50,352 nucleotides of DNA from an uncultured Erysipelotrichaceae bacterium (GTDB lineage Bacteria > Bacillota_I > Bacilli_A > RFN20 > CAG-826), in NCBI GenBank assembly GCA_902796125.1, contig CADBNT010000003.1, forward strand, positions 1 through 50,352. The letters are read 5' to 3'. The position numbers and the translations under genes are program-made. The stretch's first letter is position 1, and the number at the start of each line of letters is the position of its first letter. The notes under the pieces are model-generated. The model saw only the letters and a program-made list of their open reading frames with translations, did no database searches and was not told the origin of the DNA. Below, piece after piece: positions 1 through 50,352 of the stretch.

Positions 1-324
1 ACGTTCTCCGCTGCAAGCTTTATTGTCCTATTTAGAGTTTGTATGCCGTTTGATATTTATAGAGTTTTACTCTATATAGTGTTAGTTCTTCTTGCTGGCA
101 GTACATTTGTTGCAGATGTTTTTACACCTCACGATCCTCATAGTAATTTGAGCATGATTCTTAAATTAAACTATTCCGTTCTAAATAGTTTTAACTGGTG
201 GGTTCCATTAGTTGGTTTTGTTGGAGCGTTAATTGTATATGCGATACTTGAATTTGTTTCAGTTCGCATTAACTGGATTTTCGAAAGAAAAGAAGAAAGG
301 AAGTTAAAAAATGAAAGTATCTAG
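1..324 (+). CDS. C-terminal end of a cation-transporting P-type ATPase (partial, cut by window edge)
   Basis: The frame is open from base 1, so the first ATG (43) is internal rather than a start. The visible 107 or so residues contain membrane segments near the beginning (a stretch rich in L, V and I after PFDIYR), another after NWWVPLVG, and end in a charged cytoplasmic tail (FERKEERKLKN). The pattern FIVLFRVCMPFDIYR resembles the last membrane hairpins of type II/III cation P-type ATPases, where a Phe/Leu-rich helix is followed by R-x-C-x-P-F. The phosphorylation motif and ATP-binding domains would lie upstream, outside the window. It overlaps the next gene by 14 bases, so it is probably co-transcribed with it. 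The family is inferred from a short tail; another polytopic membrane protein is possible. Confidence 0.5.
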   Translation, partial: TFSAASFIVLFRVCMPFDIYRVLLYIVLVLLAGSTFVADVFTPHDPHSNLSMILKLNYSVLNSFNWWVPLVGFVGALIVYAILEFVSVRINWIFERKEERKLKNESI

Positions 325-1210
325 TGAAGTTAAATTCGCATTAAAGAAAGGTCTACCTGTTGTTGCTCTAGAGTCAACAATTATTAGCCACGGTATGCCT
401 TATCCAAAAAATGTTCAAACAGCATTAGCAGTTGAAGCAGTTATCCGCGATCATGGCGCTGTTCCTGCTACCATTGGAATTATTGATGGAGAAGCCATTG
501 TTGGTATGTCTCCAGAAGAAATTGAAGAATTTGGCAAAAGAAAAGGTATCAAGAAAGTCTCAAGAAGAGATTTACCTATTGTATTTGCTAGGAAAGAATG
601 GGGCGCGACAACTGTTGCTGCAACTATGATTTTAGCTAATATGGCCGGTATTGAAGTATTTGTTACTGGCGGTGTTGGCGGAGCACATAGAGGAGCCCAA
701 GAAACCTTTGATATCTCTGCAGATTTAGAAGAATTAGCAAGAACTAACGTCACAGTTGTTTCCGCTGGTGTTAAGGCTATTTTGGATCTAAATCTCACTT
801 TAGAAATTCTTGAAACCAAAGGAGTTCCAGTACTTTCTTATCAAACTGATGAATTTGCTGATTTTTATACAAGGCATTCTGGAATCAAAATGGAAAATGT
901 CATCAACTCACCTCTTGAAGCTGCCAAGATTATTAAAGCCAAAAGAGACAACAAACTTGATGGAGGCTTATTAATCGCCAATCCAATCCCAGAAGAGTTT
1001 GCTATGGACACAAAAGTCATTAATGGAGCGATTGAAAAAGCTCTTAAGATGGCTGATGAGGCTGGTGTTAAAGGAAAAGACGTCACACCATTCTTACTTA
1101 AAACAATTGTTGAACTTACTGGTGGTGATTCTTTAGAATCAAACATCAAATTAGTTTTAAATAATGCTGCATTAGGAGCAGAAATCGCTAAAGAACTTTG
1201 TAAATTATGA
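311..1210 (+). CDS. psuG: Pseudouridine-5'-phosphate glycosidase
   Basis: A 299-residue cytosolic enzyme that reversibly cleaves pseudouridine 5'-phosphate to uracil and ribose 5-phosphate, a step in pseudouridine catabolism. The N-terminal VALESTIISHGMPYP is the family signature, with the catalytic Glu at residue 21. TGGVGGAHRGAQETFDIS is the second conserved block, and the Lys in SAGVKAILD (residue 155) fits the Schiff-base lysine. Length matches the family (about 300). The ATG at 311 is preceded by a purine-rich AAAGGAAG ribosome site and overlaps the upstream gene by 14 bases. Its 3' end overlaps the following TetR gene by ATGA. No pseudouridine kinase (PsuK) is seen next to it, which is unusual; the kinase may be encoded elsewhere or the substrate may be imported phosphorylated. 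Confidence 0.93.
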   Translation: MKVSSEVKFALKKGLPVVALESTIISHGMPYPKNVQTALAVEAVIRDHGAVPATIGIIDGEAIVGMSPEEIEEFGKRKGIKKVSRRDLPIVFARKEWGATTVAATMILANMAGIEVFVTGGVGGAHRGAQETFDISADLEELARTNVTVVSAGVKAILDLNLTLEILETKGVPVLSYQTDEFADFYTRHSGIKMENVINSPLEAAKIIKAKRDNKLDGGLLIANPIPEEFAMDTKVINGAIEKALKMADEAGVKGKDVTPFLLKTIVELTGGDSLESNIKLVLNNAALGAEIAKELCKL

Positions 1211-1737
1211 AAATTGAATCGAAATATCAGGAAGGATTAAAGAAGTTACTCAAAGAAAAACCACTCGATGAGATCAATGTGGTTATGCTTTGTGATGCGA
1301 TTAAATCTAATCGTCAAACTTTCTATTACCATTTCCGTGATATTTCAGATGTGGTTGAATCAATTCTCTTAAAAGAGAAGATTGGATACGGGAAGAAGCT
1401 ATTTGATATTGAATCCGTTAATAAAACATTGATTGCTTATATCAATACAAACTATTCTTTTTTATCTTCTATTCATAATTCATTTGCAAGCGATACGATC
1501 GATCAATTCTTTTACTCGGTCTATTATCAAAAGATAACCGGTCTACTCAAAGAGAATAAAAAGATTACATCTTCTGTAATCCGTTATTTATGCAATTTGT
1601 ATAGCAACGAGCTCGTCTATTGGATTGCATCAAAGAGAAAAGAAAAGCAAGCCCACTTAATTCATAGATTTAATGTTGTTTGGGATTATTTCACCAATCA
1701 ATATTTCATCGATCTTAAAAAGGAGACTTCAAAATGA
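1207..1737 (+). CDS. TetR/AcrR-family transcriptional regulator
   Basis: A 176-residue protein with an N-terminal TetR-type helix-turn-helix. Residues about 8-50 contain KPLDEINVVMLCDAIKSN followed by RQTFYYHFRDI, the typical recognition helix and YYHF signature. The C-terminal part is helical and lacks a recognisable ligand-domain motif; the general look is that of the DhaS-like subgroup with a short HTH lead-in. The gene overlaps psuG by 4 bases upstream and the alcohol dehydrogenase by 4 bases downstream (ATGA at both junctions), so all three are translated from one message. Control of this operon by its own product is a reasonable inference, but no promoter or operator for it lies in the window. 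Confidence 0.85.
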   Translation: MKIESKYQEGLKKLLKEKPLDEINVVMLCDAIKSNRQTFYYHFRDISDVVESILLKEKIGYGKKLFDIESVNKTLIAYINTNYSFLSSIHNSFASDTIDQFFYSVYYQKITGLLKENKKITSSVIRYLCNLYSNELVYWIASKRKEKQAHLIHRFNVVWDYFTNQYFIDLKKETSK

Positions 1738-2909
1738 TAAATTTCGATTTTGTTTCTCCTACTAAAATCTACTTTGGAAAAGGTAGAGAAGATGAATTGG
1801 TAGGCATCGTAAAACAATATGGATTTAAACGCTTATTATTTGTTTATGGCGGTGGTTCAATTAAGAAAATTGGATTATATGACAAACTAGTAAAAAATCT
1901 TGAATCTGCAGGGATTTTCTTTGCAGAACTTAGTGGAATTAGACCAAATCCTTCAAGTGAAAAAGTAGATGAAGGCGTAAAAATTTGTCGTAATGAAAAC
2001 ATTGATTTAATCCTCGCTGTTGGTGGTGGATCTGTCATTGATACCGCTAAAGCAATTGCGTGTGGTTTTTATTATGATGGTGATCCATTTGATTTTAACC
2101 TTCATAAAGTAAAACCAACCAAAGCTTTGCCTCTTGGAGTTATTCTAACTTTATCTGCTTCTGGTTCCGAACTATCTGATTCATGCGTGATTATGAATGA
2201 CAAGACTCTTGTAAAACAAGGCTTCAATGACGATATCGTTAGACCACTATTTGCTATTATGAATCCTGAACTCACTTATAGTGTTAGTAAGTATCAAACA
2301 GGATGTGGAGTTGTTGATATTATTTCTCATTCATTTGAAAGATATTTTTCTAAAAGTGAGAATAATGATGTTGCTGATTCACTTGCCTTAGCAATCATTA
2401 AAGAAACTGTTAGAGCAGGTAAGCTTTGCATTGATAATCCTATGGATTATGACGCAAGAGCTGACATGATGCTTCTTGGTTCATATTCGCATAACGGATT
2501 AACTAGTTTAGGTAAAGCAAAAGCGATGCCTATTCATAAAATGGAGCACGCTTTATCAGCTTATGACGTTAATATTGCCCATGGAGCAGGTTTATCAGTA
2601 TTAATACCTGCATGGATGGAAGTAAGTTATAAAAATGATATTTCCAAATTCTCTCGCTTTGCGAAAGAAGTATTTAATATTGAATGCAATAATGAGGATG
2701 AGTGTGCTAAACTTGGTATACAATCTTTAAGAAACTATTTTCATGAGATTGGAATGCCAATTAGTCTTGGCGAAATTAATTTGAGTAAAAACGATATTCC
2801 TCATTTGGTGGATATGATGACGGATGATGGCACACATGTGATTGGCCCTACGTCAATAAAGCCACTCACAAAAGAGGAAATTATTAGAATGTTAAATTCT
2901 ATCCTCTAG
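1734..2909 (+). CDS. Iron-containing alcohol dehydrogenase (butanol dehydrogenase-like)
   Basis: A 391-residue group III alcohol dehydrogenase, a cytosolic NAD(P)H-dependent enzyme interconverting aldehydes or ketones with alcohols. Seen: a Rossmann-like N-terminal half with VYGGGSIKKIG and the nucleotide signature AVGGGSVIDTAKAIA (residues about 94-109). The metal-site residues are D and H in GVVDIISHSFE, H in MPIHKMEHALSA and H in NIAHGAGLSV, as expected for the D-H-H-H iron or zinc centre. Length and motif order fit YugJ/BdhA enzymes; the substrate cannot be read from sequence. The ATG overlaps the TetR stop by ATGA. A clear AGAAGGAG site just before the next gene suggests the operon continues downstream. 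Confidence 0.92.
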   Translation: MINFDFVSPTKIYFGKGREDELVGIVKQYGFKRLLFVYGGGSIKKIGLYDKLVKNLESAGIFFAELSGIRPNPSSEKVDEGVKICRNENIDLILAVGGGSVIDTAKAIACGFYYDGDPFDFNLHKVKPTKALPLGVILTLSASGSELSDSCVIMNDKTLVKQGFNDDIVRPLFAIMNPELTYSVSKYQTGCGVVDIISHSFERYFSKSENNDVADSLALAIIKETVRAGKLCIDNPMDYDARADMMLLGSYSHNGLTSLGKAKAMPIHKMEHALSAYDVNIAHGAGLSVLIPAWMEVSYKNDISKFSRFAKEVFNIECNNEDECAKLGIQSLRNYFHEIGMPISLGEINLSKNDIPHLVDMMTDDGTHVIGPTSIKPLTKEEIIRMLNSIL

Positions 2910-2922
2910 AAGGAGATTTTTT

Positions 2923-4071
2923 ATGAGAAAAGAAGACATTGCTAGTGCAATTATCTATCTAATTATGATTGCCATTGCCCTTGTTGTAGGTTTCACAGCT
3001 ATTTCAGATGCTTTCACAAACCTTTATTCAACATTTAACTCTAAGTTTAATTCTTTTGCTTTTGCAATCGTAGTCATCATTGTTGGTCTTTTATTCAATA
3101 TGATTATGCTTGAAGTTTTCCATGTTTTAGGTGGAAAAATGGGCAAATACAACATCGTTTCAGTCAACGTTGTTGGTTTATGTATTTATAAAGAATCCGG
3201 CAAATGGAAATTTGGTTTTAAAGATTTTGATGGTCTGACAGGTGAAACAAAACTATCACCAAAATCTAAAGATTCAAATCTTAAACCATTCGTTTGGCTT
3301 CCATTATTTATGTACATATTAGAACTTATTGGATGCATTACTTTATATACATTAGGTTCCTCAATGAAAGAAGCAGATCGTTTTAGCCCACTTTGTTGGC
3401 TTGCTGTAGCAGCACTTCTTTGGGTTGTTATTTCTTCCATGATGGCCTTATATAATTTTGTTCCTGTTAAACTCGATTCTATGACTGATGGTTATCGTTT
3501 AATGCTTCTTACAAAGAAGGTTAACGCCGAGGCATTTAACGAAGTTATGAGAATTGAAAATCTTCAAAGAGAAGGTAAACCAGTTGATTCTATTAGAGTC
3601 TTTGACGAGATTACCGATTACACAGCAAGCGTTAACTTGTACTCCGTTTATGAACATCTTGCCAAAGGCGAATTTGAAGATGCAGAAAAATTAATTGATG
3701 CCATCTTAGAACAAAAGGATAAAGTTTCCTCGATTACTGCCAATAGACTTCTTGCTCAAAAACTATATATTAAGATTCTTACTCTTTCTAAAGAAGAAGC
3801 TCAAAAATACTATGATTCTGATGTCGATGATAATGTGCGTCGTTTTATTTCAAACGATCTATCAATGGAATCGCTTAGAGCATACGTATTAATTGCTGGA
3901 ATGCTTGATGAATCTCTTGGTGAAGTTCAATACGCGAATGGCAGAAAATCAAAGGCTCTTAAACGTTCACTTCCTGCCCGTGCAAGTATTGAAGAGAAGC
4001 TTTATGAAGACGCTTTAGCGTTTGTAAAGAAAGCTCATCCAGATTGGGATTTTGCTAAACAAGCTGCTTAA
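2923..4071 (+). CDS. Multi-pass membrane protein resembling M50 metalloproteases but with a broken HExxH motif
   Basis: A 382-residue protein with about four membrane segments: residues about 8-28, 40-65, 124-142 and 151-171. A soluble helical region from about 190 to the end looks TPR-like (YEHLAKGEFEDAEKLIDAI). In the second segment the text reads LEVFHVLGGKMGKYNIVSV, where M50-like membrane proteases have HELGH-x(3,4)-G-x(2)-x-G-Y. Here the first His is Leu, while Glu and the second His remain. The following block GLCIYKESGKWKFGF also fits that family layout. The protein is therefore probably a non-catalytic relative, if related at all (inference). A strong AGAAGGAG site precedes the ATG by 8 bases, 13 bases after the dehydrogenase stop. 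A terminator follows. Confidence 0.6.
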   Translation: MRKEDIASAIIYLIMIAIALVVGFTAISDAFTNLYSTFNSKFNSFAFAIVVIIVGLLFNMIMLEVFHVLGGKMGKYNIVSVNVVGLCIYKESGKWKFGFKDFDGLTGETKLSPKSKDSNLKPFVWLPLFMYILELIGCITLYTLGSSMKEADRFSPLCWLAVAALLWVVISSMMALYNFVPVKLDSMTDGYRLMLLTKKVNAEAFNEVMRIENLQREGKPVDSIRVFDEITDYTASVNLYSVYEHLAKGEFEDAEKLIDAILEQKDKVSSITANRLLAQKLYIKILTLSKEEAQKYYDSDVDDNVRRFISNDLSMESLRAYVLIAGMLDESLGEVQYANGRKSKALKRSLPARASIEEKLYEDALAFVKKAHPDWDFAKQAA

Positions 4072-4084
4072 TTAAGCAACAAAA

Positions 4085-4110
4085 AAACATCGCCATTTCG
4101 AGCGATGTTT
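4085..4110. terminator. Bidirectional Rho-independent terminator
   Basis: A 9-bp stem (AAACATCGC / GCGATGTTT) with an 8-base loop. A-rich sequence on the left and T-rich on the right make it work for both the plus-strand gene ending at 4071 and the minus-strand gene ending at 4121. Confidence 0.85.
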
Positions 4111-4120
4111 TTGTTTGCGT

Positions 4121-4450
4121 TTAATCTACTTCTTCGTATCTTGAATTATCTTCCCTTGGATAGTCTTCATATATGAGACTAACAGGTTTGTTCTGATTAA
4201 CTTTTCCAATGCAAGCGTGCTCATCAGCGTATTTGCTTTCATAAGAGATTGATGAATTATCATCCATAAAATCTCCTAGGGACAATCCAAATTGCTCACA
4301 TAAATAAGCAAGGTTTTCCTTTTTAGGAGCAGCTTGACCATTTCTCCATTTCTTTAGAAGAAAGAAAGAAATTTTATATTTCTTTGCAAACTTCATTTCT
4401 GAAAGGTCTAATGCTTTTTCAAGATAGTCAATTTTTTCAAGAACGGTCAT
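4121..4450 (-). CDS. Small XRE-like helix-turn-helix protein
   Basis: A 109-residue protein. Residues about 12-62 look like a Cro/CI-type helix-turn-helix: SEMKFAKKYKIS, then FLLKKWRNGQAAPKKENL and LAYLCEQFGLSLGDFMDD, matching the spacing of XRE domains that end in a short acidic helix. The remaining 45 residues are acidic and Tyr-rich with no family I recognise. Its ATG lies 8 bases after the mscL stop, without a visible Shine-Dalgarno site, so it is most likely co-transcribed and coupled to mscL. Whether it regulates mscL is unknown. Confidence 0.65.
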   Translation of the reverse strand: MTVLEKIDYLEKALDLSEMKFAKKYKISFFLLKKWRNGQAAPKKENLAYLCEQFGLSLGDFMDDNSSISYESKYADEHACIGKVNQNKPVSLIYEDYPREDNSRYEEVD

Positions 4451-4458
4451 AAATTAAC

Positions 4459-5115
4459 TTATTTCTTTGCTGCAAGAAGATCTCTAATTTGAGTGAGAAG
4501 TTCAGTTTCAGTTGGTGCAGGAACACCTGGTTCAACTGGTGCTGGTCTTTCTTCTGGATGTTTTTGATAGTAAGCTTCTTTGGCTTTTGCTTCAGCTTCG
4601 GCCTTCTTAGCATTGACGGCTGCGACAGTCTTAACAATTGCAAAGAGAACGATAGCGATGATGATGAAGCTGATGACAGCATTAATTAATGCACCCCAGT
4701 TAATGTAAGCAGCACCATTGAAAACCCACTTAGCACCAAACTTGGTGTAGTTGCTGTTTAAAATGTTTGTACCATACATGACTGGATCGGCTGCACCGGC
4801 TTTAGTACCAATTTCAGTAGCCTTAGCAGTGAAATCGACAGCATCGAATTGTTGTCCAACGAATTGTGCGCCTGATTGTGCTTCGTTAGCTGGGTTAACT
4901 GGTAAGACAGTAACTAAGCTAGCAAGACCACCTGGAAGTGGCCAAGAAACGATACTTAACAAAATGTTAACAACGGCTGTGACAATTGCGCTGAAGGCAC
5001 CGCCAATGACGACACCAATAGCCATATCAAGAACATTACCACGTGAGATAAAGGCTTTGAAATCAGCCAAAAGGCCTTTGCCCTTTACCTTAGCTTTCTT
5101 TTCTTTTTTACTCAT
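4459..5115 (-). CDS. mscL: Large-conductance mechanosensitive channel MscL with an enlarged extracellular loop
   Basis: MscL opens under membrane tension to release solutes on osmotic downshock; it acts as a homopentamer in the inner membrane. Seen: the pore helix FISRGNVLDMAIGVVIGGAF leading into AIVTAVVNILL (TM1), a second helix ALINAVISFIIIAIVLFAIV (TM2) and the C-terminal helix with ETELLTQIRDLLA. I chose the ATG at 5115 (218 residues) because a perfect GGAGG lies 5 bases upstream; a further 17 codons are open upstream but lie in the promoter. Typical MscL is 120-150 residues. The extra length is in the loop between TM1 and TM2, about 85 residues and rich in A, N and T, and in a Lys/Ala/Glu-rich C-terminal linker. 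Confidence 0.95.
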   Translation of the reverse strand: MSKKEKKAKVKGKGLLADFKAFISRGNVLDMAIGVVIGGAFSAIVTAVVNILLSIVSWPLPGGLASLVTVLPVNPANEAQSGAQFVGQQFDAVDFTAKATEIGTKAGAADPVMYGTNILNSNYTKFGAKWVFNGAAYINWGALINAVISFIIIAIVLFAIVKTVAAVNAKKAEAEAKAKEAYYQKHPEERPAPVEPGVPAPTETELLTQIRDLLAAKK

Positions 5116-5136
5116 ATTTACCTCCGATTTAAATTG

Positions 5137-5166
5137 ATTATAAATCACTTTAATTGCTCTTTTCAA
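5137..5166 (-). promoter_or_regulatory. Promoter of mscL
   Basis: On the minus strand TTGAAA (5166-5161), an 18-base spacer and TATAAT (5142-5137) lie about 22 bases before the start codon at 5115. The -35 box coincides with the -35-like TTTCAA of the divergent degV promoter. Confidence 0.7.
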
Positions 5167-5189
5167 TGCTAGAAAGTATAAGATATAAT
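5161..5189 (+). promoter_or_regulatory. Promoter of the DegV gene
   Basis: TTTCAA (5161-5166), a 17-base spacer and a perfect TATAAT (5184-5189) precede a GAGGAA ribosome site and the ATG at 5212. The -35 match is weak; the -10 match is exact. Confidence 0.6.
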
Positions 5190-5211
5190 AATTTCCAAGT
5201 GAGGAACTATT

Positions 5212-6063
5212 ATGAATAAGGTAAAAATTATTGTTGATTCCACTGTTGATTTAACCAAAGAACTCTATGAACAATATGACATGGATATTCTTCCATTAAA
5301 TGTGAATTTTGGAACCGATAACTTTAAAGATGGTGTTGATATGACACCAGATCAACTCTACAAAAGAGTTAAAGAGTTTGGCGAGCTTCCTTCAACTGCT
5401 GCGCGTTCACCATTAGACTTTGAAGAAATTTTTAAGAAATATATCGATAAAGGATATGATGTCCTTTATGTAGGTATTGGTTCAAAATTCTCAACTTCAT
5501 TCCAAAGCGCGAATATTGCAAAACAAGAATTCCCAGAAGATAGAGTATATTTGGTTGATTCACTCAACCTTTCAAGTGGTTCTGGACTTCTTGCTATGAA
5601 GGCTGGAAGAATGGCAAAAGAAGGGGCTTCTGCGAAGGAAATTAAGGCAGAACTCGAATCTTTAGTGCCAAATGTTTCATCTAAATTTGCAGTTGAAACT
5701 CTTGAATATTTACATAAAGGCGGACGTTGTTCTGGAGCATCTAAACTCCTTGGACATATCTTCCATATTCACCCGATCATTTCAGTTAAAGATGGTGGAA
5801 TGCTTGTCACCAAGAAACCACGTGGCTTAATGAAGATTGCTATTAATGAAATGGTTAATGAACTTAAAGCAGATCTTCCAAACGTATATCAAGATGACAT
5901 CATGATTACTCATTCCGGATGTTCACAAGACGTAATTGATTATTGTGAAAGCGAAGTTAAGAAACTTGTTGATCCAAAATGCGTAAAAATTACACACGCT
6001 GGTTGCGTTATCTGCACCCACTGTGGTCCAGGAACAATTGGTATCCTTTATATTAAGAAATAA
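5212..6063 (+). CDS. DegV family protein (fatty-acid-binding, FakB-like)
   Basis: A 283-residue cytosolic protein of the DegV fold. Members of this family bind a fatty acid and, as FakB, present it to the FakA kinase for phosphorylation. Seen: N-terminal KIIVDSTVDLTKELYEQYDM, then ILPLNVNFG, the STAARSPLDFEEIF block (usual form TSQPS), KFSTSFQSANIAKQEFP, VDSLNLSSGSGLLAMKAG and VETLEYLHKGGRCSGASKLLG, all in the family order. The C-terminus ends with HCGPGTIGILYIKK, where the family has H-x-GPG. Length is normal. The gene has its own promoter and terminator and is monocistronic. FakB function is likely by family but not provable here; no fakA is adjacent. Confidence 0.9.
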   Translation: MNKVKIIVDSTVDLTKELYEQYDMDILPLNVNFGTDNFKDGVDMTPDQLYKRVKEFGELPSTAARSPLDFEEIFKKYIDKGYDVLYVGIGSKFSTSFQSANIAKQEFPEDRVYLVDSLNLSSGSGLLAMKAGRMAKEGASAKEIKAELESLVPNVSSKFAVETLEYLHKGGRCSGASKLLGHIFHIHPIISVKDGGMLVTKKPRGLMKIAINEMVNELKADLPNVYQDDIMITHSGCSQDVIDYCESEVKKLVDPKCVKITHAGCVICTHCGPGTIGILYIKK

Positions 6064-6073
6064 TTAGCAAAAC

Positions 6074-6104
6074 AAAAGAGGTAACGAAGGTCGCTACCTC
6101 TTTT
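6074..6104. terminator. Bidirectional terminator between convergent genes
   Basis: A 10-bp perfect stem AAAAGAGGTA / TACCTCTTTT with an 11-base loop, 10 bases after the DegV stop and just outside the minus-strand gene ending at 6113. Confidence 0.85.
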
Positions 6105-6112
6105 CATTTGCT

Positions 6113-7360
6113 CTATTGAGCACTTGAAGATGATTTAAGTTGTCTTTTGTATCTGCTCTTAAATACTGTGTAAACAATTCCTAGTGGAATACAAATGAGG
6201 ACTAGAATCGATGGGATAAACATCGATGTAACAACAGACGCGCTCATATTTGCGAATGCGCCACCACCTGCTCCTGATGCAGAGACACGTGCTAATGCAA
6301 CTGCAGTGCCGATTGTTAATACAACACCCAAGATGATTTGAAGAACTCCTGAAATCCAGAATAATGGACCAGTGAAGGTATAAACCTTATCGCCTCCAAA
6401 GAATGTCTTAATGAGTGTCCATACAAGGAAGAAAGCCCAAACAGCAGCAACGACGATTATAACGATAAGCATTACCTTTAAAACTATGGAAATGACGTTA
6501 TAAACATCATCATTAAAGTTTTTCTTAATCATGTCACTAAGTAATGATGGAAGCTTAGCAGCTTTTTGTTCCATTGTTTCACCTTCAGGTGCACTTTCGT
6601 TTCTAATTAAATCAACTAACATTCCATCAACAATTGTGTCAATTGGATAAATGGTTTCTTCATCTTCTTTAAGCATATTAGCGTCGTTAAGCATCGAAGC
6701 GGTGCTCGATCTAATTGATGATTTATATGATGCATCAAATTCTGGGATTTCCATGACACCGGAAGCATTCATTTTGCTAGCAGCATCTTTTAATTGATCA
6801 AACATAACATCACCAACTGTAATAACCGATGCGTTAGGAGCTTCGATAGCACCAAATACTTTGTCTGTTAAACCTTCAAAATATGCGACATCCATACCTG
6901 CTGCAGTTCTAATTTGTTCAGCTGTTCTACTGTCGCTAGAATCTTTATTTTCTTCAATTTTTTCATCAAAGTTCTTGATTAAGGTTTTAACAGCAAGCTG
7001 TTTAGCTAAACCTTTTGCAATTCTATGAATTGGATTTCTTAATGAATCAATAACACTATTGATATTTGGATCCACAAATTCTTCATCAATAACTTTCTTA
7101 GAATCTCCAGTTACAGAGCGGAATAATGCTTTAGGAGTTACTGATAATGAAAGTCCTAAATCAATGGTGTCGCCACCAATAACCTTCTTAACATCTAAAT
7201 CTTCTGTTTCTTCGTTTTTTGGAAGAACTTGTTGAACTTGGTCAGCTGTTACTTTGTAGCCAATGTTTAAAGACATTGTTGGCATAGCGAATAACAAAAT
7301 AATCGCTGTTGCAGCAATGGCCATGAACACAAGGTTAAAAATTCGGATTACGTTCTTCAT
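6113..7360 (-). CDS. Membrane protein of unknown function with a large extracytoplasmic domain
   Basis: A 415-residue protein I do not recognise. An N-terminal membrane segment (residues about 8-30, IFNLVFMAIAATAIILLFAM) is followed by about 260 mostly polar residues, then three membrane segments: about 290-325, 335-360 and 372-398. The C-terminal tail is basic (KSRYKRQLKSSSSAQ). The topology suggests that the central region faces outward. It contains no Cys and no enzyme motif I can name. An AGAGG ribosome site lies 9 bases before the ATG. It lies 54 bases downstream of tldE on the same strand, with an inverted repeat between them, so it may be the last gene of that operon or have its own message. 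Confidence 0.7.
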   Translation of the reverse strand: MKNVIRIFNLVFMAIAATAIILLFAMPTMSLNIGYKVTADQVQQVLPKNEETEDLDVKKVIGGDTIDLGLSLSVTPKALFRSVTGDSKKVIDEEFVDPNINSVIDSLRNPIHRIAKGLAKQLAVKTLIKNFDEKIEENKDSSDSRTAEQIRTAAGMDVAYFEGLTDKVFGAIEAPNASVITVGDVMFDQLKDAASKMNASGVMEIPEFDASYKSSIRSSTASMLNDANMLKEDEETIYPIDTIVDGMLVDLIRNESAPEGETMEQKAAKLPSLLSDMIKKNFNDDVYNVISIVLKVMLIVIIVVAAVWAFFLVWTLIKTFFGGDKVYTFTGPLFWISGVLQIILGVVLTIGTAVALARVSASGAGGGAFANMSASVVTSMFIPSILVLICIPLGIVYTVFKSRYKRQLKSSSSAQ

Positions 7361-7389
7361 ATGTGTTTACCTCTTTCTTAATCATAAAG

Positions 7390-7411
7390 TATAGACTTTA
7401 ACTTGTCTATA
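7390..7411. repeat. Inverted repeat between tldE and the downstream membrane gene
   Basis: Perfect 7-bp arms TATAGAC / GTCTATA separated by 8 bases, starting 3 bases after the tldE stop. There is no good T tract on either strand, so a weak or attenuating hairpin, an mRNA-stabilising stem or an operator are all possible. Confidence 0.4.
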
Positions 7412-7414
7412 TGA

Positions 7415-8746
7415 CTATTCACCTGTTACAGATAGTTTTTTAACGTAAATACTTGGAGTGGTAACACCACTTTCTATTAAGAATTTGGAGTTATTTGCTA
7501 CGTCTTTAATTCCCATAAAGACATCAACCAAATTGCCTGCAACTGTAATTAAGGAAAGTGGTTCAGCAAGCTTTCCATCTCTAATCATGAATCCTTCAGC
7601 TTGAAGTGAGAAATTGCCTGATTGAGCATTCATTCCTGCGTGCATTCCGTGTAATTCAGTGATGTATACGCCTTCGTTAATTTTAGAGAGGATTTCTTCT
7701 TCACTCTTACGACCTGGTTTAACAACAATGTTAACTATTCCAGCGTGAGTCTTGCCACCTCCGCGGTAGCCATTTCCAGTTGGTTCAACTCCGTCTTTTG
7801 CAGCAGTCTCTAATGTATATAAATATGTTTCAAGATTTCCTTTTTTAATAAGGAATTTTTTATTTGTTGCTACACCTTCATCATCAAAGTATCTGAAGTA
7901 ATAATTCTTTAATAAAGGATTCTCCAAAACTGTTAATTTTTTAGATGCGATTTGTTGATGAAGTTTTCCGATAAACATTGATGATTTCTTTTGAACTTCT
8001 TCAGCGTCAATATTTGATAAGTATGCTTTTAATAAAGATGCAGTGGTGCTTTGGTCAAAGACGACAGGATATTTTTTGCTCTTACATTGCTTTGCGCCAA
8101 GGCGTTTAAGAGCATCATTAGCAACATCACTTACGAATTTATCAACATCAAATTCGCCATCTTTAATAGAAGCAAAAACTTTAAATCCAGTACGGACTTC
8201 GTCTCCATCTTTAGCAGTGACTTCTGCCACAAAATCATAACTGGCGGTTTTGTCTTTTAACTTTAACCCGTATGAATTTGATAATTGAGATTCTGAAATA
8301 CCTTCATCATATGATAAAGTGGCAACTTCATTAATGCGTTTATCATACGCTAATAAGCGTTTTTCAATTTCTAAAAGGAGATCAATCTTTTCACTGATTG
8401 GTTTACCAACAATGTTTTTATCAAAGAGATTTTTCTTGTGATATTTTTCACTGCCTTTAAAGATGATGCTTGGATCATCGCTTTCAACAATAGTGGCAGT
8501 GTCTTTAATAGAATTAATCAAGAATTCAGGAGTATTTTTATCGATAGCTTCAGTAGTAACTGTTCCAAACTTTCCATTAACAATTCCTCTAGCGACTACT
8601 AAGTAGGAATCGCTTTGAGTAAAGGAACTAACTTCTTTATGAAAAATAGAAACTGAAAGAGAATATGAACGATGCAAGTATAAATCTGCAGCTTCAAATT
8701 TATTTTCTTTAGCAAGTTCAAAGAATTTTTTATCATTTAATCTCAT
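7415..8746 (-). CDS. TldE/PmbA-type subunit of a TldD/TldE metalloprotease
   Basis: A 443-residue member of the TldD/PmbA (modulator of DNA gyrase) family. In characterised systems TldD and TldE form a heterodimeric protease that degrades unfolded peptides and trims leader peptides of microcins; TldE is the non-metal subunit. Seen: family blocks such as SYDEGISESQLSNSYGL, KKYPVVFDQSTTASLLKAYL, GKTHAGIVNIVVKPGRKS and the C-terminal GMHAGMNAQSGNFSLQAEGF followed by MIRDGKL. There is no HExxxH, which fits the TldE role. Its ATG overlaps the tldD stop by 4 bases, as in many bacteria, so the two are coupled. No peptide precursor gene is seen nearby. Confidence 0.9.
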   Translation of the reverse strand: MRLNDKKFFELAKENKFEAADLYLHRSYSLSVSIFHKEVSSFTQSDSYLVVARGIVNGKFGTVTTEAIDKNTPEFLINSIKDTATIVESDDPSIIFKGSEKYHKKNLFDKNIVGKPISEKIDLLLEIEKRLLAYDKRINEVATLSYDEGISESQLSNSYGLKLKDKTASYDFVAEVTAKDGDEVRTGFKVFASIKDGEFDVDKFVSDVANDALKRLGAKQCKSKKYPVVFDQSTTASLLKAYLSNIDAEEVQKKSSMFIGKLHQQIASKKLTVLENPLLKNYYFRYFDDEGVATNKKFLIKKGNLETYLYTLETAAKDGVEPTGNGYRGGGKTHAGIVNIVVKPGRKSEEEILSKINEGVYITELHGMHAGMNAQSGNFSLQAEGFMIRDGKLAEPLSLITVAGNLVDVFMGIKDVANNSKFLIESGVTTPSIYVKKLSVTGE

Positions 8747-10140
8747 TTTAATTCTCCTCCATTTCCACCCACGGTGATTTCGCTTAAGCGAATTGTTGGT
8801 TGTCCTACGTCAACTGGAATACTTCCACTGACCGAACCACACATGCCTTGAGAGAGCACTAAATCATTTCCGACCATGTCGATATTCTTTAAGATTTCTT
8901 TTCCAGAGCCAATTAATGAAGCACCTCTAACAGGTTCAGCGATTTTTCCATCGCGGATAATGTAGGCTTCGCTACAACCAAAGTTAAATTCACCAGTTGT
9001 AGGATTAACCGATCCACCTGCAAATGATTTTGCGTATAAACCAAGTTTAGTAGCAGCAATAATTTCTTCTGGAGTAGATTTTCCGGCTGCAATATATGTG
9101 TTTGACATACGTGAAGTAGGTTCATATTTATAAGATTCACGACGTGAAGCGCCATTGCCTTTCATGCCCATACGACGTCCGTTGAAATCATCAATTAAGT
9201 AATTGGTTAAAATCCCATCTTTAATAAGGACAGTCTTTTGGGTTGGATTTCCTTCATCATCGATATTGTTTGAACCCCATTCGTTTCCAATGGTTCCATC
9301 ATCGATAGCGGTGACGACATCTGAGGCAATCTTTTCTCCTAATTTGCCTGACATAACAGATAAGTTCTTAGCAACCGATGTTGCTTCAAGAGGGTGTCCA
9401 CAAGCTTCGTGGAATAAGACACCACCAAAAGCATTGCCAATAACTACTGGCATTCTTCCGCTTGGACATTCTTTTGCGTACAAGAATTTGATTGAGGTTT
9501 CTGCGCATTTCTTAGCAAGAGCTTCAATATCGATATTTTTATAGAAATATTCAAAGCCTGCTAAAGCGCCCGGACCTTCAAAAGCAGTCTCAATTTTGCC
9601 TTGATCAGCAGCAATAGACATTAAAAGAAGACGATTTCTTTCCTTTTCGTCATTAAATATGATGCCTTTACTTGTGACTATAGAGATTTTGGAGTGACTG
9701 CTCGCGATTGCGGCTCTTGAACGAACGATTTTTGGATCGAATTCTCTAATAACTTTTTCACCTTTTTTCAAATATGCGACTACTTCTGAACTTGGTACGC
9801 TCAAAAATGGTCTTTCGATTGGGTGATTGTTCTTAACATTTTTAATCTTTAGATTCTCAACGCTTAGAACACGTTTTCCAGAGAATGAATTAGATAAAGA
9901 ATCCGCTAATGTTTTCAAGCTTTTAAACGAAACATCATTCGTGTAGCCGTAAACACTTTGGAGTTCTTTAAGAAGTCTGATGCCTGCACCATGAGTTTGG
10001 ACTATAGTGGATGATTCTACCTTTCCATTTTCAACAAGAATGGATTTAGAAACTTTGTCTTCAATGAAAATTTCGCAATAATCCGCTCCTGAAGAAAGGC
10101 CAGCATTCAAAACTTCGATACATTGTTTTTTACTTATCAT
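8743..10140 (-). CDS. tldD: TldD-type metalloprotease subunit
   Basis: A 465-residue zinc-dependent TldD homologue, the catalytic partner of the next gene. The metal motif HEACGH lies at residues about 244-249 (HExxxH) inside GGVLFHEACGHPLEATS. Other family blocks are GNEWGSNNIDDEGNPTQKTV, RRMGMKGNGASRRESYKYEP, TSRMSNTYIAAGKST and GGSVNPTTGEFNFGCSEAY. The length is typical. AAGGAGC stands before the ATG at 10140. It is the first gene of a tldD-tldE pair. The natural substrate cannot be deduced; general peptide turnover is the safest inference in the absence of a RiPP precursor. Confidence 0.93.
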   Translation of the reverse strand: MISKKQCIEVLNAGLSSGADYCEIFIEDKVSKSILVENGKVESSTIVQTHGAGIRLLKELQSVYGYTNDVSFKSLKTLADSLSNSFSGKRVLSVENLKIKNVKNNHPIERPFLSVPSSEVVAYLKKGEKVIREFDPKIVRSRAAIASSHSKISIVTSKGIIFNDEKERNRLLLMSIAADQGKIETAFEGPGALAGFEYFYKNIDIEALAKKCAETSIKFLYAKECPSGRMPVVIGNAFGGVLFHEACGHPLEATSVAKNLSVMSGKLGEKIASDVVTAIDDGTIGNEWGSNNIDDEGNPTQKTVLIKDGILTNYLIDDFNGRRMGMKGNGASRRESYKYEPTSRMSNTYIAAGKSTPEEIIAATKLGLYAKSFAGGSVNPTTGEFNFGCSEAYIIRDGKIAEPVRGASLIGSGKEILKNIDMVGNDLVLSQGMCGSVSGSIPVDVGQPTIRLSEITVGGNGGELK

Positions 10141-10178
10141 AAGTATGCTCCTTGAATTTGAAATAATTCTAACACCTG

Positions 10179-10207
10179 ATTATAAAAAGTGCATTCAAAA
10201 TGCAAAA
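10179..10207 (-). promoter_or_regulatory. Probable tldD promoter in the 202-base gap before tldD
   Basis: On the minus strand TATAAT (10184-10179) is preceded at 17 bases by TTTTGC. The rest of the 10141-10342 gap is very AT-rich. An open frame there (10145-10342, plus strand) has no ribosome site, starts inside the tldD leader and has a Lys-rich low-complexity translation, so I do not call it a gene. Confidence 0.4.
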
Positions 10208-10342
10208 ACCATAATAAAGAAAACAAATAAGTGCTTTAAAAAACACATATTTATTTATCCGAAAAAATTGAAATCAATACGTATTATTTTGAATGAAAAA
10301 GTTTTGCAAAAACTGAATAAAATCTTTGCAAAACTCGAATAA

Positions 10343-11893
10343 TTACTTAGTGTAGTTGTACTTGATTGGCTTAGTAAAAGCGAACCATTTATGCTCTTTG
10401 CTTAGTATTCTTTGGATGGCCCATTTGCCAGTCATGAGTGCAATAGGTAATCCGCCTGGCATTAAAGCCCATTGACCAGATACGACAACGTTCTTTACGC
10501 CTTTAATTTTGCCATCATAATAGAACATTGAACCTGTTGATGTGAATGCAAATGGCATATAGGCACCATGATAGGCATTCGTGTATCGGTTAAATGTCTT
10601 TGGAGTAACAATATCTATTATTTCTAACGAATCTTTAAGCGATGGAAACTTCTCGATTATACGTTTTTGAACTTCCAATGCTAATTTTTCTTTTTCGTAA
10701 TTGTAAACAGGCTTTGTTTTATTTAACTCATCCCAATATTCATAGTCTTTATCGCTTTGAAAGATAAGGGTGTTAAGAATTGTTTTTCCATCAACAATGA
10801 AATAAGGATCATAATTATATGCTCTAGTTCTTAATGATTGAACAAATGAAGTTCCTGCTTCAAAAGGTTCAACAGGGAATTCATAGGTAGATGTAATGCC
10901 GAGTTCCCTATATTTCTTCTCATCAACAGAGAAAGTAACAAGAGCACATGATTGGGTCGGATATATTTTTTGAAGTCTTCTTCGCTTTTCAAATCCTTTG
11001 ATAACGTACTTATCTTTCAGAAGATGGGAGATTGTTTCAAATGAATCGCATGCTGCAATGACATAATCAGCTTCAACGATTGTTCCGTCTTTGAGTTTTA
11101 CACCTTTTGCAACACCGTCTTTAATGACAATTTCTTCAACTTCTTTTGCGTAATGGATTTTTCCACCCACGTGTTCATATTCCCTAACCATATTATTAAT
11201 AATGGTTTTTGATCCGCCTTTTGGAACTCCTCCATTTCCAACAGAAACAGTTCCGAAAGCATATAAAGTTGTATAAAGATTTCCATCACCTGGAACAATA
11301 TGGTTTAAAAGATATCTAATTGCAGGAGATTTGAACTTTAAACTATATTTATAGTTACTTTTTTTGCTAGCGTAAAAATAGACATTTAAATAAGGTAATA
11401 AACTAAGGCCAACTTTCATCAATTTCCAAAGTGACATTTCCGATAAAGGAATATCAATTGGAAGATGGAGATTTTGGAACGCTAAAATGAGCTTAATTGT
11501 CTTCTTTATTAATCTTTTATCTTCAGGAGAGATTTCGATTAATTCCTGTTCAAGCTTATTTAAGTCACACCAAAGAGTGATAGGTGTGCCTTCGCAGATG
11601 ATAGTGCCAAAATTATCAGGCTCAATTATATCTTCTTGAGTAAAGGCGCCAACATCCTTCCACATGTAGTTGATTTCGGTTCCTTCTCTAGTGCCGGTAA
11701 GCCAGTGAATGCAGCCATCAACAGTGAAACCTTTTCTAGTCCACGAAGTGCATAGGCCTCCTGCAACAGGATTCTTTTCATAGATTTCAGTTATAAATCC
11801 ATGTTTTTGGCCATATATTCCACTAGATAAACCGGAGATTCCTCCACCTACAATGATTATCTTTTTTAAACTATCGTTTTTAACCTTCTTCAT
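10343..11893 (-). CDS. FAD-dependent oxidoreductase of the phytoene desaturase / carotenoid isomerase type
   Basis: A 516-residue protein of the NAD(P)/FAD-binding CrtI-like superfamily. The dinucleotide motif KIIIVGGGISGLSSGIYG is at residues about 10-28, followed by EIYEKNPVAGGLCTSW (the E that binds ribose, then GG). The second FAD block is DYVIAACDSFETISHLL, and the C-terminal FAD motif is NVVVSGQWALMPGGLPIALM. GNGGVPKGGSKTIINNMV is the usual substrate-domain marker. No carotenoid synthesis genes (crtB, crtE) are near, so a role in carotenoids is doubtful; similar enzymes in gut Bacilli act on unknown lipids. The ATG has no Shine-Dalgarno site and a TATAAT box only 11 bases away, suggesting a leaderless or nearly leaderless transcript. 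Confidence 0.85.
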   Translation of the reverse strand: MKKVKNDSLKKIIIVGGGISGLSSGIYGQKHGFITEIYEKNPVAGGLCTSWTRKGFTVDGCIHWLTGTREGTEINYMWKDVGAFTQEDIIEPDNFGTIICEGTPITLWCDLNKLEQELIEISPEDKRLIKKTIKLILAFQNLHLPIDIPLSEMSLWKLMKVGLSLLPYLNVYFYASKKSNYKYSLKFKSPAIRYLLNHIVPGDGNLYTTLYAFGTVSVGNGGVPKGGSKTIINNMVREYEHVGGKIHYAKEVEEIVIKDGVAKGVKLKDGTIVEADYVIAACDSFETISHLLKDKYVIKGFEKRRRLQKIYPTQSCALVTFSVDEKKYRELGITSTYEFPVEPFEAGTSFVQSLRTRAYNYDPYFIVDGKTILNTLIFQSDKDYEYWDELNKTKPVYNYEKEKLALEVQKRIIEKFPSLKDSLEIIDIVTPKTFNRYTNAYHGAYMPFAFTSTGSMFYYDGKIKGVKNVVVSGQWALMPGGLPIALMTGKWAIQRILSKEHKWFAFTKPIKYNYTK

Positions 11894-11904
11894 TTGGACT
11901 AACT

Positions 11905-11910
11905 ATTATA
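11905..11910 (-). promoter_or_regulatory. -10 box of the FAD oxidoreductase gene, very close to the start codon
   Basis: TATAAT on the minus strand ends 11 bases before the ATG at 11893. No good -35 hexamer is visible (TTTTAT at 17 bases). Transcription would begin about 2-5 bases before the start codon. Confidence 0.45.
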
Positions 11911-11946
11911 ATTGTTTGATTTATTTAATAAAACAAAAAAGATTGT

Positions 11947-11976
11947 TTGCTTTTAACTGATTAATAATGATAAAAT
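11947..11976 (+). promoter_or_regulatory. Promoter of rpmE
   Basis: TTGCTT (11947-11952), an 18-base spacer and TAAAAT (11971-11976) precede a leader of about 50 bases to the L31 start codon. Confidence 0.6.
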
Positions 11977-11993
11977 CACTATCACAACTTTCT

Positions 11994-12013
11994 TTAGGAC
12001 CTATAAGGCCTAA
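11994..12013 (+). promoter_or_regulatory. Hairpin in the rpmE leader, candidate L31 autoregulatory element
   Basis: TTAGG-A-CCT, loop ATA, AGG-CCTAA forms an 8-bp stem with one bulged A, ending 3 bases before the GGAAGGAG ribosome site. Ribosomal-leader elements controlling rpmE are known as a class in Bacillota, and repression by L31 binding next to the ribosome site is the likely reading. Whether it matches that published structure has to be tested with a covariance model. Confidence 0.45.
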
Positions 12014-12031
12014 GGCGGAAGGAGTAATGAA

Positions 12032-12235
12032 ATGAAAAAAGGAATTCATCCAGAATCACACAAAATCACAGTTACATGTGTATCTTGCGGAGCAACATTC
12101 GAAACTCACTCCACAAGCAAATCAATCCACGTTGATACATGCTCAAACTGTCACCCATTCTATACTGGTAAACAAAGATTTGTTCAATCAGATGGACGTG
12201 TTGATCGTTTCAATAAAAAATACGGTCTTAAATAA
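12032..12235 (+). CDS. rpmE: Ribosomal protein L31, zinc-binding form
   Basis: A 67-residue 50S subunit protein. The start [16 protein letters not shown] and end [21 protein letters not shown] are typical of L31. The four cysteines in TCVSCGATF and DTCSNCHPF (residues about 16, 19, 37 and 40) make this the C+ form, which binds zinc and can serve as a zinc reserve where a Cys-free paralogue exists. A strong AAGGAG ribosome site lies 7 bases upstream. The gene has its own promoter, a structured leader and a terminator, so it is monocistronic. Confidence 0.97.
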
Positions 12236-12248
12236 GAAAATAAAAGAG

Positions 12249-12271
12249 CTCGCGAATGTGCGAGTTTTTTT
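12249..12271 (+). terminator. Rho-independent terminator of rpmE
   Basis: CTCGC / GCGAG stem with a 6-base loop followed by seven T residues, 13 bases after the stop codon. Confidence 0.85.
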
Positions 12272-12323
12272 ATTATTCATAACGCATAATTTTATAGTGG
12301 TTTTAAATTTTATTTAATTGGTT

Positions 12324-12329
12324 TATAAT
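12324..12329 (+). promoter_or_regulatory. -10 box for the nuclease genes
   Basis: A perfect TATAAT lies 39 bases before the start codon at 12369. The -35 region is poor (TTTTAA at 17 bases). A CTAAGGAG ribosome site stands 9 bases before the ATG. Confidence 0.45.
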
Positions 12330-12368
12330 TAATTTGTTAGCTATTTGGTTAACTAAGGAGAAAACTAT

Positions 12369-13223
12369 ATGAATAAAAATGTCAAATTAGTATTAACCTT
12401 ATCTTCAGTAGCAATTTTACTTTGCTCTTGCCGAGGCGGAAGAGGACGTGGCTCAAGTGTTGTTCCACCAACAAGTGGTGATGTACCAACATCTGTAGAT
12501 CCAGGAACATCTGTTGAACCTGCAACGTCAACTGATCCAGGAGATTATTACGCTTCTATAGATTCAAGCCTCATGGGCCAAGACTTAGTAAATGCTTTAA
12601 ACGCTCTTAATAATACAAAAAGAACGTATCTAGTCGGTTATGATGCTATGTTAAATAAACCTGCTCAAGGTTTTTATGTTACAGATCCAGGAGAATCTCG
12701 TAATAAATATACACTTACTTCTTTCTATTCTGGCACTGAAAGAAAAGGCACAAGTGGAATGAACCGTGAACACGTTTGGCCAAAATCACATGGTGGCAAC
12801 TTAGTTGAAGACGATATTCATATGCCAAGACCAACTATTACAGCTGAAAATGGCTCACGTGGTAATTCTTTCTATGTTGAAGGAATGAAGACAGAACATA
12901 ATGGTTGGGATCCAGCCATGGAAGACTTCGGTCTAGAATCATATCGTGGCGATTCAGCCAGAATTATCTTCTATTGCGCGATTGCTTCAACCCAATTAAA
13001 GATTATTGATTCTGCTACATCTACCGGTTCTAACCAAATGGGCAAATTATCTGATTTGTTAAAATGGAATCTTAAATATCCTGTTTTAGAAAGAGAAAAC
13101 ATTCGTAATGAAGGCGCTCAATCATTACAGGGTAATAGAAATCCATTTATCGACCACCCAGAATACGCATGCCGTATTTGGGGCAATACAAATTCAACAA
13201 CAAAGCAAATTTGTGGGATGTAA
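12369..13223 (+). CDS. Secreted lipoprotein with endonuclease I (EndA/NucM) domain, copy 1
   Basis: A 284-residue protein with a lipoprotein signal (residues 1-20; lipobox LLCSC), then an Arg-Gly run RGGRGRG and a Pro/Thr/Ser linker of about 30 residues. The catalytic domain begins near residue 58 (YYASIDSSLMGQDLVNAL). The His-Me-finger core is NREHVWPKSHGGNLVEDDIH, with the general-base His in EHVWP and an acidic/His metal pair in DDIH. SARIIFYCAIA and NPFIDHPEYACRIWGN complete the family. These enzymes cut DNA and RNA outside the cell. The anchored form suggests a role in nucleotide scavenging or competitor-DNA breakdown (inference). It shares its ends with the next gene, showing a tandem duplication. 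Confidence 0.9.
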   Translation: MNKNVKLVLTLSSVAILLCSCRGGRGRGSSVVPPTSGDVPTSVDPGTSVEPATSTDPGDYYASIDSSLMGQDLVNALNALNNTKRTYLVGYDAMLNKPAQGFYVTDPGESRNKYTLTSFYSGTERKGTSGMNREHVWPKSHGGNLVEDDIHMPRPTITAENGSRGNSFYVEGMKTEHNGWDPAMEDFGLESYRGDSARIIFYCAIASTQLKIIDSATSTGSNQMGKLSDLLKWNLKYPVLERENIRNEGAQSLQGNRNPFIDHPEYACRIWGNTNSTTKQICGM

Positions 13224-13228
13224 TTAAT

Positions 13229-14302
13229 ATGAAAAAGAACGTTAAATTAATTGTTACAGTTTCATCTATCGCACTTTTATTATGTGCGTGTAGAGGCGGG
13301 CGTGGGAGAGGCTCTGAAAGTTCAATCCCTTTACCATGGGTTAGTAGTTCTACAACCATTGTTCCAACAACCGGAAGTGCACCAACTACCGGTGGTACCA
13401 CTCAAGGTGGATCAAGCGGGACAACTGGCACATCTCAAGCTAGTAGCACAACAGGAACAACACAAAGCGGATCGAGTAGTACGACATCATCTTCACATGG
13501 AACCAGTTCTACTCAATCTAGTTCTTCATCGCATACTACAAGTTCTACCCAGCCAACCTCTATTACTCCTACGTCGCAATCCAGTGATGTCCAAGCATAC
13601 TATGCTTCTATCAGCGATTCACTTTCAGGAACCTCTTTACTAAATGCTCTAAATTCTTTAAATAATTCAAAGAAGACAAGGAATGTAACTTATAACGGGA
13701 TGAAAACATTCGCTGCAAAATGCGATATTGATCCTGATGGTTCAGGCAAAATCATTGGTTTTTATGATAATGCGAAAATCGGCCCGGCTTGGGATAGTGC
13801 CGCCACATGGAATAGAGAACACGTTTGGCCTGATTGTAGAGGAGGAAACCTTGTTGAAGGTGATGCACATATGCCTAGACCTGCATCTGTGTCTGTAAAT
13901 AGTGACCGTGGAAGTAAGGGGTTCGGAACCGAATCATATGACCCAGGACAATATGTGGCTTATTATAGGGGAGTTTGCGCCCGAATTATCTTTTATTGTG
14001 CTATTGCAAACAAAAATTTGAAGCTAATTGAAGACCCGATTAATTACAGTGGTGGAAGTCCAAGTGATTCAATGGGATGTTTAAGCGATATGCTTAGATG
14101 GAATCTTCAATATCTCCCATCAGACACATCTTTTACTGGTGGTAACGATCTTGCACGTCGAGTTGAATTGAATAGAAATGAAGTCATCCAAAAAGATTCG
14201 GCTGGTCAAGGAAATAGAAATCCATTTATTGATCACCCAGAATACGCCTGCCGTATTTGGGGTAATACAAATTCAACCACAAGATCCGTTTGTGGAATGT
14301 AA
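13229..14302 (+). CDS. Secreted lipoprotein with endonuclease I domain, copy 2, with long Ser/Thr linker
   Basis: Starts at ATG 13229, 5 bases after the stop of copy 1; the frame is open a further 20 codons upstream, but those lie inside copy 1 and lack a signal peptide. 357 residues: a signal with lipobox LLCAC, again RGGRGRG, then a Ser/Thr/Gln-rich linker of about 90 residues, much longer than in copy 1. The nuclease domain begins near YYASISDSLSGTSLLNAL with the core NREHVWPDCRGGNLVEGDAH and the same C-terminal block NPFIDHPEYACRIWGNTNST. No strong ribosome site is visible, so translation is probably coupled to copy 1. The region after the core has diverged more than the ends, suggesting altered specificity. 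Confidence 0.9.
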   Translation: MKKNVKLIVTVSSIALLLCACRGGRGRGSESSIPLPWVSSSTTIVPTTGSAPTTGGTTQGGSSGTTGTSQASSTTGTTQSGSSSTTSSSHGTSSTQSSSSSHTTSSTQPTSITPTSQSSDVQAYYASISDSLSGTSLLNALNSLNNSKKTRNVTYNGMKTFAAKCDIDPDGSGKIIGFYDNAKIGPAWDSAATWNREHVWPDCRGGNLVEGDAHMPRPASVSVNSDRGSKGFGTESYDPGQYVAYYRGVCARIIFYCAIANKNLKLIEDPINYSGGSPSDSMGCLSDMLRWNLQYLPSDTSFTGGNDLARRVELNRNEVIQKDSAGQGNRNPFIDHPEYACRIWGNTNSTTRSVCGM

Positions 14303-14332
14303 TTCCGCTTAATAGAACAAGGAGTACCTCAT

Positions 14333-15913
14333 ATGAAAAACAAGTTCTATATTACTACGCCTATTTACTACCCAAGCGCAGAAGCGCATATTGGGCATGC
14401 GTATTGCACAGTCATGTGCGACATTTTAGCTCGTTATAAGAGACTTAGAGGTGTAGAAACCTACTTCTTAACCGGCACTGATGAACACGGCCAAAAAATT
14501 CAAGAGAAGGCCAAAGACAAAGGTGTCACTCCACAACAATATGTCGATGAAATCGCTGCAAAATTCATTGATTTATGGAAAGAATTAAGAATTTCTAACG
14601 ACGATTTTATTCGTACAACTCAAGATAGACACGTTAAAGCAACACAGAAGGTTTTTTCAAAACTTTTTGCTAATGATGATATCTATTTAGGAAAGTATGA
14701 AGGTTGGTATTGTACGCCGTGTGAATCGTTCTGGACTGACACTCAAGTTGGTGAAGATCATCTTTGTCCAGACTGTGGACGTCCAGTTCATAAGGAAGTA
14801 GAAGAAGCCTATTTCTTCAAGACACAAAAGTATCTTCCTCAACTATTAAAAGAAATGGATGAAAATCCAAAATTCATCCTCCCTATCGCTCGTAAAAACG
14901 AGATGATGAATACATTTATTAAACCAGGATTAAATGATCTTTGTGTTTCTCGCACATCATTTGATTGGGGCGTGCCAATTTTAGAAAATCCAAAACATGT
15001 TATGTATGTTTGGTTAGACGCACTCAGTAATTATATTACTGCTCTTGGTTACGGTAGCGATAACGATTCGTTATTTAAGAAATTCTGGGCTGACCCAAAT
15101 TGCGAAATCGTTCATGTTGTCGGAGCAGATATTTCTCGTTTCCATGTTATTTATTGGCCAATGTTTTTAACAGGCTTAGGATTAAGACTCCCAGACCGTG
15201 TATTCGTTCATGGCTTATTAGATTTAAATGGCGACAAGATGTCCAAATCAAAAGGCAATGTTGTTTCACCTCTTCCTTTAATCAAACGATATGGTGTTGA
15301 TGCTGTAAGATGGTTCTTAGCTCGTGAATTTGCATTTGGCTCTGATGGTCGCTTCACTTCTGAACTATTTGCCGAAAGAACAAACATGGATTTAGCGAAC
15401 AACTTTGGCAATCTTGTCAATCGCACATCTGCTATGATTGTTAAGTACTTCGATGGCGTTGTTCCAGAACTTAGAAGTCCAAGTGAAAAAGAAGAAAATA
15501 TTCGAGTTTTGACTGAAAAAACTGTTAAAACATACGAAATCTGCATGGATGATTTAAAGGTTTCTGAAGGATTAACTGCAGTTGGTGAATTACTTAATGC
15601 TGCAAATAAATATATCGAAGAATCTCAACCTTGGGTCTTATCCAAAGAAGGAAGAATTGAAGAATTAGGTAATGTAATGGCTGTGTTAGTTAACTCAATT
15701 GTTACTGCTACAAAACTACTTTCTCCAGTTCTAGTTGAATCAGCGCCTAAAGTTTACGCGCAATTTGGATTAAACAAGGAACAAGAAAAGTACGACCTCG
15801 TTTATGAATTCTGTCCATTTAAAGGCAATAAGGTATCTAGATGTGATCCTTTATTCCCGAGACTTGATATAAAGGTTGAAACTGAATATATTGATTCAAT
15901 CTCAAAACATTAA
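14333..15913 (+). CDS. metG: Methionine-tRNA ligase
   Basis: A 526-residue class I aminoacyl-tRNA synthetase that charges tRNA-Met. Seen: the HIGH motif in SAEAHIGHAYCTVMCDILA (residues about 15-30), the connective domain with CTPCESFW and CPDCGRP (four Cys, one zinc knuckle pair), ARKNEMMN, and the KMSKSKGN signature near residue 303. It ends soon after the anticodon-binding helical domain, so it lacks the C-terminal tRNA-binding (Arc1p-like) domain carried by B. subtilis MetS of about 660 residues. AAGGAGTACC stands 8 bases before the ATG. It follows the nuclease genes by 30 bases without a terminator, so they may share a message. Confidence 0.97.
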   Translation: MKNKFYITTPIYYPSAEAHIGHAYCTVMCDILARYKRLRGVETYFLTGTDEHGQKIQEKAKDKGVTPQQYVDEIAAKFIDLWKELRISNDDFIRTTQDRHVKATQKVFSKLFANDDIYLGKYEGWYCTPCESFWTDTQVGEDHLCPDCGRPVHKEVEEAYFFKTQKYLPQLLKEMDENPKFILPIARKNEMMNTFIKPGLNDLCVSRTSFDWGVPILENPKHVMYVWLDALSNYITALGYGSDNDSLFKKFWADPNCEIVHVVGADISRFHVIYWPMFLTGLGLRLPDRVFVHGLLDLNGDKMSKSKGNVVSPLPLIKRYGVDAVRWFLAREFAFGSDGRFTSELFAERTNMDLANNFGNLVNRTSAMIVKYFDGVVPELRSPSEKEENIRVLTEKTVKTYEICMDDLKVSEGLTAVGELLNAANKYIEESQPWVLSKEGRIEELGNVMAVLVNSIVTATKLLSPVLVESAPKVYAQFGLNKEQEKYDLVYEFCPFKGNKVSRCDPLFPRLDIKVETEYIDSISKH

Positions 15914-15919
15914 AAAAAT

Positions 15920-15945
15920 GACTCAGGCAAACGCTTGAGTCTTTT
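15920..15945. terminator. Terminator between convergent metG and the SDR-DUF3810 gene
   Basis: A 9-bp stem GACTCAGGC / GCTTGAGTC (one G-T pair), loop AAAC, with A7 on the left and TTTT on the right; usable from both sides. The T tract overlaps the stop codon of the minus-strand gene. Confidence 0.85.
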
Positions 15946-18106
15946 ATTTATTTAAGTAGTTATAAAGCAATAGAGATTGGTATGGAGAATAACCATAAAT
16001 ACGGTAAATTATTTCCCCACCTTCTTCAGTTTCTTCAACGTCATCGGTATCGATATAGGCACTTGTATTTTCATTTGCAGAAATCTCCAAATATAAGTTA
16101 TTAAAGAATTCTCCTATATCACCCAAAAGATCGTGTTCTTTCCAGTATTTATTTATATAAGAAGCATCTCCCCAGATTTTGCTATCAATACCTTTAATAA
16201 AATCGGTGTAATCGGATTCAATATTTGTCGCTTTTACTAAATTTCCAAGTGAGAAAAATGTAGCCATATATGCAGAGTATTTGATGTATGAATTATCGCT
16301 ATTTAAACATACATACGCAGCAACTAAATTAGCATCTTCTTCCCTCATTACGCCTTTACTATGCGCTAGCTCGTGAGCGAGTGTTACGGGTATCTCTGCA
16401 GCAGGGGCGTCAATGTTGTAATTAGGCTCATATGTAGCTGGAAATGTAATGCCTGTAATCTGTAATTGGCTATAAAGCCAACTAAGCATATACATAGGTT
16501 TTCCGTTTAAAGTAAATTCATGATAATAATCTTGTCCGTCTAGTAGTTTGAATTCATCTTTTACAAGTCTATTTAATTCATCCCAAGAGTATGGATTAAT
16601 AACAGATCCATCCTCTCTAAATGTAAGTTCGTTTGCTACTTTGTTAAAGTCCTCTTCATAATACATAGCCATTTCTTTATAGATGGATGTACCTTCAAAG
16701 ATTTCTTCGTATTGCGGGACAGGTGGTCTATCACGATAATAGCCTAATCCAAACGTCATTGCATAACATGTAAGAGCGCTTGCAATTACAATGCCTAAAT
16801 CAATGATTCTAGTGAATGATTTTTTAATACCTTTTTTGGAAGTGTGAATAATGAAAAATACTAGCCATAAAATTAAAGAAATTACTATTAAGAAGAGTGA
16901 TATTTCAAATATGGAAAATGGTATCCATGTAAAAGCGTGTCCAAAGATGAAAGCAAAGAACTTTCCAACAGTTCTTGTGTAGCCCTCAGACACACCTGGA
17001 ATATATCTAATTAGGAACAATAAAAGGAATGTAAATAATCCTCCTCCTAAAGTAATTAATCTTCCTCTTAATGTGATCTTTCTTCTTCCTTTAAGACAAC
17101 GTTTATCTTTAGCAATAATGTCGTCGCACATGTCATAAATAGACTCTTCGACAGGACGTGCTTTAAACCCTAATTCGTTTATGGCCTTACTGCTATCGAA
17201 ATAATTGTTGTTTTCAATAGTTCGAATAGCAGTTTTTGTGTATAAAGGAGTGATGTGGAATAGTTTGCAGAAAAATGAATAGATAGGTGCGACGAATTTT
17301 ATAAACCAACACGGCAGTTTTAGGCGCAATTTTTTGCGGTTGTAATGTTCAGCAATAATGTTCAAAAAATCAGATATTTGCATGGATTTTGCACTAATTA
17401 TGTAGTTATTTCCAAGCTTACCTTTATCAAGCGCTTTTAAAGAAATTTCGGCTAAATCTCTGACGTCAATTAAACTATAGGATCCGTCCTTAACTGAGGC
17501 AGGAATATGGCCTTTTAGGAAAGCTTTCACTAATGAAGTAAAATCACCACACTTAGGATCGTCAGGACCAATAATTCCAGATGGATGGATAGTAATTGCG
17601 TTGAGCCCTTTTTCAGCCATTTGCTTGATATACTTTGCAGTCATGGACTTACTAAAGGCATAGCATCCTTTTTCAGGATTATCTTCAAATGGATTAGATT
17701 CATTAATGCTTTGATTCTTGCCTATATTTTTAAAGGCTGTTGTGGAAGATATATAAAGAAACTTTTCTACTTTATTTCTATAAGAAATATCAGCAAGATT
17801 TTTTGTTCCAAAATAGTTTGTGTCGAAAATAGCTTTTTCAAATTTATCATTAATTGAGATATATGCAGCGCAATGAATAACTATTTGTTTAACGTCATCG
17901 GATTTTTTTGTACTTAAAAATCTTTCGCAGGCATCTTTGTCTCGAACGTCTCCAAAAACAAGAGACACTTTATCTTTAATTTTTGAAATACGTTCAGTTT
18001 TTTTTCGAATTAAAAGAACAACTTCCTCATTTTGTTTTAGAAGAAGCTTTAATATTTCGTTTCCAACCCATCCTGTCGCACCAGTAAGGTAATAGATTTT
18101 ATGCAT
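15944..18106 (-). CDS. Fusion of an NAD-dependent epimerase/reductase (SDR) with a membrane DUF3810 metallopeptidase-like domain
   Basis: One frame of 720 residues. Residues 1 to about 335 are an extended short-chain dehydrogenase: YYLTGATGWVGNEILKLLL (TGxxGxxG), FGDVRDKDACERF, a Tyr-x-x-x-Lys site in CYAFSKSMTAKYI and AITIHPSGIIGPDD. From about 345 three membrane segments follow (LITLGGGLFTFLLLFLI; SIFEISLFLIVISLILWLVF; LGIVIASALTCYAMTFGL), then an outward domain with VTLAHELAHSKGVMREEDAN, whose HExxH is at residues 578-582, as in DUF3810. Both halves look intact. The first half should be cytosolic and the second extracytoplasmic. The function of DUF3810 is unknown; a role in envelope sugar or lipid processing is inference only. 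The start codon has no ribosome site and a promoter adjacent. Confidence 0.8.
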   Translation of the reverse strand: MHKIYYLTGATGWVGNEILKLLLKQNEEVVLLIRKKTERISKIKDKVSLVFGDVRDKDACERFLSTKKSDDVKQIVIHCAAYISINDKFEKAIFDTNYFGTKNLADISYRNKVEKFLYISSTTAFKNIGKNQSINESNPFEDNPEKGCYAFSKSMTAKYIKQMAEKGLNAITIHPSGIIGPDDPKCGDFTSLVKAFLKGHIPASVKDGSYSLIDVRDLAEISLKALDKGKLGNNYIISAKSMQISDFLNIIAEHYNRKKLRLKLPCWFIKFVAPIYSFFCKLFHITPLYTKTAIRTIENNNYFDSSKAINELGFKARPVEESIYDMCDDIIAKDKRCLKGRRKITLRGRLITLGGGLFTFLLLFLIRYIPGVSEGYTRTVGKFFAFIFGHAFTWIPFSIFEISLFLIVISLILWLVFFIIHTSKKGIKKSFTRIIDLGIVIASALTCYAMTFGLGYYRDRPPVPQYEEIFEGTSIYKEMAMYYEEDFNKVANELTFREDGSVINPYSWDELNRLVKDEFKLLDGQDYYHEFTLNGKPMYMLSWLYSQLQITGITFPATYEPNYNIDAPAAEIPVTLAHELAHSKGVMREEDANLVAAYVCLNSDNSYIKYSAYMATFFSLGNLVKATNIESDYTDFIKGIDSKIWGDASYINKYWKEHDLLGDIGEFFNNLYLEISANENTSAYIDTDDVEETEEGGEIIYRIYGYSPYQSLLLYNYLNK

Positions 18107-18112
18107 GATAAT

Positions 18113-18141
18113 ATGATAGCAAATAATTTAATAAGTGTCTT
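18113..18141 (-). promoter_or_regulatory. Promoter of the SDR-DUF3810 gene, placing the transcript start at the ATG
   Basis: On the minus strand AAGACA (18141-18136), a 17-base spacer and TATCAT (18118-18113). Only 6 bases separate the -10 box from the ATG at 18106, so the mRNA should begin at or next to the start codon. Confidence 0.55.
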
Positions 18142-18151
18142 CGTATACGAA
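18140..18151. promoter_or_regulatory. Perfect 12-bp palindrome between divergent genes, candidate operator
   Basis: TTCGTATACGAA overlaps the last two bases of the -35 box of the minus-strand promoter and sits about 40 bases before the esterase start. A dimeric repressor site is plausible; no regulator is encoded beside it. Confidence 0.4.
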
Positions 18152-18190
18152 AACAAACATTATTACGCTTTGTTATGTTATTCTATTCAT

Positions 18191-19120
18191 ATGTCGATAT
18201 TAAAACTCCCTTTAAGCTTTGCGAAAAGAAACATGGCGAAAGGTGAAAAGAAATTTAATAATTCCCATCGAAGCTATGGAAACTATAACGTAAAAAAAGA
18301 TCTTTCGTATGTCGATGATGGTTTAAGAGAACATAAGTTGGATATTTATACCCCAGTCAAAGATTGGAACGGAATAACCATCTTAACTATTCATGGTGGG
18401 GGCTACGTTCATGGTTGGAAAGACACAAACTCAGTTTTTATTTCTTGGTTTGTTAATAAAGGCTTTTCTGTTGTATCGATGAATTATCGCTTAGCAAGCC
18501 AATTTGATGACGTTGCATTTCCGGATCAAGTTAGAGATGTTATTGCTGTTTTAAAGTTTATCGAACATAACTGGAAATATTATGGAATAAGCAAAGATAA
18601 ATTATGCATCATGGGAGATTCTTCGGGTGGGCATCTTTCACTCATAACTGATATAGTCTTCCACGATAAAGAAGCACAAGATTTCTATAAAATAGAAAAA
18701 TTGCCAAACGTCAAGATAAATGCAGTTGCCTTAAACTCTCCGATGTATGACTACGCAGAAGTTGTGAAATTAGGTCAAAAACTATTAACCAAAAAGTCAT
18801 GTAGAGACCTTTTCTCAAAGAACTATTTAGACCAAGAATACGTAAAACTAAATAATCCAAAATATTACCTTCATAAGAAGATTCCTCTTGAGCCATTGTT
18901 TGCTAATTCAGCAGCGAAGGATTTCTTTAATAATCAGACTCGTTTGCTTAAAAAAGATTGTGACAAACTCGGTTATAGTCTTGAATACATTTTTGAGCTT
19001 GTAGCAGATAAAAGAGTAGGCCATGTATACAATCACTTTATTCTCGATGACGAAGAAGGAATTAGATGCAATGAAGCAATGGTTAATTTCTTCATAAAAA
19101 ATGTGAATGTTGATAAATAA
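18191..19120 (+). CDS. Alpha/beta hydrolase, acetyl-esterase-like
   Basis: About 309 residues from ATG 18191. A longer frame opens at 18101, but that start lies inside the divergent gene and adds a sequence unlike the family. Seen: the oxyanion motif ILTIHGGGYVHGW (HGGG), the nucleophile elbow CIMGDSSGGHLSL (G-D-S-S-G) and a C-terminal His in GHVYNHFILDD; an acid residue between them is likely. This is the hormone-sensitive-lipase or BD-FAE type of esterase acting on short-chain or acetyl esters. It has no signal peptide, so it is cytosolic. There is no Shine-Dalgarno site before either start. A well-formed promoter for the polyamine unit lies within its last codons and the following gap. Confidence 0.85.
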   Translation: MSILKLPLSFAKRNMAKGEKKFNNSHRSYGNYNVKKDLSYVDDGLREHKLDIYTPVKDWNGITILTIHGGGYVHGWKDTNSVFISWFVNKGFSVVSMNYRLASQFDDVAFPDQVRDVIAVLKFIEHNWKYYGISKDKLCIMGDSSGGHLSLITDIVFHDKEAQDFYKIEKLPNVKINAVALNSPMYDYAEVVKLGQKLLTKKSCRDLFSKNYLDQEYVKLNNPKYYLHKKIPLEPLFANSAAKDFFNNQTRLLKKDCDKLGYSLEYIFELVADKRVGHVYNHFILDDEEGIRCNEAMVNFFIKNVNVDK

Positions 19121-19138
19121 TTATCAATTTAATAGAAT
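19110..19138 (+). promoter_or_regulatory. Promoter of the polyamine unit
   Basis: TTGATA (19110-19115), a 17-base spacer and TAGAAT (19133-19138). The ATG at 19148 follows after 9 bases, so the leader would be about 3 bases long. There is no Shine-Dalgarno site. Confidence 0.6.
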
Positions 19139-19147
19139 TATTTGCAT

Positions 19148-21775
19148 ATGAAAAAGCTAGATCAGAGTAAAACACCATATTTAGACGCACTAAAGAAATA
19201 TGTAAGTGCTGATGTACTTCCTTTGGACGTTCCAGGACACCATATGGGAAACGTCTCTAATAAGTTAAAAACATTTCTTGGAAGTCAAACATATAGATGT
19301 GATATCAATGCTCCAATTGGAATGGATAACTTAGCAAACCCATCAGCGGTTTTAAAACAAGCCGAAGATTTATTTGCTAATTTTGCCCATGCGAATCACA
19401 GTTTCTTTTTAATTAATGGCACATCAAGCGGAATCCTCGCTATGATTATGACTGTATGTAAAGCTAATGATAGAATCATTCTTCCACGTAACGTCCATAA
19501 ATCAATTATTAGTGCTTTAATTCTTTCAGGTGCATCGCCTGTGTACATCATGCCTCGCATCGATAGCGCGCTTGAAATCGCAAACCAACCATCTGTGGAT
19601 GATTATGTTAAAGCAATGCAAAAATATCCTACTGCTAAAGCAGTGTTTGTAATTAACCCTACTTATTTTGGTGCTGTCGCTGATTTAAAACGCATTGTTA
19701 AAGAAGCTCACGCTAGAGGAATGAAAGTTCTTGTTGATGAGGCTCATGGTGCGCATTACTACTTCGATAGACAAGGTCCTGTTTCTGCAATGGATGCAGG
19801 AGCAGATATGGCTGCTGTTAGTTTTCACAAAACAGGCGGAAGCCTAACTCAATCTAGCGTTCTTTTACTTAAATCTAACGACATTGATCCAGCTATTGTT
19901 CAAAAGACACTCAATATTATTAACACAACATCTCCATCAACACTTTTAATGGCGTCAATTGATGCAGCACGACAATATGTTGCAACGAAAGGTGCCGAAA
20001 ACATGGCAAGAGTTCATGCTCTTTCCAAATATGTTCGCGATGAGATTGCTAAAATCAAAGGATTTAAGCCATGTAATAAAAGTCATTTCCTTAGTAGAGG
20101 ATGCTTTGACTATGATGATACAAAATTAGTTATTCAACTAGAGCATCTAGATATCAATGGTTTTGATTTATATCATCTCTTAAAAGATCAATACAATATT
20201 CAGATGGAGCTTGCTGAAACATATGTTGTAATGGGAATTTTAGCCATTGGTTCTAGCAAAGCTCAAATGGTTAGACTTGTTAAAGCGTTAAAGGATGTTT
20301 CAAAGAAACACTATAACAAGAAATATGATTATCAACACCATGCTTTTGGTGTCGACTTCCCATTCCAAATTGTACGCCCACGTTCTGCGTATCATGCGCC
20401 AGGAATTAAGCTTCCAATTAGCAAAGCTATCAATACAATTTCTAAAGAATCAATTATGATTTATCCACCTGGAATCCCATTAATTGTTCCAGGAGAAGTT
20501 TTCACTAAAGAACTCGTCGATAGAATAAAAGAATATAAGAAGTTAGGTGTAACCATTTTAAGTGACTATGGTGCTGATGTTATCAATGCCATCGATGTCG
20601 AAAAATGGCCATATTACCACGTTTATAAAAACAAACTTAACGACTATCTTGAAAAGAGACTTACCACACCTCGTGGTGACGATTATGAAATGCCATTTGA
20701 AGGTGGTAAACACAGTGGCACAATTGTTCTTCTTCCATATCGTAAAGATACTTGGAGAAAGAATGCTGAACCAGCCATTAAGAACTATAAAGAAGTCATT
20801 ACAGCTATTGCGAAATATGAGCCTGTTTATGTTGGAATTTCACCAAGAATTTATGACAAAGTCATAAATAGATTTTCAAATATTAAGAATGTTTATCCAA
20901 TAAAGATTAAATACAATGACGCCTGGGCAAGAGATAATTCTCCTATCTTTGTTACAAACGGTAACAAGATGAGAATAGTTGATTTTAGATTCAATGCCTG
21001 GGGTGGCGAAGTCGATGGACTTTATTCTAACTACAAGGATGATGATTTATTAACCAAAAACCTCGCCAAGAAGTTTGGTGTCGAACGTTATTATCTTGAT
21101 GATTTCATCCTTGAAGGCGGAAGTATCCATGTCGATGGAGAAAAGACCTGTTTAGTCACAAAAGCCTGTCTTTTATCCAAAGGTAGAAACCCACTTTTAA
21201 GCCAACTTGAAATCGAAGAAACATTGAAGATTTACTTAGGTGTTAGTAAGGTTATTTGGCTTGATCATGGTATTTATGAAGATGAAACAAATGAGCATAT
21301 CGATAATATGGCATGTTTCATTAGACCTGGAGTTATCGCTTTAGCATGGACCACCGATAGAAGTGATCCTCAATACGCTTATTCAAAAGCAGCATATGAT
21401 GTGCTTAAGAATTCAACTGACGCTATGGGCCGTAAGTTTGAAATCGTTAAGATTAAGCTTCCAAAGCCACTTTATATGTCAAAGAGTGAGGCTAAAGGAA
21501 TTAAGAATAGTAGATATGACGCCAAGCCAAGAACCGAAGGTTCTAGACTTGCTGCCTCATATATCAACTTTTACCAAGGCGAAAAATTCGTTATTCTTCC
21601 AGCCTTTGGAGTTCCTGAAGATGCTCTTGCTAAAAAACAACTTCAAAAACTCTATCCAGAAAAAGACATTATCCAAATCGAATCTAAAGAAATATTGCTC
21701 GGCGGTGGAAACATTCACTGTATCACTATGCAAATTCCATATAATGAGGAGTTTATAAAGAAAAATGAAAATTAA
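19148..21775 (+). CDS. Bifunctional fusion: arginine decarboxylase (PLP fold I) plus agmatine deiminase
   Basis: About 875 residues from ATG 19148 (an in-frame TTG at 19142 is less likely). Residues 1 to about 500 are an Orn/Lys/Arg decarboxylase of the Bacillus SpeA type: LPLDVPGHHMGN, INGTSSGILAMIM, LVDEAHGAHYYF and the PLP lysine in VSFHKTGGSLTQSS (K228). From about 506 (TTPRGDDYEMPFE) the rest matches agmatine deiminase from its normal N-terminus: AWARDNSPIFV (D596), EGGSIHVDG, NEHIDNMACF (H717) and the catalytic Cys in LGGGNIHCIT (C858). Each half has the normal full length. The decarboxylase should make agmatine and the deiminase N-carbamoylputrescine plus ammonia. The amidase for the next step overlaps downstream, supporting arginine rather than lysine or ornithine as substrate. 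Fusion by misassembly is unlikely since the frame is clean and codon use is uniform. Confidence 0.93.
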   Translation: MKKLDQSKTPYLDALKKYVSADVLPLDVPGHHMGNVSNKLKTFLGSQTYRCDINAPIGMDNLANPSAVLKQAEDLFANFAHANHSFFLINGTSSGILAMIMTVCKANDRIILPRNVHKSIISALILSGASPVYIMPRIDSALEIANQPSVDDYVKAMQKYPTAKAVFVINPTYFGAVADLKRIVKEAHARGMKVLVDEAHGAHYYFDRQGPVSAMDAGADMAAVSFHKTGGSLTQSSVLLLKSNDIDPAIVQKTLNIINTTSPSTLLMASIDAARQYVATKGAENMARVHALSKYVRDEIAKIKGFKPCNKSHFLSRGCFDYDDTKLVIQLEHLDINGFDLYHLLKDQYNIQMELAETYVVMGILAIGSSKAQMVRLVKALKDVSKKHYNKKYDYQHHAFGVDFPFQIVRPRSAYHAPGIKLPISKAINTISKESIMIYPPGIPLIVPGEVFTKELVDRIKEYKKLGVTILSDYGADVINAIDVEKWPYYHVYKNKLNDYLEKRLTTPRGDDYEMPFEGGKHSGTIVLLPYRKDTWRKNAEPAIKNYKEVITAIAKYEPVYVGISPRIYDKVINRFSNIKNVYPIKIKYNDAWARDNSPIFVTNGNKMRIVDFRFNAWGGEVDGLYSNYKDDDLLTKNLAKKFGVERYYLDDFILEGGSIHVDGEKTCLVTKACLLSKGRNPLLSQLEIEETLKIYLGVSKVIWLDHGIYEDETNEHIDNMACFIRPGVIALAWTTDRSDPQYAYSKAAYDVLKNSTDAMGRKFEIVKIKLPKPLYMSKSEAKGIKNSRYDAKPRTEGSRLAASYINFYQGEKFVILPAFGVPEDALAKKQLQKLYPEKDIIQIESKEILLGGGNIHCITMQIPYNEEFIKKNEN

Positions 21776-22622
21776 AGTTGCTATCACTCAAATGAGTTGC
21801 TCATCAAACTACGATGAGAACATTTCTAAAGCAGAAAAATTAGTTGAAGAAGCTGCTAAAAAAGGCGCAAATATCATACTTTTGCAGGAATTATTCTCAA
21901 ATTTATACTTCTGCCAAGTTGAAGATTATGATAAATTTGCCCTTGCAGAAGAAAGAGAAAAATCGCCTCTTATCAAACACTTAAAAGCTGTTGCAAAGAA
22001 ATATGGTGTTGTTCTTCCTATTTCCTTTTTTGAGAAATCTGGAACCAACTATTTTAATTCTTTAGTGATGATTGATGCTGATGGAAAAGATCTCGGCTTA
22101 TATAGAAAGACTCATATTCCAACAGGCCAATGTTATGAAGAAAAATTCTACTTCTCTCCAGGTGATACTGGCTTTAAAGTTTTTAAGACAAAATTTGGTA
22201 GAGTAGGCATCGGAATTTGCTGGGATCAATGGTTCCCTGAAACAGCAAGAATTTTAGCACTTGAAGGTGCAGAAATTATTCTTTATCCAACCGCCATTGG
22301 AAGTGAGCCTGTTTTAGTCAGAGACTCAATGCCACACTGGAGAAATACGATGTGCGGTCATGCGGCTGCAAACATTATTCCTGTCTGTGCTTCCAACAGA
22401 GTTGGAAAAGAAGTAGCTGGTGACTCATCAATGGTCTTCCAAGGCTATTCTTTTATCGCTAACCAATATGGTGAAGTCGTTGAAGAAATGGACCGTAAAG
22501 AAGAAGGTGTGAAAGTTCACGAATTCGACCTAGAAGAAATCGATAAAGAAAGAGTATCTTGGGGTGTGTTTAGAGATAGACGTCCTGAGTGCTATGGAAA
22601 GATAAAAAAGTATTCAAAATAA
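21765..22622 (+). CDS. aguB: N-carbamoylputrescine amidase
   Basis: A 285-residue nitrilase-superfamily enzyme that hydrolyses N-carbamoylputrescine to putrescine, CO2 and ammonia. The Glu-Lys-Cys triad is visible: ILLQELFSNLYFC (E42), GLYRKTHIPTG (K115) and GIGICWDQWFPE (C152). The blocks YEEKFYFSPGDTGF, EIILYPTAIGSEP and PHWRNTMCGHAAAN are those of AguB rather than of general amidases. The ATG overlaps the end of the fused decarboxylase-deiminase by 11 bases, with a GAGGAG site 13 bases upstream, so the two are translationally linked and make a complete arginine-to-putrescine pathway in two genes. Spermidine synthase genes are not seen here. Confidence 0.95.
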   Translation: MKIKVAITQMSCSSNYDENISKAEKLVEEAAKKGANIILLQELFSNLYFCQVEDYDKFALAEEREKSPLIKHLKAVAKKYGVVLPISFFEKSGTNYFNSLVMIDADGKDLGLYRKTHIPTGQCYEEKFYFSPGDTGFKVFKTKFGRVGIGICWDQWFPETARILALEGAEIILYPTAIGSEPVLVRDSMPHWRNTMCGHAAANIIPVCASNRVGKEVAGDSSMVFQGYSFIANQYGEVVEEMDRKEEGVKVHEFDLEEIDKERVSWGVFRDRRPECYGKIKKYSK

Positions 22623-23540
22623 ATGAATAAAAACGATAAGAAAAAAGATATTAATCGTGGAAAGGTAAACCCTAATTCCATCAAAGAATTTAAGGTTAAG
22701 GAGGAGTGCGAACTTCTCCCTTTTCTAATTGAGAAATATCCTCATCTTTCTCGTAACAACGTAAAGTCACTTTTAAGCAACCATCAAGTCGCTGTTGATG
22801 GCGCTCCTGTAAGTCAGTTTAATTTGAAACTAGTGAAGGATGATATCGTTATTGTTTCGAAGTTTAGAATTGCTAAAAAACATCGTCAAAACCTCCCTAT
22901 TTTATTCGAAAATGACGATTTAATCGTTATCAATAAACCTAGTGGGTTGCTCTCTGTTGCAAGCGATACTGAAAAAGGTAGAACCGCTTATCGAATGGTT
23001 ACTGATTATGTTCAACAAAAAGATAAGCACAACCGCATTTATGTTGTTCATAGGTTGGATGAAGACACATCTGGTGTCCTTGTGTTCGCCAAAAATCCAA
23101 AGCTTCAAAAAGAGCTTCAAAACAATTGGTCTGATATTGTTAAGTCTCGTGGCTATTATGCAATTGTTGAAGGCAAGATGAACAAAAAGGAAGATACCCT
23201 TGTGAATTATCTTAAGGAAAACGCATTGAATTTAATGTATGTTTCAAATGATAAAGTAAATGGTAAAAAGTGTATAACTCATTACAAAGTAATGAAAGAT
23301 AATGAAAACTACTCATTATTAGATGTGAATATTGATACTGGTAGAAAGAATCAAATTCGTGTTCAACTTGGCTATTTAGGACATCATGTTATTGGTGATG
23401 ATAAATATGGTGAACCATCTGATCCATTAAAAAGACTTGGACTTCATGCTTACGAATTAATCTTTGTGAATCCAATTAGCAAGAAAGTTTATAAGTTTAT
23501 AGCTCCAATGCCTGAAGAATTTAAAAAATTATTCAATTAA
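22623..23540 (+). CDS. RluA-family rRNA/tRNA pseudouridine synthase
   Basis: A 305-residue enzyme that isomerises uridine to pseudouridine in RNA. An N-terminal S4-like RNA-binding region (ECELLPFLIEKYPHLSRNNV) is followed by KSLLSNHQVAVDGAP and the catalytic domain. INKPSGLLSVASD and VVHRLDEDTSGVLVFAKN hold the signature HRLD, with the catalytic Asp at residue 146; GRKNQIRVQLGYLGHHVIGD and LKRLGLHAYEL complete the RluA blocks. Length is normal for RluA/RluD. It starts immediately after the aguB stop with no visible ribosome site of its own, so it is the last gene of the polyamine transcript by position only; a functional link is not evident. The exact target uridine is unknown. Confidence 0.93.
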   Translation: MNKNDKKKDINRGKVNPNSIKEFKVKEECELLPFLIEKYPHLSRNNVKSLLSNHQVAVDGAPVSQFNLKLVKDDIVIVSKFRIAKKHRQNLPILFENDDLIVINKPSGLLSVASDTEKGRTAYRMVTDYVQQKDKHNRIYVVHRLDEDTSGVLVFAKNPKLQKELQNNWSDIVKSRGYYAIVEGKMNKKEDTLVNYLKENALNLMYVSNDKVNGKKCITHYKVMKDNENYSLLDVNIDTGRKNQIRVQLGYLGHHVIGDDKYGEPSDPLKRLGLHAYELIFVNPISKKVYKFIAPMPEEFKKLFN

Positions 23541-23558
23541 TTCCAATACTCGATAAAT

Positions 23559-23587
23559 ACGGATGAGCGAGTGCCCATCCGTTTTTT
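23559..23587 (+). terminator. Terminator after the RluA gene
   Basis: A perfect 7-bp stem ACGGATG / CATCCGT with a 10-base loop followed by a run of six T, 18 bases after the stop codon. Confidence 0.85.
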
Positions 23588-23607
23588 ATCGTTTATCAAC
23601 AAAGTTG

Positions 23608-23616
23608 TGTTAAAAT
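23608..23616 (+). promoter_or_regulatory. Extended -10 promoter adjacent to the YfhO-like gene start
   Basis: TGT-TAAAAT is an extended -10 motif ending 7 bases before the ATG at 23624. There is no convincing -35 box and no ribosome site, so the transcript probably starts at the ATG. Confidence 0.5.
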
Positions 23617-23623
23617 AAATGAC

Positions 23624-26600
23624 ATGGAAATGAGTGTTGCTGAAAAGCATCAAGTCAAAACTAAACTAAGAAGCATGTTTAGCTTCATATTTGATAGGAA
23701 TTCATTTTTCTATTATGTACTTTTATTAATTGTTGTTGGTTTTGCTTTCTTTACCTACGCCTTATTTACTGAACACTTTACTACTCCATTCAGTGGAGAT
23801 TATTCTCAACAAGCATATCCTTTTTACTATAACTTCTATGACGATTGGTGGACTTTCTTTAAGACTGGTAAGTTCCCATTTTATGATTCAAATACATTTA
23901 TTGGTGCAGATAACGTCTTTGCTAACACCTATTACGGACTCTTCTCACCTTTCACTTTTCCTATTTTGTTCTTTCCAAGAAGCTTCATTCCTCAAGCAAT
24001 GGCTCTTCTTAGTATTGCTAAATTAGTTACTGGTGGACTTTTGTTTCGCGTTTATTTGAAATATATGGGCTGCAAAGAGACAACGGCTCGTATCTTCTCT
24101 ATCGCGTATGCTTTTACCGGCTGGATGGCATATTATTTATGGTTTAACACCTTCTATGAAGTTCTTTCCTTCTTCCCGTTAGTCATTTTTGGCATAGAAA
24201 AGGTTGTTAGAGAAAGAAAGATTTGGGCTGTTAGCCTTGGATTCTTCTTAATTGGAATAGGAAACTATTTCTTCCTTTTAACAATAGGAATTTTTGGCGT
24301 TATTTATGCTGGATTTAGATTTTTCCAAACACTAAAAGATAGAAAATTAAAAGATCATTTTATCGTAATTGGATTAGGAATTGCAGGGTTTTTATTAGGG
24401 TTCATGTTGTGCTCTATTGTAGTAGCACCTGCACTTTTTTCGTCGTTTGGAATTGATAGATCGACTAGTGGAAAATATTGGTCAACTCTTAAGGAAGCTA
24501 TTGGTGAACATAACTGGTTTATGGTTTTGAAAATCATGTTCACTTATTGGCACCCATCAATCGCTAACTGGGGTTATGATCCAACTCGATATTACTTTTC
24601 TTATGGCTTCCCATTAGCATCTTATTTCTTCCCAACCGTTTCAGGAAGATATGTTAACCTCATTCATTACACTGAATTTGAAAACTCTGGAAGCTCATTA
24701 TTCTATTTCACGCCTTGTATCATTCTTCTTTTCGCTTCGTTATTTAGATCGATTAAAAATGGTAAAGTTTCTCACTTTATTGCTCTAGCAATAGTGCTTG
24801 TTTGTTTATTTTGTCCATTCGTTTATTTTTTAATAGGCGCTTTCTCAAACTGCTATGGGCGTTGGGAAATTGTTGTTCCTGTTATTGGTTTAACTTATAT
24901 AGCGCTTAATTTCGATCATAGAGATGAGATGTCTAGACGCTCAATCATTGTTTCAGGCATTTTTGCTTTTGCATGTATGATTGGAGTTTTCTTCCTTGCT
25001 AAATACATGATTAGCGTTTTCGGTAAGAAAAACGACACATCGACTCTTCCTTATATTGATGAATTTGGCGATGTTTGGGGTGTTGTAATATACGAACTTG
25101 TTTTAGTTATTCTTGAAACCTTCCTATTAGGAAAATTCTGGAAGAAATCATTCTTGCCGCTTATTGTTAATTGCTTAATTATTATTGAAGCTATTGTTAT
25201 GGGCAACATGGTTGCTAATATGCATTTCTTACAAAGCATTGAAACAAGTATCAATGGTGGAGAATCTCAATTTGCGACTGAAGTAGCAATTATTCAAGGT
25301 ATTAATAATCAGGATAAGAGTTTCTTTAGAATTCAAAATCCAAGCGTTGATGAATATCATCCAAATCTTCCAAACGCAGAAGGATATAACGGAATCTCTA
25401 CATTCCACACCTTCTATAACAACGAAGTCGATGATTTTGTTCATATGACGCAAATAACAAACCACGATACATCATGGTCTGGCCTCGCATATGGAAAACA
25501 CGCGAATTTAGACGCGTTTTTAGGTGTTAAGTATTATTTAACCCAAGACATGGATACAACCTACTACATCAACTATTCTGACGGTCATAGAGAAACATAC
25601 GTATTTCCTGCGAACGTTCCAATGAACTATGAGTATCAAGAAGAGTTAAGTGGTAGTGGTTACCGCGTATGGAAAAACAAATATCAAATTAATTTTGGAA
25701 CATCTTATGATGTCTTGTATTACAAGCACAGAAATGAAAATAATCCTAAATTTAATGATTTCTATAGAAGCTCATATCTTTATTCTGATTTCGTTAGGAA
25801 CGAAGAAGCTTTATTCTCTGGTGCTATTTTAAATGACTCAGATTTAGAAGAAGTTATTAATAACTATCCTGGAGTGTTTACTGCTAAAACCGCTCCTGCT
25901 AGAGAGGCTAGAGATATTGGAGTTGCTCTACAAGGTATTTATGGAATTCATGAAGAAAACTGTTGGTTTGATCCATTTAATCCAATGCAATATATTGACT
26001 CTGAGCATCTAATCAATCCTAGTGAAAGCGAATTACCAGTTAACAAGTATCAATTAGTCTATAAACCAACTGCGCTTGATTCGTTTGAAATTGGCGCGAC
26101 TGGTGGCTATTACATGTTTGATTATCCAACTAGACAAACTTGGGGTGAAGATTACTCTGCTGCCGTGTTCCTAATTGGAATGGATGACAAAGTCATCAAA
26201 TTTGATGATTTACAAAATGGTGCAAATTCAAATGCAACTGGGCATATCATTCGTGGCTTATATTCAGACGTTAAGATTAAACGAATAATCGTTATACCTC
26301 TTTCTAGTGCTTACTATAAACAATTACCAGCCCTTTATTATGAAGACTGGGGCGATGTCACTGATAGGTTCCAAAACGCTATTGATAATGGTTTAAGCGA
26401 TGTCACATATTCTGTTAATGATTTCACATTCAAAACTAATTATGAGAAAGAAAGATTTGTTATTACTCAAGTAGCGTATACGCAAGGCTGGAAAGTAAAC
26501 GCCATAAATACCCAAGGCGTTAAAACGCAACTAAAAACATATAATGCCCAAGGTGGATTTGTAGGATTTGTTGCACCAAAAGGTGAATATAGATATGAAA

Positions 26601-26734
26601 TGAGTTATATGACCCCAAATCTTGAAAAATGGTTTGCAGTCTCAGTCGCAGGTCTTACAGGAGTGGTAGTTTTTACTGCACTTCCATTCGTGCTTAAGAA
26701 GATAAAAAAAGATTCCAAGAAGGAATCTAAATAA
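23624..26734 (+). CDS. Large YfhO-like multi-pass membrane protein
   Basis: A 1036-residue protein with roughly a dozen membrane segments in its first 530 residues, a soluble outward domain of about 470 residues and one last membrane segment (about 1008-1028) before a Lys-rich tail. Early conserved residues fit the YfhO family: FSGDYSQQAYPFYYNFYDDW then FPFYDSNTFIGADN, similar to GT-C glycosyltransferases in which an acidic residue in the first loop is catalytic. In Bacillota, YfhO proteins are linked to glycosylation of lipoteichoic acid and other surface polymers; the acceptor here is unknown. ATG 23624 and a second ATG six bases on are both possible. The last codons carry the terminator of the convergent dnaX operon. 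Confidence 0.8.
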   Translation: MEMSVAEKHQVKTKLRSMFSFIFDRNSFFYYVLLLIVVGFAFFTYALFTEHFTTPFSGDYSQQAYPFYYNFYDDWWTFFKTGKFPFYDSNTFIGADNVFANTYYGLFSPFTFPILFFPRSFIPQAMALLSIAKLVTGGLLFRVYLKYMGCKETTARIFSIAYAFTGWMAYYLWFNTFYEVLSFFPLVIFGIEKVVRERKIWAVSLGFFLIGIGNYFFLLTIGIFGVIYAGFRFFQTLKDRKLKDHFIVIGLGIAGFLLGFMLCSIVVAPALFSSFGIDRSTSGKYWSTLKEAIGEHNWFMVLKIMFTYWHPSIANWGYDPTRYYFSYGFPLASYFFPTVSGRYVNLIHYTEFENSGSSLFYFTPCIILLFASLFRSIKNGKVSHFIALAIVLVCLFCPFVYFLIGAFSNCYGRWEIVVPVIGLTYIALNFDHRDEMSRRSIIVSGIFAFACMIGVFFLAKYMISVFGKKNDTSTLPYIDEFGDVWGVVIYELVLVILETFLLGKFWKKSFLPLIVNCLIIIEAIVMGNMVANMHFLQSIETSINGGESQFATEVAIIQGINNQDKSFFRIQNPSVDEYHPNLPNAEGYNGISTFHTFYNNEVDDFVHMTQITNHDTSWSGLAYGKHANLDAFLGVKYYLTQDMDTTYYINYSDGHRETYVFPANVPMNYEYQEELSGSGYRVWKNKYQINFGTSYDVLYYKHRNENNPKFNDFYRSSYLYSDFVRNEEALFSGAILNDSDLEEVINNYPGVFTAKTAPAREARDIGVALQGIYGIHEENCWFDPFNPMQYIDSEHLINPSESELPVNKYQLVYKPTALDSFEIGATGGYYMFDYPTRQTWGEDYSAAVFLIGMDDKVIKFDDLQNGANSNATGHIIRGLYSDVKIKRIIVIPLSSAYYKQLPALYYEDWGDVTDRFQNAIDNGLSDVTYSVNDFTFKTNYEKERFVITQVAYTQGWKVNAINTQGVKTQLKTYNAQGGFVGFVAPKGEYRYEMSYMTPNLEKWFAVSVAGLTGVVVFTALPFVLKKIKKDSKKESK
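26704..26728 (-). terminator. Terminator of the dnaX-rsmI operon, located inside the end of the YfhO-like coding region
   Basis: Read on the minus strand, AGATTCC, a 5-base loop and GGAATCT form a 7-bp stem followed by seven T (26710-26704). On the plus strand the same bases encode part of the Lys-rich tail and the hairpin is not followed by T, so it serves only the minus-strand operon. Confidence 0.75.
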
Positions 26735-26739
26735 ATTTA

Positions 26740-27588
26740 TTAATTTACGTGGAATATCTTATAGATATAGTTTTTGTTTATTCGCGTAATTTCAGATACT
26801 TGTTTAATAGCATCTTTAGTTGATAATCCAGATTCAACTAGGTTTTCAACCATAGAGATTATTTCGTCATTGTTAACGTTAGGTTTTAGCTCTCCTAATG
26901 AACCTTCCACAACGATAACCATTTCCCCTTTTAGCGTCTCAGGATCGATTTCAGATAATTCTTTTAATCCGGCACGGATATATTCTTCATGTTTCTTGGT
27001 AAGTTCTCTGGCGATGCAAGCCTTTCTGTCACCAAGAATGGTAAACATATCAATGAGTGTTTTTTGAATACGATGAGGTGACTCATAAAAGATTAATGTT
27101 TCTTTTCTTTTAAAGAGTTCTCTAAGCTCTTCTAGTCTTACTGATTCTTTAGCATTTAAAAAGCCGTGAAAATAGAAATGATCACTTGCGAGACCAGAAG
27201 CCACTAAAGCATTCAAAGCAGCATTTGGTCCCGAAATTGCAGAGATATTTATATTATTTTCTAAGCAAACTTTCGCTAATCTTGCTCCTGGATCGGAGAT
27301 GCATGGATAGCCAGCGTCAGAGACATAAGCAACACTTTTTCCTTCTAATAAAGCCTTAACAACTTTATCGGAAGCTTCCATCTCGTTATGCTCTCTAAGG
27401 GAGATTAAAGGTTTTGAAATATCGAAGAAACTTAAAAGCTTTCCTGTGTTTCTTGTATCTTCACATGCAATTAAATCAGCATTAGAAAGAACCTCGATTG
27501 CTCTTGGTGTCATTTCGTCAAGATTTCCAATCGGAGTGGCGACAAGATATAACAATGGTTTTTTGCTTTCGAAATTTAAAGATCTCAT
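26740..27588 (-). CDS. rsmI: 16S rRNA (cytidine1402-2'-O)-methyltransferase
   Basis: A 282-residue SAM-dependent enzyme of the tetrapyrrole-methylase fold that 2'-O-methylates C1402 in the ribosomal P site. Seen: LYLVATPIGNLDEMTPRAIE (the TPIGN signature), ADLIACEDTRNTGKLL, SLREHNE, VAYVSDAGYPCISDPG, the SAM block SGPNAALNALVASGLASD and a C-terminal helix region IKQVSEITRINKNYIYKIFH. Length is normal. Its ATG overlaps the ricT stop by 4 bases. It is the last gene of the dnaX operon; the B. subtilis homologue (yabC region) lies in the same order. Confidence 0.95.
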   Translation of the reverse strand: MRSLNFESKKPLLYLVATPIGNLDEMTPRAIEVLSNADLIACEDTRNTGKLLSFFDISKPLISLREHNEMEASDKVVKALLEGKSVAYVSDAGYPCISDPGARLAKVCLENNINISAISGPNAALNALVASGLASDHFYFHGFLNAKESVRLEELRELFKRKETLIFYESPHRIQKTLIDMFTILGDRKACIARELTKKHEEYIRAGLKELSEIDPETLKGEMVIVVEGSLGELKPNVNNDEIISMVENLVESGLSTKDAIKQVSEITRINKNYIYKIFHVN

Positions 27589-28403
27589 TTTCTAAATTTG
27601 CTTCTATATTCTTTTAAGTCTTTTAAATCGATGAATCGGACATCGTCTTCTGATTCAAGTTTAACAACTCTAGATAAGACATTAATAGCAGTGACCTTAA
27701 ATGACACGCCATCTTGCTCGAATTGATCACCAATTCTTGGGAAGTCTTTCTTTAGTTCGGTATAGGCATCATCTTCATAAAGAAGACAACAAATTAACTT
27801 GCCACAGTGACCACTTAATTTTGGAATATTTAATGAAAGCATTTGGTTCTTTGCTCTATTAATAGAGATACCTTCAGAATTAACTAAAAATGTTGAGCAA
27901 CAAAGTGGAAGACCACATATTCCAATTCCACCTACGAACTTGGCTTTATCACGTGGTCCAATTTGACGTAATTCAATACGGCAGTGGAAACGATAAGCAA
28001 GAACCTTTAATAGTTCACGGAAGTCAACGCGATCATCAGCAACATACGCAATGGTGAGTTTAGTGCCATCAAGAGCATATTCGGCATCAATTGGTCTCAT
28101 CTCTAAACCGAGATTGTTAATCTCAGTCATCGCAATGCGCATTGCTTCTTTAGCTCTTTTAATGTTCTCATCATAGATGAGTAAATCGTCTTCTGTTGCA
28201 ATTCTGATAACCGGTTTTAATTCTAGTTCGGATTTGTATTTAGAAATTGGTTCTGGAATAGTGGTGGCTTCACCAACTTGCATTCCACGGACAGATTCAG
28301 CGACGACCTTTTGGCCGATTTTTATATCAGGAACATCTGTTCCAAAATAATATGATTTTCCGGAGTTAGAAAATTTAATTCCAACATAATGAGTAATATT
28401 CAT
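27585..28403 (-). CDS. ricT: PSP1-domain protein RicT (YaaT)
   Basis: A 272-residue cytosolic protein of the RicT/YaaT family. In B. subtilis it joins RicA and RicF to carry Fe-S clusters, guide RNase Y in mRNA processing and influence sporulation and competence. Seen: N-terminal VGIKFSNSGKSYYFG, the middle KLTIAYVADDRVDFRELLK and the Cys-rich signature FVGGIGICGLPLCCSTFLVN, then LSGHCGKLICCLLYEDDAY; the clustered cysteines fit cluster binding. Its start overlaps the holB stop by one base. RicA and RicF genes are not seen in this window. Confidence 0.92.
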   Translation of the reverse strand: MNITHYVGIKFSNSGKSYYFGTDVPDIKIGQKVVAESVRGMQVGEATTIPEPISKYKSELELKPVIRIATEDDLLIYDENIKRAKEAMRIAMTEINNLGLEMRPIDAEYALDGTKLTIAYVADDRVDFRELLKVLAYRFHCRIELRQIGPRDKAKFVGGIGICGLPLCCSTFLVNSEGISINRAKNQMLSLNIPKLSGHCGKLICCLLYEDDAYTELKKDFPRIGDQFEQDGVSFKVTAINVLSRVVKLESEDDVRFIDLKDLKEYRSKFRK

Positions 28404-29386
28404 TATTTTCCCTCCTTTGTAATTTGATAAACGATGTGATCAAGTAGTAAACCGATATTAACATTTAAATCCAGTTTATTACTTGCAGTCATGATTGTTA
28501 TAAGTGATTTGTCAATATTAGACAAGTGACTTATAAGTTCACGCAGTATTGTATCATAACTTTTTAAAACAATATCTTCACCAATTGAAAGATTTAGTAA
28601 GTTTTGAAATACTTCGGCAAGCATCTTTAAATAAAGCCTTGCGATATCGTTTGTTTTTATCTTTGGAATAATTAGTCTTTCACATGTGAAAATAGCGTCT
28701 TCAGGACTCATTAATAGCGAATTTAATTGATCGTTAAGAGCTTGCTTAGCGATTTGATAATTATCTTCTTCAGAAACTCTTTTAATTGTATTGGAGTCGT
28801 TATAGAAGGCGCTTAATAGCTCTGCGTCTTCGTCTAAAACGCCCATTTCAAGAGATTCGTTTATTACTTCGTTGCGATTAATTGCTTTAAAACGCAATAC
28901 TTGAGTTCTAGAAATAATTGTTGGAAGAACTTTAGATTCGTTTTCTGTTGTTAAAAAAGCATAGATATTTTTACCTGGCTCCTCTAAGAATTTGAGAAGT
29001 GAATTAACAGCGATAGGAGTCATTGTTTCCACTAAATGAAGGACATAAATCATGATGCCTTTTGACTCTAATGCTGATTTATCAAAATTATCGATGATTT
29101 TTTCAATGTCACCTTTTTTAATTTTCCCCGCTTCTCCATCAAAAATCATGAAGTCAGGATAGTTACCTTCATCAACTCTCATGCATGTAATGCAATTATC
29201 GCAAGCGAGAGGATTTGGTTCATCACAAATCAAAGATTTGCCTAAATATATAGCAACGTCTTTTAAAGGCATTCCAACTGAGCCAGATAAAAGATATGCA
29301 TGAGAAAGGTGATCGCCTTTAATAGCGTTTTCAAATGTTCTATATATAACTGGTTGGTGTTTCTTTAAATATTCGTTTATTTGCAT
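28403..29386 (-). CDS. holB: DNA polymerase III delta' subunit
   Basis: A 327-residue clamp-loader subunit. Seen: SHAYLLSGSVGMPLKDVAIY, where the Walker A has decayed (no GKT/GKS), as usual for delta'. The zinc module is CDEPNPLACDNCITCMRVDEG-like with paired Cys, followed by DNFDKSALESKGIMIYVLH and SLLKFLEEPGKNIYAFLTT, with the arginine-finger SRT motif in TIISRTQVLRF. The C-terminal third is helical and poorly conserved. It overlaps tmk by one base, and both are in the conserved replication operon. Confidence 0.92.
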   Translation of the reverse strand: MQINEYLKKHQPVIYRTFENAIKGDHLSHAYLLSGSVGMPLKDVAIYLGKSLICDEPNPLACDNCITCMRVDEGNYPDFMIFDGEAGKIKKGDIEKIIDNFDKSALESKGIMIYVLHLVETMTPIAVNSLLKFLEEPGKNIYAFLTTENESKVLPTIISRTQVLRFKAINRNEVINESLEMGVLDEDAELLSAFYNDSNTIKRVSEEDNYQIAKQALNDQLNSLLMSPEDAIFTCERLIIPKIKTNDIARLYLKMLAEVFQNLLNLSIGEDIVLKSYDTILRELISHLSNIDKSLITIMTASNKLDLNVNIGLLLDHIVYQITKEGK

Positions 29387-30003
29387 TATTTAATACGAGC
29401 TTTAATAGCCTTATATGCATCTTCTACAACATCTTCAAATGGTTTAGATGCATCAAGGATAACGAAACGATCTTTAAAGCGTTCTGCTAAAGAAAGGAAC
29501 GCTTTACGAACGCTATCGTGAAATTCAATTTTTTCTAAATCTAAGCGATTTACTTCTCTATTTTTATTCGCAGCAATTCTTGCTAAACCGATGCGAGGAT
29601 CAATATCGAATAAAAGAGTGACATCTGGATAATATCCTTCAGTCGCAAACATGTTCATGGCAAGTACTTTATCGATGCCAAGATTTCTAGCTCCACCTTG
29701 ATACGCTAAAGAAGAATCGAGGAAACGGTCTGAAATAACAATTTTTCCTTCTTTAGAAAGTGGCCATACTTTTTCAACTAAATGTTGTCTTCTACTTGCG
29801 GCATATAAAAGTGCTTCGGTAACAGGATCCATAGCAGTGTTTTTCTTATCTAAGATAACGTTGCGAATCTCTTCAGCGATTGGAGTGCCACCAGGTTCTC
29901 TAGTTAAAACAACTTCAAAGCCTTCCTTTTCGAGTCTTTCAACAACTTTTTTGGTAACGCTTGATTTACCTGAACCTTCTGGTCCTTCAATAGTGATAAA
30001 CAT
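29386..30003 (-). CDS. tmk: Thymidylate kinase
   Basis: A 205-residue enzyme phosphorylating dTMP to dTDP for DNA synthesis. Seen: the P-loop TIEGPEGSGKSSVTKKV at the N-terminus, the DR-containing VVLTREPGGTPIAEEIR, LLYAASRRQHLVEKV, VISDRFLDSSLAYQGGARN and the LID region following LLFDIDP. Length matches family members (about 205-215). It is preceded by an AGGAGG ribosome site after the recR stop and shares one base with holB. Confidence 0.97.
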   Translation of the reverse strand: MFITIEGPEGSGKSSVTKKVVERLEKEGFEVVLTREPGGTPIAEEIRNVILDKKNTAMDPVTEALLYAASRRQHLVEKVWPLSKEGKIVISDRFLDSSLAYQGGARNLGIDKVLAMNMFATEGYYPDVTLLFDIDPRIGLARIAANKNREVNRLDLEKIEFHDSVRKAFLSLAERFKDRFVILDASKPFEDVVEDAYKAIKARIK

Positions 30004-30014
30004 AATGTTTCCTC

Positions 30015-30611
30015 CTAGATTTTCTTTCTGCCTTCAAGGGCTTTTGAGAGCGTAAGTGCGTCCGCGTATTCAAGATGTCCACCCATTGGGAGTCCATACG
30101 CAAGACGAGTTAAATTAACATCAAAGTTTTCAAGTATCTTTGCAAGATATAAAGCAGTGGTTTCACCCTCTGTTGTTGGGTTAGTAGCAATAATTACTTC
30201 TTTAACCCCATCTTCTTTGATTCTCCTTAAGAGACTATCGATATTTAGATCTTCAATACCAACACCGTTTATGGCGGATAAAGTTCCACCTAAAACATGA
30301 TATTTTCCGTTATAGGAATTTAATTTTTCAAAAGCCACTACATCCTTTGGATATGAAACGACGATGATTTTGGTTTTATCTCTACTATCGTTAGAGCAAA
30401 TGTCACAAATATCATCTTCAGTTAGTGTTCCACAAATAGGACATTTATGGACAGCTTTTTTAGCATCTTTTAAAGCATTTGAAAATAACTCAACATCTTC
30501 ATCAGACATTTCAAGGACTGAATAAGCCATCTTTTCTGCGGACTTATGTCCCACTCCAGGAAGACGAGAGAATGAATCGGTTAATTTTTCAATGCTTTTA
30601 AGTTCTTTCAT
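30015..30611 (-). CDS. recR: Recombination mediator protein RecR
   Basis: A 198-residue protein that, with RecO, loads RecA onto SSB-coated DNA. Seen: the N-terminal helix-hairpin-helix DSFSRLPGVGHKSAEKMAYS, a C4 zinc finger in HKCPICGTLTEDDICDICSN, the Toprim domain beginning IIVVSYPKDVVAFEKLN with YHVLGGTLSAINGVG, and the C-terminal LAYGLPMGGHLEYADALTL. Length is exactly typical. It overlaps ebfC by one base. Confidence 0.97.
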   Translation of the reverse strand: MKELKSIEKLTDSFSRLPGVGHKSAEKMAYSVLEMSDEDVELFSNALKDAKKAVHKCPICGTLTEDDICDICSNDSRDKTKIIVVSYPKDVVAFEKLNSYNGKYHVLGGTLSAINGVGIEDLNIDSLLRRIKEDGVKEVIIATNPTTEGETTALYLAKILENFDVNLTRLAYGLPMGGHLEYADALTLSKALEGRKKI

Positions 30612-30910
30612 TAATATAAACCGCCCGGTCTACCAGTAATCTTTTCGTTAATAGCTTCTTCTTCTTTTGCAATTGCTTGATGCGCTTCATTGATTGCTAA
30701 TGCAATCATTTCTTCAACCATCTCTTTGTTATCAGCGTCAAAAGCATCTTTATCAATGTCGATAGCTTTTACTGATTTATCACCCATAACAGTGACTTTA
30801 ACTGCTCCGCCTTTTGAGATGACGAACTCTTTGGCTTTTAATTCGTCTTGAGCTTTCTTAAGTTCACGTTGCATCTTTTGGGCTTGCATAAGCATTTGTT
30901 GCATGTTCAT
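30611..30910 (-). CDS. YbaB/EbfC-family nucleoid-associated protein
   Basis: A 99-residue dimeric DNA-binding protein. N-terminal MNMQQMLMQAQKMQRELKKA forms a helix with regular Met and Gln, then VISKGGAVKVTVMGDKSVKAIDIDKDAF and the C-terminal helix with MVEEMIALAINEAHQ; it ends TGRPGGLY, a typical variant of the family end. Between dnaX and recR is its conserved place in bacterial genomes. Start overlaps are tight: one base between dnaX stop and this gene. Its exact role, nucleoid organisation or RecR-linked repair, is not settled for the family. Confidence 0.93.
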   Translation of the reverse strand: MNMQQMLMQAQKMQRELKKAQDELKAKEFVISKGGAVKVTVMGDKSVKAIDIDKDAFDADNKEMVEEMIALAINEAHQAIAKEEEAINEKITGRPGGLY

Positions 30911-30911
30911 A

Positions 30912-32651
30912 TTACTTAATCTCCTCTATGTTGATTTTGATTTCGCTTGGTTTTGGAAGCTGAGATATTTGTCTTAAATTATGATATGCAGTGATAAGTC
31001 TCACCGATTCACTACGTGAAATAGAATAGACAAATACTTCGTGTCCAACCATTTTGTTTATGAGTTCAGATAATAATTTTTGATTTGATTTGATATTAGC
31101 TTTGGATGTTAGTTTTTCGAAGTCGTATTCAAGGACGACAAATTGTTTTGTAACAATAAATGGTCTTCCATCTTTTAAAAGTGAAACAACGCTTCCATAA
31201 GTTGGATGAGAAATATAAGCATTTAAATCACTCCACTTAGCAAGCAAAGCTTTTCTTGCTTCTTTATCTCCTAAAACCATGAGTTTGATAATCATGTCAT
31301 CATCAAATTCATATTGATCACCATCAGATTCAATTTGAGGTTGTTCCTCATCGTCCATGAGTAACCAATCTGGAGCTTTTTCAATTTTTGGTTGTGCAGG
31401 AGCAGGCGCTGGCGCTGGTGCTGGTGCAGGTTCAGACATAGGCTCTGGTTTAATCTCCTCCATTGGAGGGACAGGATCCTCTTTAATAACAATCTCAGGC
31501 TCTTCCGCTTTAGGTGTGGCCTTTGGAGCTTGAACTGGTTTAACTTGAACCTTAGGAGCAGGGGCTTCTTCAGGTTCTTCTAATGTTGATAGTCGTAAAA
31601 CGACTAATTCGAATAAAGTTTTGATATTATTAACGGTTTTGTAATCGATTTGAGCATTGATAAACGAACGAATAAATTCGTTAAGTTTTCTAGCATCGAA
31701 TAATTGGACAAGTTCATCTGCTTCCGCTTCACTTAAAACTGTTAATTCGTGTTCATCTCTAGTTTTTCTTAATATAAGAACATCTTTGAGAATATCGAGA
31801 ATATCGGATGTGAGACGTTTTAAATCCACTCCGCCTTCTGAGAAAGCGTTAATTCTTTCAAGAGTGCGAGAAACATCTCCGTTAGCGATATCTTTGATAA
31901 ACTCAATTTTTTCGCGAGTGGATGCTAGACCAAATAAGGTAAAAACATCATCTTCTGATAATGTGTTTCCTGAATATGCAAGAATTTGATCAAGAATTGA
32001 TAAAGCATCTCTCATTCCTCCATCAGCGAGTGAAATGATGGCTCTAACAGCATCCTTATCATATTGAACGTTTTCTTTTTCAAGAATCTTAATCATTCTT
32101 TCTTCAATATCAGCATCACTTACTTTAGTAAAATCATATCTTTGACATCTAGAAAGGATGGTTGGGAGAATGTTATGAGGTTCGGTTGTTGCAAGGATGA
32201 AAATGACATGTGCTGGTGGTTCTTCAAGAGTTTTAAGAAGAGCGTTAAAAGCGTTCATAGTCATCATATGAACTTCGTCGATAATATAGACTTTGTATCT
32301 CCCTTTAATAGGAAGATAATTAACTTTATCTATTAAATCTCTAACTTGTTCAACACCATTATTTGACGCAGCATCGATTTCAATAACATCTGGATGTGAA
32401 CCTTCGGTTACTTCAACACAGTTAGAGCATTTATTGCATTGATGTCCAATGCCTTCTTCACAGTTGAGTGCTTTAGCAAATAGCTTTGCCATTGTAGTTT
32501 TTCCTGTTCCACGAGGGCCACAGAAAAGATAAGCATGAGCAATCTTGTTAGTTTCTAGTGCATTCTTTAAAGTACGAACAATATGTTGCTGACCTGCAAC
32601 TTCTTCAAAGGTTTGAGGTCTATAAGTTCTATAAAGTGCTTTATATGCCAT
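30912..32651 (-). CDS. dnaX: DNA polymerase III subunits gamma and tau
   Basis: Clamp-loader ATPase; I place the start at ATG 32651 (579 residues), giving the normal N-terminus MAYKALYRTYRPQTFEEVAG; nine more codons upstream would require a TTG start. Seen: Walker A AYLFCGPRGTGKTTMAKLFA, a C4 zinc module (CEEGIGHQCNKCSNC), DEVHMM (Walker B) and LSRCQRYDF (arginine finger). After residue about 360 there is a Pro/Ala/Glu-rich linker (APAPAPAPAPAP), then a tau-like tail. No A-rich slippery site with downstream hairpin was noticed, so production of gamma by frameshift is not supported. A TATAAT box lies 18 bases before the ATG without a clear ribosome site. Confidence 0.96.
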   Translation of the reverse strand: MAYKALYRTYRPQTFEEVAGQQHIVRTLKNALETNKIAHAYLFCGPRGTGKTTMAKLFAKALNCEEGIGHQCNKCSNCVEVTEGSHPDVIEIDAASNNGVEQVRDLIDKVNYLPIKGRYKVYIIDEVHMMTMNAFNALLKTLEEPPAHVIFILATTEPHNILPTILSRCQRYDFTKVSDADIEERMIKILEKENVQYDKDAVRAIISLADGGMRDALSILDQILAYSGNTLSEDDVFTLFGLASTREKIEFIKDIANGDVSRTLERINAFSEGGVDLKRLTSDILDILKDVLILRKTRDEHELTVLSEAEADELVQLFDARKLNEFIRSFINAQIDYKTVNNIKTLFELVVLRLSTLEEPEEAPAPKVQVKPVQAPKATPKAEEPEIVIKEDPVPPMEEIKPEPMSEPAPAPAPAPAPAQPKIEKAPDWLLMDDEEQPQIESDGDQYEFDDDMIIKLMVLGDKEARKALLAKWSDLNAYISHPTYGSVVSLLKDGRPFIVTKQFVVLEYDFEKLTSKANIKSNQKLLSELINKMVGHEVFVYSISRSESVRLITAYHNLRQISQLPKPSEIKINIEEIK

Positions 32652-32669
32652 AAACAAATACCAAGAATG

Positions 32670-32675
32670 ATTATA
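32670..32675 (-). promoter_or_regulatory. -10 box of the dnaX operon
   Basis: TATAAT on the minus strand, 18 bases before the ATG at 32651. The leader would be about 12 bases without a Shine-Dalgarno match. The -35 region is AT-rich and unclear (TTTTAA). Confidence 0.5.
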
Positions 32676-32752
32676 CAAGTTTTAGATATCTATTAAAAGA
32701 ACAAATACGAACATTTGATAGTATATCAACGCTTTATTGAGACATGCAGTTA

Positions 32753-32761
32753 TGATATAAT
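32753..32761 (+). promoter_or_regulatory. Extended -10 promoter of the prfA operon
   Basis: TGA-TATAAT is a textbook extended -10, 11 bases before the ATG at 32773. The nearest -35-like TTGAGA is only 13 bases away, too close to be used. Confidence 0.6.
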
Positions 32762-32772
32762 CAACTCCAGTT

Positions 32773-33855
32773 ATGGAAAATAGCATGTTAAAACGTCTCG
32801 AGGCTACCAAAATTCGCCTTGAGGAAATCGATAAAGCTCTAATGGATGAGAATATCACAAAAGATATTCGTAAATTTCGTGATTTATCTAAAGAAAGAGC
32901 GAACCTAGAACCAGTCGTAGAATGTTACGAAAAGCATCTTGAAAATGAATCAAATATTAAAGATGCTGAAATGATGATTGGTGATTCTGATCCAGAGATT
33001 TCTGAACTTGGAAGAAGTGAACATAAACGTTTGCTCGAAGAAGAAGCAGAACTTGAAGAAAAGATTAAAATCTTGCTCCTTCCAAAAGACCCTAATGATG
33101 ACAAGAACATTATTGTTGAAATTAGAGGTGCTGCTGGTGGAGATGAAGCCAATATCTTTGCTGGTGACTTATTTAGAATGTACGTTCGTTATGCCGAACA
33201 TAATGGATGGCATGTTCAAATGATTGAAGAAAACATTTCAGAAGCAGGTGGTTTTTCGCTTGTTTCATTCATGATAAAAGGTGATGGTGTCTATTCAAGA
33301 CTAAAATTTGAATCAGGCGCACATCGCGTTCAACGTGTTCCGAAAACCGAAGCATCTGGACGTATTCATACGTCCACAGCAACTGTTTTAGTTATGCCTG
33401 AAATGGAAGACATCGAAGTCGAACTTAAAATGGAAGATATTCAAGTTGATACATATCGCTCTCAAGGCGCAGGTGGACAAAACGTTAACAAAACCGAATC
33501 TGCAGTTCGCATGACACACATTCCAACAGGGGTTGTTGTTTCATGTCAAACTGAAAAATCACAAATTCAAAATAGAGAAATTTGTATGCAGATGCTTAGA
33601 GCAAAAATTTTCGCCAAACTACAAGAAGAACAAGAAGAAAAGTTCGGTAATGAAAGAAAACTTAAAGTCGGAACTGGTGAAAGAAGTGAAAAGATTAGAA
33701 CATACAATTATCCTCAAAATAGAGTCACTGATCATCGCATCGGATTCACCATTCAAAAGCTCGATAGAGTTATGGAAGGCGACCTTGATGAGATTCTCGA
33801 CGCTTTAATGCACTATGACCAAGAAATGAAGATGCTTGGCGAGCAAGAAAAATGA
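32773..33855 (+). CDS. prfA: Peptide chain release factor 1
   Basis: About 360 residues; recognises UAA and UAG and triggers peptide release. Seen: N-terminal coiled region, the codon-reading loop in RVPKTEASGRIHTSTATV (P-x-T form), and the catalytic [20 protein letters not shown] with GGQ, whose Gln is the substrate of PrmC encoded next. ATG 32773 has no ribosome site and would give a leader of about 5 bases. An in-frame ATG at 32785 (MLKRLEATK) matches the usual family N-terminus and is equally possible. The stop overlaps prmC by ATGA. Confidence 0.97.
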   Translation: MENSMLKRLEATKIRLEEIDKALMDENITKDIRKFRDLSKERANLEPVVECYEKHLENESNIKDAEMMIGDSDPEISELGRSEHKRLLEEEAELEEKIKILLLPKDPNDDKNIIVEIRGAAGGDEANIFAGDLFRMYVRYAEHNGWHVQMIEENISEAGGFSLVSFMIKGDGVYSRLKFESGAHRVQRVPKTEASGRIHTSTATVLVMPEMEDIEVELKMEDIQVDTYRSQGAGGQNVNKTESAVRMTHIPTGVVVSCQTEKSQIQNREICMQMLRAKIFAKLQEEQEEKFGNERKLKVGTGERSEKIRTYNYPQNRVTDHRIGFTIQKLDRVMEGDLDEILDALMHYDQEMKMLGEQEK

Positions 33856-34691
33856 CAATAAAAGACGCTTATCATCAAGCGATACAAAAACTTAAAAATC
33901 CTGAAGTCGAAGAAATTAATATTCGTATACTTTTATGCGAAATAAATGAGCTTCCAAGCATGTCTTCTTTCTATTTTTCTGAAGACGAAGAAGTTAAGGA
34001 TTTGCAGAGATTTAATGAACTTTTTGAGAGATTTTTGAACGGAGAACCTGTTCAATATTTGATTAACAAATCCAACTTTTTCGGCTATGACTTTTACGTC
34101 GATAAAAGGGTACTAATTCCTCGTCAGGAGAGCGAAGAAGTGGTTGCTTTTGCTATTGACAAGGCCAAAGAAAATTTTGAGGAAGATAATTTAACAATTT
34201 TTGATGTTTGTTGTGGCTCTGGATGCCTTGGAATTACCCTTTCGAGGTGTCTAAACGCTAAAAAACTATACCTTTCTGATATCTCAAAAGATGCGCTTGA
34301 TGTTGCTCAAAAAAATCTTGAGCTTAATGGCATTGAAGGTGATGTTTTGCTTAGCGACGGACTCTCAGAACACCTTAAACAAAATCTTAAGTGTGATATT
34401 TTGATTGCTAACCCTCCATATATCGTTAATAAAGATGATGTTGATGCATCTGTAATGAATCATGAACCTCATTTAGCCCTTTTTGCTGATAAAAAATTAA
34501 GCGTATATGATGGCATCATCTCGAATCTAACAAAAGTTGCTAACAAACCTTTCCTCGCCGTCTTTGAAATTGGCTATGATATTGTCTCTATCTTAGAGGG
34601 AATAGTTCGCAAGTATTTACCAAAGGCGCACTATGAAATAATTAAAGATATGAATGGCAAAAATCGCATTTTGGCGGTTATTTTGAAGTAA
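33852..34691 (+). CDS. prmC: Release factor glutamine methyltransferase
   Basis: A 279-residue SAM-dependent enzyme that N5-methylates the GGQ glutamine of RF1 and RF2. Seen: a helical N-terminal domain with NGEPVQYLINKSNFFGYDFY, VLIPRQESEEVV, the SAM motif IFDVCCGSGCLGITLSRCL and the catalytic NPPY in ILIANPPYIVNKDDV. Length is typical. It overlaps prfA by 4 bases, the usual gene partnership in bacteria, and is followed by the sua5 homologue after a single base. Confidence 0.96.
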   Translation: MTIKDAYHQAIQKLKNPEVEEINIRILLCEINELPSMSSFYFSEDEEVKDLQRFNELFERFLNGEPVQYLINKSNFFGYDFYVDKRVLIPRQESEEVVAFAIDKAKENFEEDNLTIFDVCCGSGCLGITLSRCLNAKKLYLSDISKDALDVAQKNLELNGIEGDVLLSDGLSEHLKQNLKCDILIANPPYIVNKDDVDASVMNHEPHLALFADKKLSVYDGIISNLTKVANKPFLAVFEIGYDIVSILEGIVRKYLPKAHYEIIKDMNGKNRILAVILK

Positions 34692-34692
34692 T

Positions 34693-35304
34693 ATGAAGAC
34701 TTTTAGAAGTAGTGAATTGAAGGCTGCTGCTCAGCTATTAAAAGAAGGTGGATTATTAGCTTTTCCAACTGAAACTGTTTTTGGTTTTGGCGTTGTTTAC
34801 GATAACGAAGATGCGTATAAGAAATTAGTTAATGTTAAAAGAAGACCACCGGAGCAGCCTTTTACAGTGATGTGTTCTGATATTGAAGATTTATCTAAGT
34901 TGGCTTATCTAAATGATAAGGCGATCAAGCTGATTAATAAATTTATGCCTGGTCAAATTACTCTCATTGTAAAAGCTAAAGAAGGCCTTCCTTCGTTTGC
35001 AGTTTCTAAAGACGGTAACGTCGGAATAAGAATCCCAAATTATGATATTGTTCGCGAATTAATTCGCGAAGTTAACAAACCTCTCCTTGTTCCAAGTGCG
35101 AACAGACACGGAGAAAGACCAGCGCTAAACGCTCAAGAAGTAATAGATAACTTTTCTAAAGAAATTGATGGTATTATATTAGGTGATACTATTAGTAATG
35201 TTCCTTCTACGATTGTTCTTATCAATAATGAAGTACGTGTCATTCGTGAAGGATCAATTAGCAAAGATGAAATTAAAAATGTAATAGGAGAGAAAGTATT
35301 ATGA
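34693..35304 (+). CDS. L-threonylcarbamoyladenylate synthase (Sua5/YrdC/TsaC)
   Basis: A 203-residue enzyme making threonylcarbamoyl-AMP for the t6A37 modification of tRNAs that read ANN codons. Seen: AAQLLKEGGLLAFPTETVFG (family form FPTETVYGLG), VNVKRRPPEQPFTVM (KxR...P), IRIPNYDIVRELI and LLVPSANRHGERPALN (SAN motif). The length is that of the YrdC-only form, without the extra C-terminal Sua5 domain seen in B. subtilis YwlC (about 346 residues). It lies in the prfA operon and overlaps rpiB by 4 bases. Confidence 0.95.
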   Translation: MKTFRSSELKAAAQLLKEGGLLAFPTETVFGFGVVYDNEDAYKKLVNVKRRPPEQPFTVMCSDIEDLSKLAYLNDKAIKLINKFMPGQITLIVKAKEGLPSFAVSKDGNVGIRIPNYDIVRELIREVNKPLLVPSANRHGERPALNAQEVIDNFSKEIDGIILGDTISNVPSTIVLINNEVRVIREGSISKDEIKNVIGEKVL

Positions 35305-35729
35305 AAATCTCAATTGGATCAGACCACGCAGGTTATGCCTATAAAGAAGAGATAAAAAAGTATCTCTCTAACAAAGGATATGGAGTAATTGATTGTGGCA
35401 CAAACTCATTAGAATCGTGTGATTATCCTGAATTTGGTAAGGAAGCTGCAAGAAAAGTAGCTAATAAAGAGGCTGATTTCGGAATAGTTGTATGTTCTTC
35501 CGGCGAAGGTATTTCAATCGCTGCGAACAAAGTTAAAGGCATTAGATGTGGACTTGCTTACAATGACGATGTCGCTAGACTTATTCGTCAACACAATAAT
35601 GCTAATATGATTGGTTTTGGCGCTTCGTTTATGAAACTTGAAGATGTTTTAAGAAGAATCGACATCTTCCTTGCTACACCTTTTGAAGGTGGTAGACACG
35701 AACGTCGCGTAAACAAAATAGAGGAGTAA
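35301..35729 (+). CDS. rpiB: Ribose-5-phosphate isomerase B
   Basis: A 142-residue enzyme interconverting ribose 5-phosphate and ribulose 5-phosphate. Seen: MKISIGSDHAGYAYKEEIKK, VIDCGTNSLESCDYPEFGK, ADFGIVVCSSGEGISIAAN (the Cys is the proton-transfer residue of RpiB) and RCGLAYNDDVARLIRQHNNA. Length is typical for RpiB or LacAB. AGGAGAGAA precedes the ATG. Position after prfA-prmC-sua5 fits ywlF of B. subtilis, supporting RpiB rather than LacA or LacB. Confidence 0.96.
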   Translation: MKISIGSDHAGYAYKEEIKKYLSNKGYGVIDCGTNSLESCDYPEFGKEAARKVANKEADFGIVVCSSGEGISIAANKVKGIRCGLAYNDDVARLIRQHNNANMIGFGASFMKLEDVLRRIDIFLATPFEGGRHERRVNKIEE

Positions 35730-35734
35730 ATAAA

Positions 35735-35905
35735 ATGGAAGATAAGAAAAAATTCCAAGTTCGCTGTCCTGTTTGCGGACACATCTATCAGTATGAAGAA
35801 AAAGATTTAGTCTTCACTGAAGAAAATCGTTTAGGTGCAACAATTTGCCCAGTTTGTGGAGTTGAAGTCAATCATACTCTATCTACTCCAGTCGAAGAAG
35901 AATAA
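35735..35905 (+). CDS. 56-residue zinc-ribbon (rubredoxin-like) protein
   Basis: A small gene that is easily missed. ATG 35735 follows the rpiB stop by 5 bases and has AGAGGAG 9 bases upstream. The 56 residues contain two CPVCG knuckles: VRCPVCGHIYQYEE near the start and ATICPVCGVEVNHTL near residue 40, giving a four-Cys metal site; the rest is acidic and ends in PVEEE. It resembles rubredoxin-like zinc ribbons that bind zinc or iron. It is the last gene of the prfA operon, ended by the terminator at 35932. Function unknown; a redox or protein-interaction role is possible. Confidence 0.8.
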   Translation: MEDKKKFQVRCPVCGHIYQYEEKDLVFTEENRLGATICPVCGVEVNHTLSTPVEEE

Positions 35906-35931
35906 TTTATTTAAAAATTATTATTTTGAAA

Positions 35932-35956
35932 AAGCGGATTAAATTCCGCTTTTTTG
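35932..35956 (+). terminator. Terminator of the prfA operon
   Basis: AAGCGGA / TCCGCTT 7-bp stem with a 6-base loop followed by a run of T, 26 bases after the zinc-ribbon stop. Confidence 0.85.
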
Positions 35957-35985
35957 TTACAAAATAATTACTTTTGTCCTAATAA
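35957..35985 (+). promoter_or_regulatory. Possible comFA promoter next to the start codon
   Basis: TTACAA (35957-35962), a 17-base spacer and TAATAA (35980-35985). Five bases separate the -10 box from the ATG, so the transcript would be leaderless; the matches to consensus are only moderate. No ComK-type box was recognised. Confidence 0.35.
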
Positions 35986-35990
35986 AGGGT

Positions 35991-37133
35991 ATGGATACTT
36001 TTATCTGCCCTAGATGTGGAAACAAAAACCCAAAATACATTGGATATAAAAACGGAGAACCTTATTGTCGTTTTTGTATTTCTATGAAAGGAGAGTCCGC
36101 TTCTTCTTACACTCCAAAAGGCGGACTTGTTGTTCTTGATTTGAAGTACAAACTTTCTAGTGCTCAGGAGTCTATTGCAACTTCTGTTCTTAATAATTAT
36201 ATAAAAGGAATAGATACGTTAATTAATGCAGTGTGTGGTGCAGGAAAGACAGAATTGGTCTATAAGGTAATCGCTCATGCACTATCACAAAGAAAAACTG
36301 TTGGTTTTGCAATCCCTAGGCGTGATGTTGTGATTGAATTATTTCCAAGACTAAAAAGTGCCTTTCCAAATAATTCAATAACGTGTGTTTATGGTGGAAA
36401 TACAAATAAATTAACCGCAGATATTATTCTTTTGACTACTCATCAACTATATAGGTACGAGCACTTTTTTGACTTACTTATCATTGATGAGATAGATGCC
36501 TTTCCTTATAAAGATAACGTTTTATTAAGCAGCATGTTTAAGAGATCTTTAAGGGGCCATTTTGTTATGATGTCCGCCACACCTTCTCAGGACGTGATTG
36601 AATATTTTAAACAGGACGGAAGAGCGATTTTAGAATTAAACGAAAGATTTCATCATCACCCTCTTCCAGTGCCGGTTTTAAAGATAAGACCAGGACCTAC
36701 AAAGCTGTTATTTTTGATTTCAAGTTTGAAACAATTTATAAGTAAAAATAAACCTGTTTTTGTATTCACTCCTACTATAGAAATATGCGAGAGTGTTTAT
36801 AGCATTTTGTCTAAAATCATTCCTTTAGGAATGCTTGTTCATTCAAAGCATCCTAAACGCAATGAAATTATCATGAATTTTAAGAATGGGAAATACAAAT
36901 ATTTAGTGACAACAGCAGTGCTTGAAAGAGGAGTTACAATTAAGGACTTACAAGTCATTATTTATCAAGCTGATCATAAGCTTTATGACGAACATGCTTT
37001 GATCCAAATTTCAGGAAGGGTAGGAAGAAAATATGATTCTCCAGAAGGTGAAGTTATTTTTATCGCAACTAAGGAAACCAAAGCCATTAGAAACGCAATT
37101 GAAACAATTAGAAGTAAGAACCTCTATTTGTAA
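35991..37133 (+). CDS. comFA: Late competence ATP-dependent helicase ComFA
   Basis: A 380-residue DEAD-box-like membrane-associated ATPase that helps draw single-stranded DNA into the cytoplasm during transformation. Seen: an N-terminal C4 zinc motif (FICPRCGNKNP; PYCRFC), helicase motif I VCGAGKTELVYKVIA, motif II LLIIDEIDAF, motif III MMSATPS and C-terminal ATTAVLERGVTIKDLQV and ISGRVGRKYDSPEGE. It is shorter than B. subtilis ComFA (about 463 residues), mainly in the N-terminal part. It overlaps comFC. Presence of comFA and comFC suggests some competence machinery; pilus and ComEC genes are not in this window. Confidence 0.93.
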   Translation: MDTFICPRCGNKNPKYIGYKNGEPYCRFCISMKGESASSYTPKGGLVVLDLKYKLSSAQESIATSVLNNYIKGIDTLINAVCGAGKTELVYKVIAHALSQRKTVGFAIPRRDVVIELFPRLKSAFPNNSITCVYGGNTNKLTADIILLTTHQLYRYEHFFDLLIIDEIDAFPYKDNVLLSSMFKRSLRGHFVMMSATPSQDVIEYFKQDGRAILELNERFHHHPLPVPVLKIRPGPTKLLFLISSLKQFISKNKPVFVFTPTIEICESVYSILSKIIPLGMLVHSKHPKRNEIIMNFKNGKYKYLVTTAVLERGVTIKDLQVIIYQADHKLYDEHALIQISGRVGRKYDSPEGEVIFIATKETKAIRNAIETIRSKNLYL

Positions 37134-37731
37134 GATTTGCTTTAACACAATTGAAGAGAAATCAATACACTCAATCCTTTTTGTTGAACCAAAAATTTGT
37201 CACAAGTGTTTTGAGCAATTTAATCCAGTTTTGCGAAGATTTCGAGTGCAAAATATAGATGCAATGCATATTTTTTACTATGATGAAGTCGTTAAAGAAA
37301 AACTGTATCAACTTAAAGGATGTTTTGATTATGAATTAGCACCAGTTTTCCTTGAGTATTTTTTGCCTTACTTGAAGATTGGATACTTTGGCTACTTCAT
37401 TGTTCCAGCCCCATCTTATATTTCTGCTGATGAGGAAAGAGGTTTTAATCATGTTGAAGAGATTTTTAAGCCTCTTGGACTAAAAATGATTAAATGTATC
37501 CATAAAACACAAGCTATAAAGCAGGCGGATTTAAGCAGCGACGAAAGAAAAAACATTAAGAGCTATCTAACTATTGATGACATCGACTTTTCAAATAAGA
37601 AAATTCTTATCGTTGATGATGTGTTCACGACTGGTTCAACTGTAAACGCAATGATCGATTTGATTAAAAGTAAAAACCCAAAAAAGATAAAAATACTTGT
37701 CATGTCAAAAACTAAGGATATTGAGTACTAG
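37099..37731 (+). CDS. comFC: Phosphoribosyltransferase-like competence protein ComFC
   Basis: About 210 residues from TTG 37099 (alternative ATG 37033 would overlap comFA by 101 bases and add an unlikely basic leader; the true start is uncertain). Seen: a zinc-type Cys pair (ICKICFNTIE; ICHKCFEQF), the central YDEVVKEKLYQLKG, PAPSYISADEERGFNH (the family form is P-P-S-x(3,4)-R-G-x-N) and the PRPP loop KILIVDDVFTTGSTVNAM. ComFC works with ComFA in DNA uptake, and the PRPP loop is intact. There is no ribosome site and it overlaps comFA, so translation is coupled. Confidence 0.92.
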   Translation: MKQLEVRTSICKICFNTIEEKSIHSILFVEPKICHKCFEQFNPVLRRFRVQNIDAMHIFYYDEVVKEKLYQLKGCFDYELAPVFLEYFLPYLKIGYFGYFIVPAPSYISADEERGFNHVEEIFKPLGLKMIKCIHKTQAIKQADLSSDERKNIKSYLTIDDIDFSNKKILIVDDVFTTGSTVNAMIDLIKSKNPKKIKILVMSKTKDIEY

Positions 37732-37759
37732 GACGTTAAATGGAATAATTGGTTTGCGA

Positions 37760-37778
37760 TACCATTTTTATAATGGTA
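37760..37778 (+). promoter_or_regulatory. -10 box of secA inside a perfect inverted repeat
   Basis: TATAAT (37769-37774) lies inside TACCATT, loop TTTAT, AATGGTA (7-bp arms at 37760-37766 and 37772-37778). No T tract follows, so the dyad looks like an operator rather than a terminator. The -35 box is unclear. Confidence 0.5.
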
Positions 37779-37811
37779 ATATACATAATTGTTAAGTTAA
37801 GGAGTTTACTT

Positions 37812-40250
37812 ATGGCAAATTTTATTGAAAAGTTATTTAGAATCGACGCTCGAGTCCTAAAAAAATATGAAAAGGAAGCTGATAAAGTCATTGCATTTGA
37901 AGATACAATGAAAGCTTTAAGCGACGAAGAACTTCGTGCTAAAACTCCATACTTTAAAGATTTACTTGCCAAAGGTGCGTCCTTAGATGATATCAAATAC
38001 GAAGCTTTTGCAACTGCTCGTGAAGCAGCTCGTAGAACTTTAGGGCAATTCCCATTCAAAGTTCAAATTATTGGTTCACTTGTTATGCATGATGGCGATG
38101 TCGCCGAAATGAAAACTGGTGAAGGTAAAACCTTAACCGCTACAATGGCCATTTATTTAAATGCTCTTAAAGGTGAAGGCGCTTATGTTGTTACTGTTAA
38201 CGAATACTTAGCAAGTCGTGACGCTGACTGGATGGGTCAAATCTATAGATTTTTAGGCTTAACTGTTGGCTGTAACTTAAGAGAATTATCTCTTGAAGAA
38301 AAGAAACAAGCCCACCTATGTGATATTTGTTATACAACAAACGCTGAACTTGGTTTTGATTATCTTCGTGATAACATGGCGACATCTCCAAACGGACGCG
38401 TTCTTCGTGGGTTAAACTACGCTGTTATCGATGAAGCTGACTCAATCTTAATTGATGAATCAAGAACTCCTCTTATTATTTCTGGTGGAGCCAAAGCGAC
38501 AGCGTCTCAATATACTGTCGCTGACCGCTTTGTTAAAACTCTTAAAAAGGATCGTGACTTTGAAATCGATGTCAAAGATAAGACTTGTAGTCTTACTGAT
38601 GAAGGTAACGCTCGTGCAGAACGTATGTTTGGCATTCGTAACCTCTATGATCCAGAACATCAAGATTTAGTTCATAGAATTCACCAAGCTCTTAAAGCTA
38701 ACTATATTATGGCTAGAGATGTTGAATATATGGTTGATGCTGAAAACCAAATTCAACTTATCGACCAATTTACAGGTCGTATTCTTAAAGGTCGTGAATA
38801 CTCTGATGGTTTGCATCAAGCTATTCAAGCAAAAGAAAATGTCGAGATTAAACAAGAGACTGTTACTCTTGCGACAATCACATATCAAAACTTCTTCCGT
38901 TTATTTAAAAAGATGTCTGGCATGACTGGTACTGCTAAGACCGAGGAAGAAGAATTCCAAAAAATCTATAACATGCGCGTCGTGTGCATTCCAACCAATA
39001 GACCAATTCAAAGAATTGATGCTATGGATTACATTTATGCTCATAAAGATGAAAAACTTAAAGCTCTTGTTGAAGAGATTAAAACTAGACACGCAAAAGG
39101 ACAACCAATCCTTGTTGGTACAGTTTCTGTTGAATCTTCAGAAGAAGTTTCAAATCTTTTAAAAGAAGCTGGACTTCAACACGAAGTATTGAACGCCAAG
39201 AATCACGCTCGTGAAGCCGAAATTATTAAAAATGCAGGCGCTAAAGGCGCGATTACTATTGCTACCAACATGGCTGGTCGTGGTACCGATATTAAGATTG
39301 ATGACGAAGTCAAAGCTCTCGGTGGACTTTGTGTTTTAGGCACAGAAAGACACGAATCACGTCGTATCGATAACCAATTACGTGGTCGTTCTGGCCGTCA
39401 AGGTGACCCAGGTTTCTCTCGTTTCTATGTTTCGTTCGATGATGAACTTTTAAGAAGATTCGCTGCTGAATCAATTCAAAAACGTATTGAATCATTTGGT
39501 CCAGGACCACTTGAATCAAGAATGTTCTCAGCTGTTATTACAAATGCTCAAAAACAAATCGAAGGTCAAAACTTCGATGTTCGTAAAAACTTACTTGATT
39601 ACGACGATGTTATTTCTCGTCAACGTAAGGCTATTTATGAAAAACGTGACCAAATCATGTTCGCGGATTCCATTGATGATTTAATTCAAGAATTCTTTAC
39701 TACTGCGGGTTATGTTTTATGCCGTAAAGCTGTACCTGCAGATTCTAAAGAAGGACTCATTAATGGCGAAGCTCTTCGTAAAGAAGTTGAACCAAGATTT
39801 ATGCCTCAAGGAACATTTAAAGCTGAAGCTTATGATGAAGCACCTTTAGAAGATGCCGGACAAGACCTTGGCGATAATCTTTACGATATTTATCAAATTC
39901 GTCGTAAACAATGGGGACCTGAAATTGCTAACCAAGTTGAACGTGAAATTGCCCTTAGAACAATTGATCAAAACTGGACAAAACAAATCGATACTATGGC
40001 AAGACTTCGTGAGGGTATTCACTTACGTTCATACGCGAATACAAACCCACTTCAAGACTACGTTAATGAAGGTCAAGATCTCTTTAGAGAATGCCTTGAG
40101 AATATTTCACTTGAATCAGCATTTAAATTCTTAAATGTTGTAGTTCAAATTAAAAAGCCAGTCGAACAACCTGCTCCAGAAGTAGCTAAACCTGATGAGA
40201 ATGATGTTGTAGACGTCGAAGCAAAAGACAAAAAGGAAGAAAAGGAATAA
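37812..40250 (+). CDS. secA: Preprotein translocase ATPase SecA
   Basis: An 812-residue motor that pushes unfolded proteins through SecYEG. I use ATG 37812, with AAGGAG 8 bases upstream and the canonical N-terminus ANFIEKLFRIDARVLKKYE; 21 further open codons upstream are promoter sequence. Seen: Walker A AEMKTGEGKTLTATMA, Walker B NYAVIDEADSILIDESRTPL, YITNAELGFDYLRDNM-like region (TTNAELGFDYLRDN), TIATNMAGRGTDIKI and LRGRSGRQGDPG. The C-terminal tail is short and acidic/basic (DKKEEKE) and lacks the zinc-binding CxCxSGxxxxxCH motif that binds SecB. An hpf gene, common upstream of secA, is absent. Confidence 0.98.
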   Translation: MANFIEKLFRIDARVLKKYEKEADKVIAFEDTMKALSDEELRAKTPYFKDLLAKGASLDDIKYEAFATAREAARRTLGQFPFKVQIIGSLVMHDGDVAEMKTGEGKTLTATMAIYLNALKGEGAYVVTVNEYLASRDADWMGQIYRFLGLTVGCNLRELSLEEKKQAHLCDICYTTNAELGFDYLRDNMATSPNGRVLRGLNYAVIDEADSILIDESRTPLIISGGAKATASQYTVADRFVKTLKKDRDFEIDVKDKTCSLTDEGNARAERMFGIRNLYDPEHQDLVHRIHQALKANYIMARDVEYMVDAENQIQLIDQFTGRILKGREYSDGLHQAIQAKENVEIKQETVTLATITYQNFFRLFKKMSGMTGTAKTEEEEFQKIYNMRVVCIPTNRPIQRIDAMDYIYAHKDEKLKALVEEIKTRHAKGQPILVGTVSVESSEEVSNLLKEAGLQHEVLNAKNHAREAEIIKNAGAKGAITIATNMAGRGTDIKIDDEVKALGGLCVLGTERHESRRIDNQLRGRSGRQGDPGFSRFYVSFDDELLRRFAAESIQKRIESFGPGPLESRMFSAVITNAQKQIEGQNFDVRKNLLDYDDVISRQRKAIYEKRDQIMFADSIDDLIQEFFTTAGYVLCRKAVPADSKEGLINGEALRKEVEPRFMPQGTFKAEAYDEAPLEDAGQDLGDNLYDIYQIRRKQWGPEIANQVEREIALRTIDQNWTKQIDTMARLREGIHLRSYANTNPLQDYVNEGQDLFRECLENISLESAFKFLNVVVQIKKPVEQPAPEVAKPDENDVVDVEAKDKKEEKE

Positions 40251-41366
40251 TGAAAGAGCTAACAGAACTACGCTTAGAACTTGATGAAGTTACTGAGATG
40301 GTTTATAGACTCGGTGACTCTCTTTGACCTTGCTTTCTTAAACGATAAAATTGAAAAACTTGAAGCAGAACAAAATAGAGATAATTTTTGGGACGATCAA
40401 AAATCTGCTTTAAAAGTCATTGAAGAATATAACGATACAAAAGAACAAAGAGATACATATCTTAAAGTTACCAAAGGTAATGAAGAGATAAAAGATCTTC
40501 TTTTTGCTTGTACAGATGAAGATGAAGATATGAAGGCCATGATAGAAGAACTTCTTAATGACTTAAAAAAAGAAGTTAAAGCCTTCAGACAAAAAGTCTT
40601 ATTTAAAGGACAATTCGATAATCTGAATTGTACATTAGAAATTCATAGTGGTGCGGGAGGCACAGAAGCTCAAGACTGGGCAGACATGCTTTCAAGAATG
40701 TATGTAAGATGGTGTGAAAGACATCATATGAAATTCTCTGTTCTTGATTCTCAACCTGGCGAAGAAGCTGGCATTAAGTCAATGGTATTTTCTATCTCAG
40801 GAAAGAATGTTTATGGCTTACTTAAGAGCGAGAAAGGTGTTCATCGATTAGTGAGAATATCACCATTCGACGCTAATAAGCGTCGTCATACATCTTTCGC
40901 TTCAGTTAATGTCGCTCCAATTTTTGAAGACGATATCGATATTAAAGTTGAAGATAAAGACATTCGCGTTGACACATATCGTAGTGGAGGCGCAGGCGGA
41001 CAAAATGTTAATAAAGTCGAAACAGCCGTTCGCATTTCTCATATTCCTACTGGAATCGTTGTCTCTTGCCAAGTAGAAAGAAGTCAACTTCTCAATAGAG
41101 AGATGGCTATGAAAATGCTTAAGAGTAAGCTTTATCAACTTGAATTAGAAAAGAAAGAAGCTACTTTAAAAGATATTGTTGGTGAACAAAAAGATATTGA
41201 ATGGGGAAGCCAAATCCGTTCGTATGTTTTCTGTCCTTATACAATGGTTAAAGATAATAGAACCAATTATTCAACAAGTGATGTTGACGGAGTAATGGAT
41301 GGGGATTTAGATGACTTTATCTTTGCATATCTCGAATATTTATCCAGAAATGCCGAATTAAAATAA
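40250..41366 (+). CDS. prfB: Peptide chain release factor 2, read through a programmed +1 frameshift
   Basis: RF2 recognises UGA and UAA. The gene begins at ATG 40250 (the A is shared with the secA stop, TAATG) and runs 25 codons to an in-frame TGA at 40325. Shifting +1 at CTT-TGA-C restores a frame to 41366: [25 protein letters not shown], then SPF in [19 protein letters not shown] (the RF2 discriminator) and the catalytic [17 protein letters not shown] with GGQ. About 371 residues, normal for RF2. The shift is autoregulatory in known bacteria: low RF2 lets the ribosome pause at the UGA and slip. The stop overlaps the uvrB start by one base (TAATG). Confidence 0.96.
40313..40328 (+). promoter_or_regulatory. 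Programmed +1 frameshift site of prfB
   Basis: The slip site is CTTTGAC at 40322-40328, as in other bacteria. The usual stimulatory AGGGGG three bases upstream is replaced by GGTGA (40313-40317), which can pair with the UCACC part of the 16S 3' end, four bases before CTT. Confidence 0.85.
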
Positions 41367-43342
41367 TGGAAGAACACAAGTTTCAAATAGTATCTAAATA
41401 CAAGCCAACAGGTGATCAACCACAAGCGATTGAAGAACTTGTTAATGGCATTAATGAAGGCAAGAAACTTCAGGTTCTTTTAGGTGCTACTGGTACTGGT
41501 AAAACATTCACAATTTCCAACGTAATCGAAAGGGTTCAAAAACCTACATTAGTGCTTGTTCATAATAAAACATTGGCAGCACAGCTTTATGCAGAGTTCA
41601 AAGAACTCTTTCCAAATAATAGAGTTGAGTATTTCGTATCAAACTTTGATTTTTATCAACCTGAAGCCTATCTTCCGAAGTCTGATACTTACATTGATAA
41701 AAACGCTGTTATGAACGAAGAAATTGAAATGCTTCGTACATCAGCCATTAATTCTATTTTAGAAAGAAGAGATACTATCATCGTGGGCTCTGTTGCATCT
41801 ATTTATGGTCTTACTGATCCTGATGAATATCGCAATCTTGTATTTGATATTAGAGTTGGTGAAGAAATCGATAGAAAAGCTTTTTTTGCAAGGTTAATTG
41901 ATGCTCAATATGAACGAAACAATCTTGATTTAAAACCTGGAACATTTAGAGTAAGAGGCGATGTAATTGAAATATGTCCGCCTCACTTAACTGATAGAAT
42001 CATTCATATCGATACTTTTGGTGATGAAATTGAACGTATTTGTGAAGTGGATTATTTAACTGGTGATGTTATTCATCAATATAAAACTTATCCTATTTTC
42101 CCTGCTTATGATCACGCTTCAACAAGAAGAAGGATAACTGAAGCTGTAGAAACCATATCTGCCGAACTTGAGGAGCGACTCAAATTCTTTAAAGACAATG
42201 GAAAATTATTGGAAGCAGAAAGACTAGAAATGCGTACCAAACAAGACATGGAAAACATGCTTGAATTTGGCATGTGTCCAGGTATTGAAAACTACTCTAG
42301 ACATATTGATAAAAGGCAACCTGGCCAAAGGCCATTCTCTTTAATTGATTACTTTCCAAAAGATTTTTTAATGGTTATTGATGAGTCTCATGTTACCCTT
42401 CCTCAAGTGCGTGGAATGTATAATGGAGATCGCTCGAGAAAAGAGACTCTTGTTGAGTATGGATTTAGACTTCCAAGTGCTTTAGATAATAGGCCTCTTA
42501 ATTTTGAAGAGTTCGAATCACTTATGCCTCAAGTCATTTGCACTTCAGCGACACCAGGCGATTATGAACTTGAAAAGTGTGAACATAAAGTCGTTGAACA
42601 AATTATTCGACCAACCGGTCTTCTTGATCCAGCTGTGGAAGTTAGAAAAACTCTCGGTCAAATTGACGATTTAATCTATGAAATCAAAAAGAGAATCGCC
42701 AATCATGAACGCACTATGGTTGTTACCTTAACTATTAGAATGGCTGAGGATTTGACGGAGTTTTTGAAAGAAAGAGGCATTAAAGTTGCTTATCTTCATA
42801 ATGAAACAAAGACTCTAGAAAGAACTGAAATTATCTATCAATTGCGTAAAGGAAAATATGATGTTTTAGTAGGCATCAATCTTCTTCGTGAAGGCTTAGA
42901 TATTCCTGAAGTTTCCTTGATCGCTATTTTGGATGCTGATAAAGAGGGATTTTTAAGATCAACTCGTTCATTAATTCAAGTAATAGGAAGAGCTGCAAGA
43001 AATAAAAACGGTCAAGTTATCATGTATGCTGACAATATTACAGATTCAATGAAGGAAGCGATTGATGAAACTGATAGACGTCGTTCTATTCAAAAAAGAT
43101 ATAATGATGAAAACGGAATTATTCCTGAAACAATCATTAAAGAAATACGCGCTCCTATTAAAAATTTTGATGATGAAATTGATGTTATTGACTATAAGTC
43201 AAAACATACAACAAGAACAGAATTGCAAAAAGAGATTAAGCGTTTAGAAAGCGAGATGAAAGCTGCTGCTAAGGCGTTCGAATTCGAAAAAGCTGCCGAA
43301 CTTCGCGATATTATATTTGAGTTAAAGGCATCACTAGAATGA
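41366..43342 (+). CDS. uvrB: UvrABC excinuclease subunit B
   Basis: A 658-residue DNA-damage recognition helicase. Seen: [16 protein letters not shown], Walker [18 protein letters not shown], the beta-hairpin region [29 protein letters not shown]-type Walker B ([14 protein letters not shown]), [31 protein letters not shown] and the C-terminal UVR domain that contacts UvrC ([15 protein letters not shown]). Length is typical. It shares one base with the prfB stop (TAATG). uvrA does not follow; instead a membrane acyltransferase-like gene overlaps by 4 bases. Confidence 0.98.
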
Positions 43343-44271
43343 ATGAAGTAAAACACAACAAAAGAATTTGGGAAATTGACTTCGTAAGAGGCGTTTTAAT
43401 TATCGGAATGGTAATTGATCATTTCATGTTCTTTTTAGGTGGATTGGTGCCTAACATTTTTGCTAATACTGTCATTCCACAATGGCTAATTAGTACTTCT
43501 GATTTTGCTTATGCATATTGGACTCATCCAGCCAAACTTGCAATTCGTTATTTGGGGCTTCTTTTATTCTTTACCTTAATTGGGATCAGCTCTAGATTTT
43601 CAAAGAGTAATCTTAAAAGAGGTTTGCTCACATTTGGTTTTGGTGTTGTGATGGCATTAGGATTGCTAATTTTCTCTAGTATCAGTGGTGTTCATTACTA
43701 CGCTTTGTTTCCAATTATTGCTTGTTTAGGTGCAAGCATGCTTATGTACTATGGAGCAAAGCAACTATTTGTTAAGGTAATTAAGATAAAAGAAGAACAA
43801 TGGAAGTGGTGGTCATTAGGAATTGGTGCTGTCATTGTGATAACTGGTTTCACACTAAATCTAGTATTTACAACATATGAATATAGATTTGGTCATATCT
43901 TCTTAACAATGATGGGTCAATATACTCCAGGACCATGGAATTCAGATACGGCTTTGGAGCCAATAAAATATCCGCTTGTTATTCTTGGAATTGAAAAATG
44001 GGGTAATGACTGGTTAGGTCTACTTCCATATTCTGGTTTTACATTTATAGGTGGCTTTATTGGTGAACATTTCTATGCCGAAAAGAAATCATTGTTCTTT
44101 AGAACAAATGAAGAGAAAAATCTTGCATTTAATGATAAGGCAAACGAAGTTACAAAACCTATAAATTGGCTTGGGAATAAAACTATTTGGGTTTACATTG
44201 CTCATCCATTTGTTTTGATACCGCCAATATTTGTCTTGTTCTGGATTGCTACAGGACAGTGGCCATTTTAG
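43339..44271 (+). CDS. DUF1624 / heparan-alpha-glucosaminide N-acetyltransferase-like membrane protein
   Basis: A 310-residue protein with about seven membrane segments. The start [20 protein letters not shown] followed by HFMFFLGG fits DUF1624, in which an R-x-x-x-D-x-x-R-G motif begins the first helix and a His in the following loop is thought to carry the acetyl group across the membrane. The later block [20 protein letters not shown] is also typical. Substrate unknown; surface polysaccharide acetylation is a possible role. It overlaps uvrB by ATGA, so it is co-transcribed with it. No clear terminator precedes secG, 68 bases downstream. Confidence 0.8.
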
Positions 44272-44339
44272 AATAAAGCATTTGCTTTAGAAAAAGCATT
44301 GTGGCAATATATTAAAGCAACTTGAAAGGAGTAAAGACT

Positions 44340-44576
44340 ATGCAGTGGTATGATATTGTATTCTTGTTAATCGCATTGATTATCATTGTTTTATCACTCC
44401 TCCAAGGCGGTAAATCAGAAGGTGCTTCTGGCGCTATTACCGGTGGCGGCATGAACGTATTCGTCAAAACAAAGGAAAGAGGTTCTGAAAAGATTATCAC
44501 AATTCTAACCTTTGTATTCGTAGCGGTATTCATGTTCCTCGCTATATTAATTAGCTGCTTACAAGCCGCAGCCTAA
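44340..44576 (+). CDS. secG: Protein-export membrane protein SecG
   Basis: A 78-residue SecYEG accessory subunit. I use ATG 44340, which has GAAAGGAG 7 bases upstream; an in-frame TTG 18 bases earlier is unlikely. Two membrane segments: about 4-22 (IVFLLIALIIIVLSLLQGG) and about 52-72 (IITILTFVFVAVFMFLAILI). Between them is the Gly-rich SEGASGAITGGGMNVFVKTK, the SecG loop signature. It stands six kilobases after secA. Confidence 0.93.
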   Translation: MQWYDIVFLLIALIIIVLSLLQGGKSEGASGAITGGGMNVFVKTKERGSEKIITILTFVFVAVFMFLAILISCLQAAA

Positions 44577-44579
44577 GAT

Positions 44580-44602
44580 AAGTCGCCTATTGGCGGCTTT
44601 TC
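44580..44602 (+). terminator. Terminator of secG
   Basis: AAGTCGCC / GGCGGCTT stem (one G-T pair) with a 4-base loop and TTTT, directly after the stop codon and just before the next gene's ribosome site. Confidence 0.7.
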
Positions 44603-44620
44603 ATTTAAAGGAGATACATT

Positions 44621-45847
44621 ATGAAAAAATCTATATTAAAAAAGTATGCTCATCTTATTTGTAAAGTTGGCGCGAATGTCCAAAAAGGACAAGACGTCAT
44701 TCTTTACATTAATGTTGAACACGAAGACTTAGCAAATTTCATTGTTGAAGATTGCTATAGACTTGGTGCCAACATGGTTACTGTTAGATGGGATAGCGAC
44801 AAAGTTACAAAAACCATTAACAAAAAGGCTAGTTTAAAAGCTCTTTCTACAATTCCAGATTGGGCAATTGAAAGAGAAAAGCATTACAACAAAACTCTTC
44901 CAGCTTACATCTACATTGAATCAAGTGATCCTGATGCTATGAAGGGCGTCAATCAAATGAAGATGATGAAGGTTCATCAAGCTATTTTCCCAATCCTCAA
45001 GCCATTACGCGACGAAAGAGATAATAAATATCAATGGACAATCGCTGGTGCTCCATCTATTCCATGGGCGAAAAAGGTTTTCCCAAATCTTCCAGCTAAA
45101 AAGGCTTATAACAAACTTTGGGAAGCTATTCTTCAAACCTCTAGATTTGGCGATGATCCTGTTAAAAACTGGGAAGAACATAATGCCGATTTAGACAAGA
45201 GAAGAAAATATTTAAATTCATTGAATTTAGATTATCTCCATTATCAATCTAAAAACGGTACCGACTTTAAAGTGTGGCTTATTCCAAATGCTTTATTTTT
45301 AGCGGGTGGAGAAACAACACTCGGCTCAAATGTTTACTATAATCCAAACATTCCAACTGAAGAGTGTTTTACATCTCCAATGAAAGGTAAAGCTGAAGGT
45401 ATTGTTTATTCCAGTAAACCACTTTCTTATAGAGGCGAACTTATTGAAAACTTCTCTGTAAGATTTGAAAAGGGTAAAGCTGTTGAAGTTCATGCTGAAA
45501 AAGGTGAAGAACTTCTTAAACAAATGATTAGCATGGATCCAAATGCTGGTTATCTTGGTGAAGTTGCACTTATTCCATTTGATTCTCCAATTAATAATAC
45601 TGGCATCATTTTCTTCAATACTCTTTATGACGAAAACGCAGCCTGCCACCTTGCTTTAGGCATGGGCTTTACAAACGTTATTAAAGATTATGAAAAATAT
45701 TCAAACGATGAACTTCACGCTATGGGAGTTAACGATGCTTCTATTCACGTTGACTTTATGATTGGCGATAAGGATTTAAACATCACTGGTTATACCCATG
45801 ATGGTAAAGAAGTTGCCATCTTTAGAAATGGTAATTGGGCTTTCTAA
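44621..45847 (+). CDS. M29-family aminopeptidase (AmpS/PepS type)
   Basis: A 408-residue cytosolic metal-dependent aminopeptidase. Seen: KKYAHLICKVGANVQKGQDV at the start, GGETTLGSNVYYNPNIPTEE followed by CFTSPMKGKAEG (metal Glu in TEE), YLGEVALIPFDSPIN (second Glu) and NAACHLALGMGFTN (metal His), then SIHVDFMIGDKDLNI (metal His/Asp); these are the M29 metal ligands. Length is typical (about 410). An AAAGGAGA ribosome site lies 7 bases before the ATG. It has flanking terminators, so it is probably monocistronic; its promoter is not obvious in the 44-base gap and some readthrough from secG may feed it. Confidence 0.95.
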   Translation: MKKSILKKYAHLICKVGANVQKGQDVILYINVEHEDLANFIVEDCYRLGANMVTVRWDSDKVTKTINKKASLKALSTIPDWAIEREKHYNKTLPAYIYIESSDPDAMKGVNQMKMMKVHQAIFPILKPLRDERDNKYQWTIAGAPSIPWAKKVFPNLPAKKAYNKLWEAILQTSRFGDDPVKNWEEHNADLDKRRKYLNSLNLDYLHYQSKNGTDFKVWLIPNALFLAGGETTLGSNVYYNPNIPTEECFTSPMKGKAEGIVYSSKPLSYRGELIENFSVRFEKGKAVEVHAEKGEELLKQMISMDPNAGYLGEVALIPFDSPINNTGIIFFNTLYDENAACHLALGMGFTNVIKDYEKYSNDELHAMGVNDASIHVDFMIGDKDLNITGYTHDGKEVAIFRNGNWAF

Positions 45848-45868
45848 AAAAGTCTTAAAACTAAAGAA

Positions 45869-45892
45869 AAACTCGCGATTTGCGAGTTTTTT
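45869..45892. terminator. Terminator between the aminopeptidase and the YolD gene
   Basis: AAACTCGC / GCGAGTTT stem with a 5-base loop, T-rich on the right and A-rich on the left, usable by both convergent units. Confidence 0.85.
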
Positions 45893-45893
45893 A

Positions 45894-46211
45894 TTAAAAC
45901 AAATTATCATCAATTACATCAATTATATTGCTTAATGGAATAATTCCTTTGCTTGTTAACAGAGCTCTTTGAGTTGATTCTATTTTGATAATTGATGTCT
46001 TTATTTCAAATAAGTATCCATCATAGTAATATTTGATTCTAATTTCTTGGTCATGATAGTTTTTAAGAATCTCGTTTATCTTATTTGCTCTATCGCTTGA
46101 AATAGATGGCTTATCGATCTTATTTCTTTCGTAGCGCATTTTCTCAAGACATGTGCTTTGTTCGATAAGAGAAGAAAATGGTGCCCATTTTTTCATTCCA
46201 CGTTCACTCAT
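45894..46211 (-). CDS. YolD-like protein
   Basis: A 105-residue protein. The start MSERGMKKWAPFSSLIEQ is the YolD signature (RGM-x-KWAPF), followed by IRIKYYYDGYLFEIKTSI and a C-terminal helix. YolD proteins are found next to Y-family polymerases in Bacillus and its plasmids and phages; their role is unknown, possibly an accessory like UmuD. It overlaps the polymerase gene by 4 bases and is translated after it. No integrase or phage gene is near, so the pair looks chromosomal here. Confidence 0.9.
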   Translation of the reverse strand: MSERGMKKWAPFSSLIEQSTCLEKMRYERNKIDKPSISSDRANKINEILKNYHDQEIRIKYYYDGYLFEIKTSIIKIESTQRALLTSKGIIPLSNIIDVIDDNLF

Positions 46212-47452
46212 TTATGGTGTCCTCCTATCTGGTTATGTCTTTCTTTGGCAGTACTCTCTTCCAAAAGAGATGACCCTCTTAACACTATATTTTTTCCGTA
46301 ACGAATTTTCAATTCATCTGTTACTTTTTGGAGTGCTTTTCTTTCTTCACTAGTTCTATCATCTTCAAATAAAGAGAGTTGATCTCCTTCATCATTCGAA
46401 AACTTGCCAAAGCTTATATAGATGCTTTTTGCATAATGGTTGCCAATATATTTATCGAAGATTGAAGCTATATCTTTAAACAATATTTCTGTGTCATCTG
46501 TAGGAAAATCTAGCGTCACGTGATGTGAAAATCCTCCACCTTCTTTTGATGAAAATCCTACGCCTAAGCCTAAAAGGCTTGTCTTTTGTTTATGTTCCCT
46601 AAGACGCATTGCTAAATCATCAGTCATTTCTTTGACGATCAATCTAGCCTGCTTAGGTGTGTAGTCCTTTATTAAGACTTGTCCTAATGATAAAGATGTA
46701 TCTTCTGGAATATATTTTTCTCTTATGTCTGAATCATCGATTCCATTCGCATGGTTCCAAAGTTGTTCTCCAAGAACACCAAATTTAGCCTTAAGAAGGT
46801 TTTTATCTGTTTTTGCAAGTTGTCCAACGTCATAAATTCCTAAGGCATTTAGTTTTCTTTCATATCCACTTGATATACCCCACATTTTGGAAAGAGGGGA
46901 AAGCTTCCAAAGTTTCTTTTCAATGTCGTCTTTTGTCCAAACAGATATATAAGGAGGTTTCTTTTTAGCGTCGTTATCTAATGCAACCTTTGCTAAAAGC
47001 ATGTTATATGAAACTCCAGCAGTGGTGACTAGTCCTGTTTTCTTAGTAATAGCCCTTTGAATCTTCATAGTTAATTCTCTTGGAGTTGCATTATACATTT
47101 TTAAATATGGACCAAGATTAATAAACATTTCATCTATCGAATAGACGTGGATATCATCTTCGCCTACGAAATCTAAAACAATAGAAACTATTTCGGCAGA
47201 TTTTTCGACGTAGTGTTGCATTCTCGGTTTAGCGTATATCATGCCTTTTATAGGTGGGAGCTCTTTTCTTCTACATCTAGAAGGCACTCCTTTTGCTTTT
47301 AAATAGGGAGAAACTGATAAGACGATTGTGTTATAGCCTCTTTCGGCATCGCACACTACTAAAGGTGTAGTGAAAGGATTGAGTTTACGATCAACGCACT
47401 CAACAAAAGCATAGAAAGCTTTCATATCTATAACTGCAATCGCTTTTTCCAT
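46208..47452 (-). CDS. Y-family DNA polymerase (UvrX/YqjW type)
   Basis: A 414-residue translesion polymerase. Seen: AVIDMKAFYAFVECVDRKLN (catalytic Asp; the steric Tyr-Phe site reads F-Y-A), VLSVSPYLKAKGVPSRCR, YSIDEMFINLGPYL (the SIDE motif, catalytic Asp/Glu), TTAGVSYNMLLAKVALDN and the helix-hairpin-helix near KLNALGIYDVGQLAKT. Sequence style and the paired YolD place it with UvrX rather than with DinB. A beta-clamp-binding motif QLSLFED lies near the C-terminus. In Bacillus these pairs are LexA-controlled, but no CGAAC-N4-GTTCG box is visible in the upstream 100 bases. The start lacks a ribosome site and has a promoter next to it. Confidence 0.92.
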   Translation of the reverse strand: MEKAIAVIDMKAFYAFVECVDRKLNPFTTPLVVCDAERGYNTIVLSVSPYLKAKGVPSRCRRKELPPIKGMIYAKPRMQHYVEKSAEIVSIVLDFVGEDDIHVYSIDEMFINLGPYLKMYNATPRELTMKIQRAITKKTGLVTTAGVSYNMLLAKVALDNDAKKKPPYISVWTKDDIEKKLWKLSPLSKMWGISSGYERKLNALGIYDVGQLAKTDKNLLKAKFGVLGEQLWNHANGIDDSDIREKYIPEDTSLSLGQVLIKDYTPKQARLIVKEMTDDLAMRLREHKQKTSLLGLGVGFSSKEGGGFSHHVTLDFPTDDTEILFKDIASIFDKYIGNHYAKSIYISFGKFSNDEGDQLSLFEDDRTSEERKALQKVTDELKIRYGKNIVLRGSSLLEESTAKERHNQIGGHHK

Positions 47453-47458
47453 ATTGAG

Positions 47459-47488
47459 ATTTTACAACAAATACTTATTCATTATCAG
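47459..47488 (-). promoter_or_regulatory. Promoter of the Y-family polymerase, adjoining the start codon
   Basis: On the minus strand CTGATA (47488-47483), an 18-base spacer and TAAAAT (47464-47459). Six bases separate the -10 box from the ATG at 47452, implying a leaderless transcript. Confidence 0.5.
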
Positions 47489-47552
47489 TCTTGATTATAA
47501 ATATTTTTCGTATTGCTATATTTTTAATATAAATAATGATTAAATTATATCT

Positions 47553-48668
47553 ATGGAAGTATTCAATTCTAATACTCTTGTAAATCTATCTAACTCAATT
47601 CTTAAGGCATTTGATGTTCCAACTTTTCATGAAACAATTCCTGAAATTGATGAAGTAATTAAAGGTCACAAGAAAATTGTTTTAGTGCTTTTTGATGGAA
47701 TGGGGCAAAACATTACTCGATATCATTTAAAAGAAGACTCGTTTATTAGAAGTCACTACGTCCATACAATCAATTCTGTTTATCCACCTACAACTGCTGC
47801 AGCAACGACATCAGTGCTAACTGCTAAATTCTCTATTGAGACAGGATGGCTCGCGTGGGCGACATATTTCCCAGAAGTGAAACGTAACATTATCTTGTTT
47901 AGAGGATATGATTACAACACTGGTGAAAAAGTCGATCCAAATATTGCTTATAAAAAGTTTCCAAACACACAAATATTTGACTTAATTAAAGAAAAAGATA
48001 AAGACGTAAAAACTTTCTGTTTACAACGTTTTCCAATTCAACAAAATGGGCCTAAATATCTATGTTCTGCAAAGAAAATGATTAAAAATGAACTTAAAAA
48101 CTCTAGCAAAGCCTTTGGATATTTCTATTGGGATACGCCTGATGTTGAGATGCATGCGAACGGAATATACGCTCCAATTATTAAAAGAAAAGTTCACGCC
48201 TTAAATCGCTTCATGAAAAGGCTAACTAAAGCGGTTCCTGATACCTTATTTATCCTTATTGCTGACCATGGACACGTTAATACCGAATATGTTGATATCT
48301 CAGAGCATGATGATCTTTATTCGTTAATGAGCCAACCAGCTTGTTTGGAAAAGCGTTCTCCTTCATTTTTCGTTAAGGAAGGAAAACAAAACGAATTCAA
48401 AGAACTATTCAACAAATATTATGGTGATGAGTTCGACTTATTAACCAAGGAAGAAGTTGTTAAGTTTAAATTGTTTGGTGAAGGTAAACCACGTGATGAA
48501 GTCCTAGATTCTTTTGGTGATTTTGTTGCATTATCTAGAGGCAAATATTCCTTATATAGTTCTAAAGAATTTAAATCTTCATCAAAACATAAAGGAACCT
48601 TTCCAGGACATCATGGTGGAGGAACAAAAGAAGAAAGACTCATTGATGTCTCGATTTATAATCGATAA
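47553..48668 (+). CDS. Alkaline phosphatase-superfamily phosphodiesterase / nucleotide pyrophosphatase
   Basis: A 371-residue enzyme of the alkaline phosphatase superfamily. Seen: VLVLFDGMGQNITRYH (the first metal Asp), NSVYPPTTAAATTSVLTA with the Thr nucleophile (P-P-T-T), ILIADHGHVNTEY (metal Asp and His) and GTFPGHHGGGTKEE (last metal His). This is the arrangement of type I phosphodiesterases and autotaxin-like pyrophosphatases. There is no signal peptide, so it is probably cytosolic. The natural substrate is unknown; nucleotides or phosphodiesters are typical. The ATG follows a very AT-rich stretch with TAAATT six bases away and no ribosome site. Confidence 0.88.
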   Translation: MEVFNSNTLVNLSNSILKAFDVPTFHETIPEIDEVIKGHKKIVLVLFDGMGQNITRYHLKEDSFIRSHYVHTINSVYPPTTAAATTSVLTAKFSIETGWLAWATYFPEVKRNIILFRGYDYNTGEKVDPNIAYKKFPNTQIFDLIKEKDKDVKTFCLQRFPIQQNGPKYLCSAKKMIKNELKNSSKAFGYFYWDTPDVEMHANGIYAPIIKRKVHALNRFMKRLTKAVPDTLFILIADHGHVNTEYVDISEHDDLYSLMSQPACLEKRSPSFFVKEGKQNEFKELFNKYYGDEFDLLTKEEVVKFKLFGEGKPRDEVLDSFGDFVALSRGKYSLYSSKEFKSSSKHKGTFPGHHGGGTKEERLIDVSIYNR

Positions 48669-48697
48669 TTGATTTTTGGTATAAATATATCTATTAT
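48669..48697 (+). promoter_or_regulatory. Promoter of tRNA-Ala
   Basis: TTGATT (48669-48674), a 17-base spacer and TATTAT (48692-48697). The -35 box begins immediately after the previous gene's stop codon; transcription would begin about 5 bases before the tRNA. Confidence 0.65.
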
Positions 48698-48708
48698 TAT
48701 TACCTAAT

Positions 48709-48784
48709 GGGCCAATAGCTCAGTTGGGAGAGCGCATCGTTCGCAACGATGAGGTCGTCGGTTCGATCCCGATTTGGTCCACCA
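48709..48784 (+). tRNA. tRNA-Ala (anticodon CGC)
   Basis: A 76-base cloverleaf with encoded CCA. The acceptor GGGCCAA pairs with TTGGTCC and includes G3-U70, the alanine identity pair. D stem GCTC/GAGC; anticodon stem CATCG/CGATG with loop TTCGCAA, giving anticodon CGC (reads GCG, Ala). T arm has TTCGATC, where the conserved TTCGA is intact. The two outer loop bases on each side (TT and AA) could also pair, giving an extended anticodon stem. The anticodon is unusual for a low-GC genome, where tRNA-Ala(UGC) reads all Ala codons; other tRNA genes are not in this window. Confidence 0.95.
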
Positions 48785-48875
48785 ATAAAAAAACTACTTG
48801 TGTCGTTGTCCAAAGTCACTTATTCGAAGTTGGTTAAAAACATCCATCTGATTAGGACACACATAAGACATAAAG

Positions 48876-48902
48876 AGATCTATCGAAAGATAGGTCTTTT
48901 TT
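48876..48902 (+). terminator. Terminator downstream of the tRNA gene
   Basis: AGATCTATC / GATAGGTCT stem (9 bp, one G-T pair) with a stable GAAA tetraloop and six T. It ends a transcript of about 190 bases beginning at the tRNA promoter. The 91 bases between the tRNA and this hairpin (48785-48875) hold no gene I can support. Confidence 0.85.
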
Positions 48903-48925
48903 ATGATTTGGTATTTTATTTCTCG

Positions 48926-48934
48926 TGTTACAAT
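48926..48934 (+). promoter_or_regulatory. Extended -10 promoter of the leucine-rich-repeat gene
   Basis: TGT-TACAAT is an extended -10, 24 bases before the ATG at 48959, with AAGGAG in between. No good -35 box. Confidence 0.5.
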
Positions 48935-48958
48935 AATTAAAAATAAGGAGATTTGTTT

Positions 48959-50191
48959 ATGCCTAAATTGCCTAAATTTCTCGAGGTAAAAGAAGATGAT
49001 ACCGAAGAGGAAAAGAAGAAAAAGAAATTTCTTTTAATTTTATTCATCATTTTATTCTTTTTAGTATTTGCTGGAATTGTTATTGGCATCATTTTTGGTG
49101 TTAGATCATGTAGCCAGCAAAAAGGTGGTGATCCTACAACTGCTCAAACATCCGAATCTACCACTCAAACAACTGACACAAGTGGCTCTTCTGAACCGGT
49201 TGTTACTGATTATATAAAATATGCTCTTAATAGTGATGGTTTATCTTATAAAGTTATCGGTCTAGTCGAACCTCATCCTGCAGATATTGAGGTGCCAGCA
49301 ACATATTCTGGACTTCCTGTAACAAGGTTAGGGTCACAATCATTTGGTAGTGATTACGCAGTTAAAACAGTCACACTCCCAGATTCAGTAACTTTTATTG
49401 AGTACCACACATTTTACAATTGCAAAAACTTAGAGTCTATTACTTTGTCTAATTCTCTTGAGGAAATTGAATTCAGTGCTTTTATTTACTGTTCTTCTTT
49501 AAAAACTGTTACGTTACCGGAATCGGTTACAAAAATAGGAGACTGCGTTTTTGGCATGTGTACTTCTTTAGAATCTGTAACACTGTCAAACAATATCACA
49601 TCCATTGGAAGCGATTGCTTCGAATATTGTTCTTCTTTAACCCAAATTACATTGCCTAATAATCTTACATCTTATGGAGGAGAAGCCTTTAAAAAATGCG
49701 ACAACTTACAACATTTTAATGAATATGATAACGGTTATTATTTAGGCAGCGAAAGCAATCCTTATATGCTTCTTTTTAAGGCTAAGGATGATTCACTCAC
49801 ATCAGTAAATATTAATAATAATTGTTTATTTGTTGAAGATTCCGCTTTCGAAGATTCTGATTTAGAGTCTGTCACCTTGCCAGATTCTGTTACATTTATT
49901 GGGGATTATTCTTTCCAGGCTTGTTACGATATAACATCAGTTACACTTTCTAATAATTTAACCCATATTGGAGACAGTGCATTTCACCACTGTTATAAGT
50001 TGACCTCTATTGCTATTCCTCATGCCGTTACTTATATCGGAAATTCAGCATTTGAATTATGCGAAGAACTTTCAACCATCACTTATGATGGTACATTAGA
50101 GGAATGGGAAGAAGTCGAGAAAAAGGGTGGATGGGCAGAAGAGTGTCTTGCTACAGTAGTGGTATGTAGTGACGGAAATGCTCCAATTTAG
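48959..50191 (+). CDS. Membrane-anchored BspA-type leucine-rich-repeat surface protein
   Basis: 410 residues from ATG 48959 (AAGGAG 8 bases upstream; an in-frame TTG two codons earlier is unlikely). A Lys/Glu-rich cytoplasmic start is followed by one membrane helix (residues about 27-48, LILFIILFFLVFAGIVIGII), a Ser/Thr linker of about 35 residues and then eight or so repeats of the LRR_5 (BspA) type, about 23 residues each, with the pattern L-x-x-V-T-L-P-x-S-V-T-x-I-G-x-x-A-F. The last unit, TITYDGTLEEWEEV, is the usual end-cap of such proteins. They are found on gut Bacteroidetes, Firmicutes and protist surfaces and bind host matrix proteins or other cells. The topology is N-in/C-out; cleavage is not predicted. 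Confidence 0.92.
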   Translation: MPKLPKFLEVKEDDTEEEKKKKKFLLILFIILFFLVFAGIVIGIIFGVRSCSQQKGGDPTTAQTSESTTQTTDTSGSSEPVVTDYIKYALNSDGLSYKVIGLVEPHPADIEVPATYSGLPVTRLGSQSFGSDYAVKTVTLPDSVTFIEYHTFYNCKNLESITLSNSLEEIEFSAFIYCSSLKTVTLPESVTKIGDCVFGMCTSLESVTLSNNITSIGSDCFEYCSSLTQITLPNNLTSYGGEAFKKCDNLQHFNEYDNGYYLGSESNPYMLLFKAKDDSLTSVNINNNCLFVEDSAFEDSDLESVTLPDSVTFIGDYSFQACYDITSVTLSNNLTHIGDSAFHHCYKLTSIAIPHAVTYIGNSAFELCEELSTITYDGTLEEWEEVEKKGGWAEECLATVVVCSDGNAPI

Positions 50192-50196
50192 GAATT

Positions 50197-50218
50197 AGAC
50201 TCCTTAGGGAGTCTTTTT
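50197..50218 (+). terminator. Terminator of the leucine-rich-repeat gene
   Basis: AGACTCC / GGAGTCT stem with loop TTAG followed by TTTTT, 5 bases after the stop codon. A second inverted repeat (ACATCAAC / GTTGGTGT, 50228-50249) lies just beyond and spans the stop codon of the minus-strand gene at the edge. Confidence 0.85.
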
Positions 50219-50238
50219 CTTATTTGTACATCAACTTA

Positions 50239-50352
50239 TTAGTTGGTGTTTGCGATGAATACGACAGCCCTAGCTAATAAGCGACAGGCTTTTTTGTTGT
50301 CTTCCCTTACCTGTTTCTTATTCTTATTATTTTTTAATTGTTCTGCAAAATA
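50239..50352 (-). CDS. C-terminal end of an unknown minus-strand gene (partial, window edge)
   Basis: An open minus-strand frame runs from the window edge to TAA at 50239. The 37 visible residues begin YFAEQLKNN and end ACRLLARAVVFIANTN, with a basic Lys/Asn-rich helix between. The regular pattern of Leu, Ala and Arg at the end looks like a real protein end rather than noise, and it converges tail-to-tail on the leucine-rich-repeat gene, as expected. No family is recognised. It could be chance, since only 37 codons are visible. Confidence 0.4.
   Translation of the reverse strand, partial: YFAEQLKNNKNKKQVREDNKKACRLLARAVVFIANTN

What the first reader, a model, noticed from the sequence alone, without database searches (positions are those of the whole stretch)
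15944..18106. Epimerase-like SDR fused to a membrane DUF3810 domain with HExxH
SEEN: residues 1-335 carry TGATGWVG and a YxxxK site; residues 345-720 carry three membrane helices and an extracytoplasmic HELAH. Both parts look complete. KNOWN: SDRs of this kind act on nucleotide sugars, lipids or flavonoid-like ketones; DUF3810 proteins are membrane proteins with a zinc-protease-like motif and no assigned function. INFERENCE: the fusion couples a cytosolic NAD(P)-dependent reaction with an enzyme on the other side of the membrane, which could give the first functional clue to DUF3810, for example in envelope lipid or polymer processing.
Basis: partly seen in the sequence, partly recalled or inferred. 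Interest (0 to 1): 0.55.

Follow-up and report, generated by a model that had tools for sequence, protein, structure and literature searches.

The report
Epimerase fused to outward-facing membrane metalloprotease
In one uncultured gut-type bacterium, two neighbouring genes that its relatives keep separate (a cytosolic epimerase-like enzyme and a membrane protein with a zinc-protease-like domain outside the cell) read as a single protein; this is probably a real but one-species architecture that gives only a weak clue to what the membrane protein does.

Summary
In detail: minus-strand frame 15944-18106 encodes 720 aa without a stop, an extended SDR (Epimerase, residues 6-236) followed by DUF3810 (376-677) with HELAH at 578-582. 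The fusion is lone: 1 of 279 genomes of the order has it, and 0 of 80 named DUF3810 loci. But the gene order is not lone. In four relatives (genera g18 and g32) the same SDR and DUF3810 genes lie side by side at the same syntenic place, abutting (TAA|ATG, same frame) in two of them. The nine same-genus loci that I read keep DUF3810 there without the SDR. So the fusion most likely arose by loss of stop and start between an inherited gene pair. AlphaFold models the DUF3810 half at pLDDT 95: membrane helices plus a soluble domain whose best, weak PDB matches are mostly gluzincin metallopeptidases; charges put it outside the cell. A second DUF3810 fusion, to an unrelated soluble domain (AH_C), also joins an upstream neighbour, so fusion to DUF3810 is not specific evidence for a shared SDR pathway. 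The envelope-pathway idea remains untested. New domain architecture, modest interest. A single-base indel error in the assembly cannot be excluded.

The parts
15944..18106 (-). Fused gene, 720 aa: SDR (N-terminal) + DUF3810 (C-terminal)
   Evidence: single open frame in contig C3 of G000
17102..18106 (-). SDR half, residues 1-335 (Epimerase PF01370 at 6-236)
   Evidence: one clade with the separate SDR genes of G018/G045/G066
18062..18085 (-). TGATGWVG nucleotide-binding motif, residues 8-15
17648..17662 (-). YxxxK catalytic motif (YAFSK), residues 149-153
   Evidence: YxxxK kept in two g18 relatives (YAITK)
17069..17101 (-). Junction, residues 336-346 (RCLKGRRKITL): place of the lost stop and lost start
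   Evidence: alignment with G045/G066, where TAA|ATG lies here; no in-frame ATG/GTG/TTG from codon 327 to 362
17009..17071 (-). Membrane helix 1, residues 346-366
   Evidence: model helix, hydropathy
16832..16912 (-). Membrane helix 2, residues 399-425
16754..16828 (-). Membrane helix 3, residues 427-451
16076..16981 (-). DUF3810 match, residues 376-677
16361..16375 (-). HELAH, residues 578-582; H, E and H invariant in 78 aligned sequences
16340..16342 (-). Glu 589, invariant, candidate third zinc ligand (HExxHxxGxxxE)
   Evidence: (column E252 of the 338-720 numbering)
18101..19120 (+). Divergent neighbour: alpha/beta hydrolase (BD-FAE / Abhydrolase_3); recurrent neighbour of DUF3810

Best explanation
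The gene is a fusion of two neighbouring genes, SDR and DUF3810, that were inherited as a pair at this place, most likely since before the genera g1, g18 and g32 split. In this species the SDR stop and the DUF3810 start were lost, so one polypeptide is made: an NAD(P)-dependent extended SDR in the cytosol, then membrane helices, then an outward-facing zinc-dependent peptidase domain of gluzincin type (HExxH plus probably Glu 589). The halves most likely keep their separate activities; the fusion fixes their ratio and tethers the SDR to the membrane. Shown: frame, domains, synteny, conserved motif, high-confidence model. Inferred: topology, zinc binding, peptidase activity, SDR activity, and that the fusion is not an assembly error. 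The SDR substrate and the peptidase target are not known.
For: Full Pfam matches. Same two genes side by side in G018, G045, G066 and G032, with gaps of -26, 0, 0 and +32 bp. Same syntenic surroundings (alpha/beta hydrolase, decarboxylase-agmatine deiminase, amidase) in g1, g18 and G032. Window and g18 SDRs form one clade, 100/99. H578, E579, H582, G585 and E589 invariant in 78 sequences. Model of residues 338-720: pLDDT 95, pTM 0.93. VIA-align rows 1-5 are two DUF885-like or putative lipoprotein entries, aminopeptidase N, PZ peptidase and LTA4 hydrolase, Z 5.5 to 3.4, rmsd 4.9-6.9, 135-180 aligned residues; IrrE, DPP III and AM0627 lower down (that these are gluzincins is recalled knowledge). 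AH_C, also a soluble domain, is fused at the same end of DUF3810 in G118, which fits an N-terminus in the cytosol.
Against: Only one genome has the fused form. An indel error cannot be excluded: in frame +1 a TAA follows at nt 1037 and an ATG precedes at nt 971, so a wrong base count could have joined an overlapping pair like that of G018. Foldseek found no PDB match at E <= 0.001 (best 0.89), and a Z of 5.5 is within the range that may be chance. No PDB sequence relative of DUF3810 (best E 0.67). The SDR half of the full-length model is of low confidence, with residues 290-344 under pLDDT 50, on only 3 rows that cover it.
Confidence: 0.66

Rival explanations
1. Assembly or sequencing error: the genome really has two overlapping genes as in G018, and one wrong base count joins the frames.
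For: Single draft genome of 107 contigs; frame +1 offers an ATG before and a TAA after the junction; G018 has such an overlap.
Against: A wrong base (substitution) alone would not do: no in-frame ATG/GTG/TTG lies between codons 327 and 362, so DUF3810 would have no ordinary start. The linker codes basic residues (KGRRK..RGR), as expected just inside the membrane.
Confidence: 0.2
2. SDR and DUF3810 work on one pathway (for example an envelope component that the SDR helps to make and that the external domain processes), and the fusion is selected for channelling or co-localisation.
For: Pair kept side by side in three genera although both proteins have diverged to about 40% identity.
Against: The SDR is found in 1 of 24 listed same-genus genomes, while 11 of the 24 have DUF3810; 76 of 80 named DUF3810 loci have no relative of this SDR in the flanks held (up to 4 kb a side); another DUF3810 is fused to an unrelated domain.
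Confidence: 0.2
3. Neutral joining: stop and start were lost by drift in a small genome where neighbouring genes often abut, without functional coupling of the halves.
For: In the same family: AH_C-DUF3810 in G118, with AH_C ending 1-2 bp before DUF3810 in 6 of the 9 other loci that have AH_C; AH_C joined to a flavodoxin-like domain in L117; CoaD-like plus alpha/beta hydrolase in one frame in G032.
Against: Both halves remain intact, so selection still acts on each; this does not separate the two readings.
Confidence: 0.45

Closest known systems
DUF3810 (PF12725) stand-alone proteins of Bacilli and Clostridia
   Same: Same helices, HExxHxxGxxxE, 28-43% identity to the C-terminal half
   Different: Mostly 360-450 aa with no SDR in the frame; function unassigned; no paper in the searched library holds DUF3810 or PF12725
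Extended SDRs of the HpnA / epimerase type (TIGR03466, PF01370); solved relative 3wj7 'putative oxidoreductase'
   Same: Rossmann motif, YxxxK, whole-length match
   Different: 187.8 bits against the HpnA cut-off of 367.65, so not HpnA; here joined to a membrane domain
AH_C-DUF3810 fusion protein of G118 (L107, L167)
   Same: Soluble domain fused to the N-terminus of DUF3810, from a gene that abuts it in relatives
   Different: The partner is an allophanate hydrolase C-terminal (cyclotransferase-like) domain, not an SDR
Gluzincin metallopeptidases (M1, M3, M49, IrrE-like; labels recalled)
   Same: HExxH followed by a conserved Glu; weak fold matches headed by them
   Different: Short spacing to the candidate third ligand (HExxH-x6-E); membrane helices in front; fold relation not established (Foldseek best E 0.89)

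Membership tests
Extended SDR (PF01370) | TGxxGxxG nucleotide-binding motif near the N-terminus | tested here: met
   TGATGWVG, residues 8-15
Extended SDR (PF01370) | YxxxK catalytic pair and whole-domain profile match | tested here: met
   YAFSK 149-153; 106.3 bits, cut-off 20.9, profile 2-238 of 240
Extended SDR (PF01370) | NAD(P)-dependent redox or epimerase activity | not testable with these tools
   needs assay
HpnA (TIGR03466) | score above the curated cut-off | tested here: not met
   187.8 bits against 367.65
DUF3810 (PF12725) | score above gathering cut-off over most of the profile | tested here: met
   175.9 bits against 28, profile 1-295 of 311
Gluzincin metallopeptidase | HExxH motif, conserved | tested here: met
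   H578, E579, H582 invariant in 78 sequences
Gluzincin metallopeptidase | Glu as third zinc ligand on the following helix | tested here: inconclusive
   E589 invariant and at the start of the next model helix (helix 252-264 of the part model); geometry could not be measured
Gluzincin metallopeptidase | zincin fold | tested here: inconclusive
   best VIA Z 5.5 to 3o0y, 5.4 to 3iuk; Foldseek nothing at E <= 0.001
Gluzincin metallopeptidase | zinc binding and peptide hydrolysis | not testable with these tools
   needs assay

The most novel reading that the evidence does not exclude
SDR, DUF3810 and the divergent alpha/beta hydrolase form one envelope module in which a cytosolic SDR makes or modifies a compound that an outward-facing membrane metallopeptidase of a new gluzincin family depends on or processes; the fused protein is the most compact form of that module and the first functional handle on DUF3810.
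Probability: 0.15. Interest if true: 0.55.

Novelty: new variant of a known kind. Interest (0 to 1): 0.3.

Why it matters
DUF3810 is spread through Bacilli and Clostridia and rings in a Bacteroides control genome, without an assigned function. The work here gives it a confident model, an invariant HExxHxxGxxxE motif, a likely outside location, and an SDR partner kept in three genera. It also shows that two fusions put soluble domains on the same end, which supports the topology but warns against reading the SDR as a pathway partner.

Tried and rejected
First genome-contig scan with the whole fused protein found no relative; the second, with alignment A1, gave 80 loci (156 relatives found, best 80 kept). 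G276 looked like a second pair (match 1-427 with one TAA), but reading the locus showed an SDR alone and no DUF3810 after it: rejected. Alignment A3 forced SDR rows onto DUF3810 and was not used. Sequence search of DUF3810 in PDB gave only chance-level matches, best to a snake metzincin (E 0.67). Neighbour clusters of DUF3810 in 80 loci show no common function; the most frequent is the alpha/beta hydrolase, in 11 of 80. PADLOC gave nothing, and PHROGs only an epimerase and a reductase family. A single origin of the SDR-DUF3810 adjacency including G032 is supported by synteny but not by the SDR tree (54/0), and in the DUF3810 tree G032 lies apart from g1 and g18. One long branch (G032_C31) was kept in the SDR tree. 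Of the 80 loci, the structure alignment A2 used 77 (L142, L149 and L151, cut by contig ends, were left out). The GC3 figure for the DUF half printed was computed out of frame and is not used. Promoter scan: no more sites than in shuffles. An alternative genetic code was not needed, since the frame is open under table 11.

Full report
What was checked. The frame 15944-18106 lies on the minus strand, is open from ATG to stop over 720 codons under table 11, and carries two near-complete domains: Epimerase (PF01370) at 6-236 and DUF3810 (PF12725) at 376-677, E 2.1e-30 and 1.6e-51. It is the only DUF3810 copy in its 1.0-Mb, 91.5% complete draft genome, G000.

Is the fusion found elsewhere? In the family, 51 of 146 genomes have DUF3810 over the Pfam cut-off; two of those frames exceed 500 aa, G000 (727) and G118 (532). 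With the whole protein as query over 279 genomes of the order, only G000 carries both halves in one open frame. In the samples of class (30 of 395 genomes over the cut-off) and phylum (27 of 392) no other frame over the cut-off exceeds 416 aa (the samples overlap). The named records are mostly MAGs labelled Erysipelotrichaceae, Bacillales, Bacilli, Clostridia and the like.

Where the fusion comes from. In G045 and G066 (genus g18) the SDR stop TAA is followed at once by the ATG of DUF3810 in the same frame; in G018 the two genes overlap by 26 bp as called; in G032 (g32) they are 32 bp apart. All lie beside the same genes as in the window: divergent alpha/beta hydrolase, Orn/Lys/Arg decarboxylase-agmatine deiminase fusion, nitrilase-type amidase (in G032 the SDR is split over two contig ends, which were read apart). 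In the nine same-genus DUF3810 loci that I read (G006, G037, G059, G077, G108, G138, G144, G213, G214) DUF3810 stands at the same place without SDR, 11 of 24 listed g1 genomes match at all, and only G000 has the SDR. Window and g18 SDRs form a clade with 100/99 support. The neighbours fit vertical descent: amidase 82-88% identical to g1 and 72-75% to g18, while DUF3810 is 34-42% identical to both groups and the SDR 40-42% to g18, so both halves evolve much faster than their neighbours. The simplest history is an ancestral SDR-DUF3810 pair, loss of SDR in most of g1, and fusion in this species. No in-frame ATG, GTG or TTG remains between codons 327 and 362, so both the stop and the start have gone; a single substitution error is thus not enough to explain the joined frame, though a single-base indel error could be, because frame +1 has an ATG at nt 971 and a TAA at nt 1037.

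What the DUF3810 half is. On an alignment of 78 sequences, Y456, G552, H578, E579, H582, G585, E589, A592 and N669 (window protein numbering) are invariant. AlphaFold gives pLDDT 95 and pTM 0.93 for residues 338-720. Foldseek finds nothing significant in the PDB (best E 0.89). VIA-align on 956 of the top Foldseek chains gives weak matches headed by 3o0y (Z 5.5, rmsd 5.6, 177 residues), 3iuk (Z 5.4, rmsd 5.5, 177), aminopeptidase N (Z 3.6), PZ peptidase and LTA4 hydrolase (Z 3.4), with IrrE, DPP III and AM0627 below. Unrelated proteins also appear from Z 3.1 down, and the tool warns that Z under 8 may mean little. That so many are HExxH + Glu peptidases (recalled knowledge) agrees with the sequence motif HExxHxxGxxxE, and I therefore read the domain as gluzincin-like, not as a proven gluzincin. 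The charge pattern (9 K+R before helix 1, 3 after it, 4 in the loop between helices 2 and 3) places the N-terminus, hence the SDR, inside and the HExxH domain outside. The full-length model is poor for the SDR (mean pLDDT 72.8 overall; 290-344 under 50) because only three rows cover it.

Does the fusion tell the function? It is weak evidence. In the same family, G118 has DUF3810 fused to an AH_C domain, and of the 9 other named loci with AH_C, 6 have it ending 1-2 bp before DUF3810. So two unrelated soluble domains have joined the same end of DUF3810 from the gene just upstream. This points to a general process (abutting genes in small genomes) and to an N-terminus that tolerates cytosolic cargo, not to a specific partnership. 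The most frequent neighbour of DUF3810 among the 80 loci is the alpha/beta hydrolase, in 11. No paper in the library holds 'DUF3810' or 'PF12725' (search listings only). In a survey of HExxH proteins (PMC3650047, searched for passages) DUF3810 is not in the main text.

Verdict.

Noticed in passing
window 19142-21775 (+), followed by 21765-22622 (+): Orn/Lys/Arg decarboxylase (OKR_DC_1) and agmatine deiminase-like domain (PAD_porph) in one 877-aa frame, followed by a nitrilase-type amidase: the likely arginine-to-putrescine route in two genes. The 869-885 aa frame is kept in g1, g18 and g32. Two polyamine papers (PMC8503589, PMC10407285), searched for passages, showed other decarboxylase fusions, not this one.
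   Followed up: partly
L107:3593-5122, L167:6505-8034 (genome G118): AH_C (allophanate hydrolase C-terminal domain) fused to DUF3810, 509 aa; in relatives AH_C, sometimes joined to a flavodoxin-like domain, abuts DUF3810.
   Followed up: partly
L226:888-2297 (genome G032): Cytidylyltransferase-like (CoaD-like) domain and alpha/beta hydrolase in one 469-aa frame, another joining of neighbours in this family.
   Followed up: partly
window 15944-18106 against neighbours: SDR and DUF3810 diverge far faster (34-42% identity) than the genes beside them (60-88%) between the same genomes; cause unknown.
   Followed up: no
window 12369-13223 and 13169-14302 (+): Two tandem Endonuclease I genes with lipoprotein-like N-termini and Ser/Thr-rich linkers, overlapping in the frame list.
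   Followed up: no
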